From assembly GCA_029859805.1 (NCBI GenBank), contig JAOUCL010000004.1, positions 1-52,812 on the forward strand: 52,812 nucleotides of DNA, read 5' to 3'. Below, piece after piece: positions 1-52,812 of this stretch (its first letter is position 1; each line of letters starts with the position of its first letter). Origin of the DNA: Rhodospirillales bacterium (GTDB lineage: Bacteria; Pseudomonadota; Alphaproteobacteria; Kiloniellales; JAKSDN01). The notes beneath the pieces are model-generated. The model saw only the letters and a list, made by a program, of their open reading frames with translations. It ran no database searches and was not told the DNA's origin. The position numbers and the translations under genes were made by a program.

Positions 1-877
1 GGCTTGGCCGGTCTTCGTGGACGCCGAGCCGGAGACCTGGCAGATGGATCCGGCCCGGGTCGTGCATTTTCTCGAGCGCCAGTGCCTGTGGACCGGGAGC
101 GGACTGTGCAACCGCGCGACCGGCCGGCGCATCGGCGCGCTTCTGCCGGTCCACGTCTTGGGCCACCCCGTGGACCTGGCGCCGATCCTGGCCGTGGCCG
201 AACGCTACGGCTTGCCGGTCGTCGAGGACGTCGCGGAGAGCCTCGGCGCGCGCTATCACGGACAGCCGGTGGGGCGGCTCGGGCAGATCGCCTGTTTCAG
301 CTTCAACGGCAACAAGGTGATGACCACGGGCGGGGGCGGCATGCTGGTGACCGACGACCCCACCCTGGCCGAGCAGGCGCGCTACCTGACCACCACGGCC
401 CGGGACGATGCTCTCGAAGGCGTTCACGGCACGGTCGGCTACAACTATCGCCTGACCAATATCCAGGCGGCCATGGGCTGCGCCCAGCTCGAACGCCTGG
501 ACGCCCTGCTCGCCGCCAAGCGGCGCATCGCGGCGCGCTATCGCGAGGCCCTGGCCGGGCTCTCCGGCGTGCAGGCCATGCCCGAAGCCGACTGGGCCGA
601 GAGCGCCTTCTGGCTGTACAGCATCCGGCTGGACGAAGAGGCCGCGGGGCTCGGCAGCCGGGAGCTTCGGGCCCGCCTCGCCCGCGCCGGGATCGAGACC
701 CGGACCTTCTGGCAGCCCCTGCACCTCAGCCCGGCCCACAGCAGCGCGCCCTGCCTGGGCGGCGCGGTCGCCGAGCGGCTGCACCGCGAGATCCTCTCGC
801 TGCCCTGTTCCTGCGGCCTTACACCGGCCGACCAAGACCGTGTCATCGCGGCGCTCCGAGAGGCGCTCGGCGCATGA
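1..877 (+). CDS. legC: LegC-type PLP aminotransferase, 5' end cut off
   Basis: This is the C-terminal part of a DegT/DnrJ/EryC1 aminotransferase; the frame is already open at base 2 (AWPVFVDAEPETWQMDP), so the true start lies outside the window. The family transfers an amino group from glutamate to a UDP-4-keto-6-deoxy sugar, using PLP. The internal lysine of SFNGNKVMTTGGGGM fits the Schiff-base lysine, and VVEDVAESLGARY fits the upstream PLP-contacting segment. The opening motif and the following genes point to the LegC subgroup of legionaminic-type sugar synthesis; a PseC-like role cannot be excluded. Its stop overlaps the next ATG by four bases (ATGA), so the two genes are translationally coupled. 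Confidence 0.85.
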   Translation, partial: AWPVFVDAEPETWQMDPARVVHFLERQCLWTGSGLCNRATGRRIGALLPVHVLGHPVDLAPILAVAERYGLPVVEDVAESLGARYHGQPVGRLGQIACFSFNGNKVMTTGGGGMLVTDDPTLAEQARYLTTTARDDALEGVHGTVGYNYRLTNIQAAMGCAQLERLDALLAAKRRIAARYREALAGLSGVQAMPEADWAESAFWLYSIRLDEEAAGLGSRELRARLARAGIETRTFWQPLHLSPAHSSAPCLGGAVAERLHREILSLPCSCGLTPADQDRVIAALREALGA

Positions 878-1611
878 TCGACGGGCTTTCCGTCCTGGCC
901 CTGGTCACGGCCCGCGGCGGCTCGGCCGGACTGCCGCGCAAGAACCTCAGGACGGTCGGCGGCCGGTCCCTGGTCGCCCGCGCGGTGCAGGCGGGTCAGC
1001 GCGCCGAAACGGTCGACCGCGTGGTGTTGTCGTCCGACGATCCCGAGATCATCCAGGCGGCCCTCCTGGCCGGTTGCGACGTGCCCTTCGTGCGCCCGGC
1101 GGCGCTGGCGGGCGACGAGGCGCGATCGATCGACGTGGTGCGGCACGCGCTGCAGGCCTTGCCCGAGCGCTACGACCTGCTCGTCCTGCTGCAACCGACT
1201 TCGCCGCTGCGTGCGCCCGAAGACGTCGACGGCGCCGTCGAGCTCTGCGTGCGCCGAGAGGCGCCGGCCTGCGTTTCGGTCTGTGCCGCGGATAAGCCGC
1301 CGTTCTGGATTCACGGGCTGGACGAGCGGCTCAGGCTGCAGCCGATCCTGCCCGAATACCGCCAGGCCTCGCGCCGGCAGGACCTGCCGCAGGCCTATGC
1401 CGTCAACGGCGCGGTCTACGTCGCGCGCGCGGATTGGATCATGGTGCTGGACAGCTTCATCGGTCCGGACACGCTCGGCTACGTCATGCCCCGGGAGCGC
1501 TCGATCGACATCGACGACGCGCTCGACCTCGCGATCGCCGAGATGCTTGACGCGCGTCTCGAAGGCGAGGGCGACGTCACGCAACCGGCCGAGATCGCCA
1601 GGAAGGCCTGA
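874..1611 (+). CDS. neuA: CMP-nonulosonic acid synthetase (NeuA/LegF/PseF family cytidylyltransferase)
   Basis: A 245-residue protein that should activate a nonulosonic acid with CTP to give the CMP-sugar donor. The N-terminal nucleotide-binding signature is clear (LVTARGGSAGLPRKNLR, residues about 9-25), followed by VVLSSDD, LLQPTSPLR and VNGAVYVAR, all typical of acylneuraminate cytidylyltransferases. The IDIDDALDLAIAE motif near the C-terminus matches the metal-binding end of the family. The ATG overlaps the aminotransferase stop. The gene converges on the minus-strand neuD-like gene only 12 bases beyond its end. The exact sugar (sialic, legionaminic or pseudaminic) cannot be read from this protein alone. 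Confidence 0.88.
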   Translation: MIDGLSVLALVTARGGSAGLPRKNLRTVGGRSLVARAVQAGQRAETVDRVVLSSDDPEIIQAALLAGCDVPFVRPAALAGDEARSIDVVRHALQALPERYDLLVLLQPTSPLRAPEDVDGAVELCVRREAPACVSVCAADKPPFWIHGLDERLRLQPILPEYRQASRRQDLPQAYAVNGAVYVARADWIMVLDSFIGPDTLGYVMPRERSIDIDDALDLAIAEMLDARLEGEGDVTQPAEIARKA

Positions 1612-1623
1612 CGGCGACGCGGG

Positions 1624-2202
1624 CTATTCCGGATACCGGGTCGCGGCCTTGACCAGCGTCCCGTCGGGCAGGTCGCTGCCGGGCAGCACGACGGCCCCGG
1701 CGCCGATCATGCATGTCCGGCCTACTTTGCAGTTCCCCAGGACGATGGCTCCTGGGGCGAGGTGGCTGCCGGCCCCGATGGCGCAGTCGTGCTCGACGAT
1801 CGCCCGCGTGTTGACGATGCAGCCCCGTCCGACCGTCGCATGGGGCTGCACCACGGTGCCGGCCAAGACCACGGCGCCGGCCTCGATCCGCGCACTTGGG
1901 CTGATCACGGCCGCCGGATGGATCACCGGCGGTGCCTGGAAGCCCGCCGCCAGATAGTCTTCCAGCAACTTCAGCCTCCCCTCGAGGCGATCGGGCCGCG
2001 TTCCGGCGATACCGAGCGCGAGCGGCAACGCGCGCAGCCCGGCATCCGCCAGTGCCGCCTCGTCCGACGCGATCCATTCGGCGTCCAGCCAGTCGGCCTC
2101 GCGACGGTCGACATAGGCCGCTACCGGATCGGGCAGAGCTTCCGCGACGACCTTGGCGTGGCCGCCGGCGGCGATCAGCAGATGCATCGGCGGCGGCCTC
2201 AT
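1624..2202 (-). CDS. neuD: NeuD/PglD-family sugar acyltransferase
   Basis: A 192-residue protein with a short N-terminal nucleotide-sugar-binding part (LLIAAGGHAKVVAEAL) and a C-terminal left-handed beta-helix of hexapeptide repeats (VIHPAAVISPSARIEAGAVVLAGTVVQPHA and onward). The segment AIVEHDCAIG carries the His-Asp/Glu region that is catalytic in PglD-like N-acetyltransferases. Length and layout fit PglD/LegH, which N-acetylates a 4-amino-4,6-dideoxy UDP-sugar, as well as NeuD, which O-acetylates sialic acid. With LegC-type and NeuC-type enzymes beside it, the LegH role is my preferred inference. The ATG at 2202 overlaps the neuB stop (ATGA); an internal ATG at 2187 (MHLLIAAGG) is an alternative start. 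Confidence 0.8.
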   Translation of the reverse strand: MRPPPMHLLIAAGGHAKVVAEALPDPVAAYVDRREADWLDAEWIASDEAALADAGLRALPLALGIAGTRPDRLEGRLKLLEDYLAAGFQAPPVIHPAAVISPSARIEAGAVVLAGTVVQPHATVGRGCIVNTRAIVEHDCAIGAGSHLAPGAIVLGNCKVGRTCMIGAGAVVLPGSDLPDGTLVKAATRYPE

Positions 2203-3281
2203 TCGATCGTTTCGTCCGTCTTGTAGGCCCGGTCGCTGGCGCGCCCGAGCAGGTCCCAGTAGCGCATCGGCGATGCCCCGGTTCCGGGCCGCTTCACGGT
2301 CAGGTTCCGCTCCGTGAAGGGCGCGCCGGCCGCGATCTCGGCGGCTGCCGTCAGGCTCTTGCGAGCGACGGCGATGTTGTGCAGCTCGCTTGCCGCCGGG
2401 GCCTTCTCCTTTGCGCCCAGGGCCAGCTCGACCTCGCGGATCGCGCGGACCATGTGATTCAGCTCGTCCGGCTCCAGGCTGGCGGCGTGGTCTGGGCCGG
2501 GCAGGCCCCGGTCGAGGGTGAAGTGCTTCTCGATGACCGCCGCGCCCAGCGCGGCCGCCGCGATCGGCACGGCGATGCCGTTGGTGTGGTCGGAATAGCC
2601 GGCGCGCAGGTCGAAGGCCTCGGCGATGGTCGCCATGGCGCGCAGGTTGACGTCCTCGAAGGGCGCCGGATACTCGGTCGTGCAGTGCAGGACGACGACG
2701 TTCCGGGTCACCGCGGCCCGGCCCTCCGGCTTGACCCAGGCCGCCTCGAAGGCCGCGGTCGACGGCGGTTCCCGGCCGGCCGTGTAACCGAAGGCGAGCA
2801 CGGCCAGCGCGGCCTCGACCTCCGCGAGCGTGGCCATGCCGGTCGACAGGATCACCTGCCGTCCGCTGCGCCCGGCTTCGAGCAGGACCATCGGGTTGGT
2901 CAGGTCCCCGGAGGAGATCTTGAGCACGGGCAGCCCCAGGTCCTCGGCAAGATAGCGCAGGCTCCGGGGGTCGAAGGGGGTGGACAGGAACTTGATGCTC
3001 CGCTCCCGGCAGCGCGCGAGCAGCGCGCGGTGCATCGAGTCGTCCAGCTCGAGACGCCGGAGCATCTCGAACTGGGTATCGTCGCCGTCCGTCGTCTGCC
3101 TCTGGTACCGGGCCTTGGGCGCCGCCCGGGTCACCAGGTGCTCGCTGCGAAAGGTCTGGAACTTGATGGTGTCGGCGCCCGCTTCCGCCGCGACGTCGAC
3201 CATCTCCAATGCCCGGTCCAGCGACCCGTTGTGATTGACGCCGGCCTCGGCGATGATTTCGGTATGCCGCGGGCCGCTCAC
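2199..3281 (-). CDS. neuB: N-acetylneuraminate/legionaminate synthase (NeuB family)
   Basis: A 360-residue enzyme expected to condense phosphoenolpyruvate with a six-carbon amino sugar to give a nine-carbon nonulosonic acid. Family motifs in order: EIIAEAGVNHNG at the N-terminus, ADTIKFQTF, FLSTPFD, LKISSGDLTN, LSTGMATLAEVEAAL, LHCTTEYPAP, GYSDHTNG, IEKHFTLDRGLPGPDHAASLEP, and a C-terminal antifreeze-like (SAF) segment AEIAAGAPFTERNLTVKRPGTG. I chose the GTG at 3281, which overlaps the neuC stop as GTGA and gives the family length. The open frame runs 61 codons further upstream, but that part overlaps neuC and lacks family similarity. Confidence 0.92.
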   Translation of the reverse strand: MSGPRHTEIIAEAGVNHNGSLDRALEMVDVAAEAGADTIKFQTFRSEHLVTRAAPKARYQRQTTDGDDTQFEMLRRLELDDSMHRALLARCRERSIKFLSTPFDPRSLRYLAEDLGLPVLKISSGDLTNPMVLLEAGRSGRQVILSTGMATLAEVEAALAVLAFGYTAGREPPSTAAFEAAWVKPEGRAAVTRNVVVLHCTTEYPAPFEDVNLRAMATIAEAFDLRAGYSDHTNGIAVPIAAAALGAAVIEKHFTLDRGLPGPDHAASLEPDELNHMVRAIREVELALGAKEKAPAASELHNIAVARKSLTAAAEIAAGAPFTERNLTVKRPGTGASPMRYWDLLGRASDRAYKTDETIE

Positions 3282-4444
3282 GCGCCGGGCTCCAGGTCGA
3301 AAAAGCGCTTCTTGATCAAGGCCGAGGGATCCTGGACCGCCTTGATCGCCGCGACGATCCGCGGTGCGGCATGACCGTCGCCGTAGGGATTGACGGTGCC
3401 GCCGCAGTCGAGCTCGAAGGCCCGGCGCACCGCCGCCACGATGGCTTCGGCTTCCGGCGGGCAATCGATCACCGAGGCCGCGCGCAGCCGGCCCTTCTGG
3501 CGGTCGCCGATATTGACCGTCGCTGTCCCGAGCGACGGGACCTCGAGCAGGCCGCTGGAGGAATTGCCGACCACGGCGTCGACCTGCGCCGCTGTGCTCC
3601 AGTACAGGAGCTGGCCCAGAGAGCCGTGCGCCACCGCGTTGTCGCGGCCGGCCACGAAGTCGTCGATCATACGAATCAGCGCCCGCCCCGCGGTGTCGGC
3701 GTTGGGCTGGGTGAAAACCAGGCCGACCTCCGGTCCCAGGGTCTCGAGGGCGGACAGCAGTTCCCGGAACGGCTGTTCGGCCGGGTGCTCGTCCAGCGTG
3801 ACGGGGTGGAAGGTGACGAGAAGATTGCGCGGCCGCAGCGCAAGGCCGATCCGCTGTTCCACGGTACCGCGGTCGAGCAGGCGGGTCTGGCGCAGATAGT
3901 CGAGTCCGGGATTGCCGGTCGTATGGATGCGCGCGGGGTCCTCGCCCAGTTGTCGCACCCGGCGGGCCGAGTCCTGGTTGGTCGCGAAATGCAGGTGCGA
4001 CATCTTGGTGATCGCATGCCGGATCGCCTCGTCGAAGGCGCCCTCGGTGACGTCGCCGCCGGCCAGATGGGCGATCGGGATGCGGGCGACCAGCGCGCTC
4101 TGCGCGGCGGCCAGCAACTCGAAGCGGTCGCCCAGCAGGACCAGCATATCGGGCCGGAGCCGCGCCAAGGCGTCGGCGAAGCCGATGGTGCCCAGGCCCA
4201 TGGACTTCGCGACCCCGACCGCCGTGTCCGAGGACAGCAGCATCTCGACCTTCTCGTCGATCGCGAAGCCGTCCGCTTCGATGACCTCGCAGGTCAGGCC
4301 GAACTCGGGCGAGAGGTGCATGCCGGTGACGACGAGCTGCAGGGCCAGGTCCGGGTCCCGTTCCAGCTCGCTCATGACGGCATGCAGCAGGCCGTACTCG
4401 GCGCGCGTGCCGGTCACCACACAGATCCTGCGTTTGCTCGCCAT
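3278..4444 (-). CDS. neuC: UDP-GlcNAc 2-epimerase, hydrolysing (NeuC/LegG family)
   Basis: A 388-residue protein of the hydrolysing UDP-N-acetylglucosamine 2-epimerase family, which releases UDP and gives the free 2-epimer substrate of the NeuB-type enzyme. It begins RRICVVTGTRAEYGLLHAVM and contains HLSPEFG, LVLLGDRFE, HLAGGDVTEGAFDEAIRHAITKMSHLHF and GNSSSGLLEVPSLGTATVNIGDRQKGR, all characteristic. The ATG at 4444 is chosen over an upstream frame extension because the family similarity begins there. It is the first gene of the minus-strand neuC-neuB-neuD operon, with four-base overlaps at both junctions. A TATAAT hexamer lies upstream at about 4515 on the minus strand, but I see no convincing -35. 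Confidence 0.88.
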   Translation of the reverse strand: MASKRRICVVTGTRAEYGLLHAVMSELERDPDLALQLVVTGMHLSPEFGLTCEVIEADGFAIDEKVEMLLSSDTAVGVAKSMGLGTIGFADALARLRPDMLVLLGDRFELLAAAQSALVARIPIAHLAGGDVTEGAFDEAIRHAITKMSHLHFATNQDSARRVRQLGEDPARIHTTGNPGLDYLRQTRLLDRGTVEQRIGLALRPRNLLVTFHPVTLDEHPAEQPFRELLSALETLGPEVGLVFTQPNADTAGRALIRMIDDFVAGRDNAVAHGSLGQLLYWSTAAQVDAVVGNSSSGLLEVPSLGTATVNIGDRQKGRLRAASVIDCPPEAEAIVAAVRRAFELDCGGTVNPYGDGHAAPRIVAAIKAVQDPSALIKKRFFDLEPGA

Positions 4445-4557
4445 GGTCACTCCGGCCGAGACCCTAACCCCTCGCCCGACAATCGGAGGCAAAGTTTACG
4501 AATAGATTAACCATATTATACTAGGAGCCACAGGCCATTCGCAGCACCGGAACGCGG

Positions 4558-6543
4558 TCAGGATGAGTTGGTCTCCGCGCACCAGGCTCGCCACATGGCG
4601 CGATAGGCGTCCTCCAGGCATTCGGTGAAGCCGGCCACGTCGGCGAGCGCCGACTGCGCGACCTCGTCGCGGAGCCGCGTGCGCAGCCCGTCCAAGGCCC
4701 CGCGGTCGGCGCCCAGGCGCAGGGCAATCGCCGCCAGGTCGTCCGGGCTCTCGGCCGCCCAGTCCGCATGGCCGGCGGCGTCCAGCAGGCTCGCGCCCAG
4801 GCGCGCGGCATGGTGGCCGCCGGCCAGGGCGATCACCGGGACGCCCATCCACAGGGCGCGGCAGGCCTCGACCACCGCGCCGTTCGGCGCGGTGTCCAGG
4901 GCGATATCGACATGCTGGTAGAACTCGAAACCGGAGCGGAAATTGTCGACCATGTTGACCAAATCCACGCGGTCGCGCAGTCCCAGGTGCGAGAACAGCT
5001 CGAGGCAGCGGTCGATGCCGGCCTGGTCCTGGTCGAAGCGGTTGCAGATCAGCAGGCGGGCACCGGGAAGCACGCCCAGCGCCCGGGCCCAGAGCGCCGC
5101 GGTGCCGGGGCCGATCAGGCCCAGGTCGCAGCTCGCTCCGAAGGTGACGTGTCCGGCCTGTTCGGCGGGCAGGGGACCGACCGGGGGCGAAAGGCCCGGC
5201 GTTCTGTACGCGAAATGGGCGCGCGGCAGGCGCCACACCCGCCCCCCCGCCTTGGGCCCGCTCAAGTCGCTCGGCCAGGCCAGGCCGTCGGTCAGGAAAT
5301 GATCGATCGCCGCGACGCCGGAGGGATGCGGATAACCGAGCCAGCCGACCGCGACCGGGGCCGGCCGCCGGGCCAGGGCCAGGAGCCGGCCGCCCTCGTG
5401 GTGTCCGGTGAGGTCGACCACGATATCGACCGCGTCGCCGCGCAGGATCTCCCAGACCGTTTCGTCGTCGACGCCCGTGATGTCGGTCCACTTGTCGGCC
5501 GCCCGTATCAGTCCTTCCGTCACCGCGTCGGCGCGGGTCCCGTCGGCGTAGCAGTAGGCCTCGATCCGGTCCCGGCGGTGCGCCTTCAGGACTGGCTCGA
5601 AGAGCTGCATCAGGTCGTTGCCGTAGAAGGCGCCAGAGAGATAGGCCACCCGAAGCCGCCGCTCCGGATCGGCATCGCGGTCCGGCGGCAGCGGCCGCGG
5701 CGCGACCCCGGCGGCGTGGCGCGCCTGCCAGTGCCCGTGCGCCCGCGCCAATTCTGAGGCGCCGGCTCCCGGCCGGCGCAGAAGATCGGCCAGGAAACGG
5801 GAATGCAGGCCGGGTTGGTCCGGCGCGCGCTCGATAGCCGTCTGGTGACAGGCTGCCGCTTCGTCGTGGCGGCCGGCGGCGGAGAGGGCCCGGGCCAGGA
5901 CGCTCAGGTCCCCGGGCAGCGCCTCGTCGCCGTGCAACAAGGCATGGCACGCGGCCACGGCCTTCGTGGCCTGTCCGGTGCCCAGGCAGGCGCGGGCCAT
6001 GATCCGCAGGCTGCCGTTCTCCCCCGGCGTGAGCTCGAGCTGCTTCTCGCAGTCGGCAAGGGCCTCGCGGAAGGCGCCGGCCTCGAGCTTTCTTTCGGCG
6101 CGGTCGCGGTACAGGGTCGGCCGGGCGGACTCCAGGTTCTTGAAGAAGCTGCCGAAGCGGTCGGGCAGCAGGCCGGGGATTGTCGGGTGAGGAGACAGCG
6201 TCGTCGCGACCTTGGCATAGAACAGGGCGTCGTTGACCTTGCCCAGGCGCGCGTAGGTCGCCGCGAGCGCTTCAGCGTACTCCTGCACCGTGGCGTCCAT
6301 GTCGTGGGCCTTCTCGAGCAGCTCGATGGCCCGGGTCGGCTCGTCCAGGTCGAAGGTCAGGAGGCCGAGCAGATAGACCGCCTCGGCGCAGGCGGGATCC
6401 TGCTTCAGGGCCGTTTCGCAGGCGACAATGGCTTCGTCGTGCCATTCCGCCTCGAGGCAGCCGAGCGCCTCGCGGACGGCGCGCCCGACGCCGCTCTCGG
6501 CAGAGGTTTCGTCCGGCGTGCTGTCCGACATGGCACCGGTCAT
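4558..6543 (-). CDS. flmG: TPR-GT41 glycosyltransferase, probable flagellin glycosyltransferase (FlmG-like)
   Basis: A 661-residue two-part protein. Residues about 15-250 are tetratricopeptide-like helices (for example EAVYLLGLLTFDLDEPTRAIELLEKA). From about residue 285 a GT41/SPINDLY-OGT catalytic part begins with RVAYLSGAFYGND and ends with the donor-binding segment LDTAPNGAVVEACRALWMGVPVIALAGGHHAARLGASLL. Caulobacter FlmG has this same architecture and glycosylates flagellins with a CMP-nonulosonic acid. Here the gene sits between the neu-type operon and a flagellin gene, 46 bases downstream of the flagellin stop, so flagellin is the likely acceptor. The ATG at 6543 has a GAGGG ribosome site; an ATG at 6531 is the alternative. 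Role is inferred; family is clear. Confidence 0.82.
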   Translation of the reverse strand: MTGAMSDSTPDETSAESGVGRAVREALGCLEAEWHDEAIVACETALKQDPACAEAVYLLGLLTFDLDEPTRAIELLEKAHDMDATVQEYAEALAATYARLGKVNDALFYAKVATTLSPHPTIPGLLPDRFGSFFKNLESARPTLYRDRAERKLEAGAFREALADCEKQLELTPGENGSLRIMARACLGTGQATKAVAACHALLHGDEALPGDLSVLARALSAAGRHDEAAACHQTAIERAPDQPGLHSRFLADLLRRPGAGASELARAHGHWQARHAAGVAPRPLPPDRDADPERRLRVAYLSGAFYGNDLMQLFEPVLKAHRRDRIEAYCYADGTRADAVTEGLIRAADKWTDITGVDDETVWEILRGDAVDIVVDLTGHHEGGRLLALARRPAPVAVGWLGYPHPSGVAAIDHFLTDGLAWPSDLSGPKAGGRVWRLPRAHFAYRTPGLSPPVGPLPAEQAGHVTFGASCDLGLIGPGTAALWARALGVLPGARLLICNRFDQDQAGIDRCLELFSHLGLRDRVDLVNMVDNFRSGFEFYQHVDIALDTAPNGAVVEACRALWMGVPVIALAGGHHAARLGASLLDAAGHADWAAESPDDLAAIALRLGADRGALDGLRTRLRDEVAQSALADVAGFTECLEDAYRAMWRAWCAETNSS

Positions 6544-6561
6544 CTTGAACCCTCGTTGCCG

Positions 6562-6578
6562 GCGTTCGATCCGAACGC
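6562..6578 (-). other. Short hairpin between flagellin and flmG-like gene
   Basis: GCGTTC and GAACGC form a six-base stem with a five-base loop just upstream of the glycosyltransferase ribosome site. There is no T tract, so it is unlikely to be a full intrinsic terminator. It may set the ratio of abundant flagellin mRNA to readthrough. Confidence 0.35.
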
Positions 6579-6589
6579 TCCGCTCAGGC

Positions 6590-7411
6590 CTACCTGAAGA
6601 GCTGCAGAACCGACTGCTCGCTCTGGCCGGCGAAGGCCAGGGCGCTGACGCCGAGCTGCTGGCGCGTCTGCAGCGCGACCAGGTTGGCGCCCTCCTCGGT
6701 GATGTCGGCCAGGTTGAGCTTGCCCGCGCCGCCCGCCAGCACGTTGACGTAGTTTTCCGTGAAGTCGAGACGGGTCTGCAACAGGGCGATGTTGGAGCCC
6801 AGAGACTGGGCGTTGCCACGCAGGGTGTCGGTTGCCGTGGCGATCTCGGCGAGAGCCGCATCGATCAAGGTGGACAGGCTGAGGTTGGCGACCGAGTTGA
6901 TCGCGAGCCCGAGCGAGCCCGTCGTGACGTCGACCGAATCGATGTTCAGCACGCTGTTCGAATCGGAGCTGAAGAAGACCTCCAGTGCCGAGCCTGTCGC
7001 GTTGATCAGGTTGAGGCCTTGATAGGACGCGTCGGTGGCGAGGTTGTCGATCTGGGCGCGCAGGTCGTTGAACTGCGTCTCCAGCAGGGTCAGCTCGTTG
7101 CCGCTCGAGGACTTGGCGCTGATCAACAGGCCCTTCAGCTGCTGCACCAGGGCGTCGATCGCCTCGATCGCCTCCAGGGCGGTGGTCACAGAGCTGACCG
7201 CCTGATCGATGCCTTCCTTCCTCTCGTCCATGTCGCGGGCATGGTCGCTGATCGCCTTCGCCTCGAAGAACACGCGCGCGTCGTCCACGGGGCTCGCCAC
7301 GCGCAGCCCGGTCGACAGGCGGTTCTGCGTGCGCGAAATGAGCCGTTCGGTGTTCGCCAGTGCCAGCAGGTTCTCGCGTACTGCTGCGGAAAGTGAAATG
7401 TCGTTGGCCAT
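6590..7411 (-). CDS. fliC: Flagellin, short form (copy 1)
   Basis: A 273-residue filament subunit with conserved N-terminal (ISLSAAVRENLLALANTERLISRTQNRLSTGLRVASPVDDARVFFEA) and C-terminal (ITEEGANLVALQTRQQLGVSALAFAGQSEQSVLQLFR) D0/D1 helices and very little between, so the surface D2/D3 domains are missing. It has exactly the same length as the second flagellin. A sigma-54-type promoter, an IHF site and FlbD-like boxes lie upstream, so it should be a late class flagellar gene. The FlmG-like gene follows it on the same strand. Serine/threonine-rich stretches in the middle (SAKSSSGNE, FFSSDSNSV) could be glycosylation sites; that is inference. Confidence 0.96.
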   Translation of the reverse strand: MANDISLSAAVRENLLALANTERLISRTQNRLSTGLRVASPVDDARVFFEAKAISDHARDMDERKEGIDQAVSSVTTALEAIEAIDALVQQLKGLLISAKSSSGNELTLLETQFNDLRAQIDNLATDASYQGLNLINATGSALEVFFSSDSNSVLNIDSVDVTTGSLGLAINSVANLSLSTLIDAALAEIATATDTLRGNAQSLGSNIALLQTRLDFTENYVNVLAGGAGKLNLADITEEGANLVALQTRQQLGVSALAFAGQSEQSVLQLFR

Positions 7412-7474
7412 CGTCCCGTCTCCATACTGGATGGGGTTTCGGATTGGACAGGGTCCATGTTCGGATGACCAAAC

Positions 7475-7490
7475 TGCAACGAGCGTACCA
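7475..7490 (-). promoter_or_regulatory. Sigma-54 promoter of flagellin copy 1
   Basis: On the minus strand the site reads TGGTACGCTCGTTGCA, one mismatch from the sigma-54 consensus TGGCACG-N4-TTGCA with the required GG-N10-GC spacing. The predicted transcript start is about 50 bases before the flagellin ATG. Confidence 0.8.
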
Positions 7491-7508
7491 GTCGCTATTT
7501 AATATATA

Positions 7509-7521
7509 TATCAATAAGTTA
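7509..7521 (+). promoter_or_regulatory. IHF-binding site in the flagellin 1 promoter
   Basis: TATCAATAAGTTA matches the IHF consensus WATCAA-N4-TTR at every fixed position and lies in an AT-rich patch. It sits between the sigma-54 promoter (7475-7490) and the enhancer-like boxes (7567-7602), where a DNA bend would bring the activator to polymerase. Confidence 0.65.
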
Positions 7522-7566
7522 TGTGTAGTCCTCCGGCCCGGGAATGGTCGCTCTTGCCGGGCGGGC

Positions 7567-7602
7567 GGCAGGCTTTGCCGGGAGCCCGTGGCAGAATTTA
7601 CC
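7567..7602. promoter_or_regulatory. FlbD-like enhancer boxes of flagellin 1
   Basis: Two copies of a dyad resembling the Caulobacter ftr element: GGCAGGCTTTGCC at 7567-7579 and GGCAGAATTTACC at 7590-7602. They lie roughly 80-115 bases upstream of the sigma-54 promoter. The activator gene itself is not in the window. Confidence 0.6.
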
Positions 7603-7630
7603 GCCCGGCCGACGCCCGTGCGGTCGGCGC

Positions 7631-7662
7631 AAAAGAAACGGGGGCGCATTAGCGCCCCCGTT
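7631..7662 (-). terminator. Intrinsic terminator of flagellin copy 2
   Basis: A perfect 11-base stem (AACGGGGGCGC / GCGCCCCCGTT, 7637-7647 and 7652-7662) with loop ATTA is followed on the minus strand by TTTCTTTT. It begins about 35 bases after the flagellin 2 stop, so it separates the two flagellin transcripts. Confidence 0.85.
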
Positions 7663-7696
7663 GGAGTGTGAGCCGGTGGTTCCGGCTGTCCGGGTC

Positions 7697-8518
7697 TTAC
7701 CGGAACAGCGCGAGCACCTGCTGTTCGCTCTGGCCGGCGAAGGCCAGGGCGCTGATGCCCAACTGCTGACGGGTCTGCAGGGCCACCAGGTTGGCGCCTT
7801 CCTCGGTGATATCGGCCAGGGTGAGCTTGCCGGCACCTTCCTCGAGGACCCCGACGTAGCGGTCGGTGAAGTCGAGGCGGGTCTGCAGCAACGCGACGTT
7901 GGAACCGAGCGTCTGGGCGTTACCCGAGAGCTCCTCGACCGCGGCGTCCAGCTCGGCGATGGCCGCATCGATGAGCGACGTCAGGCTGAAGTTGGCGGCC
8001 GAGGTGATGTCGAGGCCGAGCGAACCCGTCCTCAGGTCGACCGAGGCGATGCTGATCTGGCTGGCCGTCAGGTTGCTGAACTCGACGTCGAGCGACGAAC
8101 CCGTGCCGTTGATCAGGTTGAGACCCTCGTAGGTCGTGTCGGCGGCCAGGTTGTCGATCTGGGTGAGCAGCTCGTTGTACTGGCCGACCAGCGAGGTGAG
8201 CTCGGTACCCGACGCCGACTTGGCGGAGATCGCCAGACCCTTGGCCTGGCGGACGATGGTGTCGATAGATTCGACGGTCTCGAGGGCCGCGCTGACCGAG
8301 CTGATTGCCTGGTCGATGCCGTCCTTCTTCTCGTTCAGGTCGCTTGCCCTGTCGGTCAGCGACTTGGCCTGGAAGAAGACACGCGCGTCCTCGACCGGGC
8401 TGGACACCCGCAGGCCCGAGGCCAGACGGTTGTTGGTCCGGTTGATCAGGTCGTTGGTGCCCTGCAGGGCCAGCACGCTGGCCCGCGCGGCGGCGGATAG
8501 GGTGATTTCGCTTGCCAT
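7697..8518 (-). CDS. fliC: Flagellin, short form (copy 2)
   Basis: A 273-residue flagellin, paralogous to the neighbour at 6590-7411. The conserved ends are EITLSAAARASVLALQGTNDLINRTNNRLASGLRVSSPVEDARVFFQA and ITEEGANLVALQTRQQLGISALAFAGQSEQQVLALFR. As in copy 1 the variable middle is minimal. The ATG at 8518 is where family similarity begins; a TTG at 8728 in the same frame would add 70 residues that run through the promoter and is rejected. The gene has its own sigma-54 promoter with a full consensus match and its own terminator. This suggests strong, separately controlled expression. Confidence 0.96.
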   Translation of the reverse strand: MASEITLSAAARASVLALQGTNDLINRTNNRLASGLRVSSPVEDARVFFQAKSLTDRASDLNEKKDGIDQAISSVSAALETVESIDTIVRQAKGLAISAKSASGTELTSLVGQYNELLTQIDNLAADTTYEGLNLINGTGSSLDVEFSNLTASQISIASVDLRTGSLGLDITSAANFSLTSLIDAAIAELDAAVEELSGNAQTLGSNVALLQTRLDFTDRYVGVLEEGAGKLTLADITEEGANLVALQTRQQLGISALAFAGQSEQQVLALFR

Positions 8519-8591
8519 TCTGGTTCTCCATTCTGAAGCGTTATGTGATGGACCTTCTGGTCCCGGGGCCGTTCTGACCCACCGCTTTACA

Positions 8592-8607
8592 AGCAACCGC
8601 CGTGCCA
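8592..8607 (-). promoter_or_regulatory. Sigma-54 promoter of flagellin copy 2
   Basis: The minus strand reads TGGCACGGCGGTTGCT, a full match to TGGCACG-N4-TTGCW. It is about 74 bases upstream of the flagellin ATG and places the transcript start about 60 bases before it. Confidence 0.88.
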
Positions 8608-8682
8608 GGAAGCCCGCGGGGAGGGGTCCAGGGTCCGCGCCGGACGGTTTGGCTAACGAAAGGTAACCCTGGCCCGAAAGGC

Positions 8683-8736
8683 GGAATCTTTTGCCGGGTC
8701 GGGCGGAAATTTCTGCCGAGGGCGGCAAGAATTGCC
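8683..8736. promoter_or_regulatory. Three FlbD-like boxes upstream of flagellin 2
   Basis: Three boxes spaced about 20 bases apart: GGAATCTTTTGCC (8683-8695), GGAAATTTCTGCC (8705-8717) and the dyad GGCAAGAATTGCC (8724-8736). The last is identical to the box upstream of flgI at 15111-15123. They start about 75 bases upstream of the sigma-54 promoter, as expected of enhancer sites. Confidence 0.6.
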
Positions 8737-8798
8737 GGTCTGCGCGCGCGCGGGCGGCTGCCCCGGCGGGTGGCGTCGCGGCGCGCCGGAGGGCGCGT

Positions 8799-9629
8799 TC
8801 AGGCGAAGAGGTTGAGCACCGAGCCCGGCTCGATCTCCTGGGGCAGGACCGTGTTCTGGGCGATGAAGTCGCTCAGGGCCTGCGCGCCCTCGAAGGCGAG
8901 CGAGACGCTGGTCAGGATCGTCGCGGTGCGCTCCTGCAGCGCCTGGATCTTGTCGATCTGCTGCTTGCGCTCGGCGATCTCTATGTCGTCGATCTTGAGC
9001 CGGGCTTCGTCCAGGCTGCGGTCCACGCTTTTGACAAGGTTGGTCGTCAGGTCCTGGTTGATCTCGACGATCGAGAGCGACTCGGTAAAGTCGGCGGCGA
9101 GACCGTCGATCGTGTCCTGGGCGGCCTGGATGTCGGCCGGCGTCGCGAAGTCGTTGGTCACGATGGCCTCGATGGCGGCCAGACCGTCGGCCTTCGCCTG
9201 CCTCAGGCCGTCGGGTGCCCCCAGGCGGCTCGTCGTCGCGGTGCGCAGCTTGTCGAGGGTCTCCAGGAGCTCGCTCCGCTTGGCCTCGAACTCGCTCACG
9301 CTCGCGGGATCGGCCAGGGCGCGCAGCGCGTCGAGCTGGTCGAGCGCGTCCTTCACGGTCAGACGGTTGCTGGCGACCACCGTCTTGTAGGCCTTGGCCT
9401 CCGCCAGCTCGCGGTCCAGGCGGGTGGCCTTGACCCTGAGCAGCGCCGTCTTGCCGCGGCCGAAGTCGTCGTCCTGGAAGGCCTCGATCTCCTTGTCGAG
9501 GCGGGCCAGGGCCGTGTTCTGCGCGATGTTGAACTGCAGTTCGAAGTTCGGGCGCGCGGCGGCCTGGGCCAGGCGCACCAGGGCCGTGGCCGTCGAACTG
9601 AAGAAGGCGCTGCCCGTGAAGTCGATCAA
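8799..9629 (-). CDS. Unrecognised helical protein with a flagellin-like C-terminal tail
   Basis: A 276-residue protein I cannot assign to a named family. Almost the whole length is predicted helix with heptad-like spacing and few prolines or glycines (for example LDKEIEAFQDDDFGRGKTALLRVKATRLDRELAEAKAYKTVVAS). It has no signal peptide or membrane segment. The last residues, PGSVLNLFA, resemble the flagellin C-termini next door (QSVLQLFR, QQVLALFR). The TTG start at 9629 has an AGGA ribosome site; a stop lies eight codons upstream in frame. It lies 79 bases downstream of flgL on the same strand, so a filament, hook-filament junction or flagellar export role is likely by context only. Confidence 0.75.
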   Translation of the reverse strand: MIDFTGSAFFSSTATALVRLAQAAARPNFELQFNIAQNTALARLDKEIEAFQDDDFGRGKTALLRVKATRLDRELAEAKAYKTVVASNRLTVKDALDQLDALRALADPASVSEFEAKRSELLETLDKLRTATTSRLGAPDGLRQAKADGLAAIEAIVTNDFATPADIQAAQDTIDGLAADFTESLSIVEINQDLTTNLVKSVDRSLDEARLKIDDIEIAERKQQIDKIQALQERTATILTSVSLAFEGAQALSDFIAQNTVLPQEIEPGSVLNLFA

Positions 9630-9708
9630 GGCGGTCTTCCTGATACTTTCATACTAGTCGATTATCCAGGGTCACCGGTTAAGGCACCGCTAACGCGTGG
9701 GGGTTCCC

Positions 9709-10899
9709 TCACAGATAGTCGAGCAAGGTCAGCGACTGTAGGCGGCCCAGCGAGGCGTAGGAGGCTTCGAGCACCTGCTGCTGGCTCTGCAGCTTCACGA
9801 TCACCTCGTTGCGGTCGATGTTCTCGAGGTCGTGGACCACGCCTTCGGCGTAGGCGTTGAAGTTCTCGTGGCGCTCGCCGGCCAGGGTCAGGCTGTCGCG
9901 CGCCCGGGACAGCTCCATGCGCAGCTGGTCCAGCGTCTCGAAGGTGCTGCCCGGAAGCGGGTCCAGGACGTCGTCCAGCATCTCCTTGGCCTTGACGATG
10001 ACCGCCCGTTCGAAGGGATCGCTGGAATCCGCGTTCGGCAGGTTGGCCACGGCGTCCAGGGCACTCAGGATCTGCTGAAAGGCCGGCAGGTCGGCGCGCA
10101 GGTCGTAGGCGACGTCCAGATCGTCGTCGGCGCGCACCACGCTGACCAGGGTGTCGCCCTGGTAATAGTCGACCTTGGGGTTGGCCAGCATCTCGGCCGA
10201 GTTCAGCCGGTCGACATAGTACTGCCAGAGGTCCGGGTCCTCGGCGACGAACTCGCCGAGCGTCGGGTTGTCCGGGTCGGCGGGCAGGGGGCCGGCGGGC
10301 GCCACGCCGTTCTTGTCGAAGAAGATCTGCTCGTAGAAGGAGCCCGCGGCGAAGGGCAGGGTGTTGCCCTGCACCTGGGTGTAGTAGGTCTCGTAGAAGG
10401 TGCTGTCGACCGTCACGCCGTCGCTTTCGATCAGGGACACGCTGGCGTAGCCCGGCGGGTTCAGATCGACCGGCGGCCGGTCGACGCGGGCCCCGCCGAA
10501 CAGGTAGCGCTCGCCGTCGCGCGAGTTGAGCAGCTCCGCGACCAGCAGGCGCATGTCGGCGGCGAACTTGCCGAGATCGCCGCCGAAGGCCTCCGGGCCG
10601 TTGATCGCGGTGGCCAGCATGTCCCGGAACTCGCGGGTCAGGTCCTCGATCGAGGCGACGCCGAGATCCATCAGGTCGATGCGCTGCGTGCCCGTCGAGA
10701 TGTTGCTCAGGAACTGGTCGATCTGGGCGCGCCGGTTCTCCAGCGAGACCAGGCGGTGGGACTCCCGCTCGATGCCCGCGTAAGCCTGCGCCTTCTTGTC
10801 GGTGGCGAGCTGAACCTGGAGGTCCTGCACGCGCGAGACGGTGTTCATGGTGTGGAACAGCAGCAGGTTGTGTTGGGCAAAGGTGGCGATACGGGTCAT
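9709..10899 (-). CDS. flgL: Flagellar hook-filament junction protein FlgL
   Basis: A 396-residue hook-associated protein of the flagellin superfamily that joins hook (through FlgK) to filament. The N-terminus MTRIATFAQHNLLLFHTMNTVSRVQDLQVQLATDKKAQAYAGI and the C-terminus NRNEVIVKL..QQVLEASYASLGRLQSLTLLDYL-type helices are the D0/D1 parts, and the NISTGTQRIDLMDLGVASIEDL segment follows the family. The central 130-290 part, with SRDGERYLFGGARVDRPPVDL, is the variable outer domain. It starts 11 bases after the flgK stop and so belongs to the flgI-flgJ-flgN-like-flgK-flgL run. Confidence 0.93.
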   Translation of the reverse strand: MTRIATFAQHNLLLFHTMNTVSRVQDLQVQLATDKKAQAYAGIERESHRLVSLENRRAQIDQFLSNISTGTQRIDLMDLGVASIEDLTREFRDMLATAINGPEAFGGDLGKFAADMRLLVAELLNSRDGERYLFGGARVDRPPVDLNPPGYASVSLIESDGVTVDSTFYETYYTQVQGNTLPFAAGSFYEQIFFDKNGVAPAGPLPADPDNPTLGEFVAEDPDLWQYYVDRLNSAEMLANPKVDYYQGDTLVSVVRADDDLDVAYDLRADLPAFQQILSALDAVANLPNADSSDPFERAVIVKAKEMLDDVLDPLPGSTFETLDQLRMELSRARDSLTLAGERHENFNAYAEGVVHDLENIDRNEVIVKLQSQQQVLEASYASLGRLQSLTLLDYL

Positions 10900-10910
10900 G
10901 ACCCTGTCTC

Positions 10911-12968
10911 CTAGCGGCCGATGCCGAGCAGCACGTCCATCATTTCGGCGATCGTGGTGGTCAGGCGCGCCGAGGCGCCGTAGGCGTTCTGCAGCACGAC
11001 CAGGTTGGCCAGCTCCTCGTCCAGGTTGACGTCGCTGATGGCGGCCGACTGGACCTCCAGCGCGAAGTGGAAGCTCTCGCCGTAGGCCACGTCGTTCGCC
11101 ATGCCATCGGCGTTGGCCGCGTTCAGCGCCAGGATGTCGGCGGCATAGCCGGCCAGGGTGGCGACCGTGGCCGGCAGGCCGCCGGCGGCCGGAATGGTCA
11201 GGCTGTCGGTGAAGATGTCGGCCAAGGCCTGGGCGATCGTGGCGTCGCCGGCGGAGATCGCCACGTCGCCGGGGGCGAGCAGGGCCGCGCCGCTCAGCTC
11301 GCCGGTGGCCATGAGGTTCGGATCGGCGAGCAGGTCGCCGCGCACCTCGATGCGCCCGGCCGTGCCCGCCTGGCCCGGCCGCAGGTTCAGCTGCGCGGTC
11401 AGGCCCCCGCTGTCGGTGAGGAAGAAATTGTCGCCGTCGCCGTCGGTGATCTCGAGGCGGAAGCCGTCGGCCTCGTGGACCACCGTGGCGGTGACGTTGG
11501 CGCCGCCCAGAGCGCCGGTGATCGCCGCGGCGATATCGGTCAGGCTGTCGCCGGCCGCGTAGCCCACCGAGGTGGTCGCGCCGCCGATCGAGAAGTCGAG
11601 CGTCCCCGAAACGCCGAGCGGGGCGGTGTCGCTGGCGACCCGGTCGCTCAGGTAGACGTCGTAGCCGGTGCCGCTGTCGAACACGTCGTTGAGGCCGAGG
11701 AACTGCGCCAGGCCTACCGTCGTGTTGCCGGTGGCGACCGCGCTGTCCAGCTCGTTCACCGCGATGCCGTTGCCGCCGGCAGCACTGATCACCACTTGGC
11801 CGTCGACGTTGATGGTCGCGCTGGCGTTGGCCATGGCGTCGATCTGGGCGACCAGTCCCCCGATCGTGGGCGGGACCAGGGCCGAGAGGTCGATGTCCAG
11901 GGTCTCCACCACCAGGCCGTCGGGGTCGGTCACGGCGACGCGGAAGGTCCCGCTCATGGTCGGCGCATCGCCGGCCGCGAGGCTGTGCGTGCCGGTCAGC
12001 GTGCTGGGCGGCGGAAAGGCCGTGCCGCGGTTCTGCAGTGCGTTGATCCGGTCCGTCAGCAGCTCGGCCATGCGGTCGACCTCGGCCTGCAGGTCGACCA
12101 GGGTGTGGTCGCGGATCGTCAGCAGGCCGCCCAGCCGGCCCGAGCGGACCTCCTCGGTGATGTCGGCGCCGCCGGCGCCGTAGCTAATGGTGTCGATGCC
12201 GTTCAGGTAGGTCGTCCCGGCGGACAGCTGGGCCGCCGAGGTGTGGGTCAGCGTCACCGGCAGGCTGCCGAGCAGGGTGCGTCCGGACTTGGTGGCGATC
12301 ACCACCTGGCCGCTGGGGCGCTCGAAATACTGGATGTCGGTTTCTTCGGCCAGTTGGTCGATCAGCAGATCGCGCTGGTCCCGCAGGTCGGCGACCGACT
12401 CGCCGGCCGCCATTCGGTTGGCGATGTCGATGTTCAGCTCGTGGATGTCGGCGAGCAGGTCGTTGATGTGCTCGACCGAGCGGCTGATTTCCTGATCGGC
12501 CTCGCTGCGCATCTGCTGCAGGTTGGCGGTCATCGAGTTCAGCTGATCGGCCAGGCGGCGGGCGGCGTCGACGGCGCCGCTGCGGGCGATCGCGCTTTCC
12601 GGCGACAGGGCCAGGGCTTCGTAGGCCGAGCCGAGGCCGGTCACTGTGTGGCTCAGCGAGCTGTTGTCGGCGGGCGGGCCGAACAGGTTCTGGGTGCGGG
12701 TGAGGAAGTCGTTCTGGACGCGCTGCCCGGACAGCGAGGCGATGTGGTTGCGGATCTGGCGCAGCAGGTGTTCGTCGACGGTGCGCTGGATCTCGGACAG
12801 CGAGACGCCGGCCGCCTCGCCGTCGAGTACCGGGGTCAGCGGGTTCACGGTCTTGCGCGTGTAGCCCACGGTGTTGACGTTGGCGATGTTGAGTGAGGTG
12901 ATCCGCAGGGCGGCCTGCGTCGCCTGCAGCGCCGACATCGCGGAGGATAGGGCTCCGATCAGGGACAT
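10911..12968 (-). CDS. flgK: Flagellar hook-associated protein FlgK
   Basis: A 685-residue HAP1 that caps the hook and connects it to FlgL. The N-terminus SLIGALSSAMSALQATQAALRITSLNIANVNTVGYTRKTVN is the bacterial rod/hook-type motif, and the C-terminus SAAISDVNLDEELANLVVLQNAYGASARLTTTIAEMMDVLLGI is the flg_bbr C-terminal helix. The gene is longer than in enteric bacteria because of an expanded middle, about residues 300-600, rich in Gly, Asp, Thr and Val (for example GDGDNFFLTDSGG). It lies 27 bases after the FlgN-like gene and 11 bases before flgL. Confidence 0.95.
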   Translation of the reverse strand: MSLIGALSSAMSALQATQAALRITSLNIANVNTVGYTRKTVNPLTPVLDGEAAGVSLSEIQRTVDEHLLRQIRNHIASLSGQRVQNDFLTRTQNLFGPPADNSSLSHTVTGLGSAYEALALSPESAIARSGAVDAARRLADQLNSMTANLQQMRSEADQEISRSVEHINDLLADIHELNIDIANRMAAGESVADLRDQRDLLIDQLAEETDIQYFERPSGQVVIATKSGRTLLGSLPVTLTHTSAAQLSAGTTYLNGIDTISYGAGGADITEEVRSGRLGGLLTIRDHTLVDLQAEVDRMAELLTDRINALQNRGTAFPPPSTLTGTHSLAAGDAPTMSGTFRVAVTDPDGLVVETLDIDLSALVPPTIGGLVAQIDAMANASATINVDGQVVISAAGGNGIAVNELDSAVATGNTTVGLAQFLGLNDVFDSGTGYDVYLSDRVASDTAPLGVSGTLDFSIGGATTSVGYAAGDSLTDIAAAITGALGGANVTATVVHEADGFRLEITDGDGDNFFLTDSGGLTAQLNLRPGQAGTAGRIEVRGDLLADPNLMATGELSGAALLAPGDVAISAGDATIAQALADIFTDSLTIPAAGGLPATVATLAGYAADILALNAANADGMANDVAYGESFHFALEVQSAAISDVNLDEELANLVVLQNAYGASARLTTTIAEMMDVLLGIGR

Positions 12969-12995
12969 GGCACTTCGGCTCCTCTCCGCACCCGC

Positions 12996-13463
12996 TCACA
13001 GGACCTGGTTGACCGACACGGCGACGGGCTGGTTCGCCGGTGCGCCATCGGTCGGGCTGCCGTTCGCCAGGTAGCGGCCGCCGCCCAGCTGTTCGTCGCG
13101 AACCGCGAGGGCGATGGCCTTGACCAAGCGGGCGTTGGCATCGATTCCGGCCTGCAGCGCGCGCGCGTTGTTCTCTGCCGCGGCGGCCAGGCGCTCGGCC
13201 GCGGCCTCGAGCCCGGCCCTGGCGCGCGGGTCCAGGCCGCCGAGCAGGCCTGGCTGTTGGGCGAGCTGCTCGAGCAGGTCCCGATAGTCCTTCACCGCGG
13301 CCCGTTTGTCCGGCAGCCGGTCTTCGATATCGTCGGCGCGCATGGCCTGGAGAAGCTGCACCTCGTCGTGCAGGAGGTCGGTCAGGCGGCTTGCCGCTCC
13401 GGTCAGCCGCTCGGTCATCCGGGTCGTTGTCCAGGGGCCCTTATCGGCCAGGGTCTCGCTCAT
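12996..13463 (-). CDS. FlgN-like flagellar export chaperone
   Basis: A 155-residue, mostly helical cytosolic protein directly upstream of flgK, the usual position of the FlgK/FlgL chaperone FlgN. Features that fit are an N-terminal amphipathic helix region (RLTDLLHDEVQLLQAMRADDIEDRLPDKRAAVKDYRDLLEQLAQQ), a middle rich in Ala and Asn (ENNARALQAGIDANARLVKAIALAVRDE) and a late GGGRYLANG motif like the Y-x-x-x-G element of alphaproteobacterial FlgN-like proteins. Sequence conservation in this family is weak, so the call rests on size, shape and position. Its ATG overlaps the flgJ stop by four bases. Confidence 0.65.
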   Translation of the reverse strand: MSETLADKGPWTTTRMTERLTGAASRLTDLLHDEVQLLQAMRADDIEDRLPDKRAAVKDYRDLLEQLAQQPGLLGGLDPRARAGLEAAAERLAAAAENNARALQAGIDANARLVKAIALAVRDEQLGGGRYLANGSPTDGAPANQPVAVSVNQVL

Positions 13464-13783
13464 GGCGTCTTCTCCTGCAGCTTGAGAATTTCGCGTTGGA
13501 CGGCGTCGGCGAGGCCGAGTCCGCCGGACCGGGCGATCCCGGCGGCATATTCGCGCACCAGCAGCGAGCGGTAGATCCGCTCGCCCGGCCCGCCGCCGAA
13601 CGCGCCGCTTTCCAGATTGTCGAAGATCGGGTTCAGCATCTCTGTCAGGAAGAGCGCCTCGAACTCCTCGGCCGCCTTGCGCGTCTCCGCGCCCGGCCCG
13701 GCGAGGCCGGCGGCGGGATCGGCCTGGCCGGAAGCCGTCGCGACCCGGGTCAGGAGGTCGAAGCCGAGGTTTCCGAAGTCCAT
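13460..13783 (-). CDS. flgJ: FlgJ rod-binding protein, N-terminal domain only
   Basis: A 107-residue protein with the rod-binding FlgJ signature ETRKAAEEFEALFLTEMLNPIFDNLE followed by GERIYRSLLVREYAAGIARSGGLGLADAVQREIL. The C-terminal muramidase domain of enterobacterial FlgJ is absent, as is common in Alphaproteobacteria, where a separate lytic enzyme opens the cell wall. The ATG at 13783 shares one base with the flgI stop (TGATG). A far longer open frame through flgI exists but is out of phase with flgI and is not coding there. Confidence 0.85.
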   Translation of the reverse strand: MDFGNLGFDLLTRVATASGQADPAAGLAGPGAETRKAAEEFEALFLTEMLNPIFDNLESGAFGGGPGERIYRSLLVREYAAGIARSGGLGLADAVQREILKLQEKTP

Positions 13784-14943
13784 CACATCACCTCGATCTC
13801 GGCCTGCAGCGCGCCGGCGGCCTTGACGGCCTGAAGGATCGTGATCATGTCGCGCGGCCCGACGCCCAGCGCGTTGAGCCCGTTGACCAGCTCCTGAAGG
13901 CTGATGCCGGCCGGCAGGACCGCCATGCGGCGCTCGCCGTCCTCCGTGACCTGGACGTTGGTGCGGTCGACCGTCTCCGTGGTGCCGGTGGGCGAGAACG
14001 GATTGGGTTGGCTGACCTGTGGCGTCTCGGAGATCCGTATCGTCAGGTTGCCCTGGGCGATGGCGACGGTGCTGATGCGCACGTTCTCGCCCATGACGAT
14101 GACGCCCGACTGCTCGTCGATCAGAACGCGCGCGGTCTGGTCGGTGGTGACTCGGATCTGCTCGATCGCGGTCAGCAGCGCCACGGTGCCGCCGGGGTAT
14201 TGCGGCGGCACCTCGACCAGCACGGTGGCCGAATCGAGCTGACGGGCCACCGGCGCCTTGATCGAGGCGTTGACCGCCTGGGTCAGGCGGCGTGCGGTGG
14301 TGAAATCGGGGTTGCGCAGACTGACCTTGACGCTTTTCAGGCGCGCGATGTCGAAGTCGAGCTCGCGCTCGATAATGGCGCCGTTCGGGATGCGGCCCGC
14401 GGTCGCCACGCCCTTGCGCACCTCCTCGGCGGCGCCGCCGGCGCTGAAGCCGGCGACGGCGACCGGCCCCTGGCCGACGGCGTAGACCTCGCCGTCGGCG
14501 CCCAGCAGCGGAGTCACCAGCAGCGTACCGCCCAACAGGCTTTCGGCGTCGCCCAGGGCCGAGACGGTGATGTCGATGCGGTTGCCCTGGCGGGCGAAGG
14601 GCGGCAGGTTGGCGGTGACCATCACCGCGGCCACGTTGTTGGTGTCGAGGTCTTCGCTGCGCGCGCTGGCACCGAGGCGCTGCAGCATGCCGATCAGGCT
14701 TTCGCGGGTGAACACGGCGCTGTCCAGGTCGTCGCCCGTGCCGTCCAGCCCGACCACCAGGCCATATCCGACCAGGTGGTTGTCGCGCACGCCCTCGAAT
14801 TCGGCGATGTCCTTGATGCGGGCCTGGGCCTGGACCGCGGCCGGCCAAAGCAGGCAGGCCAGCGCGAGCAGTCCGAGCAGACCGCGAGTCCACGCGCCGG
14901 ACCGGCCTTTGCAGTCTTTCTCTCTCGCCGACGCTCTGCCCAT
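13783..14943 (-). CDS. flgI: Flagellar P-ring protein FlgI
   Basis: A 386-residue periplasmic P-ring subunit. An N-terminal signal peptide (GLLGLLALACLLWPAAVQA) precedes ARIKDIAEFEGVRDNHLVGYGLVVGLDGTGD, the typical FlgI start. Later family motifs are GTLLVTPLLGADGEVYAVGQGP, IERELDFD, VIVMGENVRISTVAIAQGNLTIRI and GPRDMITILQAVKAAGALQAEIEVM. I chose ATG 14943 over GTG 14976 because the sigma-54 promoter at 14995-15010 predicts transcription from about 14984, which would leave only about eight bases before the GTG. It heads the minus-strand run to flgL. Confidence 0.94.
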   Translation of the reverse strand: MGRASAREKDCKGRSGAWTRGLLGLLALACLLWPAAVQAQARIKDIAEFEGVRDNHLVGYGLVVGLDGTGDDLDSAVFTRESLIGMLQRLGASARSEDLDTNNVAAVMVTANLPPFARQGNRIDITVSALGDAESLLGGTLLVTPLLGADGEVYAVGQGPVAVAGFSAGGAAEEVRKGVATAGRIPNGAIIERELDFDIARLKSVKVSLRNPDFTTARRLTQAVNASIKAPVARQLDSATVLVEVPPQYPGGTVALLTAIEQIRVTTDQTARVLIDEQSGVIVMGENVRISTVAIAQGNLTIRISETPQVSQPNPFSPTGTTETVDRTNVQVTEDGERRMAVLPAGISLQELVNGLNALGVGPRDMITILQAVKAAGALQAEIEVM

Positions 14944-14994
14944 CACCTGTTTTCCATCCGTCTCGAACCGGCGCACGAACGCGCACCCTCTTTA

Positions 14995-15010
14995 TGCGAA
15001 GCGCGTGCCA
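14995..15010 (-). promoter_or_regulatory. Sigma-54 promoter of the flgI operon
   Basis: The minus strand reads TGGCACGCGCTTCGCA: a complete -24 element and a -12 element (TCGCA for TTGCA) with correct GG-N10-GC spacing. The predicted leader before ATG 14943 is about 40 bases. Confidence 0.78.
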
Positions 15011-15110
15011 CTCCGCAGGTTTCGAGAAAATTCGCGGAAATCCAGGTTTCAGGCGTGCTTGGGCCGGTCAGGGCCGAACGCGCGCCGGGCCGTCCGGGCA
15101 GGTATGGCCG

Positions 15111-15123
15111 GGCAAGAATTGCC
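15111..15123. promoter_or_regulatory. FlbD-like box upstream of flgI
   Basis: The dyad GGCAAGAATTGCC, about 100 bases upstream of the flgI sigma-54 promoter, is identical to a box upstream of flagellin 2. Confidence 0.6.
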
Positions 15124-15189
15124 GCCCCGGCGACCTTTCGGTTCGAGGCGGCTCTTAGGATGAGAGGCTTGAGAGGGCTTCTTTTTTGT

Positions 15190-15516
15190 TTAGACGAAAC
15201 GGTCGAGCAGCAGGCCGGTGCCGTCCTGGCCGCTCGGCAGGTGGTCCTGCTCGGTCAGGTTCTTCATGTGCCTGACCAGTTCCTCCGGCGGAAACCGGTC
15301 GACCACCTCGCCCGACTCCGGGTCGACGATCTCGACAAAGACGCGGGCGAGATCCTTGTCGTAAGCCAGGCGAGAGCGGGACGACTGGACCGCGTCCGAA
15401 GCGAATTCGGACTTCTTGGCCGCGGCGACAGGCTCCACGGGCCGCAGAAGCGACTCCGTCGGCTTGGCCTGAGTTTCCTCGGCCACCAGCGGGATATGTC
15501 CAACCTCCACGATCAC
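15190..15516 (-). CDS. flaG: FlaG-family flagellar protein
   Basis: A protein of about 108 residues whose C-terminal half, RLAYDKDLARVFVEIVDPESGEVVDRFPPEELVRHMKNLTE, matches the FlaG/YvyC family, which affects filament length or assembly. The N-terminal half is Ala/Glu/Pro-rich linker, as usual for the family. The GTG at 15516 has GGAG ten bases upstream; a GTG at 15555 in the same frame would add 13 residues but has no visible ribosome site. A sigma-54-like promoter lies at 15602-15617. It is divergent from fliX. Confidence 0.78.
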   Translation of the reverse strand: MIVEVGHIPLVAEETQAKPTESLLRPVEPVAAAKKSEFASDAVQSSRSRLAYDKDLARVFVEIVDPESGEVVDRFPPEELVRHMKNLTEQDHLPSGQDGTGLLLDRFV

Positions 15517-15601
15517 GGTCGGGTGTCTCCAGCCATTAAGCCTAGTATACAGCACTTATTAAACTACTCTAAATAAGTTAATTAATTGTTGACGGTCTAT
15601 G

Positions 15602-15617
15602 TGCAGTCTACGTGCCC
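15602..15617 (-). promoter_or_regulatory. Sigma-54-like promoter of flaG
   Basis: The minus strand reads GGGCACGTAGACTGCA: intact GG-N10-GC, with changes at the first base and the first T of the -12 element. I see no FlbD-like box upstream, but a CtrA-type box lies about 30 bases away. Confidence 0.55.
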
Positions 15618-15644
15618 GACATCGACCGGATCCGGCCCCCGGGG

Positions 15645-15659
15645 TTAACCGCTTGTTAA
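15645..15659 (+). promoter_or_regulatory. CtrA box upstream of fliX
   Basis: TTAACCGCTTGTTAA is a full TTAA-N7-TTAA match to the cell-cycle regulator CtrA. It lies 48 bases before the fliX ATG, in the shared fliX/flaG intergenic region. In Caulobacter, fliX is an early, CtrA-controlled flagellar gene, so the position makes sense. Confidence 0.75.
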
Positions 15660-15706
15660 CCGTGTCGCCCGCAGTTTGGACCGGATACTCCCGCGGAGCA
15701 GGGTGC

Positions 15707-16120
15707 ATGAAGATCGATCCGCTCGCCAGTCAACGGCTCACGACGCCGCGCCGCAAGGGGCGGGGCGAGGCCGTGGGCTCGGGTGCTTTCGCCGGCGAGC
15801 TCGAAGGCGAAGCGCCCGCCGCCGCCTCGGTTGGCGCCGGCGCGAGCCTGGGGCAGGTCGATGCGCTGCTCGCCCTGCAGGAGGTTCCCGACAGCCTGGT
15901 CGGGGATGCGGGAGCCAAGCACCGGGGTGAGGAGCTGTTGGACGGGCTCGAGCAGCTGCGCCTGGGCCTGCTGGCCGGCGTCCTGCCGCGGGAACGGCTG
16001 GTTCGCCTGTCCCGGCTGCTGGCCGAGCGGCGCGGCCAGGTCGAAGATCCGCGCCTTGCCGCCTTGATCGACGAGATCGAGCTTCGCGCGGCGGTCGAGC
16101 TGGCCAAATTGGAGCGCTGA
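15707..16120 (+). CDS. fliX: Flagellar assembly regulator FliX
   Basis: A 137-residue protein beginning MKIDPLASQRL and ending in the FliX-type helical segment LLDGLEQLRLGLLAGVLPRERLVRLSRLLAERRGQVEDPRLAALIDEIELRAAVELAKLE. In Caulobacter FliX couples early flagellar assembly to activation of FlbD, the sigma-54 activator of late flagellar genes. That fits the FlbD-like boxes found here. The ATG at 15707 follows a GGAGCAGGGTGC ribosome region; the frame opens earlier but family similarity starts here. A CtrA box lies upstream. Confidence 0.88.
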   Translation: MKIDPLASQRLTTPRRKGRGEAVGSGAFAGELEGEAPAAASVGAGASLGQVDALLALQEVPDSLVGDAGAKHRGEELLDGLEQLRLGLLAGVLPRERLVRLSRLLAERRGQVEDPRLAALIDEIELRAAVELAKLER

Positions 16121-16263
16121 GATCCGGCTCCTGTCCGGCCTGGCGGATTTTTACCTGATTTCAATGCTATGACGCCAATCTCGGCGTGCATTCTAGCACT
16201 TGAAGGGCCGCCGGAAATTCATATACTCCGCGGCAATCTGGAGGTTTCAGGCAGGGTCGAGGC

Positions 16264-16686
16264 ATGGCGAAGGGGACTATCATAACCAACGGCTACCGCC
16301 CCTCGGAGGGCGAGGCCTTCATGAATCCGAGGATGCGGGAATACTTCCGAGCGAAGCTGTTGGAATGGAAGCAGGAGCTGCTGCAGGACTCGACCGAAAC
16401 GCTTCAACACCTGCAGCAAGGCGGCCTGGCCGAGCCGGATCTCGCGGACCGGGCCTCGCTGGAAACCGACCGCTCGCTGGAACTGCGCACCCGCGACCGC
16501 GAGCGCAAGTTGATCGCCAAGATCGAAGAGGCCTTGCGCCGCATAGACAACGGCACCTACGGTTATTGCGAGGAGACCGCCGAGCCGATCAGCCTGCGCC
16601 GGCTGGAGGCGCGGCCGATCGCCACCTTGTCGCTCGAGGCCCAGGAGCACCACGAGCGCATGGAGCGCACCCACCGGGACGACTGA
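16264..16686 (+). CDS. dksA: DksA/TraR-family transcription factor
   Basis: A 140-residue RNA polymerase secondary-channel regulator. The N-terminal coiled coil (MREYFRAKLLEWKQELLQDSTETLQHLQ) carries the DksA acidic tip region DLADRASLETDRSLELRTRDRERKLIAKIEEALRRIDNGTYGYCEETAEPI. The zinc-finger region keeps only the first cysteine (YGYCEETAEPISLRRLEARPIATLSLEAQEHHE), as in the low-cysteine, possibly zinc-independent alphaproteobacterial DksA forms. It ends 12 bases from the convergent flgH stop. A dksA gene here, between fliX and flgH, suggests it moved with the flagellar cluster. Confidence 0.93.
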   Translation: MAKGTIITNGYRPSEGEAFMNPRMREYFRAKLLEWKQELLQDSTETLQHLQQGGLAEPDLADRASLETDRSLELRTRDRERKLIAKIEEALRRIDNGTYGYCEETAEPISLRRLEARPIATLSLEAQEHHERMERTHRDD

Positions 16687-16698
16687 CCGGCCCGCTCA

Positions 16699-17469
16699 CT
16701 AGAACGGCCAAAGGATGTCGAAGACCTGCTGGCCGTAGCGCGGCTGCTGGACGTCGGTGATCTGACCGCGGCCGCCATAGGCGATGCGGGCTTCGGCGAT
16801 CTGGTCGAATTCGATGGTGTTGGCCGAGGTGATGTCCTCGGGCCGGATGATGCCGGCCACCTTCAGGTCGCGAAGCTCGAAGTTGACGCGCACCTCCTGG
16901 TGTCCGGCGATCACCAGGTTGCCGTTGGGCAGCACCTGCGTGACCAGCGCGGCGACGCGCAGCTCGATGGTTTCGTCCCGGTTGACCTGGCCGGCGCCCT
17001 CGGTGCTGCCGGAGCTGTCCAGGTCGACCAGGTTGGTCGGGTCGATCGCCTCCGGCAGGATTTGGTGGAGGCTCGATTGGTAACCGAGCATTGCGCTCAT
17101 CGACGAGTCCTCGGCGGCGATCCGGCTGCGGGTCGTGGTGTTGGAGATTTGGGCCTTGTCCTGGATCTCGATGTTGACGGTGACGATGTCGCCCTCCTTG
17201 GCCGCCCGCTGGTCTTTTAGGAACTGTTGCGAGCCGGGCCGCCACAGCGAATTGGGTTGGCGGGCAACCTCGACCGTCGGCGGCATTGGCATCTGGACAG
17301 GCTGTTTGCCGGCCAGCCCAGCCGGGTTCTCGATCCTGCTCAGGTCCGGCGCTCGGCCGATCTGCGCCAGACGGGGCAGGATGTTGCAGGCGCCGAGCGC
17401 CAGGGCGATCAGCGCGACGCCGGCGATCCGGGCCGAGAGCGCGCCGGGAGAGGAGATCTGCGGGATCAA
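16699..17469 (-). CDS. flgH: Flagellar L-ring lipoprotein FlgH
   Basis: A 256-residue outer-membrane L-ring subunit. The lipobox IALALGAC places the lipidated cysteine near residue 28. The conserved body includes SLWRPGSQQFLKDQRAAKEGDIVTVNIEIQDKAQISNTTTRSR, QVLPNGNLVIAGHQEVRVNFELRDLKVAGIIRPEDI and the C-terminus YGGRGQITDVQQPRYGQQVFDILWPF. It is the last gene of the flgF-flgG-flgA-flgH operon, 15 bases after flgA. Confidence 0.96.
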   Translation of the reverse strand: MIPQISSPGALSARIAGVALIALALGACNILPRLAQIGRAPDLSRIENPAGLAGKQPVQMPMPPTVEVARQPNSLWRPGSQQFLKDQRAAKEGDIVTVNIEIQDKAQISNTTTRSRIAAEDSSMSAMLGYQSSLHQILPEAIDPTNLVDLDSSGSTEGAGQVNRDETIELRVAALVTQVLPNGNLVIAGHQEVRVNFELRDLKVAGIIRPEDITSANTIEFDQIAEARIAYGGRGQITDVQQPRYGQQVFDILWPF

Positions 17470-17484
17470 GGAGGCCTCCTTTAT

Positions 17485-18462
17485 TCAGTTGCCGGCCGCG
17501 GTGGCGGTTCGGAGCACCCTGACGGCGCCGTTTTCGGCTACCACGCCGTTGATGATGGCGTTGGACTTGGTGTTCTTAACGCGGATGACCTGGCCGCTGG
17601 CGCCGTCCTCGAGGGCCCGGCCCTGGGCGGTGAGCACCATGCGGTCCGTCTCCAGGCGCAGGACGACCAGGCTGTTCTTGGAAACCAGCAGCGGCTCGCG
17701 CAGGTCGGTGGCGCGCACCGGTTGCCCCGGCCGGATCGCACGGCGCGGGCTCTTGCCGATCAGGTTGGCCGGGTCCAGCACAACATTGCCGGGCAACCGC
17801 CTGACATCGACACTCAGCCAGTCGACGTCGCCCTGCGCGATGACCTCGCCCGGCACGCTGCGGCGATGCAGCACCGGCACTTCGGTCATGTGCACGGCCC
17901 GGCCCGTCACCGTGGCGGCGGCGAGCGGTGCGGCGCCGGCCGGTGCGACCACGCGCGCCGTGAAGCGGCCGCTGGCCGGGTCGTAGGAGAGTCCCGAGGA
18001 CTCGACGCTGAGCTCGGCGTCGATCGGCAGATGCAGGCGCAGTCCTGGATTGTCGAGCACGATGGCGACGTCGCCGGTGACCGCGCGGGCCGCCAGCGCC
18101 TCGCGCAGTGCAGCTTCGATCTCCGCGCTGCCGATGGTTTGGCTGGCCCGCGCCACCACCGATGCATCGAGCGGCGAGGCGGGTTTCCAGGCGACTCCAT
18201 ATCCATCGGCCAGCGCGGCGAGCCAGCGCGCGTCCAGCTCGACCCGTCTGCCCGGGGCGGGGGCGCGGGCGATCGCGGTTTCACCCAGCGCCCCCAGTCC
18301 GTCGAACAGATCGCCCAGACGCAGGACGGCATCCTCGACGACCACCGAGGTCTTGAGCCGGACCGGCCCCGCGGCACCCAATTGGCCGGTGCCTCCTTGG
18401 CCCGCGGTCGCCGGGGCGGCGAGCATCAGGGCCAGGACGAGCGTCGAGATCGGATTTCTCAT
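17485..18462 (-). CDS. flgA: P-ring assembly chaperone FlgA
   Basis: A 325-residue periplasmic chaperone for FlgI. It has a signal peptide (TLVLALMLAAPATA) and a C-terminal SAF domain: VLHRRSVPGEVIAQGDVDWLSVDVRRLPGNVVLDPANLIGKSPRRAIRPGQPVRATDLREPLLVSKNSLV, then the ALEDGASGQVIRVKNTKSNAIINGVV hallmark. The N-terminal 150 residues are less conserved. It lies 18 bases after flgG and 15 before flgH. Confidence 0.93.
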   Translation of the reverse strand: MRNPISTLVLALMLAAPATAGQGGTGQLGAAGPVRLKTSVVVEDAVLRLGDLFDGLGALGETAIARAPAPGRRVELDARWLAALADGYGVAWKPASPLDASVVARASQTIGSAEIEAALREALAARAVTGDVAIVLDNPGLRLHLPIDAELSVESSGLSYDPASGRFTARVVAPAGAAPLAAATVTGRAVHMTEVPVLHRRSVPGEVIAQGDVDWLSVDVRRLPGNVVLDPANLIGKSPRRAIRPGQPVRATDLREPLLVSKNSLVVLRLETDRMVLTAQGRALEDGASGQVIRVKNTKSNAIINGVVAENGAVRVLRTATAAGN

Positions 18463-18480
18463 AGTGGTTCCTCGAAGGGG

Positions 18481-19266
18481 TTAGCGGAGCTGGGTCACGC
18501 TCGACATCATCTCGTCGGATGCCTGGATGACCTTGGAGTTCATCTCGTAGGCGCGCTGCGCGGTGATCAAGTTGGTGATCTCGGCCACGACGTTCACGTT
18601 GGACGCCTCGAGGAGCCCCTGCTCCACGGACCCGAAGCCCGCCGAGGCGGGCGTCCCCACCGTGGCGGTGCCCGAGGCCACGGTCTCCAGCAGGAGGTTG
18701 TCGCCGATCGCTTCGAGGCCCGCCTGATTGGCGAAGGTGGCCAGTTCGATCTGGCCGACCTGTTGCGGATTGACCTGGCCGTCGATTGTCACCCACACTT
18801 GGCCGCTCGCGTTGACGGTCACCGAGATGGCGTCTGTGGGGATCGTGATTCCCGGCTGGATCACGAAGCCGTCGGGCGTGACCAGGTCGCCGTCGGCCGA
18901 GAGCTGGAACGCGCCGGCCCGGGTATAGGCGGTGCTGCCGCTGGGCAACTCGACCATGAAATACCCCTTGCCATTGATCGCCAGGTCGAAGGGGTTTTCC
19001 GTGATCTGCATGCTGCCCTGCTCGCTGATGCGGTAGACCGCTGCCGGCTGCACGCCGAGGCCGACCTGGATTCCGGCGGGCACGACCGTGCCGGCATCCG
19101 ACGAGGCGGAGCCGACGCGCAGCAGGTCCTGATAGAGCAGGTCCTGGAATTCCGCGCGTTGGCGCTTGTAGCCGGTCGTGTTCATGTTGGCGATGTTGTT
19201 GGAGATGACCTCGACGTTCAGCTGTTGGGCCAGCATTCCCGTCGCGGCGATGTCGAGTGAAAGCAT
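18481..19266 (-). CDS. flgG: Flagellar distal rod protein FlgG
   Basis: A 261-residue distal rod subunit. The start MLSLDIAATGMLAQQLNVEVISNNIANMNTTGYKRQRAEFQDLLYQ and the end NVNVVAEITNLITAQRAYEMNSKVIQASDEMMSSVTQLR are both diagnostic, and the length is usual for the family. It follows flgF by 25 bases in the same operon. Confidence 0.97.
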   Translation of the reverse strand: MLSLDIAATGMLAQQLNVEVISNNIANMNTTGYKRQRAEFQDLLYQDLLRVGSASSDAGTVVPAGIQVGLGVQPAAVYRISEQGSMQITENPFDLAINGKGYFMVELPSGSTAYTRAGAFQLSADGDLVTPDGFVIQPGITIPTDAISVTVNASGQVWVTIDGQVNPQQVGQIELATFANQAGLEAIGDNLLLETVASGTATVGTPASAGFGSVEQGLLEASNVNVVAEITNLITAQRAYEMNSKVIQASDEMMSSVTQLR

Positions 19267-19291
19267 CGCTGTTCTCCCTCTTGGCTTATAC

Positions 19292-20017
19292 TTAGCTTCT
19301 GACGCTCGCCAGGGCCTGGATGGCCCGGCGCTGGCGCTGGTGTTCCTGGTCGGCCAGGTTGGCCGCGGCCTGGTAGCTGCGCACGGTGGCGACGAGCTTG
19401 GTCATCTCCACCACGCCGGCGACGTTGGAGCCCTCGACCTTGCCCTGTTGGATGTCCGGGATCTCGACCGGCAGCGGTTCCTGGCCGGCAGCGTCGTAGA
19501 GCCCGTGGGCCAGTCTGTCGAGCGCCTGCGGGTTCTCGAAGCGGACCAGCCGGATTCGGCCGATCTCTCCCTGGTCGCTCGACACGGTGCCGTCGCGGGC
19601 CACGGTGACGGCGGCGGTGTCCGGGGGAACGGTGATCGGGGAGCCGCCGTCGCTCAGCACGGGGAGTCCCTGGGTCGTGACGATCTGACCATCGGGATCC
19701 AGGGCGAAACCCCCGGCACGCGTATAGCGTTCGCCCTCGGGCGTCTCGACCGCGAAATAACCCTCGCCGAAGATCGCCAGATCGAAGGCGCTCCCCGTAT
19801 GGGTCATGGGCCCCGGTTTCAGATCGCGGACCGTGGCGATGTCCTGGACGAAGCGGATCCTCTCGCTGTGGTCCGTGCGTTTGAGGTGTTCCACGAAAAG
19901 CATGCTCTCGCCCTTGAACCCGGGCGTGGTGACGTTCGCCAGGTTGTTGGCGAGTATGTCCATCTGGCGCTTCAGCACCATCTGGCGCGACAAGGCTATG
20001 TAACCGGGATTTTCCAA
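19292..20017 (-). CDS. flgF: Flagellar proximal rod protein FlgF
   Basis: A 241-residue proximal rod protein with a TTG start, reading LENPGYIALSRQMVLKRQMDILANNLANVTTPGFKGESMLF at the N-terminus and NVAGVVEMTKLVATVRSYQAAANLADQEHQRQRRAIQAL at the C-terminus. The TTG at 20017 is chosen because homologous FlgF proteins begin with this GYIALSRQM motif. The frame continues 33 codons upstream but would cross the predicted transcript start (about 20068). A near-consensus sigma-54 promoter at 20078-20093 drives the flgFGAH operon. Confidence 0.92.
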   Translation of the reverse strand: MENPGYIALSRQMVLKRQMDILANNLANVTTPGFKGESMLFVEHLKRTDHSERIRFVQDIATVRDLKPGPMTHTGSAFDLAIFGEGYFAVETPEGERYTRAGGFALDPDGQIVTTQGLPVLSDGGSPITVPPDTAAVTVARDGTVSSDQGEIGRIRLVRFENPQALDRLAHGLYDAAGQEPLPVEIPDIQQGKVEGSNVAGVVEMTKLVATVRSYQAAANLADQEHQRQRRAIQALASVRS

Positions 20018-20077
20018 AGCGTCGTCCGTTCGTTTGTGGTCCACGCGTCGCCGCGAATGCCACGGCGGTACCGGTCT

Positions 20078-20093
20078 TGCACGTCGCGTGCCA
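20078..20093 (-). promoter_or_regulatory. Sigma-54 promoter of the flgFGAH operon
   Basis: The minus strand reads TGGCACGCGACGTGCA: a complete -24 element and a one-mismatch -12 element at the correct GG-N10-GC spacing. Two FlbD-like boxes lie 65-90 bases further upstream. Confidence 0.82.
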
Positions 20094-20155
20094 GTTCGCG
20101 TCCGACGGGGGTCCAAGGCCCCGGAGCGGCTCGCGGGGTCCCGCGGGAGCCTGGC

Positions 20156-20182
20156 GGCAGGGCTTGCCCGGCAGTTCTTGCC
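20156..20182. promoter_or_regulatory. Tandem FlbD-like boxes shared by flgF and fliL
   Basis: Two dyads lie back to back: GGCAGGGCTTGCC (20156-20168) and GGCAGTTCTTGCC (20170-20182). They sit between the divergent flgF and fliL operons and could serve both. Confidence 0.6.
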
Positions 20183-20210
20183 GCCGGCCCGGCGCGCTCC
20201 CGCCTGTGGG

Positions 20211-20223
20211 AATCAACCAGTTC
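20211..20223 (+). promoter_or_regulatory. IHF-like site upstream of fliL
   Basis: AATCAACCAGTTC matches WATCAA-N4-TTR except for the last base. It lies between the FlbD-like boxes and the fliL promoter. Confidence 0.45.
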
Positions 20224-20233
20224 TTAACCATCC

Positions 20234-20249
20234 CGGCTTAAGTTTGGCA
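20234..20249 (+). promoter_or_regulatory. Possible sigma-54 promoter of the fliL operon
   Basis: CGGCTTAAGTTTGGCA has GG-N10-GC spacing, GGC at -24 and TGGCA at -12, but a poor middle match. A competing reading is a vegetative promoter TTGGCA (20244) with 16-base spacing to TATAAA (20266). The enhancer-like boxes and IHF-like site upstream favour the first. Confidence 0.4.
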
Positions 20250-20285
20250 GGAACTAATAGACTAATATAAAAAGGGTATTCGCAC

Positions 20286-20813
20286 ATGACGGACGAGGCG
20301 ATAACGGAGGACCTCGGCGAAGGCGTCGAGGTCGAGGCCAAGCCGCGCGAGGGCGGCATGAGCGGCAAGAAGCTCGTGCTGTTCATCCTCCTGCCGCTTG
20401 TTCTGGTTCTGGGCGGAGCCACTGGCGCCTATGTTGCCGGGGCCCTCGACCCTTTGCTCGGCACGGCTGAAGACCAGGAGGAAGCGGCGGCTCAAGGCAA
20501 GGCGGCGCCAGCCGTGTTCTATGATCTGCCGGAAATGCTGGTGAATCTCAACGGCGGGGGGCGCAAGGCCTCCTATCTGAAGATCTCCGTCAGCCTCGAG
20601 CTCGAGGACGCCGGCACCTTGGAATATGTCGATCAGGTGCTCCCGCGCATAGTGGATAACTTCCAGGTCTATCTGCGCGAGCTGCGGATCGAGGACCTCA
20701 ACGGCTCGGCGGGTCTGCAGCGGCTGCGCGAGGAACTGCTGCTGCGGGTCAATGCGGCAACGCAGCCGGCCGTCGTCAAGGACGTGCTCTTCAAGGAAAT
20801 GTTGATTCAATAA
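20286..20813 (+). CDS. fliL: Flagellar basal body-associated protein FliL
   Basis: A 175-residue single-pass inner-membrane protein around the stator units. After a short acidic cytoplasmic tail comes a membrane segment (KLVLFILLPLVLVLGGATGAYVAGALDPLL). The periplasmic FliL domain follows, with VFYDLPEMLVNLNGGGRKASYLKISVSLELED, VLPRIVDNFQVYLRELRIEDLNGSAGLQRLREELLLRVNAA and VLFKEMLIQ. It heads the plus-strand motor/chemotaxis operon, 24 bases before fliM. Confidence 0.95.
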   Translation: MTDEAITEDLGEGVEVEAKPREGGMSGKKLVLFILLPLVLVLGGATGAYVAGALDPLLGTAEDQEEAAAQGKAAPAVFYDLPEMLVNLNGGGRKASYLKISVSLELEDAGTLEYVDQVLPRIVDNFQVYLRELRIEDLNGSAGLQRLREELLLRVNAATQPAVVKDVLFKEMLIQ

Positions 20814-20837
20814 CCGGTTAGGACGGCGCTGGACCAA

Positions 20838-21959
20838 ATGGCGGATCTGACGGAAGACGGAGCGACTCCGGCCGAGGGCGGCGACGAGGACCAGGCGGCC
20901 CTTATGGCGGAATGGGAGGCCGTGGCCGCTGAAGACGGCGAAGCGGGGGGCGGGCAGGGGGAGCAGGACGTCGGCCAGATGGGCGGGTCGTCCACGCGCG
21001 TCCTCGACCAGTCCGAGATCGACAGCCTGATGGGCGTCGACGGGGGCACTGCTGACGACGGCGACCAGTCGGGTATCAAGGCGATCGTCAATTCGGCGCT
21101 GGTATCCTACGAGCGTTTGCCGATGCTCGAGGTCGTGTTCGATCGGCTGGTGCGCATGATGTCGACCTCCTTGCGCAACTTCACCTCGGATAACGTGGAG
21201 GTCAGCCTGGAGTCGATCACCTCCTGGCGCTTCGGCGACTACCTCAATTCGATTCCCTTGCCCGCCATGCTGACCGTGTTCAAGGCCGAGGAGTGGGACA
21301 ACTTCGGCCTGATGACGGTCGACAGCTCGCTGATCTATTCGATCGTCGACGTGCTCCTGGGCGGCCGCCGCGGCACGGCGGCCATGCGCATCGAGGGGCG
21401 GCCCTACACGACGATCGAGCGCAACCTCGTGGAGCGCATGGTGCACGTCGTTCTCGGCGACCTCTCGGCTGCCTTCGATCCCTTGTCGCCGGTCAGCTTC
21501 CGCTTCGAGCGGCTGGAGTCCAATCCCCGTTTCGCGACCATCGCGCGGCCGGCGAACGCCACGATCGTGGCCAAGCTGCGCGTCGACATGGAGGACCGCG
21601 GCGGACGGATCGAATTGACGTTGCCCTATGCCACCTTGGAACCGGTCCGCGAACTCCTGTTGCAGATGTTCATCGGCGAGAAGTTCGGACGCGATTCGAT
21701 TTGGGAGGGCCATCTGACTGCCGAGCTCTGGCAGACCGATGTGGCGATCCAGGCCGTGCTGGAGGAGGTCGAGCTGCGCCTCAGCGACGTGCTTTCCTGG
21801 ACCGAGGGTACGCGCCTCGAACTCAACTGCGATCCCTCCTCCAAGATCCAGTTGCGCTGCGGCGAGGTCGCCATGTTCGACGGACAGATGGGCCGCAGCG
21901 GTTCGAACATAGCCGTGCGCATCGCCAACAAGCTGGTAATCAGTGAGGAAATGAATTGA
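20838..21959 (+). CDS. fliM: Flagellar motor switch protein FliM
   Basis: A 373-residue C-ring protein. The family core begins VLDQSEIDSLMG (residues about 54-66) and continues with the CheC-like middle domain (MLEVVFDRLVRMMSTSLRNFTSDNVEVSLESITSWRFGDYLNSIP, then YSIVDVLLGGRRG) and the C-terminal SpoA domain (LNCDPSSKIQLRCGEVAMFDGQMGRSGSNIAVRI). The first 50 residues are acidic and poorly conserved, and the usual short CheY-binding peptide is not obvious there. The stop overlaps the next gene's TTG by four bases (TTGA). Confidence 0.96.
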   Translation: MADLTEDGATPAEGGDEDQAALMAEWEAVAAEDGEAGGGQGEQDVGQMGGSSTRVLDQSEIDSLMGVDGGTADDGDQSGIKAIVNSALVSYERLPMLEVVFDRLVRMMSTSLRNFTSDNVEVSLESITSWRFGDYLNSIPLPAMLTVFKAEEWDNFGLMTVDSSLIYSIVDVLLGGRRGTAAMRIEGRPYTTIERNLVERMVHVVLGDLSAAFDPLSPVSFRFERLESNPRFATIARPANATIVAKLRVDMEDRGGRIELTLPYATLEPVRELLLQMFIGEKFGRDSIWEGHLTAELWQTDVAIQAVLEEVELRLSDVLSWTEGTRLELNCDPSSKIQLRCGEVAMFDGQMGRSGSNIAVRIANKLVISEEMN

Positions 21960-22483
21960 TCGGCGAAATTCCGCTGGACCGTATGGTTCTGCTGTTCGAC
22001 GCGGTGGTGGCTTTGCTGCTGCTGGCAACCATCGTCTACGCCGCGATCCTCAACCGAAAATTGTCGGCCCTGCGCGACTCCAGGCAGGAGATGGAAGAGC
22101 TGATCGGCCGCTTCGCCGAGGCAACGACGAAGGCCGAGACGGTGCTTGCGGACATTCGACAATCGGCGGGCGAGACCGGGCGGACCCTGCAAGAGGCGAT
22201 CGACCGCGGCAACGTCGTGGCCGACGACCTGGTGTTTCTGGTCGAGCGCGCCGGCAGCGTTGCCGATCGGCTGGAAGGCGCCGTCAAGGCCAAGCCCGCG
22301 GCGCGGCGGACGGACGAACTGGCCAATGGTCAACTTGGCGCCCAGGGGGTCGTTGTCCGCCACCGTGGCGACGCCGCGTCCGACGGCATCGCGGCCCCGC
22401 CACCGGACGCCGCCGGCCAGGCACGCGTCGAGGCGACTCCGAAGCAATCCGCCTTCATGAAGTCCCTGCGCGGCATGCGCTGA
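21956..22483 (+). CDS. DUF6468-like membrane-anchored flagellar operon protein
   Basis: A 175-residue protein with one N-terminal membrane segment (VLLFDAVVALLLLATIVYAAILNRKL) and a following coiled coil (LRDSRQEMEELIGRFAEATTKAETVLADIRQSAGETGRTLQEAIDRGNVVADDLVFLVERAGSVADRLE). From memory this layout and position match the DUF6468 proteins in Rhodospirillales flagellar operons; function is unknown. The TTG at 21956 overlaps the fliM stop (TTGA), implying coupled translation, and motE follows after 27 bases. Confidence 0.75.
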   Translation: MIGEIPLDRMVLLFDAVVALLLLATIVYAAILNRKLSALRDSRQEMEELIGRFAEATTKAETVLADIRQSAGETGRTLQEAIDRGNVVADDLVFLVERAGSVADRLEGAVKAKPAARRTDELANGQLGAQGVVVRHRGDAASDGIAAPPPDAAGQARVEATPKQSAFMKSLRGMR

Positions 22484-22510
22484 ACCCAAAGGCCTGGCGA
22501 AGGAGGTTCC

Positions 22511-23203
22511 ATGCGATTGCGCTTGTTTCCGCTTCTGATCGTGCTCGCCACAGTCGGCGTCGCACTCAAGGCGGGTGGCATCTGGCACGGCCTCGACACC
22601 TTCGCCCAGGCCAAGCCGGCGGCCGCCGGCAACCGGTCCCCGGATTTCGCGTCCGCCTCGCCGGTCCAGGTGGCCGAACGCGGCCCGGCTTCCGGCGCGC
22701 GGCCGAATCCGGAGTCCGGGCCGGCCGAGAGCGTGGCCGGCGAGGGCCCGTCCGCCACCGCTGACCTGCCGAGCGATCCCTTCCAACTGACCGACGAAGA
22801 GATCGATCTTTTGCAGATGCTCGCCGAACGCCGCACCGAGATCGACCGCCGGGAGGCCGAGCTCGATCAGCGAGGCACTCTGCTCGAAGCAGCCGAACGG
22901 CGCATAGACGAGAAGATCGGCGAGTTGGAAAGCCTCCAGAAGACCATCGAGGAGCTTCTGATCCAGCGCGACGAGCAGGAAGAGACGCAGCTCAACAGCC
23001 TCGTGAAGATCTACGAGAACATGAAGCCAAAGGACGCGGCACGGATCTTCGAGGAACTCGACATGGCCGTCCTGCTCGACGTGATCGAGCGCATGAAGGA
23101 ACGCAAGACGGCACCGATCCTGGCGCGCATGAACCCGCGGCGGGCCAAGGCGATCACCATCGAACTGGCCCAGCGCCGCGGCCTGCCGGCTGCGCCGAAC
23201 TAG
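22511..23203 (+). CDS. motE: MotE-family flagellar protein
   Basis: A 230-residue exported or membrane-anchored protein. An N-terminal hydrophobic segment (LFPLLIVLATVGVALKAGGIW) is followed by a low-complexity Pro/Ala linker (residues 35-90). A coiled coil comes next (LLQMLAERRTEIDRREAELDQRGTLLEAAERRIDEKIGELESLQKTIEELLIQRDEQEE), then the MgtE-N-like end YENMKPKDAARIFEELDMAVLLDVIERMKERKTAPILARMNPRRAKAITIELAQ. In Sinorhizobium, MotE is a chaperone for the periplasmic motor protein MotC. Here the candidate client is the exported TPR protein at 25837-28830; that link is inference. Confidence 0.85.
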   Translation: MRLRLFPLLIVLATVGVALKAGGIWHGLDTFAQAKPAAAGNRSPDFASASPVQVAERGPASGARPNPESGPAESVAGEGPSATADLPSDPFQLTDEEIDLLQMLAERRTEIDRREAELDQRGTLLEAAERRIDEKIGELESLQKTIEELLIQRDEQEETQLNSLVKIYENMKPKDAARIFEELDMAVLLDVIERMKERKTAPILARMNPRRAKAITIELAQRRGLPAAPN

Positions 23204-23348
23204 CTGATGGGGTAGGAGTTTCCTGGCCTCACGATTTACTCGGTTTTAACTAACATAAACTAGTTATTTGGTCGGAGACGGAAAGTGCCAGAGCTTGGGC
23301 GGGCCGGCAGAAATCCGCCATGTCGGCCCGTTATGTCAGGAGATGCCG

Positions 23349-23738
23349 ATGTCAGCAATCGACATGAAAACGCCGATCCTCATCGTGGACGACTATAAGA
23401 CCATGCTGAGGATCATCCGGAACCTGCTGAAACAACTGGGTTTCGACAATGTGGACGAAGCCACCGACGGCAGCACGGCCCTGCAGAAGCTGCGTGAAAA
23501 GGCTTACGGATTGGTCATTTCGGACTGGAACATGGAGCCGATGACCGGCCTCGAGCTTCTGAAGGAAGTCCGGGCGGACACGCAGCTCAAGGAGCTGCCC
23601 TTCATCATGATCACCGCGGAGAGCAAGAGCGAGAACGTGGTTGCCGCCAAGCAGGCCGGCGTCAGCAATTACATCGTCAAGCCGTTCAACGCGGACACCT
23701 TGAAGACCAAGCTGACGGCTGTCGTCGGCGACTTCTAA
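23349..23738 (+). CDS. cheY: CheY-type response regulator
   Basis: A 129-residue single-domain receiver. It has the acidic pocket (ILIVDDYKTMLRIIRNLL), the phospho-accepting aspartate in VISDWNMEPMTGLELL, the switch Thr/Ser in PFIMITAES and the conserved lysine in NYIVKPFNADTL. The ATG at 23349 has AGGAG six bases upstream; the open frame extends to 23268 but without a better start. The direct neighbour is cheZ, so it most likely binds the motor switch. Confidence 0.93.
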   Translation: MSAIDMKTPILIVDDYKTMLRIIRNLLKQLGFDNVDEATDGSTALQKLREKAYGLVISDWNMEPMTGLELLKEVRADTQLKELPFIMITAESKSENVVAAKQAGVSNYIVKPFNADTLKTKLTAVVGDF

Positions 23739-23771
23739 GCCCGATACCGGGCACCCCAGGGGAACCAGAGC

Positions 23772-24416
23772 ATGTCAGCCCGTTTCGACGAAAAAGACAT
23801 CGGCAAGCGTGTCGAAGCCATTGCGAAGCGCGGTGACGGAGTCGAGCCCGAGCAGATCCTGGAAGTGGTGGAAAGCGTGATGGCATCGATCGACGGGGAC
23901 CTTTCGACCGTCAATCTGAAATTTTACGCCGAGATCGAATCGCTCGCCAAGTTCATCGAGAACCTCAAGCTGGAGTTGGCCGCGGTCAGGCCGGACGAGA
24001 TCAACGACGAACACCTCCCGGCGGCGGCCGACGAGCTGGAGGCCATCGTCGGCGCCACCGAGCAGGCGACCAACACCATCTTCGAGGCCGTCGAGGCGAT
24101 CGAGGAGCTGACCGCCAAGATGAACAAGAAGGTGGCGCCGAAGGTGTCGGACGCCGTGACACGGGTCTACGAGGCCTGTGGTTTCCAGGACATCACCGGA
24201 CAGCGCATCACCAAGGTCGTGACCGCGCTCAAGCACATAGAGAATAAGGTCGAGGCGTTGCTGGCGGCCTTCGGCGAGGAAATCCGGCAGCTGCCCGGCC
24301 AGGAGCGACCCGACAACCCGGAGCCACCGGACGGCAGCGTAATGCACGGTCCCCAGCTGGAAAGGGACGCCAACAGCCAGGACGACATCGACGCCATTCT
24401 GGCGGGCCTCGACTGA
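23772..24416 (+). CDS. cheZ: CheZ-family CheY-P phosphatase
   Basis: A 214-residue helical protein with the CheZ core EATEQ-like stretch IVGATEQATNTIFEAVEAIEELTAKM and the catalytic-helix motif VTRVYEACGFQDITGQRITKVVTALKHIENKVEALLAAFGEE, where the Q of FQDITGQ corresponds to the catalytic glutamine of CheZ. The C-terminus DDIDAILAGLD resembles the CheY-binding tail. It lies 33 bases after cheY. Confidence 0.9.
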   Translation: MSARFDEKDIGKRVEAIAKRGDGVEPEQILEVVESVMASIDGDLSTVNLKFYAEIESLAKFIENLKLELAAVRPDEINDEHLPAAADELEAIVGATEQATNTIFEAVEAIEELTAKMNKKVAPKVSDAVTRVYEACGFQDITGQRITKVVTALKHIENKVEALLAAFGEEIRQLPGQERPDNPEPPDGSVMHGPQLERDANSQDDIDAILAGLD

Positions 24417-24422
24417 GCCGCC

Positions 24423-25109
24423 ATGGCCGACGCAGGGCAGCCGGGCAGCCGGCGCGGCGATCCGAATATCGTCGCGCTGCTCAGCCTCAAGCTCCTGCTG
24501 CTGGGTTTCTTCATCTTGCTGAACGCGCTTTCCCAATACGAGGAGGATAGGGCCCGAAAGGTCCTCGAGAGCGTCAACGAGGCCTTCAACGGCCGGGTCG
24601 ATGCGCTCGAGAGCCACGCATCCTATCCCGCGGGACTGGGGCCGTTCGAGGAGACCGCCGCGATGATCGGCTCGGTCGGCCGCCTGTTTCGCTCGCAGAT
24701 TCCCGCCGTGCGCAGCGAGGTCTCGGCCGGCGGCGCGCGTCTGCGCCTGGAATTGCCCGCCGAAACCCTTTTCCAACCCGCCGCGGCCAAGCTGCGGCCT
24801 GGGCACGACCTGTTGTTGCGCCGGTTCGCCGGGGCACTGACCGATGACGGCCGGGTCGGCCTGGACTACGAGGTCGAGCTGTTGCACGGCGTCCCTGCCG
24901 GGGACACGGCCAGGCTTGCCGCCGCTCCGGCCGAGGCCGTCGAGGTCGGACGCATGGGCGCCCTGGCGCGCGCCTTCGCGCGGCGCGGCGTGCCGGTGGA
25001 AAAGCTGTCGATCGGTACGTTGCCGGGCCGGCCCGGCAAGGTCGTTCTGGTGGTCCAGGTCTACGACGCGCGGCTTCGGGCTCCCGACTATCTGGGGTTC
25101 GCGGAGTGA
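24423..25109 (+). CDS. MotB-like stator or stator-accessory protein with degenerate OmpA region
   Basis: A 228-residue protein with one N-terminal membrane segment (NIVALLSLKLLLLGFFILLNALSQYEEDRARKVLESVNEAF). A periplasmic part follows that has the beginning of an OmpA/MotB-like fold (GARLRLELPAETLFQPAAAKLRPGHDLLLRRFAGAL), but the peptidoglycan-binding N-x-x-L-S-x-x-R-A motif is not visible. The channel aspartate of MotB is not apparent in the membrane segment. It therefore looks like a MotB paralog that has lost proton-channel or wall-binding function. It starts six bases after cheZ and overlaps the next MotB gene by four bases (GTGA). Confidence 0.65.
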   Translation: MADAGQPGSRRGDPNIVALLSLKLLLLGFFILLNALSQYEEDRARKVLESVNEAFNGRVDALESHASYPAGLGPFEETAAMIGSVGRLFRSQIPAVRSEVSAGGARLRLELPAETLFQPAAAKLRPGHDLLLRRFAGALTDDGRVGLDYEVELLHGVPAGDTARLAAAPAEAVEVGRMGALARAFARRGVPVEKLSIGTLPGRPGKVVLVVQVYDARLRAPDYLGFAE

Positions 25110-25840
25110 CCGGGCCCGCGAGCACCGCCCCGGACGGGGTCGAGGCTTCGGGCCGGCCGCCGGCCGGGGGAACGGCCTGGCTGATCACCTTCACCGACCT
25201 GGTCGCTCTGATGTTGACCTTCTTCGTCATGCTCTTCGCCATGTCCAAGGTCGAGCATCGCAAGTGGCAGAACCTGACCGACGCGCTGGCCTACAATCTG
25301 AACGCCGTGCGCGAGCTTCCGGCGGCGCTGCCGACCGAGTGGCTCGACATCGAGAGCGACGAGCCGCTTTCCGCGGTCGATCTCGACTATCTCGCCGCGC
25401 TGCTCAAGGAGAACATCGCGGCCGAGCCGCTGCTGGCGGAGGCCGTGCTGTGGCGTCTCCAGGACCATCTGGTGATCGCGCTGCCGGGCGAGCTCCTGTT
25501 CGCCCCCGGGGCGACCGAGCTGGAGCCCTCCGGACGCGCTGTGCTTGCCGCCTTCGGCGGCCTGTTGCGCCACGTGACCAACCGGATCGAGGTGACGGCC
25601 CATGCCGACCCGCGCAAACCGGGCGGTGGCTTCGCTTCGAACTGGGAGCTGTCCCTGGCCCGCGCGCTCGGCGTCGCCCAAATTCTGGAACAGACCGGCA
25701 GCCATGGCCCGGTCGTGGCGCGCGGGCTGGGCGACGGCCGCTTCGAGGCCCTCTCAGCGCAGCTCGCCCCGGCGCGCCGCCTGGCGCTCGCGCGGCGGGT
25801 CGAGATCCTCGTGCGCAGCGCCGCGGGAGAGCAGCCGTGA
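25106..25840 (+). CDS. motB: Flagellar motor protein MotB
   Basis: A 244-residue stator protein. The single membrane segment WLITFTDLVALMLTFFVMLFAMS carries an aspartate (FTD) at the position of the proton-binding Asp of MotB. The C-terminal OmpA-like domain has LLFAPGATELEPSGRAVLAAFGGLL, IEVTAHADPRK and SNWELSLARALGVAQIL, the MotB-type peptidoglycan-binding motif. The GTG start overlaps the preceding stop. No motA gene is present in the window, so its partner must be encoded elsewhere. Confidence 0.85.
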   Translation: MTGPASTAPDGVEASGRPPAGGTAWLITFTDLVALMLTFFVMLFAMSKVEHRKWQNLTDALAYNLNAVRELPAALPTEWLDIESDEPLSAVDLDYLAALLKENIAAEPLLAEAVLWRLQDHLVIALPGELLFAPGATELEPSGRAVLAAFGGLLRHVTNRIEVTAHADPRKPGGGFASNWELSLARALGVAQILEQTGSHGPVVARGLGDGRFEALSAQLAPARRLALARRVEILVRSAAGEQP

Positions 25841-28830
25841 CCCGCGGCGGGCCTTGGTCACGGGCGTCCATTTACGGGCTCTTGCTGGCCGCCGCGGTGG
25901 ACTTCGCGTCGCCCGCCGCGGCAGCGGCCGGCGCGGCGGTCACCGAGGTGCCCGTCAGAACCGGCGTACACGACGGCTACAGTCGGCTGGTCTTCGACTG
26001 GGACGCACCGGTCGCCTACCGGCTGGAGCAGGCGCCCGGCCGCGCCGTGCTCTATTTCAGCCGTCCGGCCCGGCTCGACCTGTCGCGCTTCCGCGCCGAC
26101 CCGGGCAGGCTAATCCCGGCCCTGACGATGAAACCCGTGGCCGAGGGCTCGGCGGTGGAGCTGTCGCTGCCGCCCGGAGTCTCGCTGCGCCATTTTATGA
26201 GCGACTCGAAAGTGGTGGTCGACGTCCTGGCGCCGCGCCGCGTGGCGTCCCGGGACCTCGACGCGATCGCCGCCGATGCCGTTCTGGCCGCGACCGTGGC
26301 GAGGCAGGTTCCCGAAACAGCGCGCGCCGCGCGTCGGCTGCCGACCCGGCTCGACCCGGAGCCCGGGGCCCCAGAGCCGCGGAGCGCGCAAGCGCGCCGG
26401 CCGAAAACCCGGTCCAAGGCGCGGGCCGCGTCGGGCTCGAAGATCGCTATTGCCTTCGAACGACCCTCCCTGCCGCCCTGGAGCCCGGCGCCGGGGGCCA
26501 GCGCGCCGCGCACCCGGCCGCTTACGCTCCGCGTGACCGGGGCGCCGGACGCCGCTGCCGCCGCGTTTCGGCGCGGGCGCAGCCTGTGGCTGGTTTTCGA
26601 CCGGCCGGCGCGGGCGGACATCGCCAAGCGCCTGGCAAAGTTCGCGCCGGAGCTGATGCCTGTCGAGCAGCGGGCGCTCGAGGGCGCCACGCTGCTCCGC
26701 CTGACCGCGCCCGCCGATCTGGCGCCGGCGCTGCGGCGCGAGGAGGGCGGCTGGATCGTCGAACTGCGCCCGCAGCTCGCCCGCCCCGAGGTCTCGGTCG
26801 AGCCGGAGGTGCGCGCCGGCGGTCCGCAACCAGGGGTCCGGTTTCCGGTCGCGGGCGCCGGGCGGGTCGTTTCTCTCGACGATCCGGATCTGGGTGGCCG
26901 GATCCATGTCCTGCCGGTCGTCGCGCCCGGTCTCGGCTTGCTCGCCGCCCGCGAGTTCCCGCAGTTCCGGGCGCTCGCCACCTATCAGGGCCTCGCCGTG
27001 GCGCCCCGTTCCGATCGCATCCGCGTGGCGCGGGACGAGACCGGCTTCGAGGTGACGAGCAGCGGGGACCTGCTGGTCACGCCGCGGACCGCCGCGCGAC
27101 AGGACCCGACGGCTGCGGCCCTGACGGAACATGGCCGACGGCTTTTCGAGCTGCCGGCCTGGCGTCTGGGCGATGACGTGCTGTTCGAACGGAACCGGCG
27201 TGTGCTGCAGCGCCGGTTGGTTACGCCGGGCCCCGGACAGCGCCCGGAGGTCGCCCGCCTCGACCTGGGGCGCTTCTACTTCGCCCACGGCTTGGCCAGC
27301 GAGGCGCTTTCGGAGCTCAACCTGATGGCCCGGGACAACCCGGAGCTCGCCCGGGACCCCCAGGTGATCCTGTTGCGCGCGGCGAGCCTTTTCCTGGTTC
27401 AGGATTACCGGGCGGTGGCCGACGGGCTCGCGGAACCGGCCCTGGCCGGCGAGCCCGAGGCGCTGGTCTGGCGCGCGGCCCAGGCCGCCGCCGCCCAAGA
27501 CTGGGCCTATGCCGCGGAAGTGTTCGACCAGACGGGCCCGCTCCTGGCGGACTACATCCACCCGGTGCGCACCCGGCTGTGGCTGCTGGCCGCGGAATCG
27601 CACCTGGCCGTCGGCGATACCGGCGGTGCCAGCCTCTACCTGGAACAGGTGCGCGAGGACGCGCCCGCGGCCTTCGAGCAGGCCCAGCTCGACTTCCTCG
27701 AGGGCCGGCGCCTGTTGCTCGACGGCGAAACCGAGACGGCCGAGGCCCTGTGGCGCAGGGTCGCCGGCGCCACGCACGCGCCGTCGCGCGCGCGCGCGCG
27801 GCTGGCCCTGGTCGACCTGGGCCTCGAGACCGGTGGGCTCGACACCGCCGCGGCGATCGAGGAGCTCGAGCGGCTGCGCTTTCTTTGGCGGGCCGACGAC
27901 TTCGAGTTGGCCCTGCTCGAGCGGCTGGGCGGGCTCTACGCCGCCGCGCGGGACTACCGCCAGGCGCTGCACAGCCTGCGTCAGGCGGCCTCCCATTTTC
28001 CGGGTTCGCCGCGCGCCAAGGCGGTGGCCCGGAAAATGCGCGAGATCTTCGCCGGGCTGTACCTCGAGGGCGGCGACAGGACGCTGCCGCCGGTCCGCGC
28101 GCTGGCGCTCTACGAGGAGTTCAAGGAGTTGACGCCGGTCGGCCCGGCCGGTGACCGGATGATCGCGAATCTGGTCGAACAGCTCGTCGAGATCGATCTG
28201 CTGGGCCGCGCGGCGACGCTGTTGGAAGACCAGATCGCACAGCGCCTGAAGGGTGCGGACCGGGCCCGCGGCGGGGCCCGGCTGGCGCTCGTCCGCCTGC
28301 TCGACCGGCAGCCCGAGCAGGCGCTGGACGCGCTTGCCGGGACCGCGTGGAAGCAGCTGCCCGAGGACCTCCGGCGCCGGCGCCGGCTGCTCGAGGCGCG
28401 GGCGTTGGGCGACCTTGGCCGCGGGCGCGAGGCGCTCGGTCTGCTGGCCGGTGACGAGAGCGAGGAGGGCCTGCGCCTGCGCGCCGGGATCCTCTGGGAG
28501 CTGCGCGATTGGCCCGCCGCCGCGGTGGCGCTTTCGCGCCTGGTGCCCAAGAAACCGCCCGCCGGAGGGGCACAGGGCGAGGCCGAGGACCAGACCGTCC
28601 TGGACCTGGCGGTCGCCTACAGCCTGGCCGGCGACCGCAAGGCGCTCAGCGACCTCAAGCAGCGTTACGGCCCGGCCATGGCGGCCGGCTCCAGGGCCGA
28701 GAGCTTCGCGCTCCTGACCAGCGACTTCCGCAAGGCCGAGATCACCAAGGTCGCCCAGGAGCTGGCCGGGGTCGAGCGCATCCAGGCCTTCATGGCCGGC
28801 TACCGCGCGCTCAGCCGGGGCACGCCGTGA
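25837..28830 (+). CDS. Large exported TPR protein of the motor operon
   Basis: A 997-residue protein I cannot name. It has an N-terminal signal-like segment (IYGLLLAAAVDFASPAAAAAGA) and an AMIN-like beta stretch (VRTGVHDGYSRLVFDWDAPVAYRLEQAPGRAVLYFSRPARLDLSRF). A basic, Pro/Ala-rich linker lies near residues 165-230, and from about residue 450 onward there are many TPR-like helices (for example LGRFYFAHGLASEALSELNLMARDNPEL and YAVAYSLAGDRKAL-type repeats near the end). The GTG at 25837 overlaps the motB stop (GTGA), so it is co-translated with the stator gene. It is probably periplasmic; a MotC-like motor role is inference. The frame stays open upstream of 25837 but there runs through the motB-like genes and is not coding. 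Confidence 0.75.
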   Translation: MTRGGPWSRASIYGLLLAAAVDFASPAAAAAGAAVTEVPVRTGVHDGYSRLVFDWDAPVAYRLEQAPGRAVLYFSRPARLDLSRFRADPGRLIPALTMKPVAEGSAVELSLPPGVSLRHFMSDSKVVVDVLAPRRVASRDLDAIAADAVLAATVARQVPETARAARRLPTRLDPEPGAPEPRSAQARRPKTRSKARAASGSKIAIAFERPSLPPWSPAPGASAPRTRPLTLRVTGAPDAAAAAFRRGRSLWLVFDRPARADIAKRLAKFAPELMPVEQRALEGATLLRLTAPADLAPALRREEGGWIVELRPQLARPEVSVEPEVRAGGPQPGVRFPVAGAGRVVSLDDPDLGGRIHVLPVVAPGLGLLAAREFPQFRALATYQGLAVAPRSDRIRVARDETGFEVTSSGDLLVTPRTAARQDPTAAALTEHGRRLFELPAWRLGDDVLFERNRRVLQRRLVTPGPGQRPEVARLDLGRFYFAHGLASEALSELNLMARDNPELARDPQVILLRAASLFLVQDYRAVADGLAEPALAGEPEALVWRAAQAAAAQDWAYAAEVFDQTGPLLADYIHPVRTRLWLLAAESHLAVGDTGGASLYLEQVREDAPAAFEQAQLDFLEGRRLLLDGETETAEALWRRVAGATHAPSRARARLALVDLGLETGGLDTAAAIEELERLRFLWRADDFELALLERLGGLYAAARDYRQALHSLRQAASHFPGSPRAKAVARKMREIFAGLYLEGGDRTLPPVRALALYEEFKELTPVGPAGDRMIANLVEQLVEIDLLGRAATLLEDQIAQRLKGADRARGGARLALVRLLDRQPEQALDALAGTAWKQLPEDLRRRRRLLEARALGDLGRGREALGLLAGDESEEGLRLRAGILWELRDWPAAAVALSRLVPKKPPAGGAQGEAEDQTVLDLAVAYSLAGDRKALSDLKQRYGPAMAAGSRAESFALLTSDFRKAEITKVAQELAGVERIQAFMAGYRALSRGTP

Positions 28831-28921
28831 CTGCACGCGGCGCGCGGCCGATCGGACGGAACGGGATCACCAAGACCTAGCGGCCCGAGGGCAATCGCAT
28901 CTCGCGGTGTTCGATGGCCAT

Positions 28922-29112
28922 GGTTCGTCCCTCGACAAGCTCGGGATGAGGATGGTCGTCTGATGCAATTGCCGCCCCTCATCCAGAGCCTGGCGAAGGG
29001 GCGGCTCCTCATGCTTCGTCCCTCGACACGCTCGGGATGAGGAAGCTCAGCATGAGGATGGTTGTTTGTTCCAAATTGGGAACCTCATCCTGAGCTTGTC
29101 GAAGGATGAGGA
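28922..29112. repeat. REP-like palindromic repeats, cluster 1
   Basis: Two direct units with core CCTCGACAAGCTCGGGATGA (28930 and 29020, the second with one change) and an inverted unit CATCCTGAGCTTGTCGAAGG (about 29085). Between them is the palindrome GTTCCAAATTGGGAAC. The family recurs at 48083-48213. It lies between the motor operon and the convergent acyl-CoA synthetase gene. Confidence 0.8.
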
Positions 29113-29226
29113 GCGCCCGAAGGGCGCGTCTCGAAGGGCGCGAAACACACGCCGCGCCCACATGCGATTCCCCTGCTAGCGGCTCGGTGCCCGCGCGTGC
29201 AGATCGAGGGTCGGCCCCTCGGCCCG

Positions 29227-30789
29227 TCACGTCCCGGCCAGGTCCTCGCGCAGGGCGCGCTTCAAGGTCTTTCCCGCCGCGCTGCGCGGAAACGCGTCCT
29301 TGATCAAGACGCGGCTGACACGCTGGAATTTCGCCTCGACATTGGCGTTGATCCAGTCCCGCAACGCCTCTTCGTCCGCCGTTTGGTCGTCCTTGAGCAG
29401 GACGGCCGCCACGGGGGTCTCGCCCCATCTGTCGTCCGGAACCCCGAAAACCGCGGCCTCGGCGACGGCCGGATGCTGGACGGCGACCTCCTCGATGTCG
29501 CGGGGATAGACGTTGACGCCGCCCGAGATGATCATGTCCTTCTTGCGGTCCACCAGATAGAGAAAGCCGTCCTCGTCCAGGTAGCCCAGGTCGCCGCTGA
29601 ACAGCCAGCCGTCCTTGACCGCGCTTTCGGTCAGGTCCGGGCGCTTGTAGTAGCCCGGCGTCAGAATCGGGCCCCGGCCGACGATCTCGCCGACCTCGCC
29701 GGGCGGCAGGTCGTTGCCCTCGTCGTCGCAGATCCGCATCTCGAAGAACGGCGTGCAGGCGCCGACCGACCCCGGCTTGCGCTTGAAGTCGGTCTTGTCC
29801 AGGACCGTGACGAAGCCCTCGGTCAGGCCGTAGAGCTCGTGGAAGCGGCCGGGCAGGAGCGCCTCCAGCCGCTGCTTGTGCTCCAGGTGCAGCGGCGCGC
29901 CGAGCGACAGGACCGTCTCGAGCGAGCCCAGCCTCTCCCGCGTCGCCCCGGGGTGGTCGAGCAGCGCGATGATCTGGGCCGGCACCATCATGATGTGCGT
30001 GACCTTCTCGCGCGCGACGGTCTCGACCACCGCGTCGATCTCGAAGCTCTTGTGCAGGACGTAGGTCGCGCCGTTGAAGAAGGTCGGCATGAGCGTCACG
30101 AAGGCGCCGTTGAAGATGATCGCGCCCGTGTGCAGACAGACGCTTTCGGGGGTGAACCGGAACGCCTGCGAGAACAGCATGCAGTACATGGCGCGGACAT
30201 AATGGGTGTGCACGATGCCCTTGGGATCGCCAGTCGTGCCGCTGGAATAGACGATGTCGTACACGTCGTCGTTGCCCAGGCCGGCGTCCGGCGGCTCGCC
30301 GGCGGAGGCCTCGGCGAGGAGCTCGTCGAGACAGCGAAAGCCCTCGCGCGGCTCTGCGCCGGTCACGACGAAGCGCTCGTCCGCGATTTGCCGGAGGTCG
30401 CCGCGCGCGGCGTCGACCAAGGCTGCGTAGGCGGGATCGGCCAGTACCATGCCCGCATCGGCGTCGGCGAGCAGCTTCGCCAGGCCCTTGGCTTGAAGCA
30501 GCGGGCTCATGGGCACGACCACCGCGCCGATCTTGGCGACGGCCCAGTACAAGCCCAGCAGCTCGAGGCAGTTCGGCAACACCGTCGCGACCTTGTCGCC
30601 CTTGCCGATACCGGCGGATAACAGCCCGTTGGCTAGACGATTGACACGCCCGTTGAACGCCTCGTAGCTCAGCCGCTCGCCCTCGAAGACGACGGCGGTA
30701 TGCGCCGGCCGGTACGTAGCGTGCCGAGTTATGAGTGTCCCGATATCCACCCGATCCGATCCGCAAGGCCCCGAGGATCGGCCGATCAT
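29227..30789 (-). CDS. AMP-dependent acyl-CoA synthetase (class I adenylate-forming)
   Basis: A 520-residue fatty or aryl acid-CoA ligase. Core motifs: the P-loop-like [35 protein letters not shown], the [57 protein letters not shown] block and the catalytic lysine region [18 protein letters not shown]. The substrate cannot be read from sequence. The ATG at 30789 gives 13 extra residues before the conserved [24 protein letters not shown] 30750 is an alternative start. It is a single gene, convergent with the motor operon across the REP cluster. Confidence 0.92.
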
Positions 30790-31192
30790 ACCCCATCGCG
30801 CCGGCCCCGGGACCCGGGAAAACGGCCGGCAGGCGGTTCGCCAACCGACTGCGCGCGCTGGCGCGGCGGCAAGTCATGGACTCAGAAATGTATCGGTACC
30901 TTTGTCGCGGTGAGTGTCTGCTCTGATCCCGGTTCCGGACCTTCCCGTGACACGCTTGCTATGACGGCTCGTGACCCAAACCAGACTCTTCCGTCGGTCA
31001 GGTGATCACGCTCGATGAACAGAGACGTACCGACAATCAGCACTAGGTGCATCCTTTGCCATGCCCGGCTGCCGTATGTCACAACATATCCCGTGCCGGA
31101 GTTCGTTCCTCTGTTGCTATGTTGAGCAAGGACGGATTTGTCCGTGTGCCAGACGCTGAAACAACCGACAAAGCAGCCACGAGGTAACTTCT
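30790..31192. other. Gene-free stretch, left border of the accessory island
   Basis: I see no credible coding frame, tRNA or strong terminator in these 403 bases. Base composition falls from GC-rich to more AT-rich across it, so the left edge of the accessory island is probably here. No integrase attachment repeat was recognisable. Confidence 0.5.
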
Positions 31193-31630
31193 ATGGACGG
31201 CAGACACAAGAGCACTCCCGGGTCCAGATGTATCCCAAGGAGGGGCTCCTTGCTGGGCGCTTTCATCACTTGGTCTGTTATCGGCTTTGTTGTGCTGGAA
31301 TGCATATTATATGCCTATATAATCATTGAATGTGCATCCTTGTGGTTTTATTGTCAGATAGACAATGAAATAATAGAGTCTATTTTTCCGGCGTCTAAAT
31401 TAATATTATTGTATTTTCTATTTAGGAATATGTCTTGGGTAAGATTGGCGCTTGCAACACTATTTCTGATCTCAGCCTGCTTATATATTACGCGATCATT
31501 CTATGACTACGTGGCACTGGAGTTTTTGACCATGGCGGTGTTATCCGCAGTGATTGCATTCCTTCTGATGTTTTCAAAGTCCCTGAAGCTATTTCTCAGT
31601 GAGCGAGCGGCTAAGCGCGCTAAGCGATAG
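31193..31630 (+). CDS. Small multi-pass membrane protein, unknown
   Basis: A 145-residue protein with about four hydrophobic segments (GAFITWSVIGFVVLECILYAYIIIECASLWFY, ASKLILLYFLFRNMSWVRLALATLFLISACLYI, FLTMAVLSAVIAFLLMF) and a basic C-terminus (SERAAKRAKR). The ATG has GAGG eight bases upstream. The codons are strikingly AT-rich (for example runs of ATA and TTA) compared with the rest of the window, pointing to recent transfer. No family recognised. Confidence 0.6.
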   Translation: MDGRHKSTPGSRCIPRRGSLLGAFITWSVIGFVVLECILYAYIIIECASLWFYCQIDNEIIESIFPASKLILLYFLFRNMSWVRLALATLFLISACLYITRSFYDYVALEFLTMAVLSAVIAFLLMFSKSLKLFLSERAAKRAKR

Positions 31631-31635
31631 CCAAG

Positions 31636-31760
31636 CCGACCACGGCAGCAGTACCCCCAGCACCAGAAGTCAAAGCTCGGATGTCGGCTCTCATGAGGAT
31701 TGCTTCGGCTTCACCCCAGACTCCGGACCTGAATTCGATGGAGCTTGTACGGGGAAAGAT
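31636..31760 (+). repeat. Degenerate island repeat, copies A1 and A2
   Basis: Starting six bases after the membrane-protein stop, 31641-31680 carries the core GCAGTACCCCCAGCACCAGA and 31706-31757 carries ACCCCAGACTCCGGACCTGA ending in TACGGGGAAAGATGACCC. Both resemble the repeats at 33043-33203 and 34446-34522. Confidence 0.5.
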
Positions 31761-31775
31761 GACCCTAAGCAGCCA

Positions 31776-32882
31776 TCAGCTCTCCGCGCAGTCCACGAAA
31801 GCCTCGCGGAAAAACGTCACGATGGTGCTGTTCATCTCTTCGTGGAGAGCGGCGCGGCGGGTCATCTCTTCGCGGAAAGCAGCGGGATCGAAGCCCTCAG
31901 GACCCGCCAGGCTCTTGCCGACGGATTCGGGAATGGGGGCAAGAAAGCTTAAGTGGTGTGCCCTTGGTACAACAATTTCTCGTGGATCGGGAAAGTCGTC
32001 GCGCTGCTTCAATAGGCGAACCACTCGGGAGACGTGGAGCTTTGCCTTGAGCACATTTTCCACCTCCGGCCGGAAGAACAGCAGCTTCGCCGGTGGCAGC
32101 GCCTTCAGAGTCGCATCGGAAAAGGGCGCGGCGAAGGGATCGGCTATCACAGCCGCACAAAGCCTGCCATCATAGGTTCGTTGCACTGGTTCGGCATAGG
32201 CCCTGGCCCGCGCCGCGCGCTCTTCAGCGCTCACGTTGTTGATGATGCGGCAGTAAGGATCCTCTTCGGCGTGCCTCTCACAGTGGTCGAGAATACGGGA
32301 AAACTCCGGCTCCGCACCCAGGGCCGCGAGGACCGTATAGCCGCCGGCCGAAAAGCCGAAGGCTGCGATCTTCTTGGAGTCGATTCGGCTCGACCAAGCC
32401 TGCTGCGCCAGAAGCGCGTCGATGATAGCGGAGAGCTGACGCGGACGGCCATCCAGGACGATGCGCTGGTCGTCGTGGATGTCGTCGTGGAAGTTGTTCC
32501 GGGGATGCAGCGGCGCAGCGGCAATGAAACCCGCCTTGGCCAAGGCGATGGCGGTGTCCCTGTGCCCCAGGTCGAAGCCGCCCGAGCCGTGGGACAGGAT
32601 CACCAGTCCGAATTGTCCAGCGGCTGGCTCAGCGTCCCGGGTACCCGGAAATTCAAAAGGACCTACTCTGACAACACTATTCGGTACATCGGTTGGGTAC
32701 CAGAGCGAGTACTGCATTTCCCCGCCCATCGGGTCAGCTGTAGACAATCTGGCGAAGCCCACACCGAATTCCCGCTCCGAGGCATCTGCATCAGTGCTAA
32801 TGAGCATAACCACGGCAATTGCACACAGGTGGCACAGAAGCAACAACAAGATCTGCTGAACGCCGAACCTGGAACTGAGCAT
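31776..32882 (-). CDS. Exported alpha/beta hydrolase (dienelactone hydrolase/lipase-like)
   Basis: A 368-residue secreted or periplasmic hydrolase. It has a long hydrophobic signal (ILLLLLCHLCAIAVVMLISTDADA), the oxyanion segment FGLVILSHGSGGFDLGHRDTAIALAKAGFIAAAPLHP, the nucleophile elbow AFGFSAGGYT and a late histidine in VPRAHHLSFLAP. This resembles the predicted dienelactone hydrolase group (COG4188 as I recall it); the natural substrate is unknown. The ATG at 32882 follows GGAGACAACGAT, a good ribosome site, and is preferred to the in-frame start at 32930. Confidence 0.8.
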   Translation of the reverse strand: MLSSRFGVQQILLLLLCHLCAIAVVMLISTDADASEREFGVGFARLSTADPMGGEMQYSLWYPTDVPNSVVRVGPFEFPGTRDAEPAAGQFGLVILSHGSGGFDLGHRDTAIALAKAGFIAAAPLHPRNNFHDDIHDDQRIVLDGRPRQLSAIIDALLAQQAWSSRIDSKKIAAFGFSAGGYTVLAALGAEPEFSRILDHCERHAEEDPYCRIINNVSAEERAARARAYAEPVQRTYDGRLCAAVIADPFAAPFSDATLKALPPAKLLFFRPEVENVLKAKLHVSRVVRLLKQRDDFPDPREIVVPRAHHLSFLAPIPESVGKSLAGPEGFDPAAFREEMTRRAALHEEMNSTIVTFFREAFVDCAES

Positions 32883-33336
32883 ATCGTTGTCTCCGCTGCG
32901 CGCCGAATTGGTCCTCATCGCACCCCGCACACTACATCAGCACCGCCAGAGGTCCAAAATCCGCCACGTCTTGAATGATCATGGGACTGGAACCTGCTTC
33001 TAGTTGCGACTTGCCGTCTACCGAACTGCAATCTTCCGCTCTTGGCTACTTTTCCCCGTACGGGCCGAGCACCGGCTACGGCAACAGTACCCCCAGACCC
33101 GGACATTTGAGCGCCGAAGTCCGACTTTGGGCCAATTGTTTCCGGTGTACCCTCAAGCTCGGACGTGGCTGGCGAGTCCGGCGAACGGAGAAAAATGACC
33201 CGAAGCTGAAGTATATGACGAGGCAGATGGACTAGTGCTGTGAGTTCGGATGTTCCTCTTGTCGCTCTCTGTAGGTATGAGTGATAATGGTCCCAAGGCA
33301 AGAAACTAACCTAGTAGTTTTGAGCGAGACGTTTTT
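32883..33336. other. Gene-free stretch containing a repeat element
   Basis: No supportable gene in these 454 bases. The middle holds the repeat unit described at 33043-33203. The short open frames on either strand run through that repeat and lack ribosome sites. Confidence 0.5.
33043..33203. repeat. Candidate miniature element with imperfect terminal inverted repeats (copy B)
   Basis: It begins TGGCTACTTTTCCCCGT and ends ACGGAGAAAAATGACCC, which pair as an imperfect inverted repeat (about 12 of 16 bases). The interior holds AGTACCCCCAGACCCGGACA. The first 17 bases are identical to those of the copy at 34446. Confidence 0.5.
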
Positions 33337-33747
33337 GTGAGTAGTCCATTCGAGGCTGCACGCTGGAGCTTAGAGCTCCCGAAAAGATGGCTGGGGGAGT
33401 GGGAAAATGACATTGCGGTTATCTATGCGCCTGGCGGCATGGGCGCTCTGCAAATCAGCGAATACCAGAAGTTAGAGACCGAGATCACAGACGAAGACCT
33501 GCTGGAGTCCATTGAGGAGGTTCCGCAGGATCAGGCAACACCTTTCTCTGCCAAAGGGTTCGTCGGTTTCCACTATTGCTATTCAGACGACGCAACTCAC
33601 TGGAAAATATGGCTGCTGAGAGACGCTGACATAATGCTGTTTGTGACCTATAACTGTAACGTCGCTGATGCCAAAGTCGAAGAGCAGGAAGTGATAAGGG
33701 CAGTCCGCTCGATTACTCCACGCAAGACATGCCCCTCCAGAGGATAG
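33337..33747 (+). CDS. Small cytosolic protein, unknown
   Basis: A 136-residue acidic protein without signal or membrane segment. The body WSLELPKRWLGEWENDIAVIYAPGGMGALQISEYQKLETEITDEDLLESIEEV, then HYCYSDDATHWKIWLLRDADIMLFVTYNCNVADAKVEEQEVIRAVRSI, reads as a compact alpha/beta fold. The size, acidity and W-x-x-x-L pattern are reminiscent of small immunity-type proteins, but I do not recognise the family. The start is a GTG with only a weak GA-rich upstream region. Confidence 0.55.
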   Translation: MSSPFEAARWSLELPKRWLGEWENDIAVIYAPGGMGALQISEYQKLETEITDEDLLESIEEVPQDQATPFSAKGFVGFHYCYSDDATHWKIWLLRDADIMLFVTYNCNVADAKVEEQEVIRAVRSITPRKTCPSRG

Positions 33748-33826
33748 AATAAATCTGTTTACGGTCAGGCTAGCTACGCACATAAAGCAGCGCTAGACGC
33801 CTCGACTTTGCGCTCGGGAGGCTACG

Positions 33827-34363
33827 ATGCCGTTCAGGTTCTTCCAGCTTTTCGCATTTCTGATGGCGCTTGGCCTTGCCGGCCCTGCCTTGAGCAAGGA
33901 ACCGAAGAAGAAAGGTTGGATAATCTATCCCCCAGGGGCTCTGGACAAAGCTGGGGGCGATTACATACGCCTGGAGCCAGTTGAGGAGCCGTCGCTGGAG
34001 GATATCGCTGCGATAGTCGAACCTCTCAAAGGGGCCAGTCTCATCAGAGTCGAATTTGATGAGTATCAACTGGGTCTGGTGTTTTCGGATGGACCGCCAT
34101 TGGCTCTCTGGACGGAGATTGTGTTCCTGGAAAGCGACGATGCAAAGGACCCGAAAGTTTACAGCGTCGGCGATGGCCCAAAGGACTTCAGTTTTATGAG
34201 CCTCCTGGGTAAGACCGTGACCGACGTTGAGCCAAATGCCGCACGAGATTTGCTGCTGCGATTCCAAAATTTCGGAAGCTTACGAATACGCCGAGATGAG
34301 GCCTTATTGGAGTCATACATAATTGGATCTGATTTCAGAGGATCCTGGCTTGTCGTCCGATAA
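33827..34363 (+). CDS. Secreted protein of unknown function
   Basis: A 178-residue protein with a clean signal peptide (FFQLFAFLMALGLAGPALS, cut before KEPKKKG). The mature part has WIIYPPGALDKAGGDYIRLEPVEEPSLEDIAAIVEPLKGASLIRVEFDEYQLGLVFSDGPPLALWTEIVFLE and no recognised motif. The ATG follows GGGAGGCTACG, a good ribosome site. It stands alone between two repeat copies; no neighbour suggests a role. Confidence 0.6.
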   Translation: MPFRFFQLFAFLMALGLAGPALSKEPKKKGWIIYPPGALDKAGGDYIRLEPVEEPSLEDIAAIVEPLKGASLIRVEFDEYQLGLVFSDGPPLALWTEIVFLESDDAKDPKVYSVGDGPKDFSFMSLLGKTVTDVEPNAARDLLLRFQNFGSLRIRRDEALLESYIIGSDFRGSWLVVR

Positions 34364-34445
34364 CTTCCAGCCCTAACCTTAAGAATGTACGGGCTCCCGC
34401 AATCACGGATCGCCACTTCGTTGACGTTCATCTAAGGTCTGGTCC

Positions 34446-34522
34446 TGGCTACTTTTCCCCGTCCGGATCAGGCTGCGGCTACGTCGGGGATGCCCCTGAC
34501 ACCGGACCTTTGAGCTCGATGG
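34446..34522 (+). repeat. Island repeat, copy C
   Basis: It opens with TGGCTACTTTTCCCCGT, identical to copy B, then continues with partial similarity through GCCCCTGACACCGGACCTTT. It lies about 80 bases upstream of the recombinase gene. Confidence 0.5.
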
Positions 34523-34602
34523 CGGTGTGTGAGCATCTCTGAGCGACTGTTTTGCCTGACGATCATTCTCCTTTGGTCCATGAGACAGGAAGGAGAAAGT
34601 CG

Positions 34603-35238
34603 ATGCAGAGCTTCAAAGATGGTGATGACAAGACGGGTCCCCGGAACGCCTGGAACAAGGCCAAGCTGATCGGCCCGACACCACCGCTCCAACCAAAGCA
34701 TGTTTGGGCCATTCGGACCCGCCTGCAGCTGGACAGGCGAATCAGGGACCTGGCTCTCTTCAATCTCGCGATCGATAGCAAGCTGCGCGGATGCGATGTC
34801 GTGAGTTTGACGGTCGACGATGTCGCACCGCACGGCTACGCGCTCGAGCGAGCCACGGTCCGCCAAAGGAAGACCGGGCGTCCCGTGAAGTTCGAGATCA
34901 CCGAGCAGACCCGCCAAGCTATCGATGAGTATCTAGAGGCAGCTCGCAAGAGGCCCGGGGAGTTCTTGTTCACCGGTCGCAGGGGCAAAGACCGCAACCT
35001 CACGACCCGTCAATATGCCCGCTTGGTGTCGCAATGGATCGCCAGCGTTGGCCTGGACGCGTCACTCTTTGGGACACATTCCCTGCGTCGAACCAAGGCG
35101 ACCTTGATTTACAGGCGAACCGGCAACCTGCGGGCCGTTCAGCTGCTCCTTGGGCACACGAAGATCGAGAGCACTGTCCGGTATCTCGGCATTGAGGTCG
35201 ATGATGCTCTCGCCATCGCCGAGCAGGTCGACGTCTGA
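34603..35238 (+). CDS. Minimal tyrosine recombinase (catalytic domain only)
   Basis: A 211-residue integrase-type protein holding only the catalytic domain. The active-site series is visible: Arg in IDSKLRGCDVVSLTVDDV, Lys in VRQRKTGRPVKFE, His-x-x-Arg in FGTHSLRRTKATLIY, His in LLLGHTKIESTVRYLG and the nucleophile Tyr in the same segment. The N-terminal core-binding domain of phage integrases is replaced by about 45 residues (KTGPRNAWNKAKLIGPTPPLQPKHVWAIRTRLQ). Proteins of this shape occur widely in Proteobacteria. The ATG follows GGAGAAAGTCG. It may act on the island or its repeats; that is inference. Confidence 0.88.
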   Translation: MQSFKDGDDKTGPRNAWNKAKLIGPTPPLQPKHVWAIRTRLQLDRRIRDLALFNLAIDSKLRGCDVVSLTVDDVAPHGYALERATVRQRKTGRPVKFEITEQTRQAIDEYLEAARKRPGEFLFTGRRGKDRNLTTRQYARLVSQWIASVGLDASLFGTHSLRRTKATLIYRRTGNLRAVQLLLGHTKIESTVRYLGIEVDDALAIAEQVDV

Positions 35239-35529
35239 TCCTGAGGGCAGAGCGGACGCGCTCTGCCCGATCAGACCACCGGGAAAACTAGCCAATACCT
35301 GCCATTGAGCTTGATAGACAAGAACGACTGGAACGACGATAAGAACCTCATTTGGCGGCACGTATTTGGATGACAGATTCGGTGCGAAGCCGGACTCGCT
35401 CGCCGTGCCCCTGGGTTCAATCGGACAAACAGCAAGCAATGACGTCCCCACAAATGCCAAAAAATGGCCTCGGTTTTGTTAACTGTTTGCGGGATACAAG
35501 TCATCAAACTTGTCCAGGAATGACCTCCC

Positions 35530-36864
35530 GTGCTGGAGCTGTTTCTCAATACGCCAACACTCGCTCTTGCGGCTTTGACGCTTGTTGTGCCGTGGCGTTG
35601 GGTTTGGCGGTTTTGGCTTCTCGTCTCGATTGCAGCCATAGCGCTTCTTAGCTTCTCGCCGCGCGATCCTGATCCAGGCGTCGGCTATGTCTATGGGCTA
35701 GCAATCCTGTTCTCCTACGGCTTGGTCTTTGCGAGCTTGTTGGCCATTCGGTTTGGCATCCAGGTTTTCATTTCAAGCAAGTCCAGGGGGCAAAAACAGC
35801 TTTCGGGCGTTGAGAAACCGTTTCTCGCTATGTTTGAAGGGCTACTCTGCGCGTTCGCCGGCATTGTCGCAGCGGGGTTCGCCATATGGGCTCTGGCCTA
35901 CGCGTTCTCCGCCATACCAGGCGGTTATGTCATTCATGGCGTGGTCGGACTGCTTTCGCTGGCGGGAGTGATCGTTCTAGCCTGGCGTCTTTTTCGAGGC
36001 CGGCTTCCAAACTGGCGTGCCGGTACCTTCGCTGCCGCCTTCTCTTCTCTCATGATCGCGGTGTCGGTCTATGGTCCGCTCCACCCGGAGATCGTTCTCG
36101 CCGAGGCCGAGCGCGTCGCTCGCGATGCGCCGTTTTGCATCGCTTTGGGGGAACGACATCGGCCGGCGCGATCGCGTCAGGATCTCACCTTCTTCACCAT
36201 GGACAAGAACGGCATCCGCCACCACGCAATCCTGCTGGTCGATCGCGCGGGTGAAAGGGAGGGCTATCACTGGTCCTACCGCCAGCGACGATTTGTTGAA
36301 GGACTTGCGGACGACGCGGTTGCTTGCCTTCCAAGACAGGATTTCGCGGCTGGACTTCTGCATTGGAAAGGGGTGGAGCGTCATGGATACGAGCTTAACT
36401 TCGGTGGCCGCGACCTCGTAATTCCGACGGATTACAACCCGAATTTCACCGACAAATATCTTTCGATCTCTGCGCCGCCGCCTGATTTTAAGCCGATCGA
36501 GCGATCGTCTTCATCGCCCCAAGCAAGCGCTGAGATAGGAAGCCGGGCCTGGCTCGAAGGGTCAGCGAGAGATGTCTTGAAAGAACAATCAACCGGTCGC
36601 TTTGCAGACCTCATGGAGGTGCGCGAGGGTCCGCACGGATTTGATTGGTTCTACAAGCTCGACACCGAAGGACAGATTTCCACCCTCATTCTGTGCACAG
36701 AAAGACGTCCAGCAGGAAGAACTTGCCAGCACCGCTTCTATAGAGACGGCGCGATGTACACTTTCGATCACAGTCTTGAGCTTCTTGCTTTCTCCAGTGA
36801 GATGGAAGATCGCCTCTTTGCTCTCTTCAGTTCGTTCGACACCTCGAGCACGGCCCGACGTTAG
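35530..36864 (+). CDS. Multi-pass membrane protein with a long soluble tail, unknown
   Basis: A 444-residue protein with about five hydrophobic segments in the first 190 residues (LALAALTLVVPWRWVWRFWLLVSIAAIALL, YGLAILFSYGLVFASLLAIRFGIQV, FEGLLCAFAGIVAAGFAIWALAYAFSAI, GVVGLLSLAGVIVLAWRLF, GTFAAAFSSLMIAVSVYG). A soluble part of about 250 residues follows, with FCIALGERHRPARSRQDLTFFTMDK and HWKGVERHGYELNFGGRDLVIP. The GTG at 35530 is the first start in frame. Family not recognised; it is a single gene in the island. Confidence 0.6.
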   Translation: MLELFLNTPTLALAALTLVVPWRWVWRFWLLVSIAAIALLSFSPRDPDPGVGYVYGLAILFSYGLVFASLLAIRFGIQVFISSKSRGQKQLSGVEKPFLAMFEGLLCAFAGIVAAGFAIWALAYAFSAIPGGYVIHGVVGLLSLAGVIVLAWRLFRGRLPNWRAGTFAAAFSSLMIAVSVYGPLHPEIVLAEAERVARDAPFCIALGERHRPARSRQDLTFFTMDKNGIRHHAILLVDRAGEREGYHWSYRQRRFVEGLADDAVACLPRQDFAAGLLHWKGVERHGYELNFGGRDLVIPTDYNPNFTDKYLSISAPPPDFKPIERSSSSPQASAEIGSRAWLEGSARDVLKEQSTGRFADLMEVREGPHGFDWFYKLDTEGQISTLILCTERRPAGRTCQHRFYRDGAMYTFDHSLELLAFSSEMEDRLFALFSSFDTSSTARR

Positions 36865-37411
36865 GCGAATTGTCTGGCCCTAAGAGCCCGCTATACGTCC
36901 TGTCCTCTTTGACCAATCCGAATGGCAGAGGGGCTCTCGAATTGCGCAGTTTGCTGCCCTCTTATGGCGCTTGCGGCGCCTTTTTCGGAAACAATCCGTC
37001 AGTTGCGAAGAGATCGGCAATTGTCCGTTCATACCCGGTCCTGTCTACCCCTTCCCGCGGTGGTCGGTTGTCAGGGGTCGCGCCGACGAAACTTGGCAAA
37101 AGCTGACATTCTGTACCTGAACTTCCGGTGTCGAGGGCATAGCTGCCGAGACAGACGGTAACCAGGATAGGGCGTTCATAGCCACAAGGAGACCTCAGAG
37201 CATTTTGTGAGAAGTCCAAGGAAGCCCTGATTTGGCCTGTACGAAAAACCCCACCGCACGGCCTGTCCACGGACCCACATTTCCAACCCCGAATTCCCGC
37301 AGATCAGGTGTTCGGCGCCAGGGGGCACCGAAAAGGGTGATTTCCCGTACCCCCAAGACTGCGTTGCTATAACGCGGCCTCGATGCGGCTGGGCAAGGTG
37401 GCCTTGCGTGC
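36865..37411. other. Gene-free stretch containing a repeat relic (copy D)
   Basis: No convincing gene. Around 37068-37106 the segment CGCCGACGAAACTTGGCAAA matches the relic at 40273-40311 and, in reverse orientation, resembles the cores of the repeats at 31706 and 34490. The rest shows nothing I can name. Confidence 0.4.
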
Positions 37412-38284
37412 CTACTGCACCTGCCAGTCGAGGCTGGCCCCGCCGATCCCGCCCGTCGCAAGCTTCGAGAAGCCGTCCATCAGCCAGACCACGGCGGCCC
37501 CGGTGGTCGTGTTGCGCCACAGGATGTCGGCCTTGGCGTCGGCGTCGAAGTCACCGACCCCGGCCACCTCCCACACCAAGGGCACCCCACCGATCCCGCC
37601 CGAGGCGGTCTTCGACAGGCCGTCCATCTTCCAGATCACCGTGGCCCCGGTGGTGAGGTTGCGCCATAGGATGTCGGCGCGGTCGTCGCCGTCGAAATCG
37701 CCCGTGCCGACCACCTGCCAGTCGAGGCTGGCCCCGCCTATGCTGCCGCCGGCAAGCTTCGTGAAGCCGTCCATCAGCCAGATGACGGCACTTCCGCTGC
37801 TCGTGTTGCGCCACAGGATGTCGGACTTGCCGTCGCCGTCGAAGTCATCGACGCTGGCCACTTGCCAGTCGGCTTCGGGCGACCCAATCGACCCGTCGTA
37901 TTTCCGAGTGAGGCCATTCATCTGCCAGATGACCGTATTCCCGGTAATGGTGTCGCGCCACAGGATGTCGGATTTGCCGTTGCCGTTGAAGTCGCCCAGA
38001 CCGACAACCTGCCAGTCGGCGACGGGAGCATCAATCGGGCCGTCAGACAGCCGGGTAAAGCCGTCCATGAACCAGATGACGGGGTTGCTCGTGCTGGCAT
38101 TGCGCCACAAGATGTCGGATCGCCTGTCGCCGTCGAAATCGCCAAGACCCTCTACTTTCCATTCGGCGCCGACAACACCGATAGATCCCGCCAGTTTCGT
38201 GAAGCCGTTCATCTGCCACAGGACGTTGTTCCCGGTGGCGGTGTTGCGCCATAGAACGTCCGACATCCGGTCAGCGTTCAAGTC
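37412..38284 (-). repeat. Six tandem coding repeats of about 145 bp
   Basis: The 3' part of the FG-GAP gene consists of six near-tandem units. Each encodes a D-x-D-G-D-type loop, then ILWRN, then VIW-x-MDG, then IGG-x-x-x-DWQV. DNA similarity is highest among the last three units, which suggests recent unit duplication. Confidence 0.85.
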
Positions 38285-39721
38285 GTTGCGCACCGGCTCC
38301 CGAGAATTAGGAAAACGCTGCACCCAGCGTCCGTCAAAGCCTCCCTCTGCCTCGGTGTACCAGGCTCCGAAAAGCCATTCGCCTTGCTCCCCATCGGCGG
38401 AGCCGTCGCCATGCACGCCAACATGGGCGAAGTAGTCGTGCTGCCACCAATAGTTCCCGTGGGAATCCAGGTGACCGCTTGCGAGTCCGCGTTCGCCGAA
38501 GGGATCGCCGAATTCGTAGGCGTCGAACACGAAATTCCCCACCTGCCCCCACAGATATGCCCCCCAAAACCAGTGCTTGTCCGGGTAGCCCCCTCGGCTC
38601 TCGCCGGCATCCTGACTGTCGATTGACCGAAAAAAGAATCGTTGCAGGCCCGTTGGCACGAGCTCCGTTCCATCCTCGCTCAGGATCGGGCTTTCGAGCT
38701 TGATCATCCGGGAAGGCGAGGTCCAATGCAGGGAGTACGAATTGCCTTCCCAATGCGTAGGCAAGATGTCCGCAAGATCTTGAAGCTCGAATGTCGCTCG
38801 CCGAATTTCGTCCCATCGGACGTGGTTGTTAGGCCCGGCCACCATATCGAGGGCGTTGTCGTGAGTGATAGTTTGGGCGTTCCAATAGGCCACGGCCTCC
38901 GGATCGCAATCGCAAACGAAGACATAGTTGACGCTCCGTCGGTCTTTATCCCCGTTGACGTTCACCTTCGCCGACATTGCGAATTGGTTCCCGACATCAA
39001 TGCCAGCAAACGTGTCTTCGACCCAATGCAATTCATGCAAGTCGAAGCCGAACGGGTCATTTGACCATTCCGCCTGCCAGAGCATGACGTGCTTGCCGAA
39101 GCTCGTTTCCATGAAGTTTAGGTCCACCTCACCCAAGACACGGGCATTGTGTTTGCTATGCTCCGTGATGACAGCGTAGTTGACCTGCTCCGTCCCGGAC
39201 CCAGGAATCCCGCTAACCCCATCGACACGAAGCTCCACGCGCTCCCAGTCGTGGATCGAGCCCTGCTGCTTCGCGTGGTAGACGTGGTAAAGCAGGATCA
39301 CGGATTTCTGACCGTCCTGCATGAACTCAATGATGGCGGAATAGAGAGTCGGCCGGATCCGCCAGGTGTCCCAATCATGACTATCACTGAAGAACGGATC
39401 GATGCTCGTCATCACGAACTCGTTGATCGCCCCCCAGTTCACTTTGTTGTTGGAAAACACGCCGTCGCGGTCGAAATTGAAGTTTGTGATCCAGTCAAAG
39501 CCTTCGTGGCCCGACTCGTTTTCATTGGCTCGCTTGAAGATGATTGGTGAGTAGTAGTTGAGATACTCTTTCCTTTGCTCCCCGCTGAGCGACCACGTTT
39601 GAGCCCAGGCCACATCTACCAAGAGGAAGGGGGCAAGTACGATCCAGAGGATGGATTTCCAGGCAGGAGATTTGGCTGCTGGACGGCTTGGCGAGATTAA
39701 TGGTCCGGTGTTTCCTGACAT
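37412..39721 (-). CDS. Secreted FG-GAP/VCBS repeat protein with an HDWE-containing N-terminal domain
   Basis: A 769-residue exported protein. A signal peptide (SILWIVLAPFLLVDVAWAQ, cut near residue 41) precedes an unnamed domain of about 430 residues with YHVYHAKQQGSIHDWERVELRVDG; its HDWE resembles the core of Vps62/NLP-type folds, a weak comparison. The last 290 residues are six tandem repeats of about 48 residues built on DFDGDGKSDILWRNTSSGSAVIWLMDGF, the Asp-rich calcium-binding FG-GAP type, probably a beta-propeller. The ATG at 39721 follows a GGGAGGAG ribosome site. It stands alone in the island. Confidence 0.82.
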   Translation of the reverse strand: MSGNTGPLISPSRPAAKSPAWKSILWIVLAPFLLVDVAWAQTWSLSGEQRKEYLNYYSPIIFKRANENESGHEGFDWITNFNFDRDGVFSNNKVNWGAINEFVMTSIDPFFSDSHDWDTWRIRPTLYSAIIEFMQDGQKSVILLYHVYHAKQQGSIHDWERVELRVDGVSGIPGSGTEQVNYAVITEHSKHNARVLGEVDLNFMETSFGKHVMLWQAEWSNDPFGFDLHELHWVEDTFAGIDVGNQFAMSAKVNVNGDKDRRSVNYVFVCDCDPEAVAYWNAQTITHDNALDMVAGPNNHVRWDEIRRATFELQDLADILPTHWEGNSYSLHWTSPSRMIKLESPILSEDGTELVPTGLQRFFFRSIDSQDAGESRGGYPDKHWFWGAYLWGQVGNFVFDAYEFGDPFGERGLASGHLDSHGNYWWQHDYFAHVGVHGDGSADGEQGEWLFGAWYTEAEGGFDGRWVQRFPNSREPVRNDLNADRMSDVLWRNTATGNNVLWQMNGFTKLAGSIGVVGAEWKVEGLGDFDGDRRSDILWRNASTSNPVIWFMDGFTRLSDGPIDAPVADWQVVGLGDFNGNGKSDILWRDTITGNTVIWQMNGLTRKYDGSIGSPEADWQVASVDDFDGDGKSDILWRNTSSGSAVIWLMDGFTKLAGGSIGGASLDWQVVGTGDFDGDDRADILWRNLTTGATVIWKMDGLSKTASGGIGGVPLVWEVAGVGDFDADAKADILWRNTTTGAAVVWLMDGFSKLATGGIGGASLDWQVQ

Positions 39722-40556
39722 TTTGCTCACTCCTCCCTTGGCTTGCTGACTGGCCTTAACAGTCAAGGCAGGCGCGAATGTCATCCCGGTCGAGCTTCTC
39801 AGCGGTGCCCGCAGTCTCCCTAGTATAGAATCAGCATTGCTAGACGGCCCCGCCGGAGTCCATTCTGATGGCTTGGTCTATGGATCTTTTTAGAACAGCT
39901 CATACCAGGCTGAGGAATTGGTTGGCGTCTGCCTGTTGCCCAAATCAGGCTCAGTTCTCTGGAATAGCTTTTAACGACAGGTTACACCCGTTTTGGATCT
40001 ACAACAAGCAGTGTTGTAGGTGAGGCCTGGGAAATCACCGCGCATGCCATTAACCCCCCGCCCATATCAAAACGAACCTGACTTTGCAGACATGAACATC
40101 TCCTTGAAGAACGTATGCAGGCTGGGAAGCGCTTCATTAGAACAACAACAGCAACCGGTTCGGGTGTACACTCAATTCTGCTTGGTCGTACCCATTGATG
40201 ACCGTAAACCCATGGCCCGAAGGTCTTCTTTGGGTCAGGTTTGACCGTCAGGGCCACTCCCGATTTCCGTCCGGAGTCGGGGGTAGAGCCGACGAAACGG
40301 GCCAAAACTTCAGCTTACCGCCCCAAACTCACCGTCGCGGAAGGCGCCTTGCGACAGCCGGGTGTAGCCAGAATCGGTCATTGGAGGACCTGTCGGAGGG
40401 GCCTGCATTCCGACAGAAGCGACAATTCGAGCCCCGACGGTGTGGGGCCCTTCATGACCGGCCGCCAGCATTCAGCACATCTTGATTACGATCAACCTAA
40501 CGAGACGGTTCCAAAATGGGAATCCTATTTCAAATCGTATCAATTCCTTTCGACAG
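39722..40556. other. Gene-free stretch containing a repeat relic (copy E)
   Basis: No supportable gene in about 835 bases. At 40250-40311 the segment around GAGCCGACGAAACGGGCCAA matches copy D at 37068, and the adjacent TCCGGAGTCGGGGGTAGAGC is the reverse of the copy A2 core. Short frames crossing it lack ribosome sites. Confidence 0.4.
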
Positions 40557-41072
40557 TTACTTTCGGTAAGGATTGTCTATCATTTCCACCAGATAGGTAA
40601 TCAGCGCCGCATCGCCGTCATAGAACAGCCATTCGGTCTCGGATTTGGTGGCGTGCGAATTTATGCCCGGGCGCATGACGGTGCCGAATGGAACCGAGAA
40701 AACTCCGAGGTTGGGCACTTTTTTGAGCAGCTCCTGCACCCACGGTTCCCCATTGTCGTGAAGCGCTTTGTAGTTAGTTGCGACCGAAACGAATGGCGTA
40801 TCGTCGCCCACCGCCCCTTTCCGTCCGAACCTGACTTGGCTGAGCGCCAGCGCGTGGAGATCTCTGTTGGTCTGGCGGTCGAAATTTCCTTTCGACTTCT
40901 GGCGCTTCGGAGAGGTCCAGTCGTAGTCTTTGCCGCTATCTCCGAAGCGATAGATCTTGAGATTGTTGTACTCGGTCGAACCATCCGCGTTATCCGTGAT
41001 GATGCGCGTGCAGTTCACTGATCCTCCGTTCTCAGTCGCGAAGTGGACATTGTCGAAGATCTGCAGAGCCAT
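40557..41072 (-). CDS. Orphan 171-residue protein, unknown
   Basis: The protein begins MALQIFDNVHFATENGGSVNCTRIITDNADGSTEYNNLKIYRFGD and ends EWLFYDGDAALITYLVEMIDNPYRK, with SVATNYKALHDNGEPWVQELLKKVPNLGVFSVP in the middle. There is no signal or membrane segment. The ATG at 41072 follows GGAGG at ideal spacing, which supports a real gene. I do not recognise the family; the compact, charged style resembles effector or toxin-domain proteins, but nothing catalytic is visible. It lies 180 bases from the insertion sequence. Confidence 0.6.
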   Translation of the reverse strand: MALQIFDNVHFATENGGSVNCTRIITDNADGSTEYNNLKIYRFGDSGKDYDWTSPKRQKSKGNFDRQTNRDLHALALSQVRFGRKGAVGDDTPFVSVATNYKALHDNGEPWVQELLKKVPNLGVFSVPFGTVMRPGINSHATKSETEWLFYDGDAALITYLVEMIDNPYRK

Positions 41073-41251
41073 GGGTGTCCTCCAACGGGTATAGAACAGC
41101 CAACTGCAGTCGTTGTGCCTGGGTCGGCAGCGCCGAGTTGGCATCATGTGTGTATGCTGTTCACTGTCTGGATCAAATACGACCTGCCCCAACAGTCAGT
41201 ACAACTCCTAATTCTACATCGTTCGAGGCATCAAGCAAAGGGCACACGTGC

Positions 41252-42453
41252 CCCAGGGCGAGATCATGAATCGTTAACAAGTGAGGATGGTGTCTCGGAA
41301 CATTGGGTTGAGGGCGGCTTTGAGACGTTTTCGCTTGAGGGAGATATTGGATGGCTCGCGCCTGAGGAGGTTGAGCACCGCCTTGCGCATTGTGGCGAGG
41401 TTACGGGCGGCATGATCTTTGCGGGTCCGGCATTGGTCCTCGCGGAAGGTCACGTCGAGCTGCCAGTGCAGATTGTTTTCGATACTCCAGTGGGAGCGGC
41501 TGGCGGCGAGGAGGGGCGCTGGATCGGGTGGCAGCGAGGAGATGTAAAGCCGCGTTTCGGTTGAACTTTCGCCGGTTTTCTTGTTGGTGCGCGTGGCTGT
41601 GACCTGGGCGATGGAGCGCAAGGCCTTCCATTCGGGATGGCGCTCGGCGAGCCAGGCGGCGTCTGCGGCCAGGCAACTGCGTTCTTCAATCCGTCCGTGG
41701 CCGCTGCCGGTCTGGCACGCGCGCGGGCAGGCGGCAGCGAGAGCCGGATCGGCGAAGAACTCGGCGGCATCGTGATGCAGCGTCTCCTGATTCTCTTTGA
41801 GCGCCAGCAGATAATCGGCCTTGCTGCCGATGATCTTGGCCGCGATGGCCTTCTGCGTGCCCATGGCATCGATGGTGACGATGGCGCCTTCGATCTCCAG
41901 CATCTTCAGAAGCTCCGGAATGGCGGTGATCTCGTTGCTCTTGTCCGCGACCCCACGTTGCGCCAGCGTGAGCCCCGCCGCATGCCCATAGGCCGAAACC
42001 AGATGCAGCGCGCCGGCGCCGCTCTTGTCCTGCTTGGAGCCGCGAAGTGTCTTGCCGTCAATCGCCACCACGCCCGTGACCTTCGCCTGCAGGCTCGCCA
42101 CCCACGAAGAAAAAGCCTTTTCCAGCGCCATCGGATCAAGTGCGCGCAGAACCCGGCGCAGGGTCTGCGCCGGTGCGATCCCCTTGCCGAATGGCAGAAA
42201 ACGGCGCAGCCAGGACAGATGCTCCTCGCAGATGATCTCGATCTCGTCGAAATCCTCCCCCCGGCACAGCAATCCCACCAGCACCGTCAAAAGCACCTCA
42301 TCCAGCGGATAGGTCGTCATCCCGGGAATGCGATGGTCCTCCACAACCTTGATGTGATCCAAAAAATCCATGCTCATGGCCAGCCCTCCTGTCCCGGCCA
42401 TAAGAATCCTCTTCGCCCATAAATGCATTAACCATTTATGATTCCGCCCTGGG
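41252..42453. mobile_element. ISAs1-family insertion sequence
   Basis: A 1.2-kb element with imperfect 26-base terminal inverted repeats. Reading inward, both ends begin CCCAGGGCG, then two mismatched bases, ATCAT, one mismatch, AAT, one mismatch, GTTAA. The single transposase gene fills it. No 8-10 base target duplication is visible (GTGC before, CGAC after), so the element is either old or one flank was lost by rearrangement. Confidence 0.85.
41274..42377 (-). CDS. ISAs1-family transposase
   Basis: A 367-residue DDE transposase, apparently intact. Family motifs: FLDHIKVVEDHRIPGMTTYPLDEVLLTVLVGLLCRGEDFDEIE at the N-terminus, the first Asp in GVVAIDGKTLRGS, the second in IVTIDAMGTQKAIAAKI and the Glu in HWSIENNLHWQLDVTFREDQCR. 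The ATG at 42377 follows GGAGGGCTGGCC and is preferred to an in-frame ATG at 42428 that lies in the terminal repeat. No frameshift is seen, so the element may still be active. Confidence 0.95.
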   Translation of the reverse strand: MSMDFLDHIKVVEDHRIPGMTTYPLDEVLLTVLVGLLCRGEDFDEIEIICEEHLSWLRRFLPFGKGIAPAQTLRRVLRALDPMALEKAFSSWVASLQAKVTGVVAIDGKTLRGSKQDKSGAGALHLVSAYGHAAGLTLAQRGVADKSNEITAIPELLKMLEIEGAIVTIDAMGTQKAIAAKIIGSKADYLLALKENQETLHHDAAEFFADPALAAACPRACQTGSGHGRIEERSCLAADAAWLAERHPEWKALRSIAQVTATRTNKKTGESSTETRLYISSLPPDPAPLLAASRSHWSIENNLHWQLDVTFREDQCRTRKDHAARNLATMRKAVLNLLRREPSNISLKRKRLKAALNPMFRDTILTC

Positions 42454-42458
42454 CGACC

Positions 42459-43154
42459 ATGGATCCCTATCAGGTGATCGCGGAGGGCGACGAGGCGCTG
42501 ATCGCCGGCTGGCTGGGCGTCACGCTTAGCGCGGGCCTACGCCTGCCCGAGGATCTGCCTTCGCCGAAGCGGAGCTCCGGCTCCGCGCAGGCAGGCGAGA
42601 GCGAAGACCGCCGCGAGTTCCTTCTGGCCGGCGCCAAGGCGGCGCTCGAGCAGCTCGCCCCCGCCGGCGCCTGGCTCGGCGAGCGGATCCAAGTCGTCCA
42701 GTTCCTCTGCGCCCATACCGCCGCCATGGACTGGCAGGGCCAGGCCAACGCCCCCGACCTGGGCGAGCAGGTCCGCCAGAAAGCCCAGAAATTCGCGACC
42801 CAGATGTTTGCGCTGACTAGCCGCCAGCTCTCGACCCTCGCGCGCCTGCGCGACCAGCGCCGCCGCAAAGCCGAAGCCGCCGAGCGCCAGGCCTGGCGCC
42901 AGGAGGCGCACGAAACGAAGGAACAGCTCGCCCGCGGCAGCGCCTTTACGGCCGAGTTGGAGCGCATGATGAAGCTGAGCGACGAAGCCGACGCCGTGCC
43001 GGAAGATGCGCCAGAGCCTTTAGCCGCCCCAAGGGCCGAGGGTGCCGCCGTGCCCGAGCCGCGTGACGAGCCGGCCCCTGCCCTCAACCGCCAGCAGCGC
43101 CGGGCGCTGAAACGCCTGGAGAGGCGGGCGGACCGGCGCGCGGGGGCCGGGTAG
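42459..43154 (+). CDS. Protein of unknown function, possibly 5'-truncated by the IS
   Basis: A protein of about 231 residues (MDPYQVIAEGDEALIAGWLGVTLSAG at the N-terminus). It is rich in Ala, Arg and Gln, mainly helical (KFATQMFALTSRQLSTLARLRDQRRRKAEAAERQAWRQEAHETKEQLARG), and ends with the basic motif LNRQQRRALKRLERRADRR. The open frame begins inside the IS terminal repeat and there is no ribosome site before either possible ATG (42438 or 42459), so the original 5' end and promoter may have been removed by the insertion. Composition is again GC-rich, like the chromosome backbone. No family recognised. Confidence 0.5.
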   Translation: MDPYQVIAEGDEALIAGWLGVTLSAGLRLPEDLPSPKRSSGSAQAGESEDRREFLLAGAKAALEQLAPAGAWLGERIQVVQFLCAHTAAMDWQGQANAPDLGEQVRQKAQKFATQMFALTSRQLSTLARLRDQRRRKAEAAERQAWRQEAHETKEQLARGSAFTAELERMMKLSDEADAVPEDAPEPLAAPRAEGAAVPEPRDEPAPALNRQQRRALKRLERRADRRAGAG

Positions 43155-43372
43155 CAGCGCGGGACCCGGGGTGGGACCGTCGTGTCGTGTCCACGTCTTG
43201 GGGCGCGGCAACTTGCCGCCTCCGTGGAGCCGCGCGCCGCCCTTGGCGACCTTGGCGGACCGCCGGCCGCGTGGCGGGGGGCCGGGACCTCGCCGTAGGT
43301 CCCGTCAGGAACCGGCCGCGGCAGGCGGCGGATCGGCTCCGCGCAGGCCGCGCCGGCGCGCGCGCCTGCCGG

Positions 43373-44449
43373 TCACGGGCTCAGCCGGCCGCGCGCCTGT
43401 TCGAGCAGGCCCATGGCCGACTCGAGGTCCTCGCCGATGCTCTCGACCACGGCGGCGAGCTTTGCGCGCTCGTCCTCGAGCCCGGCGATCTGCGTGTTCA
43501 ATCCGGCGATGGCCTGCTCGACGGACTGCTGCTCGGCCCGGGTTGCCTCGAGGGCAAGACGGGCCTCCTCCCGCGTGGCGGCGAGCTCGGCCGTTTCCGT
43601 GCGCGCCGTCTCGACCTCCGCGGCAAGGACGTCGCGCCGCTGCTCCAGGGTGCCGAGCTCCGCGTTGAGCGCCTCCAGACGCGCGGGCGCGGCCTCGAGC
43701 GCCGACTCGGTCGAGGCCAACTCGGCGCGAAGCGCCTCCTGCTCGCCGCGCAGGGCGGCGAGCTGCTCCTGGTTCGAGCGGACCTCCTGGCGGCTCGCCT
43801 CCAGGGCCTCGCCGCCGGCCGCGAGCTCGCTTTCCAGGGCGGCCAGCCGCTGCGCCGTCTCGTCGCGCTGCGCGGCCAGGGCGGCGACCTCCTCGCGGGC
43901 GCCGTCGCGCGCGGCCGCGGCCTCGGCGGCCTCGCCCCGCACGGCCTCGAGCGCCGCCACCGCGCTCGGGTACTCGTCGATCGCCCGGTCCTCGGCCTCG
44001 AGCTCGGCGATCCTGGACTCGTAGCTGCCGACGAGAGCCAGTCCGCCGCCGAGCAGCACGACCGCCAGGAGCGCCGCGACCGTCCAGGCGAGCCGCTCGC
44101 CGCCCGACCGTCGCGGGCGCTTTGGGGCGGCCGGCGGCGGGGCGCCGGGCGCCGCCGGCTTGGCCGCCGCGGCGGATTTCGCGACCGGCGCCGGCCCCGC
44201 GGCCGCCCCGGCCGCGGCCGCAGCCTTCGCCTCGGTCGTCTCACGCGGCGCTTCATCGGGAGACGCGCCGGCAGTCTCCGCCCCCGGCGCGGCCGGCCCA
44301 GGCGCCGCCTTCTCCGACTCCGGTGCGCCTGCCGCGCGCGGGTCGCCGCCGGCCTCCGACGCCGTGGCCGCGTCCTTGCGGGCCTCCGTCCCGTTCTGTT
44401 TCGCGCCTTTCGCCTTCCGGCGCTCGCCCTTGGATTTCGCTGCCGCCAT
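43373..44449 (-). CDS. Membrane-anchored long coiled-coil protein
   Basis: A 358-residue protein in three parts. A basic then Ala/Pro/Gly-rich disordered N-terminus (residues 1-115) comes first, then one membrane segment (RLAWTVAALLAVVLLGGGLALVGSY). About 215 residues of nearly uninterrupted heptad-rich coiled coil follow (RIAELEAEDRAIDEYPSAVAALEAVRGEAAEAAAARDG through LEDERAKLAAVVESIGEDLESAMGLLEQARG). The topology suggests a periplasmic coiled coil, as in envelope-spanning or division-related scaffolds, but there is no specific motif. The strong low-complexity composition makes homology searching unreliable. Confidence 0.7.
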   Translation of the reverse strand: MAAAKSKGERRKAKGAKQNGTEARKDAATASEAGGDPRAAGAPESEKAAPGPAAPGAETAGASPDEAPRETTEAKAAAAAGAAAGPAPVAKSAAAAKPAAPGAPPPAAPKRPRRSGGERLAWTVAALLAVVLLGGGLALVGSYESRIAELEAEDRAIDEYPSAVAALEAVRGEAAEAAAARDGAREEVAALAAQRDETAQRLAALESELAAGGEALEASRQEVRSNQEQLAALRGEQEALRAELASTESALEAAPARLEALNAELGTLEQRRDVLAAEVETARTETAELAATREEARLALEATRAEQQSVEQAIAGLNTQIAGLEDERAKLAAVVESIGEDLESAMGLLEQARGRLSP

Positions 44450-44848
44450 GACCGCTTCCGCCTTTCTCCGTCTCGCCGCGGGCCCCGGACGGGCCCGCCT
44501 GCAGGTATAGATGCCCCGGATTTTGCCGCGATCAACCGGCGGCGATCAAGATGTCTCCGCGCGGGCCCTTGACGGGAAATCCGGGGCCGGGGGACCTGTT
44601 GAAAAAGTAGCGGTGGCGTGAGTCCCTGACTTTGGTCGAACTGACGGAATCGGGGGCCGTTTCGATGCTCGAGCGGCGCGACCACGCAGACAACCATGCC
44701 CCGACAAAGGCAAGAAAACGGGAAGAACGGCACCGAGAAAGAATCCGATCAGACAACGATATTGGAGCGAACCCCTGGATTGGGACGAAAGAATCAGGGA
44801 CTCCACCCGCTCGTCCGAGCCGGCGATCACCACGGGGCCGGAGGCACG
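44450..44848. other. Intergenic region with a possible MITE
   Basis: No gene is supportable here. It contains the inverted pair described at 44621-44810; outside that I see nothing specific. Confidence 0.5.
44621..44810. repeat. Possible miniature inverted-repeat element
   Basis: TGAGTCCCTGACTTTGGTCG near 44621 is matched in inverse by GAATCAGGGACTCC near 44797, a 12-13 base imperfect inverted repeat bounding about 190 bases without a gene. The terminal sequence resembles ends of some DDE insertion sequences, so this may be a deleted, non-autonomous copy. Confidence 0.4.
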
Positions 44849-45694
44849 CTAAGTTCTTCTTTTCGGCTTCGGAACCGCCTTCTCGACCTCATAATTCACG
44901 GCCACCATCCGGTCGGCATAGTCTTGGTCTATTTTCTTGAGCGACTGTGTGAGCTCCTGCTTGAACGCCGTTTCGATCGGGCCGCCTCGGCCCGGCCAAA
45001 TGCGGAACTTGATCCGCAGATAGCTCTTTCCGCTCGGTGTTTGGAACCGGCCGACCGCTTCCGACGGCGCGCGGAAAACGCCGGCGAACTGCTCGACGAC
45101 CGAGTCGGTCACGGCCCTGGCCACCTTCTCCATTTCCGCGGCCCGCTCCGGCTCGCCCGCAAGGGTCACGTCCGCCTGGATCCGGACATAGCCGCGGGGA
45201 TAGTTGATGACGTTGGCAATCAAACGGTTGGGTATCAATACCTCGGCGCCCATCGCGTTCTGCAGCACCGTGAAACGCATGCCGACGCGCTGGACGATCC
45301 CGACCTGATCGCCGATCTGCACCATGTCGCCGACATCGAATTGGTCCGTCAGGACAACGGTCAGCCCGGTCACGACGTCCTGTACGATCCCTTGGGAGCC
45401 GAATCCAACAGCAAGCCCGACGATCGACGCACTGGCCAGGTAGGCCGTCAGGGGTATTCCAAGCTCGGTCAGCGCCCAACCCAGGGCGCCGAAGTAGAGG
45501 GAAAAGACCAAAAGACTGGTGATCAGGCTGTTGACCGTCCGGGCCTTGCTGAGGGAGCGGTCCATCGTCCGCTCCATGACCCGCACGCTGATGGCGCGGA
45601 CCAAACGGACGGCCAGATGCGCAACGACCACGACAACGGCGATCAGCGCAAGCCGTTCGAGGGTGCCAAGGCTATCGTGAGGCAGGTCTTGCAT
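44849..45694 (-). CDS. Small-conductance mechanosensitive channel (MscS family)
   Basis: A 281-residue inner-membrane channel that should open under membrane tension during hypo-osmotic shock. It has three membrane helices; the pore helix is YLASASIVGLAVGFGSQGIVQDVVTGLTVVLTDQFDVGDMVQIGDQVG, the typical Gly/Ala-packed MscS TM3 and beta-domain entry. The next segment VQRVGMRFTVLQNAMGAEVLIPNRLI and the cytoplasmic cage end are conserved. It is divergent from trkH, another osmotic-balance gene. Confidence 0.92.
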   Translation of the reverse strand: MQDLPHDSLGTLERLALIAVVVVVAHLAVRLVRAISVRVMERTMDRSLSKARTVNSLITSLLVFSLYFGALGWALTELGIPLTAYLASASIVGLAVGFGSQGIVQDVVTGLTVVLTDQFDVGDMVQIGDQVGIVQRVGMRFTVLQNAMGAEVLIPNRLIANVINYPRGYVRIQADVTLAGEPERAAEMEKVARAVTDSVVEQFAGVFRAPSEAVGRFQTPSGKSYLRIKFRIWPGRGGPIETAFKQELTQSLKKIDQDYADRMVAVNYEVEKAVPKPKRRT

Positions 45695-45997
45695 GCCGTG
45701 CGGTCGGTTCGATCAAGGGAAGGGCTGGAGCAGTCGCTCTCGTTATACCAAAGGCCATCGACAATGAACTCTGATATTAGTTGGGTTCACCGCCAAACGC
45801 ACTCGCGCTTCGCCGATGTTGCGTCGGCGGTGTCGGAAGGTTGAGTTCCGGGTGAGTTCCGGGGACAGAATAGCGGCCGCCGGCCGGGGCCCGCGCTCCG
45901 ACCGTAGGGGCGTCCTTGCCGCTCCTGCCTTGACCTGCATCAAGACCCCGCGCCCCGCAGCGCGCTAAGTGTCTTGCGCTGACAAGGAGCGCTCCCC
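45695..45997. other. Divergent mscS/trkH intergenic region
   Basis: This 303-base region between two divergent transport genes carries the FNR/FixK-like box at 45930-45943. I see no further gene; no consensus vegetative promoter stands out. Confidence 0.5.
45930..45943. promoter_or_regulatory. FNR/FixK-like box upstream of trkH
   Basis: TTGACCTGCATCAA differs from the FNR/FixK consensus TTGAT-N4-ATCAA at one position, a change tolerated in alphaproteobacterial FixK/FnrL sites. It is 54 bases before the trkH start, a plausible activator or repressor position. Confidence 0.55.
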
Positions 45998-47488
45998 GTG
46001 TCCCCTCACGGCAAGACGGTTCTGCGCGACCTGGGGGTCGTGCTGCACGTGCCCGGGCTGATGGCGCTGGTCTCGCTGCCGCTGGCCTGGCTCTTCGGCG
46101 AGGGCTATGCGGCGGGGCCGCTGCTGATCACGGCCGCGGCCGCGCTGCTGCCGGGCCAGGTGCTCTACTGGAGCTGCCGGCGGGCGCCGGCGATGCGCCT
46201 GCGCCACGCCATGGTCACGGTCGTGGTCTCGTGGATCGCCGTGCCGCTGATCGGGACCCTGCCGTTCCTGCTGATCGCGGGCGCGCAGCCGGCGGCGAGC
46301 GAGACCGTGCTGGTCTTCCGGGATTTCTGGAACGCGCTCTTCGAGGCCATGTCCGGCTTCACCAGCACGGGGCTCACCATGACGCCGCGGCCGAGCGCGC
46401 TGCCGCACTGCCTGCAGTGGTGGCGCTCCTTCATGCAGTGGGTCGGCGGGGTCGGCGTCGTCGTGCTCATGCTTTCCGTGTTCCATCCCTCGGGCGACGC
46501 CTACCGGCTCTACTTCTCCGAGGCGCGCGAGCAGACGATCGTCCCGGACATCGCCGCCACGGTGCGGACCATCTGGTGGATCTATCTGCTGTACACGGCG
46601 TTGGGAATCCTGCTGCTCTGGGCGACCGGCATGACCGGGTGGCAGGCCGTGAACTACGCCATGACCGGCATCGCGACGGGCGGCTTCGGCGTCACCGACA
46701 ACAGCCTGGCCGATTTCGGCACGGGCCCGCGCCTGGCCATGGTCCTGATCATGCTGGCCGGCGCGGTCAGCTTCGCGACGCACTACCGGCTGCTGACCCG
46801 GGACCGGCTCGCCCTGCTGTGGAAGGACGCGGAAAATCACGCCCTCGTTCTGCTGCTGGTCCTAGGCGCCGGGCTGCTGGCGCTCGAGAACCTCTGGTAC
46901 GACAGCGGCGCGGGTTGGCTCGACAGCCTGTTCCAGTGGACCTCGGCCCTGGCCACGGCCGGGTTCTCGACGGTGCGGCTGGAGACCTGGAGCCCGACGG
47001 CCCTGGTCCTGCTCAGCCTGGCCATGGCCTGCGGCGGGGCGGCCGGCGCCACGACGGGCGGGCTCAAGCTGAGGCGCGTGGTCCGGCTCGCTAGCGGCGC
47101 CTTTGCCCGGGTCCGCGGCGTGGCGCTCCACCCCTGGCGGCTGATGGACCACAAGCCGATGGCCGACGCGGCGGTCGAGGCGCATACCGCGCGGACCTTC
47201 GAGGCGGCGATCGTCATGGCGGCGCTCTGGGCGGCCACCGTCTTCGCCGGCACCCTGCTGCTGCTGCACGCCGCCGGCCCCGGCGCTCCGCTCGATCACG
47301 TGGTGCTCGAGGTCACCTCGGCGCTCGGCAACGTCGGCCTGACCACCGGGATCACCGGCCCCGGCCTGCACTGGTCCGGCAAGCTCGGCCTGATCGTCGT
47401 CATGTGGATGGGGCGGCTCGAGATCGTTCCGATCCTGGTGCTCGTCGCCGCCCTGGTCATGGCGTCCCGCCACCGGGCCGCCAAGTGA
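45998..47488 (+). CDS. trkH: TrkH/KtrB-family potassium uptake channel
   Basis: A 496-residue polytopic K+ transporter with the four-fold pore-loop plan. The filter loops include MSGFTSTGLTM (first), AMTGIATGGFGVTDNSLADFG (second), TSALATAGFSTVRLETWSPTALVLLSLAMACGGAAGATTGGLKLRR (third) and TSALGNVGLTTGI (fourth). The GTG at 45998 follows AAGGAGCG. A TrkA/KtrA regulatory subunit is not encoded nearby. An FNR/FixK-like box precedes it, which hints at oxygen-linked expression. Confidence 0.92.
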   Translation: MSPHGKTVLRDLGVVLHVPGLMALVSLPLAWLFGEGYAAGPLLITAAAALLPGQVLYWSCRRAPAMRLRHAMVTVVVSWIAVPLIGTLPFLLIAGAQPAASETVLVFRDFWNALFEAMSGFTSTGLTMTPRPSALPHCLQWWRSFMQWVGGVGVVVLMLSVFHPSGDAYRLYFSEAREQTIVPDIAATVRTIWWIYLLYTALGILLLWATGMTGWQAVNYAMTGIATGGFGVTDNSLADFGTGPRLAMVLIMLAGAVSFATHYRLLTRDRLALLWKDAENHALVLLLVLGAGLLALENLWYDSGAGWLDSLFQWTSALATAGFSTVRLETWSPTALVLLSLAMACGGAAGATTGGLKLRRVVRLASGAFARVRGVALHPWRLMDHKPMADAAVEAHTARTFEAAIVMAALWAATVFAGTLLLLHAAGPGAPLDHVVLEVTSALGNVGLTTGITGPGLHWSGKLGLIVVMWMGRLEIVPILVLVAALVMASRHRAAK

Positions 47489-47531
47489 GCGGAGGCGGCC
47501 CCGGAAACCCGATCGGAGCATTGCCGGGCCG

Positions 47532-47990
47532 TCACTTCCCGTGCTGCGCCATCCACTCGGCGGCCAGGCGCTTGGCCTTGGCGAGGTCGGCGGAGGTCAT
47601 GCGCGCAACGAGGACGTCGCGGTTGGTGCCGGCGATCGCAGAGAGCCAGCCAGCCCCGGTCTGCGCCGCCGCGATGTCGTACCACATGTAGGCCAGGACG
47701 TTGTCCCGCGCGATGCCGGTGCCGCCGGAATAGGCGTTGCCGAGGGCATACTGGGCGTCGACGACCCCCTGCTCGGCCGCCTTGCGCCACCAGCTGAGCG
47801 CCTCGTCGTAGTCCCGCTCCACGCCCTGGCCGTCGCGGTACATGGTGCCGAGGGCGAACTGGGCCTTGGCGTCCCCCTGTTCGGCCAGCGTCCGGACCAC
47901 TGTCGCGTGCTGGTCCGCCCAGACCGGCGCTGCCAGTCCCACCAGCCCCACCAGCAGGGCGAGGGCGAGGGCGATAACGATGTGCCTCAT
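47532..47990 (-). CDS. Sel1-repeat (TPR-like) exported protein
   Basis: A 152-residue protein with a signal peptide (MRHIVIALALALLVGLVGLAAPVWA) and two to three Sel1-like repeats (EQGDAKAQFALGTMYRDGQGVERDYDEALSWWRKAAEQGVVDAQYALGNAYSGGTGIARDNVLAYMWYDIAAAQTGAG). It ends with the common segment ARMTSADLAKAKRLAAEWMAQH. It probably serves in periplasmic protein-protein contact; the specific role is unknown. The ATG at 47990 is chosen because the signal peptide starts there. It is convergent with trkH. Confidence 0.85.
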   Translation of the reverse strand: MRHIVIALALALLVGLVGLAAPVWADQHATVVRTLAEQGDAKAQFALGTMYRDGQGVERDYDEALSWWRKAAEQGVVDAQYALGNAYSGGTGIARDNVLAYMWYDIAAAQTGAGWLSAIAGTNRDVLVARMTSADLAKAKRLAAEWMAQHGK

Positions 47991-48082
47991 GACAATCTCT
48001 CCCCAGTCTGCATCCGATTCACGGGCGCCAAGCCCAGTCAAAAGTGAAAGCGCTCTATCCGGTTGCTGAAAACGTGCAAAGG

Positions 48083-48213
48083 CTCACCCTCGCACTTCGT
48101 CCCTCGACAAGCTCGGGATGAGGAAGCTCAGTGTGAGGGTGAGCTCTTTCGAGGAGCTACCCTCATCCCGAGCTTGGAGTTGACCTCATCCTGAGCTTGT
48201 CGAAGGACGAGGG
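48083..48213. repeat. REP-like palindromic repeats, cluster 2
   Basis: The core CCTCGACAAGCTCGGGATGA (about 48101-48120) is followed by inverted units CTCATCCCGAGCTTGG (about 48161) and CATCCTGAGCTTGTCGAAGG (about 48187), and by GGCTCACCCTCGCAC against its inverse GTGTGAGGGTGAGC. The core is identical to that of cluster 1. It lies in the gene-free stretch 47991-48312, which otherwise shows nothing. Confidence 0.8.
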
Positions 48214-48312
48214 CAACGGGCCGCTGCACCCTTTCTCGGCAACCTGCCAGCCATCCCGTACCGCCTGGTCTTCGTCGGCCCCCATGACGACCTTGCTTAG
48301 AACAACAAACTT

Positions 48313-48735
48313 CTACCGCACCACGTAGACGGAACACTTGGCATGGCGGACGACGCGCGCGGCGGTGCTGCCCAGCAGATAATCCGCGACGTTCGGCTTG
48401 TGCGATCCGATGACGATCAGATCGGCGCCGATCTTCTCCGCGTAGGCGAGGATCTCCTGATAGGTGCCGCCGAAGCGGACGGTCGTCGTCACCTTGTCCG
48501 CCGCCGCGCCCATGCCGGCGACGAGGGCGTCGAGCTCCTGCTCGGCCTTCGTCGAGGCCATGGACTCGTAGTTTTCGGCCAGGAACTGCGAGACGATCAC
48601 CGGACCCGCCTGGATGACGGTCAGCAGTTCCACCTCGGTGTCGTCGGCGGTGGCGAAGTCCGCGGCGATGCGGAGCACTTCGTTGACGCGTTCGCCGTGT
48701 TCCAGGTCGATGGGCACGAGTATCTTGCGGGGCAT
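48313..48735 (-). CDS. Universal stress protein (UspA family)
   Basis: A 140-residue single UspA domain. The start KILVPIDLEHGERVNEVLRIAADFA and the ATP-binding end IGADLIVIGSHKPNVADYLLGSTAARVVRHAKCSVYVVR, with the G-x2-G-x9-G(S/T)-like pattern, are typical. It lies 30 bases downstream of the TRAP permease on the same strand. In the ectoine TRAP system TeaABCD, a UspA protein (TeaD) regulates the transporter, so a similar role is a reasonable inference. Confidence 0.93.
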   Translation of the reverse strand: MPRKILVPIDLEHGERVNEVLRIAADFATADDTEVELLTVIQAGPVIVSQFLAENYESMASTKAEQELDALVAGMGAAADKVTTTVRFGGTYQEILAYAEKIGADLIVIGSHKPNVADYLLGSTAARVVRHAKCSVYVVR

Positions 48736-48765
48736 GGGCGGCTCCTCGATTCCTCTCCGCGCCGG

Positions 48766-51003
48766 TCAGCCGGAGTCGCCGCCGGCGGTGACGGGGGCGG
48801 TATCGCGGCGGCTTGCCACGACCTGCATCAGGACGACCGGCGCCATGACGGCCAGGGCGGCGAGGTCGCTCTCCCAACTCGGCGCCACCAGCAGCAACCC
48901 GCCGACGCCCATGAGGAAGCGCCAGCCGGCGTCCAGCCGCGCCAGGAAGAACCCGGAGACCGCCGTGGCGATGGCGAACACCCCGAACGCGCAGGTCACG
49001 GAGACCTGAATGAACGAGGTCCAGGTGAAATACTCGGGCAGGACGATCAGCATGGTCGGCGCGTAGACGAAGACCATCGGCACCATGAGCTTGCCGATGC
49101 CGAGCGTAAACGCGCTGACGCCGGTGCGGAACGGGTTGGCGCCGGCAATGCCGGCGGCCGCGTAGGCCGAGGCGCAGACCGGCGGCGTGATCTCGGAGAT
49201 GACGCCGTAGTAGAGCACGAACATATGCGTCGCCAGCGGCGGCACGCCCAGCTGCGCCAGCGCCGGCTGGGCGACCGAGACCAGCATGATGTAGAGCGCC
49301 GTGGTCGGCAGGCCGGCCCCCATCAGGATGCAGGCGACGGCGATCAGGACCAGCGAGAGGAACTGCTGGATGGAGGCCTGCCCGAACACCTCGAGCGGGA
49401 TCCAGCCGATCACCAGGTAGAGAGTCTCCGCCATGTCGCGGGCGCCGTTGGTGACCATGAAGCCGAGGCGGAAGGCGACGCCCGTGGTGTTGATGACGCC
49501 GACCACGATGCCCACGGCGGCGCAGGCGGCGCCGACGGCGAGCGCGTACTGAACGCCGACATTGAAGCTGTCGAACAGCTTGTGGAAATCCTGGCGCTCG
49601 CGCTTGTGCAGGAGGCTGAGGATGAGGCCGCCCGCGAGGATGCCCGCGAGGACGGGCGAGAAGCCGCCGTCCGAGGCCTTCCACAGGATGAAGGTCATCA
49701 GCCCGGCCGGCACGATCAGCGTCAGCGGCTTCTGGAACGAGGTGAAGCCGACGACGATGCAGAACATCAGCCCCATGAAGGCGGCCATGTTCGGCGAATA
49801 GCCGCTGAACAGAACGATCAGCAGCGCCAGCAGCGGCAGCACCGTGTGCCAGCCCTCGCGCCAGATCTGCAGGAACCTGGGCAGCTGGTCCTTGGTATAG
49901 CCCTTGAGGCCGAGCCGCTTGGCCGTGAAATGCACGATCGACAGGACGCCGACGTAATGCATGGTGGCCGGCACCACGGCGGCGATGACGATGGTGGTGT
50001 AGGGCACCTCCAGGAACTCGGCCATCAGGAACGACGCCGCGCCCATGATCGGCGGCGTGATCTGCCCCCCGGCGCTGGACGCGGCCTCGACGCCGCCGGC
50101 GAAGTGGCCGGGATAGCCGAGGCGCTTCATGTTGGGGATGGTCAGCGAGCCCGTGGACACCGTGTTGGCGATCGACGAGCCGGAAATGGTGCCGAAGAAC
50201 GCCGAGGAGACGACGCTGACCTTGGCCGGGCCGCCGGTGTACCTGCCGGCCAGCACCATGGCGTTGTCGACGAAGAACTGGCCGAGCCCCATGCGCTGGG
50301 CGACGACGCCGAACACCACGAAGTGGAAGACCACGGTCGAGACGACCCACAGGGTCACCCCGAAGATTCCCTCCTGCGGGAAGTACATGTTGTTGATGAA
50401 CTGCCGCCAGTCGACGCCCGGATGCTTGAGAATCTGGAACGGCATCTGGGGTCCCAGCAAGGCATAGGCGACGAACACCAGGATGATCATCGGCAGGACG
50501 AAGCCGAGCGACCGGCGCGTGATCTCGAGCACCAGGACGACGAGCGCCGTGCCGAGGATGATGTCGGGCGTCGTGGGATCGCCCTGGCGCAGCGCCTGCT
50601 CCGGGATCTCGTAGCCGAAGACGCTCAGCCCCTGCCACGAGACCGCCAGGAAAAGCGCCGCCGCGACGCCGATGGCGGCGAAGGCCCAATCGTAGAGCGG
50701 GACGTTGCCCCAGCGCCACCACGTGTTCTCCCGGTACTCGAGCAGGCTCTGGGTGCGAATCAGCGGGAATCCGGCGAAGATCATGACGAACAGGCCGGTG
50801 AGGTGAATCCCCATGTGCTCGTGTTCGACCGGCGTCCCGAAGCCCGCGGTCCAGATGTGATAGATGGCGAAGGCGATGGCGACGTAATAAAGGATCCGCT
50901 TAAGCACCGCGCCGTTGTCGCGGGTGACGAGGGCCGAGTCGTACTGTTTCTCGAGCTCTTCGGCGGCTTCGATATCGAGTGTGCCGGTTGGGTGCTCGAT
51001 CAT
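48766..51003 (-). CDS. TRAP transporter permease, fused small and large subunits (TAXI type)
   Basis: A 745-residue polytopic permease driven by ion gradients. The N-terminal 180 residues contain the DctQ-like small-subunit helices (RILYYVAIAFAIYHIWTAGF). The remainder is the DctM-like large subunit, with GLGQFFVDNAMVLAGRYTGGPAKVSVVSSAFFGTISGSSIANTVSTGSLTIPNMKRLGYPGHFAGGVEAASSAGGQITPPIMGAASFLMAEFL and GMGLPTTALYIML-type motifs (here GAGLPTTALYIMLVSVAQPAL). This fused form pairs with TAXI binding proteins, and one is encoded upstream. Confidence 0.95.
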   Translation of the reverse strand: MIEHPTGTLDIEAAEELEKQYDSALVTRDNGAVLKRILYYVAIAFAIYHIWTAGFGTPVEHEHMGIHLTGLFVMIFAGFPLIRTQSLLEYRENTWWRWGNVPLYDWAFAAIGVAAALFLAVSWQGLSVFGYEIPEQALRQGDPTTPDIILGTALVVLVLEITRRSLGFVLPMIILVFVAYALLGPQMPFQILKHPGVDWRQFINNMYFPQEGIFGVTLWVVSTVVFHFVVFGVVAQRMGLGQFFVDNAMVLAGRYTGGPAKVSVVSSAFFGTISGSSIANTVSTGSLTIPNMKRLGYPGHFAGGVEAASSAGGQITPPIMGAASFLMAEFLEVPYTTIVIAAVVPATMHYVGVLSIVHFTAKRLGLKGYTKDQLPRFLQIWREGWHTVLPLLALLIVLFSGYSPNMAAFMGLMFCIVVGFTSFQKPLTLIVPAGLMTFILWKASDGGFSPVLAGILAGGLILSLLHKRERQDFHKLFDSFNVGVQYALAVGAACAAVGIVVGVINTTGVAFRLGFMVTNGARDMAETLYLVIGWIPLEVFGQASIQQFLSLVLIAVACILMGAGLPTTALYIMLVSVAQPALAQLGVPPLATHMFVLYYGVISEITPPVCASAYAAAGIAGANPFRTGVSAFTLGIGKLMVPMVFVYAPTMLIVLPEYFTWTSFIQVSVTCAFGVFAIATAVSGFFLARLDAGWRFLMGVGGLLLVAPSWESDLAALAVMAPVVLMQVVASRRDTAPVTAGGDSG

Positions 51004-51187
51004 TCAATCTCCTCCTTTGGCCCCCGCCCGGGACGGCGCGATGGCCGCCCTATGGCGCCGCAGGTGACGGATTTGCACGTCCGCCACACGAAAACGAAAG
51101 GGTCCCGAGCCCGGAGGCCCCCGGCCGGCGAGGTTCGACGGAACGCGCCCCTGCCCGCCGGCCGGAAGGCTTCACTCGGGGAGCCCC

Positions 51188-52201
51188 CTACTTGAGCACG
51201 CCCACTTCCTTGTAGAACTTCTCGGCGCCCGGGTGCAGCGGCACGTCCAGGCCCTCGATGCCCTTCAAGGCCGTTTCCAGGCGGATGACCTTGCCCTTGG
51301 CGTGGCCGGTGTCGAGCAGCTTGCGCGTGGTCTTGTTCCACAGCGCCTTGGTGACCTGGTAGATCAGCTCTTCCGGCTGGTCGATGCTGGTCACCAGGGT
51401 GCCGTTCACGGCCAGCGTGTTGACGTCGTACTTGACGCCCTGATAGGTGCCCATCTTGATGGTCGAGGGCACGTAGTAGGGGACCGCCTTGTTCGACGCC
51501 TTCACCTCGGCATCCGAGAACGAGTAGAGATCCATGCCCTTGGTATTGTCGAGCTGGATCATCGCCGCGACCGGCGTGCCGGCGGCGTAGAAATAGGCGT
51601 CCAGCTGACCGTCGGCGATGCGCTCGGCGCTCTGCGAATTGTTGAGCTCCGCCTCGTCGATGTTGTCGCGGGTGATGCCTTGCGCGGCGAGCATCAGCTC
51701 GACGGCGATCTGGGTGCCGGAGCCGGCCTGGGCGATGCCGACCCGCTTGCCTTTCAGGTCCTTGAGCGAGCCCAGCTTCTTGCCCTTCGGCAGCACCAGG
51801 TGCAGGTCCTCCGGGAACAGGTTGGCGATGACCCGGAGCTTCGGCTTTTGCTTGCCCTCGAACTTGGCCGTGCCGTGATAGGCGAAGTAGAGCGTCGCCG
51901 CGCCGGTCAGGCCGGCCTCCATCTGGCCGGCGTTGATGGCCGTGACGTTGTGCGCGGAGGCGTTGGTCGATTGCGCGATGGCGACCAGGCCCGGCACGCC
52001 GCAGTTTCCGCCCTTGTCGCAAGGACGCGAGCCGGGCGGGTTGGAGATCGCGTTGGCGATCAGGCCGCCGATCGGGAAGTAGGTGCCGCCGGCGCTGCCC
52101 GTGCCGATGCGGAAGAATATCATCTCTTGGGCCTGCGCGGCGGCGCCCATCACCGTCAGACCGGCAACCGCGGCGGCCAGGAGCTTGAGATTGAGCTTCA
52201 T
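51188..52201 (-). CDS. TAXI-family TRAP solute-binding protein
   Basis: A 337-residue periplasmic binding protein. A signal peptide (LKLLAAAVAGLTVMGAAAQAQ) precedes FFRIGTGSAGGTYFPIGGLIANAIS, the TAXI signature. Further motifs are SNAS-type QSTNASAHNVTAINAGQMEAGLTGA, SLKDLKGKRVGIAQAGSGTQIAVELML and DAYFYAAGTPVAAMIQL. The ligand cannot be predicted (glutamate or dicarboxylates are known for relatives). The ATG at 52201 follows AAGGAGGGTTACG, an excellent ribosome site. It is the first gene of the binding-protein/permease/UspA operon, with a 184-base gap before the permease. Confidence 0.95.
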   Translation of the reverse strand: MKLNLKLLAAAVAGLTVMGAAAQAQEMIFFRIGTGSAGGTYFPIGGLIANAISNPPGSRPCDKGGNCGVPGLVAIAQSTNASAHNVTAINAGQMEAGLTGAATLYFAYHGTAKFEGKQKPKLRVIANLFPEDLHLVLPKGKKLGSLKDLKGKRVGIAQAGSGTQIAVELMLAAQGITRDNIDEAELNNSQSAERIADGQLDAYFYAAGTPVAAMIQLDNTKGMDLYSFSDAEVKASNKAVPYYVPSTIKMGTYQGVKYDVNTLAVNGTLVTSIDQPEELIYQVTKALWNKTTRKLLDTGHAKGKVIRLETALKGIEGLDVPLHPGAEKFYKEVGVLK

Positions 52202-52812
52202 CGTAACCCTCCTTCTTGGTGGTAGATGTTCCAAAAATCCCCGATCGCCGCGGCAGCCTTCGCGGCGCGGGCCCGTCTCTCGACGCTTCGAGAGCGGCTT
52301 TCCGAATTTCGTAGAGGCACCCCCCGGCGACGGGCGTTTCGTCGCGGACCCGGGCTCCTGCCGATCGGGGGCCGCCTGCAGGCTGGTGGTCGCATCAAAC
52401 CCGCCTCCCCAAGACCGCCAGGCTTATGGTCTTGTTTTCTATGGACCCGGCGGTTTCACCAATCCCTGGGACAGGATTGTAGGGGCCGCGCGTGGATAAT
52501 CGCAAATCTTAAATGGCCATTCCAAGAAGATTGCGCCGGACCGGCCGGGCCGACCGGGTATCCTCGCAGACCCGGTAAACCAATCATTAGGAGAGCTTCA
52601 TCAGAATATTACGTCATACTGATTGTGATCTTTTCAGCAATGGTAACAAGCGGCGATGAGCGTCTGGCCCCTCGATCTGAAGAAAGGGGACAGGAAAAAA
52701 GGGGACAGTAGAGCTGCTTGCAAAATTGCAGAAGCGCGTTGAATTATCCGCGTTTCGCGGTTGATTTTTCGGTGAATATCGAGGCGGCCGCAGCCGCTTT
52801 CCGCTATGGTTT
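52202..52812. other. Upstream region of the TRAP operon, no gene recognised
   Basis: I see no credible gene in these 611 bases. At 52686-52709 the unit GGGGACAG occurs twice, separated by an A-rich spacer; such motifs often flank REP-associated or other transposase genes, so a mobile gene may begin to the right of the window. Confidence 0.4.

Follow-up and report, generated by a model that had tools for sequence, protein, structure and literature searches.

A conserved MotB paralogue without the channel aspartate, encoded near a probable scaffold protein of the PflA/MotK/FssB kind in an alphaproteobacterial flagellar operon

Organization of the operon

The window, that is, the whole stretch of 52,812 nucleotides that was analysed, comes from a Rhodospirillales bacterium (assembly GCA_029859805.1, contig JAOUCL010000004.1) and contains a series of flagellar genes in the same orientation, in which two MotB-type genes, mbD and mbF, precede the large gene tprA (Table 1).

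Table 1. Genes and gene junctions of the operon, with their positions in the window
Feature	Positions	Strand	Evidence
fliL	20286..20813	+	Pfam FliL 1.7e-21
fliM	20838..21959	+	Pfam FliM 6.1e-65; NCBIfam fliM_switch above cut-off
DUF6468 protein	21956..22483	+	Pfam DUF6468 8.7e-20
motE, E-ring type protein (MotE/FlgY/FlbB kind)	22511..23203	+	MgtE_N 29.6 bits vs cut-off 25.9; FlbB collar model 1e-9 (under cut-off)
cheY-type response regulator; start codon uncertain	23268..23738	+	Response_reg 5.1e-30
cheZ	23772..24416	+	CheZ 7.8e-16
mbD, MotB paralogue without channel Asp, 228 aa	24423..25109	+	hhalign to mbF family; model; PomB 3wpw match
mbF, complete PomB/MotD-type MotB, 244 aa	25106..25840	+	MotB_plug 1.2e-14, OmpA 2.9e-9; channel Asp31
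tprA, PflA/MotK/FssB-kind scaffold, 997 aa, GTG start	25837..28830	+	predicted model; Foldseek
GTGA overlap mbD/mbF	25106..25109	+	sequence
GTGA overlap mbF/tprA	25837..25840	+	sequence

An earlier note on this DNA had described the two MotB frames and tprA as joined by GTGA overlaps. Such overlaps are present at the mbD/mbF and mbF/tprA junctions but not between cheZ, which ends at 24416, and mbD, which starts at 24423. It had also placed motE in one operon with both MotB-type genes and tprA, and motE indeed lies upstream of mbD in the same orientation, separated from it by cheY and cheZ. The gene order fliL-pflI-motE has been given elsewhere (PMC10954123), and by its position in this order alone the DUF6468 protein may correspond to PflI. 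Scans for promoters (one promoter-like site against 0.5 expected) and terminators (four terminator-like sites against 5.9 expected) were uninformative.

For comparison, 221 related loci were found and 80 kept, 64 of them with at least 3 kb of sequence upstream of tprA. From 80 class regions, one without a tprA frame (G051) was left out, giving 79 class loci; for the residue counts, one adjacent mbD/mbF pair was taken per class locus and canonical MotB was excluded. Loci of Terasakiella brassicae and of Kiloniella are among those that carry the module. The alignments used 23 of 28 tprA relatives (A1), 70 of 76 (A4), 63 of 64 rows (A5) and 65 of 66 (A6). An exact overlap of four bases was found in 30 of 64 mbD/mbF junctions and 44 of 64 mbF/tprA junctions, shares that are biased upward because the starts were chosen nearest to the upstream stop codon; a gap or overlap within 20 bp, which is the safer measure, was seen in 62 of 64 cases for each junction.

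Two MotB lineages, one without the channel acid

In mbD, Ser21 takes the place of the channel Asp and was aligned opposite Asp31 of mbF (hhalign to the mbF family, 98.5%, E 3.2e-15). The site is occupied by Ser, Gly or Ala in all 64 rows from the named loci (49, 9 and 6, respectively) and in all 47 class loci that carry the gene (30, 12 and 5), two samples with one row in common, and never by Asp or Glu. The absence of the acid that defines a MotB/PomB B subunit, which the earlier note had pointed out, is therefore real and conserved. The transmembrane residues 17-35 contain no Asp or Glu in any of the 64 rows, and the mean column entropy is 0.98 bits in this segment versus 2.51 bits in the periplasmic part. 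The wall-binding motif had likewise been described as absent, which holds for the acid of H-x-D, without a conserved counterpart in the related loci, but not for the OmpA-type Arg, retained in 63/64 rows.

The plan of a B subunit is otherwise preserved. A partial MotB_plug match was obtained for 61/64 mbD rows at E 0.01, the window protein itself (P0003) reaching 20.1 bits, below the cut-off of 24. Its model (pLDDT 80.4) shows a single long helix (residues 14-54), comprising the transmembrane and plug-like parts, and a periplasmic domain of OmpA-like fold, and was matched to PomB (3wpw) by VIA (Z 12.3, rmsd 3.5, 130 aligned). Measured against the sister genome, mbD has a dN/dS of 0.17, lower than the other four genes measured, and 60 of the 64 related loci whose sequence extends 3 kb or more upstream of tprA have mbD as well as mbF, so that their arrangement is attributable neither to chance nor to decay. 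The possibility that mbD is a decaying pseudogene was rejected on this dN/dS value and on the 63 intact relatives in A5. Plasmid records searched with mbD yielded no match.

The channel Asp of mbF (D31) was found in all 66 named-locus and all 47 class-locus sequences. Its OmpA-like domain has both the wall-binding Asp and the Arg in the window protein, and these residues are present in 44/66 and 64/66 family members, respectively. In an unrooted tree built from the window, 13 canonical MotB proteins and a random draw of 24 loci with both genes, mbD (100/100), mbF (95/86) and canonical MotB (100/98) each formed one group, although the tree program warned of a possible false attraction between the long branches of mbD and MotB. 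Judged from sequence, mbF is a channel-competent B subunit of the PomB type, and mbD is a separate, conserved MotB lineage, a predicted channel-dead partner of MotB fold. The Asp-less paralogue is the more novel part of the locus; the earlier note saw it and built nothing on it.

The tprA family

The AlphaFold model of the tprA product (pLDDT 85.6) comprises a first AMIN-like domain (35-131), a linker mostly of low confidence (136-200), a second AMIN-like domain (203-312), a further beta part (324-408) and an alpha-solenoid (439-994). Beta strands of high pLDDT in 36-131 and 203-312 are indicative of an N-terminal AMIN-like beta-sandwich, and the C-terminal helices form a TPR solenoid whose VIA matches were mostly TPR structures. 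The window protein (P0001) alone remained below the Pfam cut-offs (AMIN-like 14.9 bits for a cut-off of 27, TPR 18.3 for 25), and the Pfam search assigned it no MotX/MotY family. Among the 24 members of A1, AMIN-like was matched in 9 and TPR_19 in 13 at E 0.01; the AMIN-like/TPR make-up previously proposed is thus borne out by the family and by the model, P0001 by itself scoring too low. The family profile also gave weak matches (E 0.0048 and 0.023) to the N-terminal part of PilQ, which we take to hold AMIN domains. The N-terminus, read by eye, has an Arg, a hydrophobic stretch and an Ala-rich site, with a helix at 7-21 and then disorder in the model, and the protein looks exported.

In a Foldseek search of 350,542 chains, the first rank was taken by 9hmf_K of the C. 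jejuni motor scaffold (E 1.6e-10, 892 columns), which from its 773 residues is probably PflA; the next row was IFT-A (E 1.1e-8). The superposition on 9hmf_K had a TM of 0.17/0.21 and an rmsd of 37.8, and generic TPR proteins ranked highest when the solenoid was aligned by VIA, PflA being absent from the best 50.

Among the matches listed, the tprA family was present in 148/160 FliM-positive and 11/129 FliM-negative alphaproteobacterial genomes (Fisher p 1e-52, kinship between genomes ignored). The tprA homologues do not lie mainly away from flagellar genes, an outcome that had been named as grounds for abandoning the scaffold proposal: motE accompanies tprA in all 64 loci that extend at least 3 kb upstream of it and fliL, fliM or flgF in 61 of them, and the order fliL-fliM-DUF6468-motE-...-tprA recurs in most class loci. 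In G151, one tprA has no flagellar neighbours in its stretch. Plasmid records searched with P0001 gave four matches of 27-30% identity; the two inspected are both in flagellar clusters. In four of the 64 loci, tprA and motE are present without either mbD or mbF, which suggests that the scaffold works in the absence of these two proteins.

By its architecture, its gene position and its best Foldseek match, tprA is of the PflA/MotK/FssB kind, MotK and CC_2058 being likened by description. These proteins were grouped together in a 2025 preprint (PMC11870540, excerpt) and a 2026 review (PMC13023049, excerpt). The proposal of a periplasmic stator scaffold linked to motE and motB agrees with the neighbourhood in the 64 loci, but the scaffold cannot be called unrecognised, as MotK (PMC10954123), CC_2058/FssB (PMC7885107, excerpt) and PflA already define the kind. 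The alphaproteobacterial examples tested, MotK and FssB, are required for rotation (PMC10954123; PMC7885107, excerpt), and tprA is very probably a scaffold needed for rotation as well. The description of MotE as a chaperone of MotC is dated as the main reading; the review leans towards a structural role in the E-ring, while stating in the excerpted part that direct evidence is still lacking (PMC13023049).

Co-occurrence of mbD, mbF and motA2

In the 79 class loci, both mbD and mbF were found in 47 and neither in 30, some of the latter having scant or no upstream sequence (828 bp in G047, 1427 bp in G079) and one being the G151 locus without flagellar neighbours; mbD alone was found in none. 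Two loci were counted as mbF only. One of these (G117) has a divergent frame between cheZ and tprA, seemingly with a hydrophobic stretch and an OmpA-like part, in which the match to the mbF model stops short of the Asp column. In the other (G169), an mbD match lies on the opposite strand, about 2.6 kb past the far end of tprA.

A distinct PomA-type MotA gene, motA2, is located on another contig of the same genome (C9), far from the mbD operon, in a cluster with genes named by eye as fliN, a flbD-like regulator, flhA and flhF. The best PF01618 match in this genome (C123) was rejected as MotA, being TolQ-like by its neighbours; further matches are C380 and C478. Among the matches listed for 160 genomes, 69 had both mbD and motA2, 6 mbD only, 4 MotA only and 81 neither (p 1e-32), and the corresponding numbers by family, among the matches listed, were 45, 4, 2 and 51 of 102. 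For two genomes of the mbD set (G083 and G302), the match is probably to another MotB protein, and both count against the reading given here.

Of the 38 genomes in the relatives search, 29 also showed a canonical MotB, so the mbD/mbF module is not necessarily the main motor. Only mbF and mbD were found when the 550-contig assembly of the window's genome was searched for a second MotB, which was taken as an assembly gap because a canonical MotB is encoded on a separate contig of the sister genome (G001). In two near-complete drafts, G119 (97% complete) and G241 (99%), no MotB_plug protein except mbF and mbD was found at E 0.5. Each has a single MotA match, which is weak support because the query detects canonical MotA barely or not at all.

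Distance correlations over 47 loci did not favour the mbD-mbF pair over others (partial r given fliM: mbD-mbF 0.68, mbF-cheZ 0.69), the highest value being that of mbD-tprA (0.83), where tprA is the longest gene, which raises its correlations. A literature search for a MotB pairing of the mbD/mbF type found no description.

Proposed function and alternative explanations

The operon is best explained as a stator module together with its periplasmic mount. As a whole, we give an even chance to a MotA2-mbF-mbD stator whose channel-dead member, mbD, would dock to the tprA/MotE scaffold. That mbD acts inside or on the MotA2/mbF stator seems rather likely, and a heterodimeric axle formed by mbD and mbF is plausible, if somewhat short of even. 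Within a ring of five MotA2 subunits, the usual MotB homodimer would then be replaced by an mbF/mbD heterodimer, and the ion-binding Asp would be on one axle helix only. The plug of mbF would open and its OmpA domain grip the wall, whereas the periplasmic domain of mbD, without the usual wall-binding acid, would dock to tprA instead. The solenoid of tprA may extend inward as far as the MotE ring that encircles the MS ring, its AMIN-like domains facing the stator or the wall, and the stators would be held fixed at the rotor through tprA. An mbF homodimer with a separate mbD predicts the same genetic pattern as the heterodimer.

Alternatively, mbD might sit outside the MotA ring as a membrane-anchored adaptor, held beside the stator by its MotB-derived transmembrane/plug helix and receiving tprA with its OmpA-like domain, mbF being an ordinary homodimer. 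The loss of the wall-binding acid, the location of tprA one gene downstream of mbD in the same operon and the highest distance correlation (mbD with tprA) speak for such an adaptor. However, tprA is nearly as widespread in the class as FliM and has motE beside it in most cases examined, whereas mbD follows motA2 and mbF only, among the matches listed; and a plain anchor would need less than a strongly conserved transmembrane segment with strictly a small residue at the Asp site. We regard this alternative as rather unlikely. It is quite improbable that mbD pairs with itself and MotA2 to give non-conducting dummy stators, which would fill or space rotor positions or act as a brake: mbD does retain the whole MotB plan minus the acids and co-occurs with motA2, but it was never found without mbF in the loci examined, and no direct evidence points to such a second complex. 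A chaperone-like role, in which mbD would help to assemble mbF or the scaffold or control the plug without remaining in the finished motor, would suit the shared operon and overlapping frames and recalls the Caulobacter MotB plug mutations that suppress loss of fssA (not fssB), another periplasmic motility factor (PMC7885107, excerpt), but is very doubtful, as mbD keeps a transmembrane segment and an OmpA-like fold beyond a chaperone's needs.

Extending the MotA2-mbF-mbD stator to the class is more speculative. About half of the flagellated Alphaproteobacteria might possess a further stator, made of MotA2 and an obligate mbF/mbD heterodimer, in which the single-Asp axle would halve the ion steps or rectify rotation and the dead arm would be the docking port of a PflA-type scaffold; in some lineages it might be the sole stator. 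If mbD and mbF truly pair, the axle of this flagellar motor unit would be lopsided, and such a conserved natural one-acid pair would allow a direct test of whether stepping needs both acids, a central question on stators; it would also explain how stators attach to PflA-type scaffolds in a large bacterial class. The close coincidence of tprA-family genes and flagella matters for what alphaproteobacterial motors are made of; for Caulobacter, the excerpted part of a tomography paper states that no MotXY- or PflAB-like scaffold is present (PMC7534056).

Comparison with known systems

The B subunits PomB, MotD and MotS share the plug, channel Asp and OmpA domain with mbF; mbD has the same plan and fold but lacks the channel acid and a conserved wall-binding acid. 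The axle of the 5:2 ion motors Mot, Pom, Exb, Tol and Gld consists, as far as is known, of two like B subunits, each helix having its own acid. A dimeric axle is described for 5:2 motors in the excerpted part of PMC9389320.

Sinorhizobium MotC and the T-ring proteins MotX/MotY of Vibrio are periplasmic stator helpers, as tprA probably is, but MotC has TPR and no AMIN domain (PMC13023049, excerpt). Campylobacter jejuni PflA (PDB 9HMF) resembles tprA in its beta-sandwich, unstructured linker and TPR superhelix, but belongs to a far phylum, has one N-terminal beta-sandwich where tprA has two AMIN-like domains, and works together with PflB (PMC12222027, excerpt). FssB (CC_2058) of Caulobacter crescentus is an exported TPR protein, as tprA looks to be, and is encoded beside a MotE homologue, CC_2059 (PMC7885107, PMC11870540, excerpts); its loss leaves cells that form filaments yet do not swim, as in motB mutants (PMC7885107, excerpt). 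Likened by description, its gene directly adjoins the motE gene, whereas cheY-cheZ-mbD-mbF intervene in the tprA operon. MotK of Cereibacter sphaeroides Fla2, also compared by description and not by sequence, differs in its length (652 versus 997 residues) and in its operon, where motA2 precedes motK and no pair of MotB genes is described, but has in common with tprA a periplasmic location, predicted for tprA, an AMIN-like N-terminal domain, a TPR-like C-terminal part and a gene in the motE operon; it interacts with MotE and MotB2 and is essential for rotation (PMC10954123).

Two MotB-like proteins encoded side by side

The genes on the + strand of the window run fliL, fliM, a DUF6468 gene, motE, cheY and cheZ, followed, tightly packed, by mbD, mbF and tprA, our labels for a MotB paralogue without the channel Asp, a complete PomB-type MotB and a 997-residue AMIN-like/TPR protein. 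Both junctions of the trio, mbD/mbF and mbF/tprA, show in the sequence the GTGA overlaps reported in the earlier note. A third GTGA overlap, at the tprA end, starts a frame of 17 codons that is probably due to chance.

Features of the window and of related loci (L, related locus; C, contig; G, genome)
Feature	Location	Strand	Remark
mbD	24423-25109	+	
mbF	25106-25840	+	
tprA	25837-28830	+	
17-codon frame	28827-28880		at tprA end
AMP-binding enzyme	29227-30789	-	downstream of tprA
motA2 (PomA-type MotA)	L069 7104-7982; own genome, contig C9	-	flagellar cluster, named by eye
Divergent frame, G117	L193 7060-8011	-	between cheZ and tprA
Stand-alone AMIN-like protein, sister genome	L073 6498-6977	-	
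Stand-alone AMIN-like protein, sister genome	L067 8435-8968	+	
Own-genome match to stand-alone AMIN-like protein	contig C509 8381-8857	-	in-frame TGA

The MotB plug, the channel Asp and the OmpA domain are all present in mbF, as expected of the complete MotB said to follow the paralogue. The two proteins are homologous: hhalign aligned them over 190 columns (98.5%, E 3.2e-15), with Ser21 of mbD opposite Asp31 of mbF. At this column, mbD carries S in 49, G in 9 and A in 6 of 64 rows, and S in 30, G in 12 and A in 5 of 47 class loci; mbF has D in 66/66 rows and 47/47 class loci (for each protein, the two samples have one row in common). No D or E was found in mbD transmembrane residues 17-35. 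The paralogue is therefore devoid of the channel Asp, as had been noticed, in all rows and class loci. Conservation of the paralogue is much stronger in the transmembrane segment than in the periplasmic part (mean column entropy 0.98 versus 2.51 bits).

The periplasmic domain of mbD retains the MotB/PomB fold (PomB 3wpw: Z 12.3, rmsd 3.5, 130 aligned; Desulfovibrio MotB-like 3khn: Z 12.2, rmsd 3.1, 131 aligned). The proposed absence of the wall-binding motif holds for the acid, which has no conserved counterpart in this domain, but not for the Arg of the site, retained in 63/64 rows. In an unrooted tree of 63 rows, for which the program warns of long branches, mbD, mbF and canonical MotB form three separate groups, which would fit a single, ancient loss of the channel acid in the mbD lineage. 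The mbD/mbF pair is a real and conserved stator variant. Among the titles and abstract beginnings listed for searches on the stator and on the scaffold, mainly of open-access literature (15 of 141 papers in one list, 15 of 22 in another, and in a third a paper on a Bacillus motor with MotB-like proteins, covered by its listing), there was no earlier description of an Asp-less or heterodimeric MotB; within this coverage the variant is previously undescribed.

Co-occurrence with a distinct MotA

Among 79 class loci, 47 contain both mbD and mbF, 30 neither, and two (G117 and G169) mbF alone. The divergent frame of G117 has an apparent hydrophobic stretch and OmpA-like part and no alignable MotB channel region; it is perhaps a further degenerate MotB-type protein. 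In G169, an mbD-like match is located past the opposite end of tprA. Two genomes (G073 and G297) have a tprA locus without mbD and mbF, mbD-like matches elsewhere in the genome and a retained motA2, a pattern that may reflect joint movement of the two genes. Three mbD matches (G213:C108, G162:C23 and G129:C35) have one in-frame stop each, a sequencing error or a real loss.

In the own genome, motA2 is on another contig than the window, between fliN-like and flbD-like genes; flhA-, flhF- and flhG-like genes come next in this cluster (identified by eye). The motA2 product is the likely partner of mbF. In 160 FliM-positive genomes, motA2 and mbD were found together in 69, mbD alone in 6, motA2 alone in 4 and neither in 81; counted by family, the numbers are 45, 4, 2 and 51, respectively. 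The MotA adjoining canonical MotB is weakly similar to motA2 in 8 of 13 loci (E 1e-13 to 1e-7) and gave no match in the other five, while six MotA2 loci were matched at E 1e-75 or better. No MotB_plug proteins besides mbF and mbD were detected at E 0.5 in G119 (97% complete) and G241 (99%), so that, as far as near-complete drafts show, the motA2/mbF/mbD module can provide the only flagellar stator.

Since mbD tracks motA2 and mbF rather than tprA, its work appears tied to the motA2/mbF stator. The strictly small residue at the acid site suggests a tightly packed mbD helix, as inside a MotA ring. In the simplest reading, a MotA2 ring would surround one mbF and one mbD. The distance-matrix correlation over 47 loci (partial r given fliM) would fit mbD as the port to the tprA scaffold, mbD-tprA being the highest for mbD (0.83). 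We give it little weight, because the mbD-mbF value (0.68) shows no special signal and the length of tprA favours tprA.

The AMIN-like/TPR protein and known motor scaffolds

Among the named relatives of tprA, the nearest (93%) comes from a Kiloniellales metagenome-assembled genome. Among 289 class-wide genomes, the tprA profile was found in 159, FliM in 160 and both in 148. We kept 80 titled tprA loci out of 221 found, 64 of them with at least 3 kb of upstream sequence. The gene-neighbourhood search proposed earlier bore out the association in these 64: motE is present in all, fliL, fliM or flgF in 61, and mbD with mbF in 60. Most class loci have the order fliL-fliM-DUF6468-motE-tprA, with cheY, cheZ, mbD and mbF as optional inserts. 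In the flagellar cluster of Azospirillum lipoferum plasmid AZO_p5 (L259), a tprA relative annotated 'hypothetical protein' immediately precedes motA-motB.

The tprA protein (P0001) gave sub-threshold TPR and AMIN-like matches in Pfam. A model built from 71 aligned sequences (mean pLDDT 85.6) comprises beta domains at 35-131 and 203-312 with a linker between them (136-200, mostly of low confidence), further beta structure (324-408) and an alpha-solenoid (439-994). Length varies from 831 to 1272 residues across 76 relatives, the window copy being among the shortest, and in many of the relatives (L075-L154) the first AMIN-like domain is matched a second time, further upstream but in frame. This first domain of tprA is 38-42% like a small AMIN-like protein (159-177 residues) that stands alone and looks exported; in two sister genomes, the genes for it lie near genes of MATE and TlyA type (assigned by eye).

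Against 350,542 solved chains, the best Foldseek match of the model was chain K of 9HMF (E 1.6e-10), the C. jejuni flagellar periplasmic scaffold, followed by an IFT-A protein (E 1.1e-8). We infer that chain K is PflA, which its 773 residues fit. With low global TM scores (0.17/0.21), which hinged parts would be expected to give, and a VIA list filled by generic TPR proteins, the fold match is insufficient on its own. PflA is described as a beta-sandwich, an unstructured linker and a TPR superhelix (PMC12222027), the same order of parts as in tprA.

MotK of Cereibacter, encoded with motE, is reported to combine an AMIN-like domain with a TPR-like part, to be required for rotation and to interact with MotE and MotB2; its authors regard CC_2058 as a distant structural homologue (PMC10954123). 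Deletion of CC_2058 (FssB of Caulobacter) gives non-motile cells still bearing filaments (PMC7885107). In a preprint (PMC11870540) and a review (PMC13023049), CC_2058, MotK and MotC are placed in one group together with PflA/PflB and the Flc proteins of spirochaetes, while MotE joins FlgY and FlbB as the E-ring. Likened through published descriptions rather than sequence, tprA is larger than MotK and has a second AMIN-like domain. The 'unrecognised periplasmic stator scaffold' of the earlier note is therefore upheld as a scaffold, by class-wide conservation and motE and flagellar neighbours, but not as unrecognised: tprA is a further member of the already described MotK/CC_2058/PflA group, with MotK and CC_2058 compared by description.
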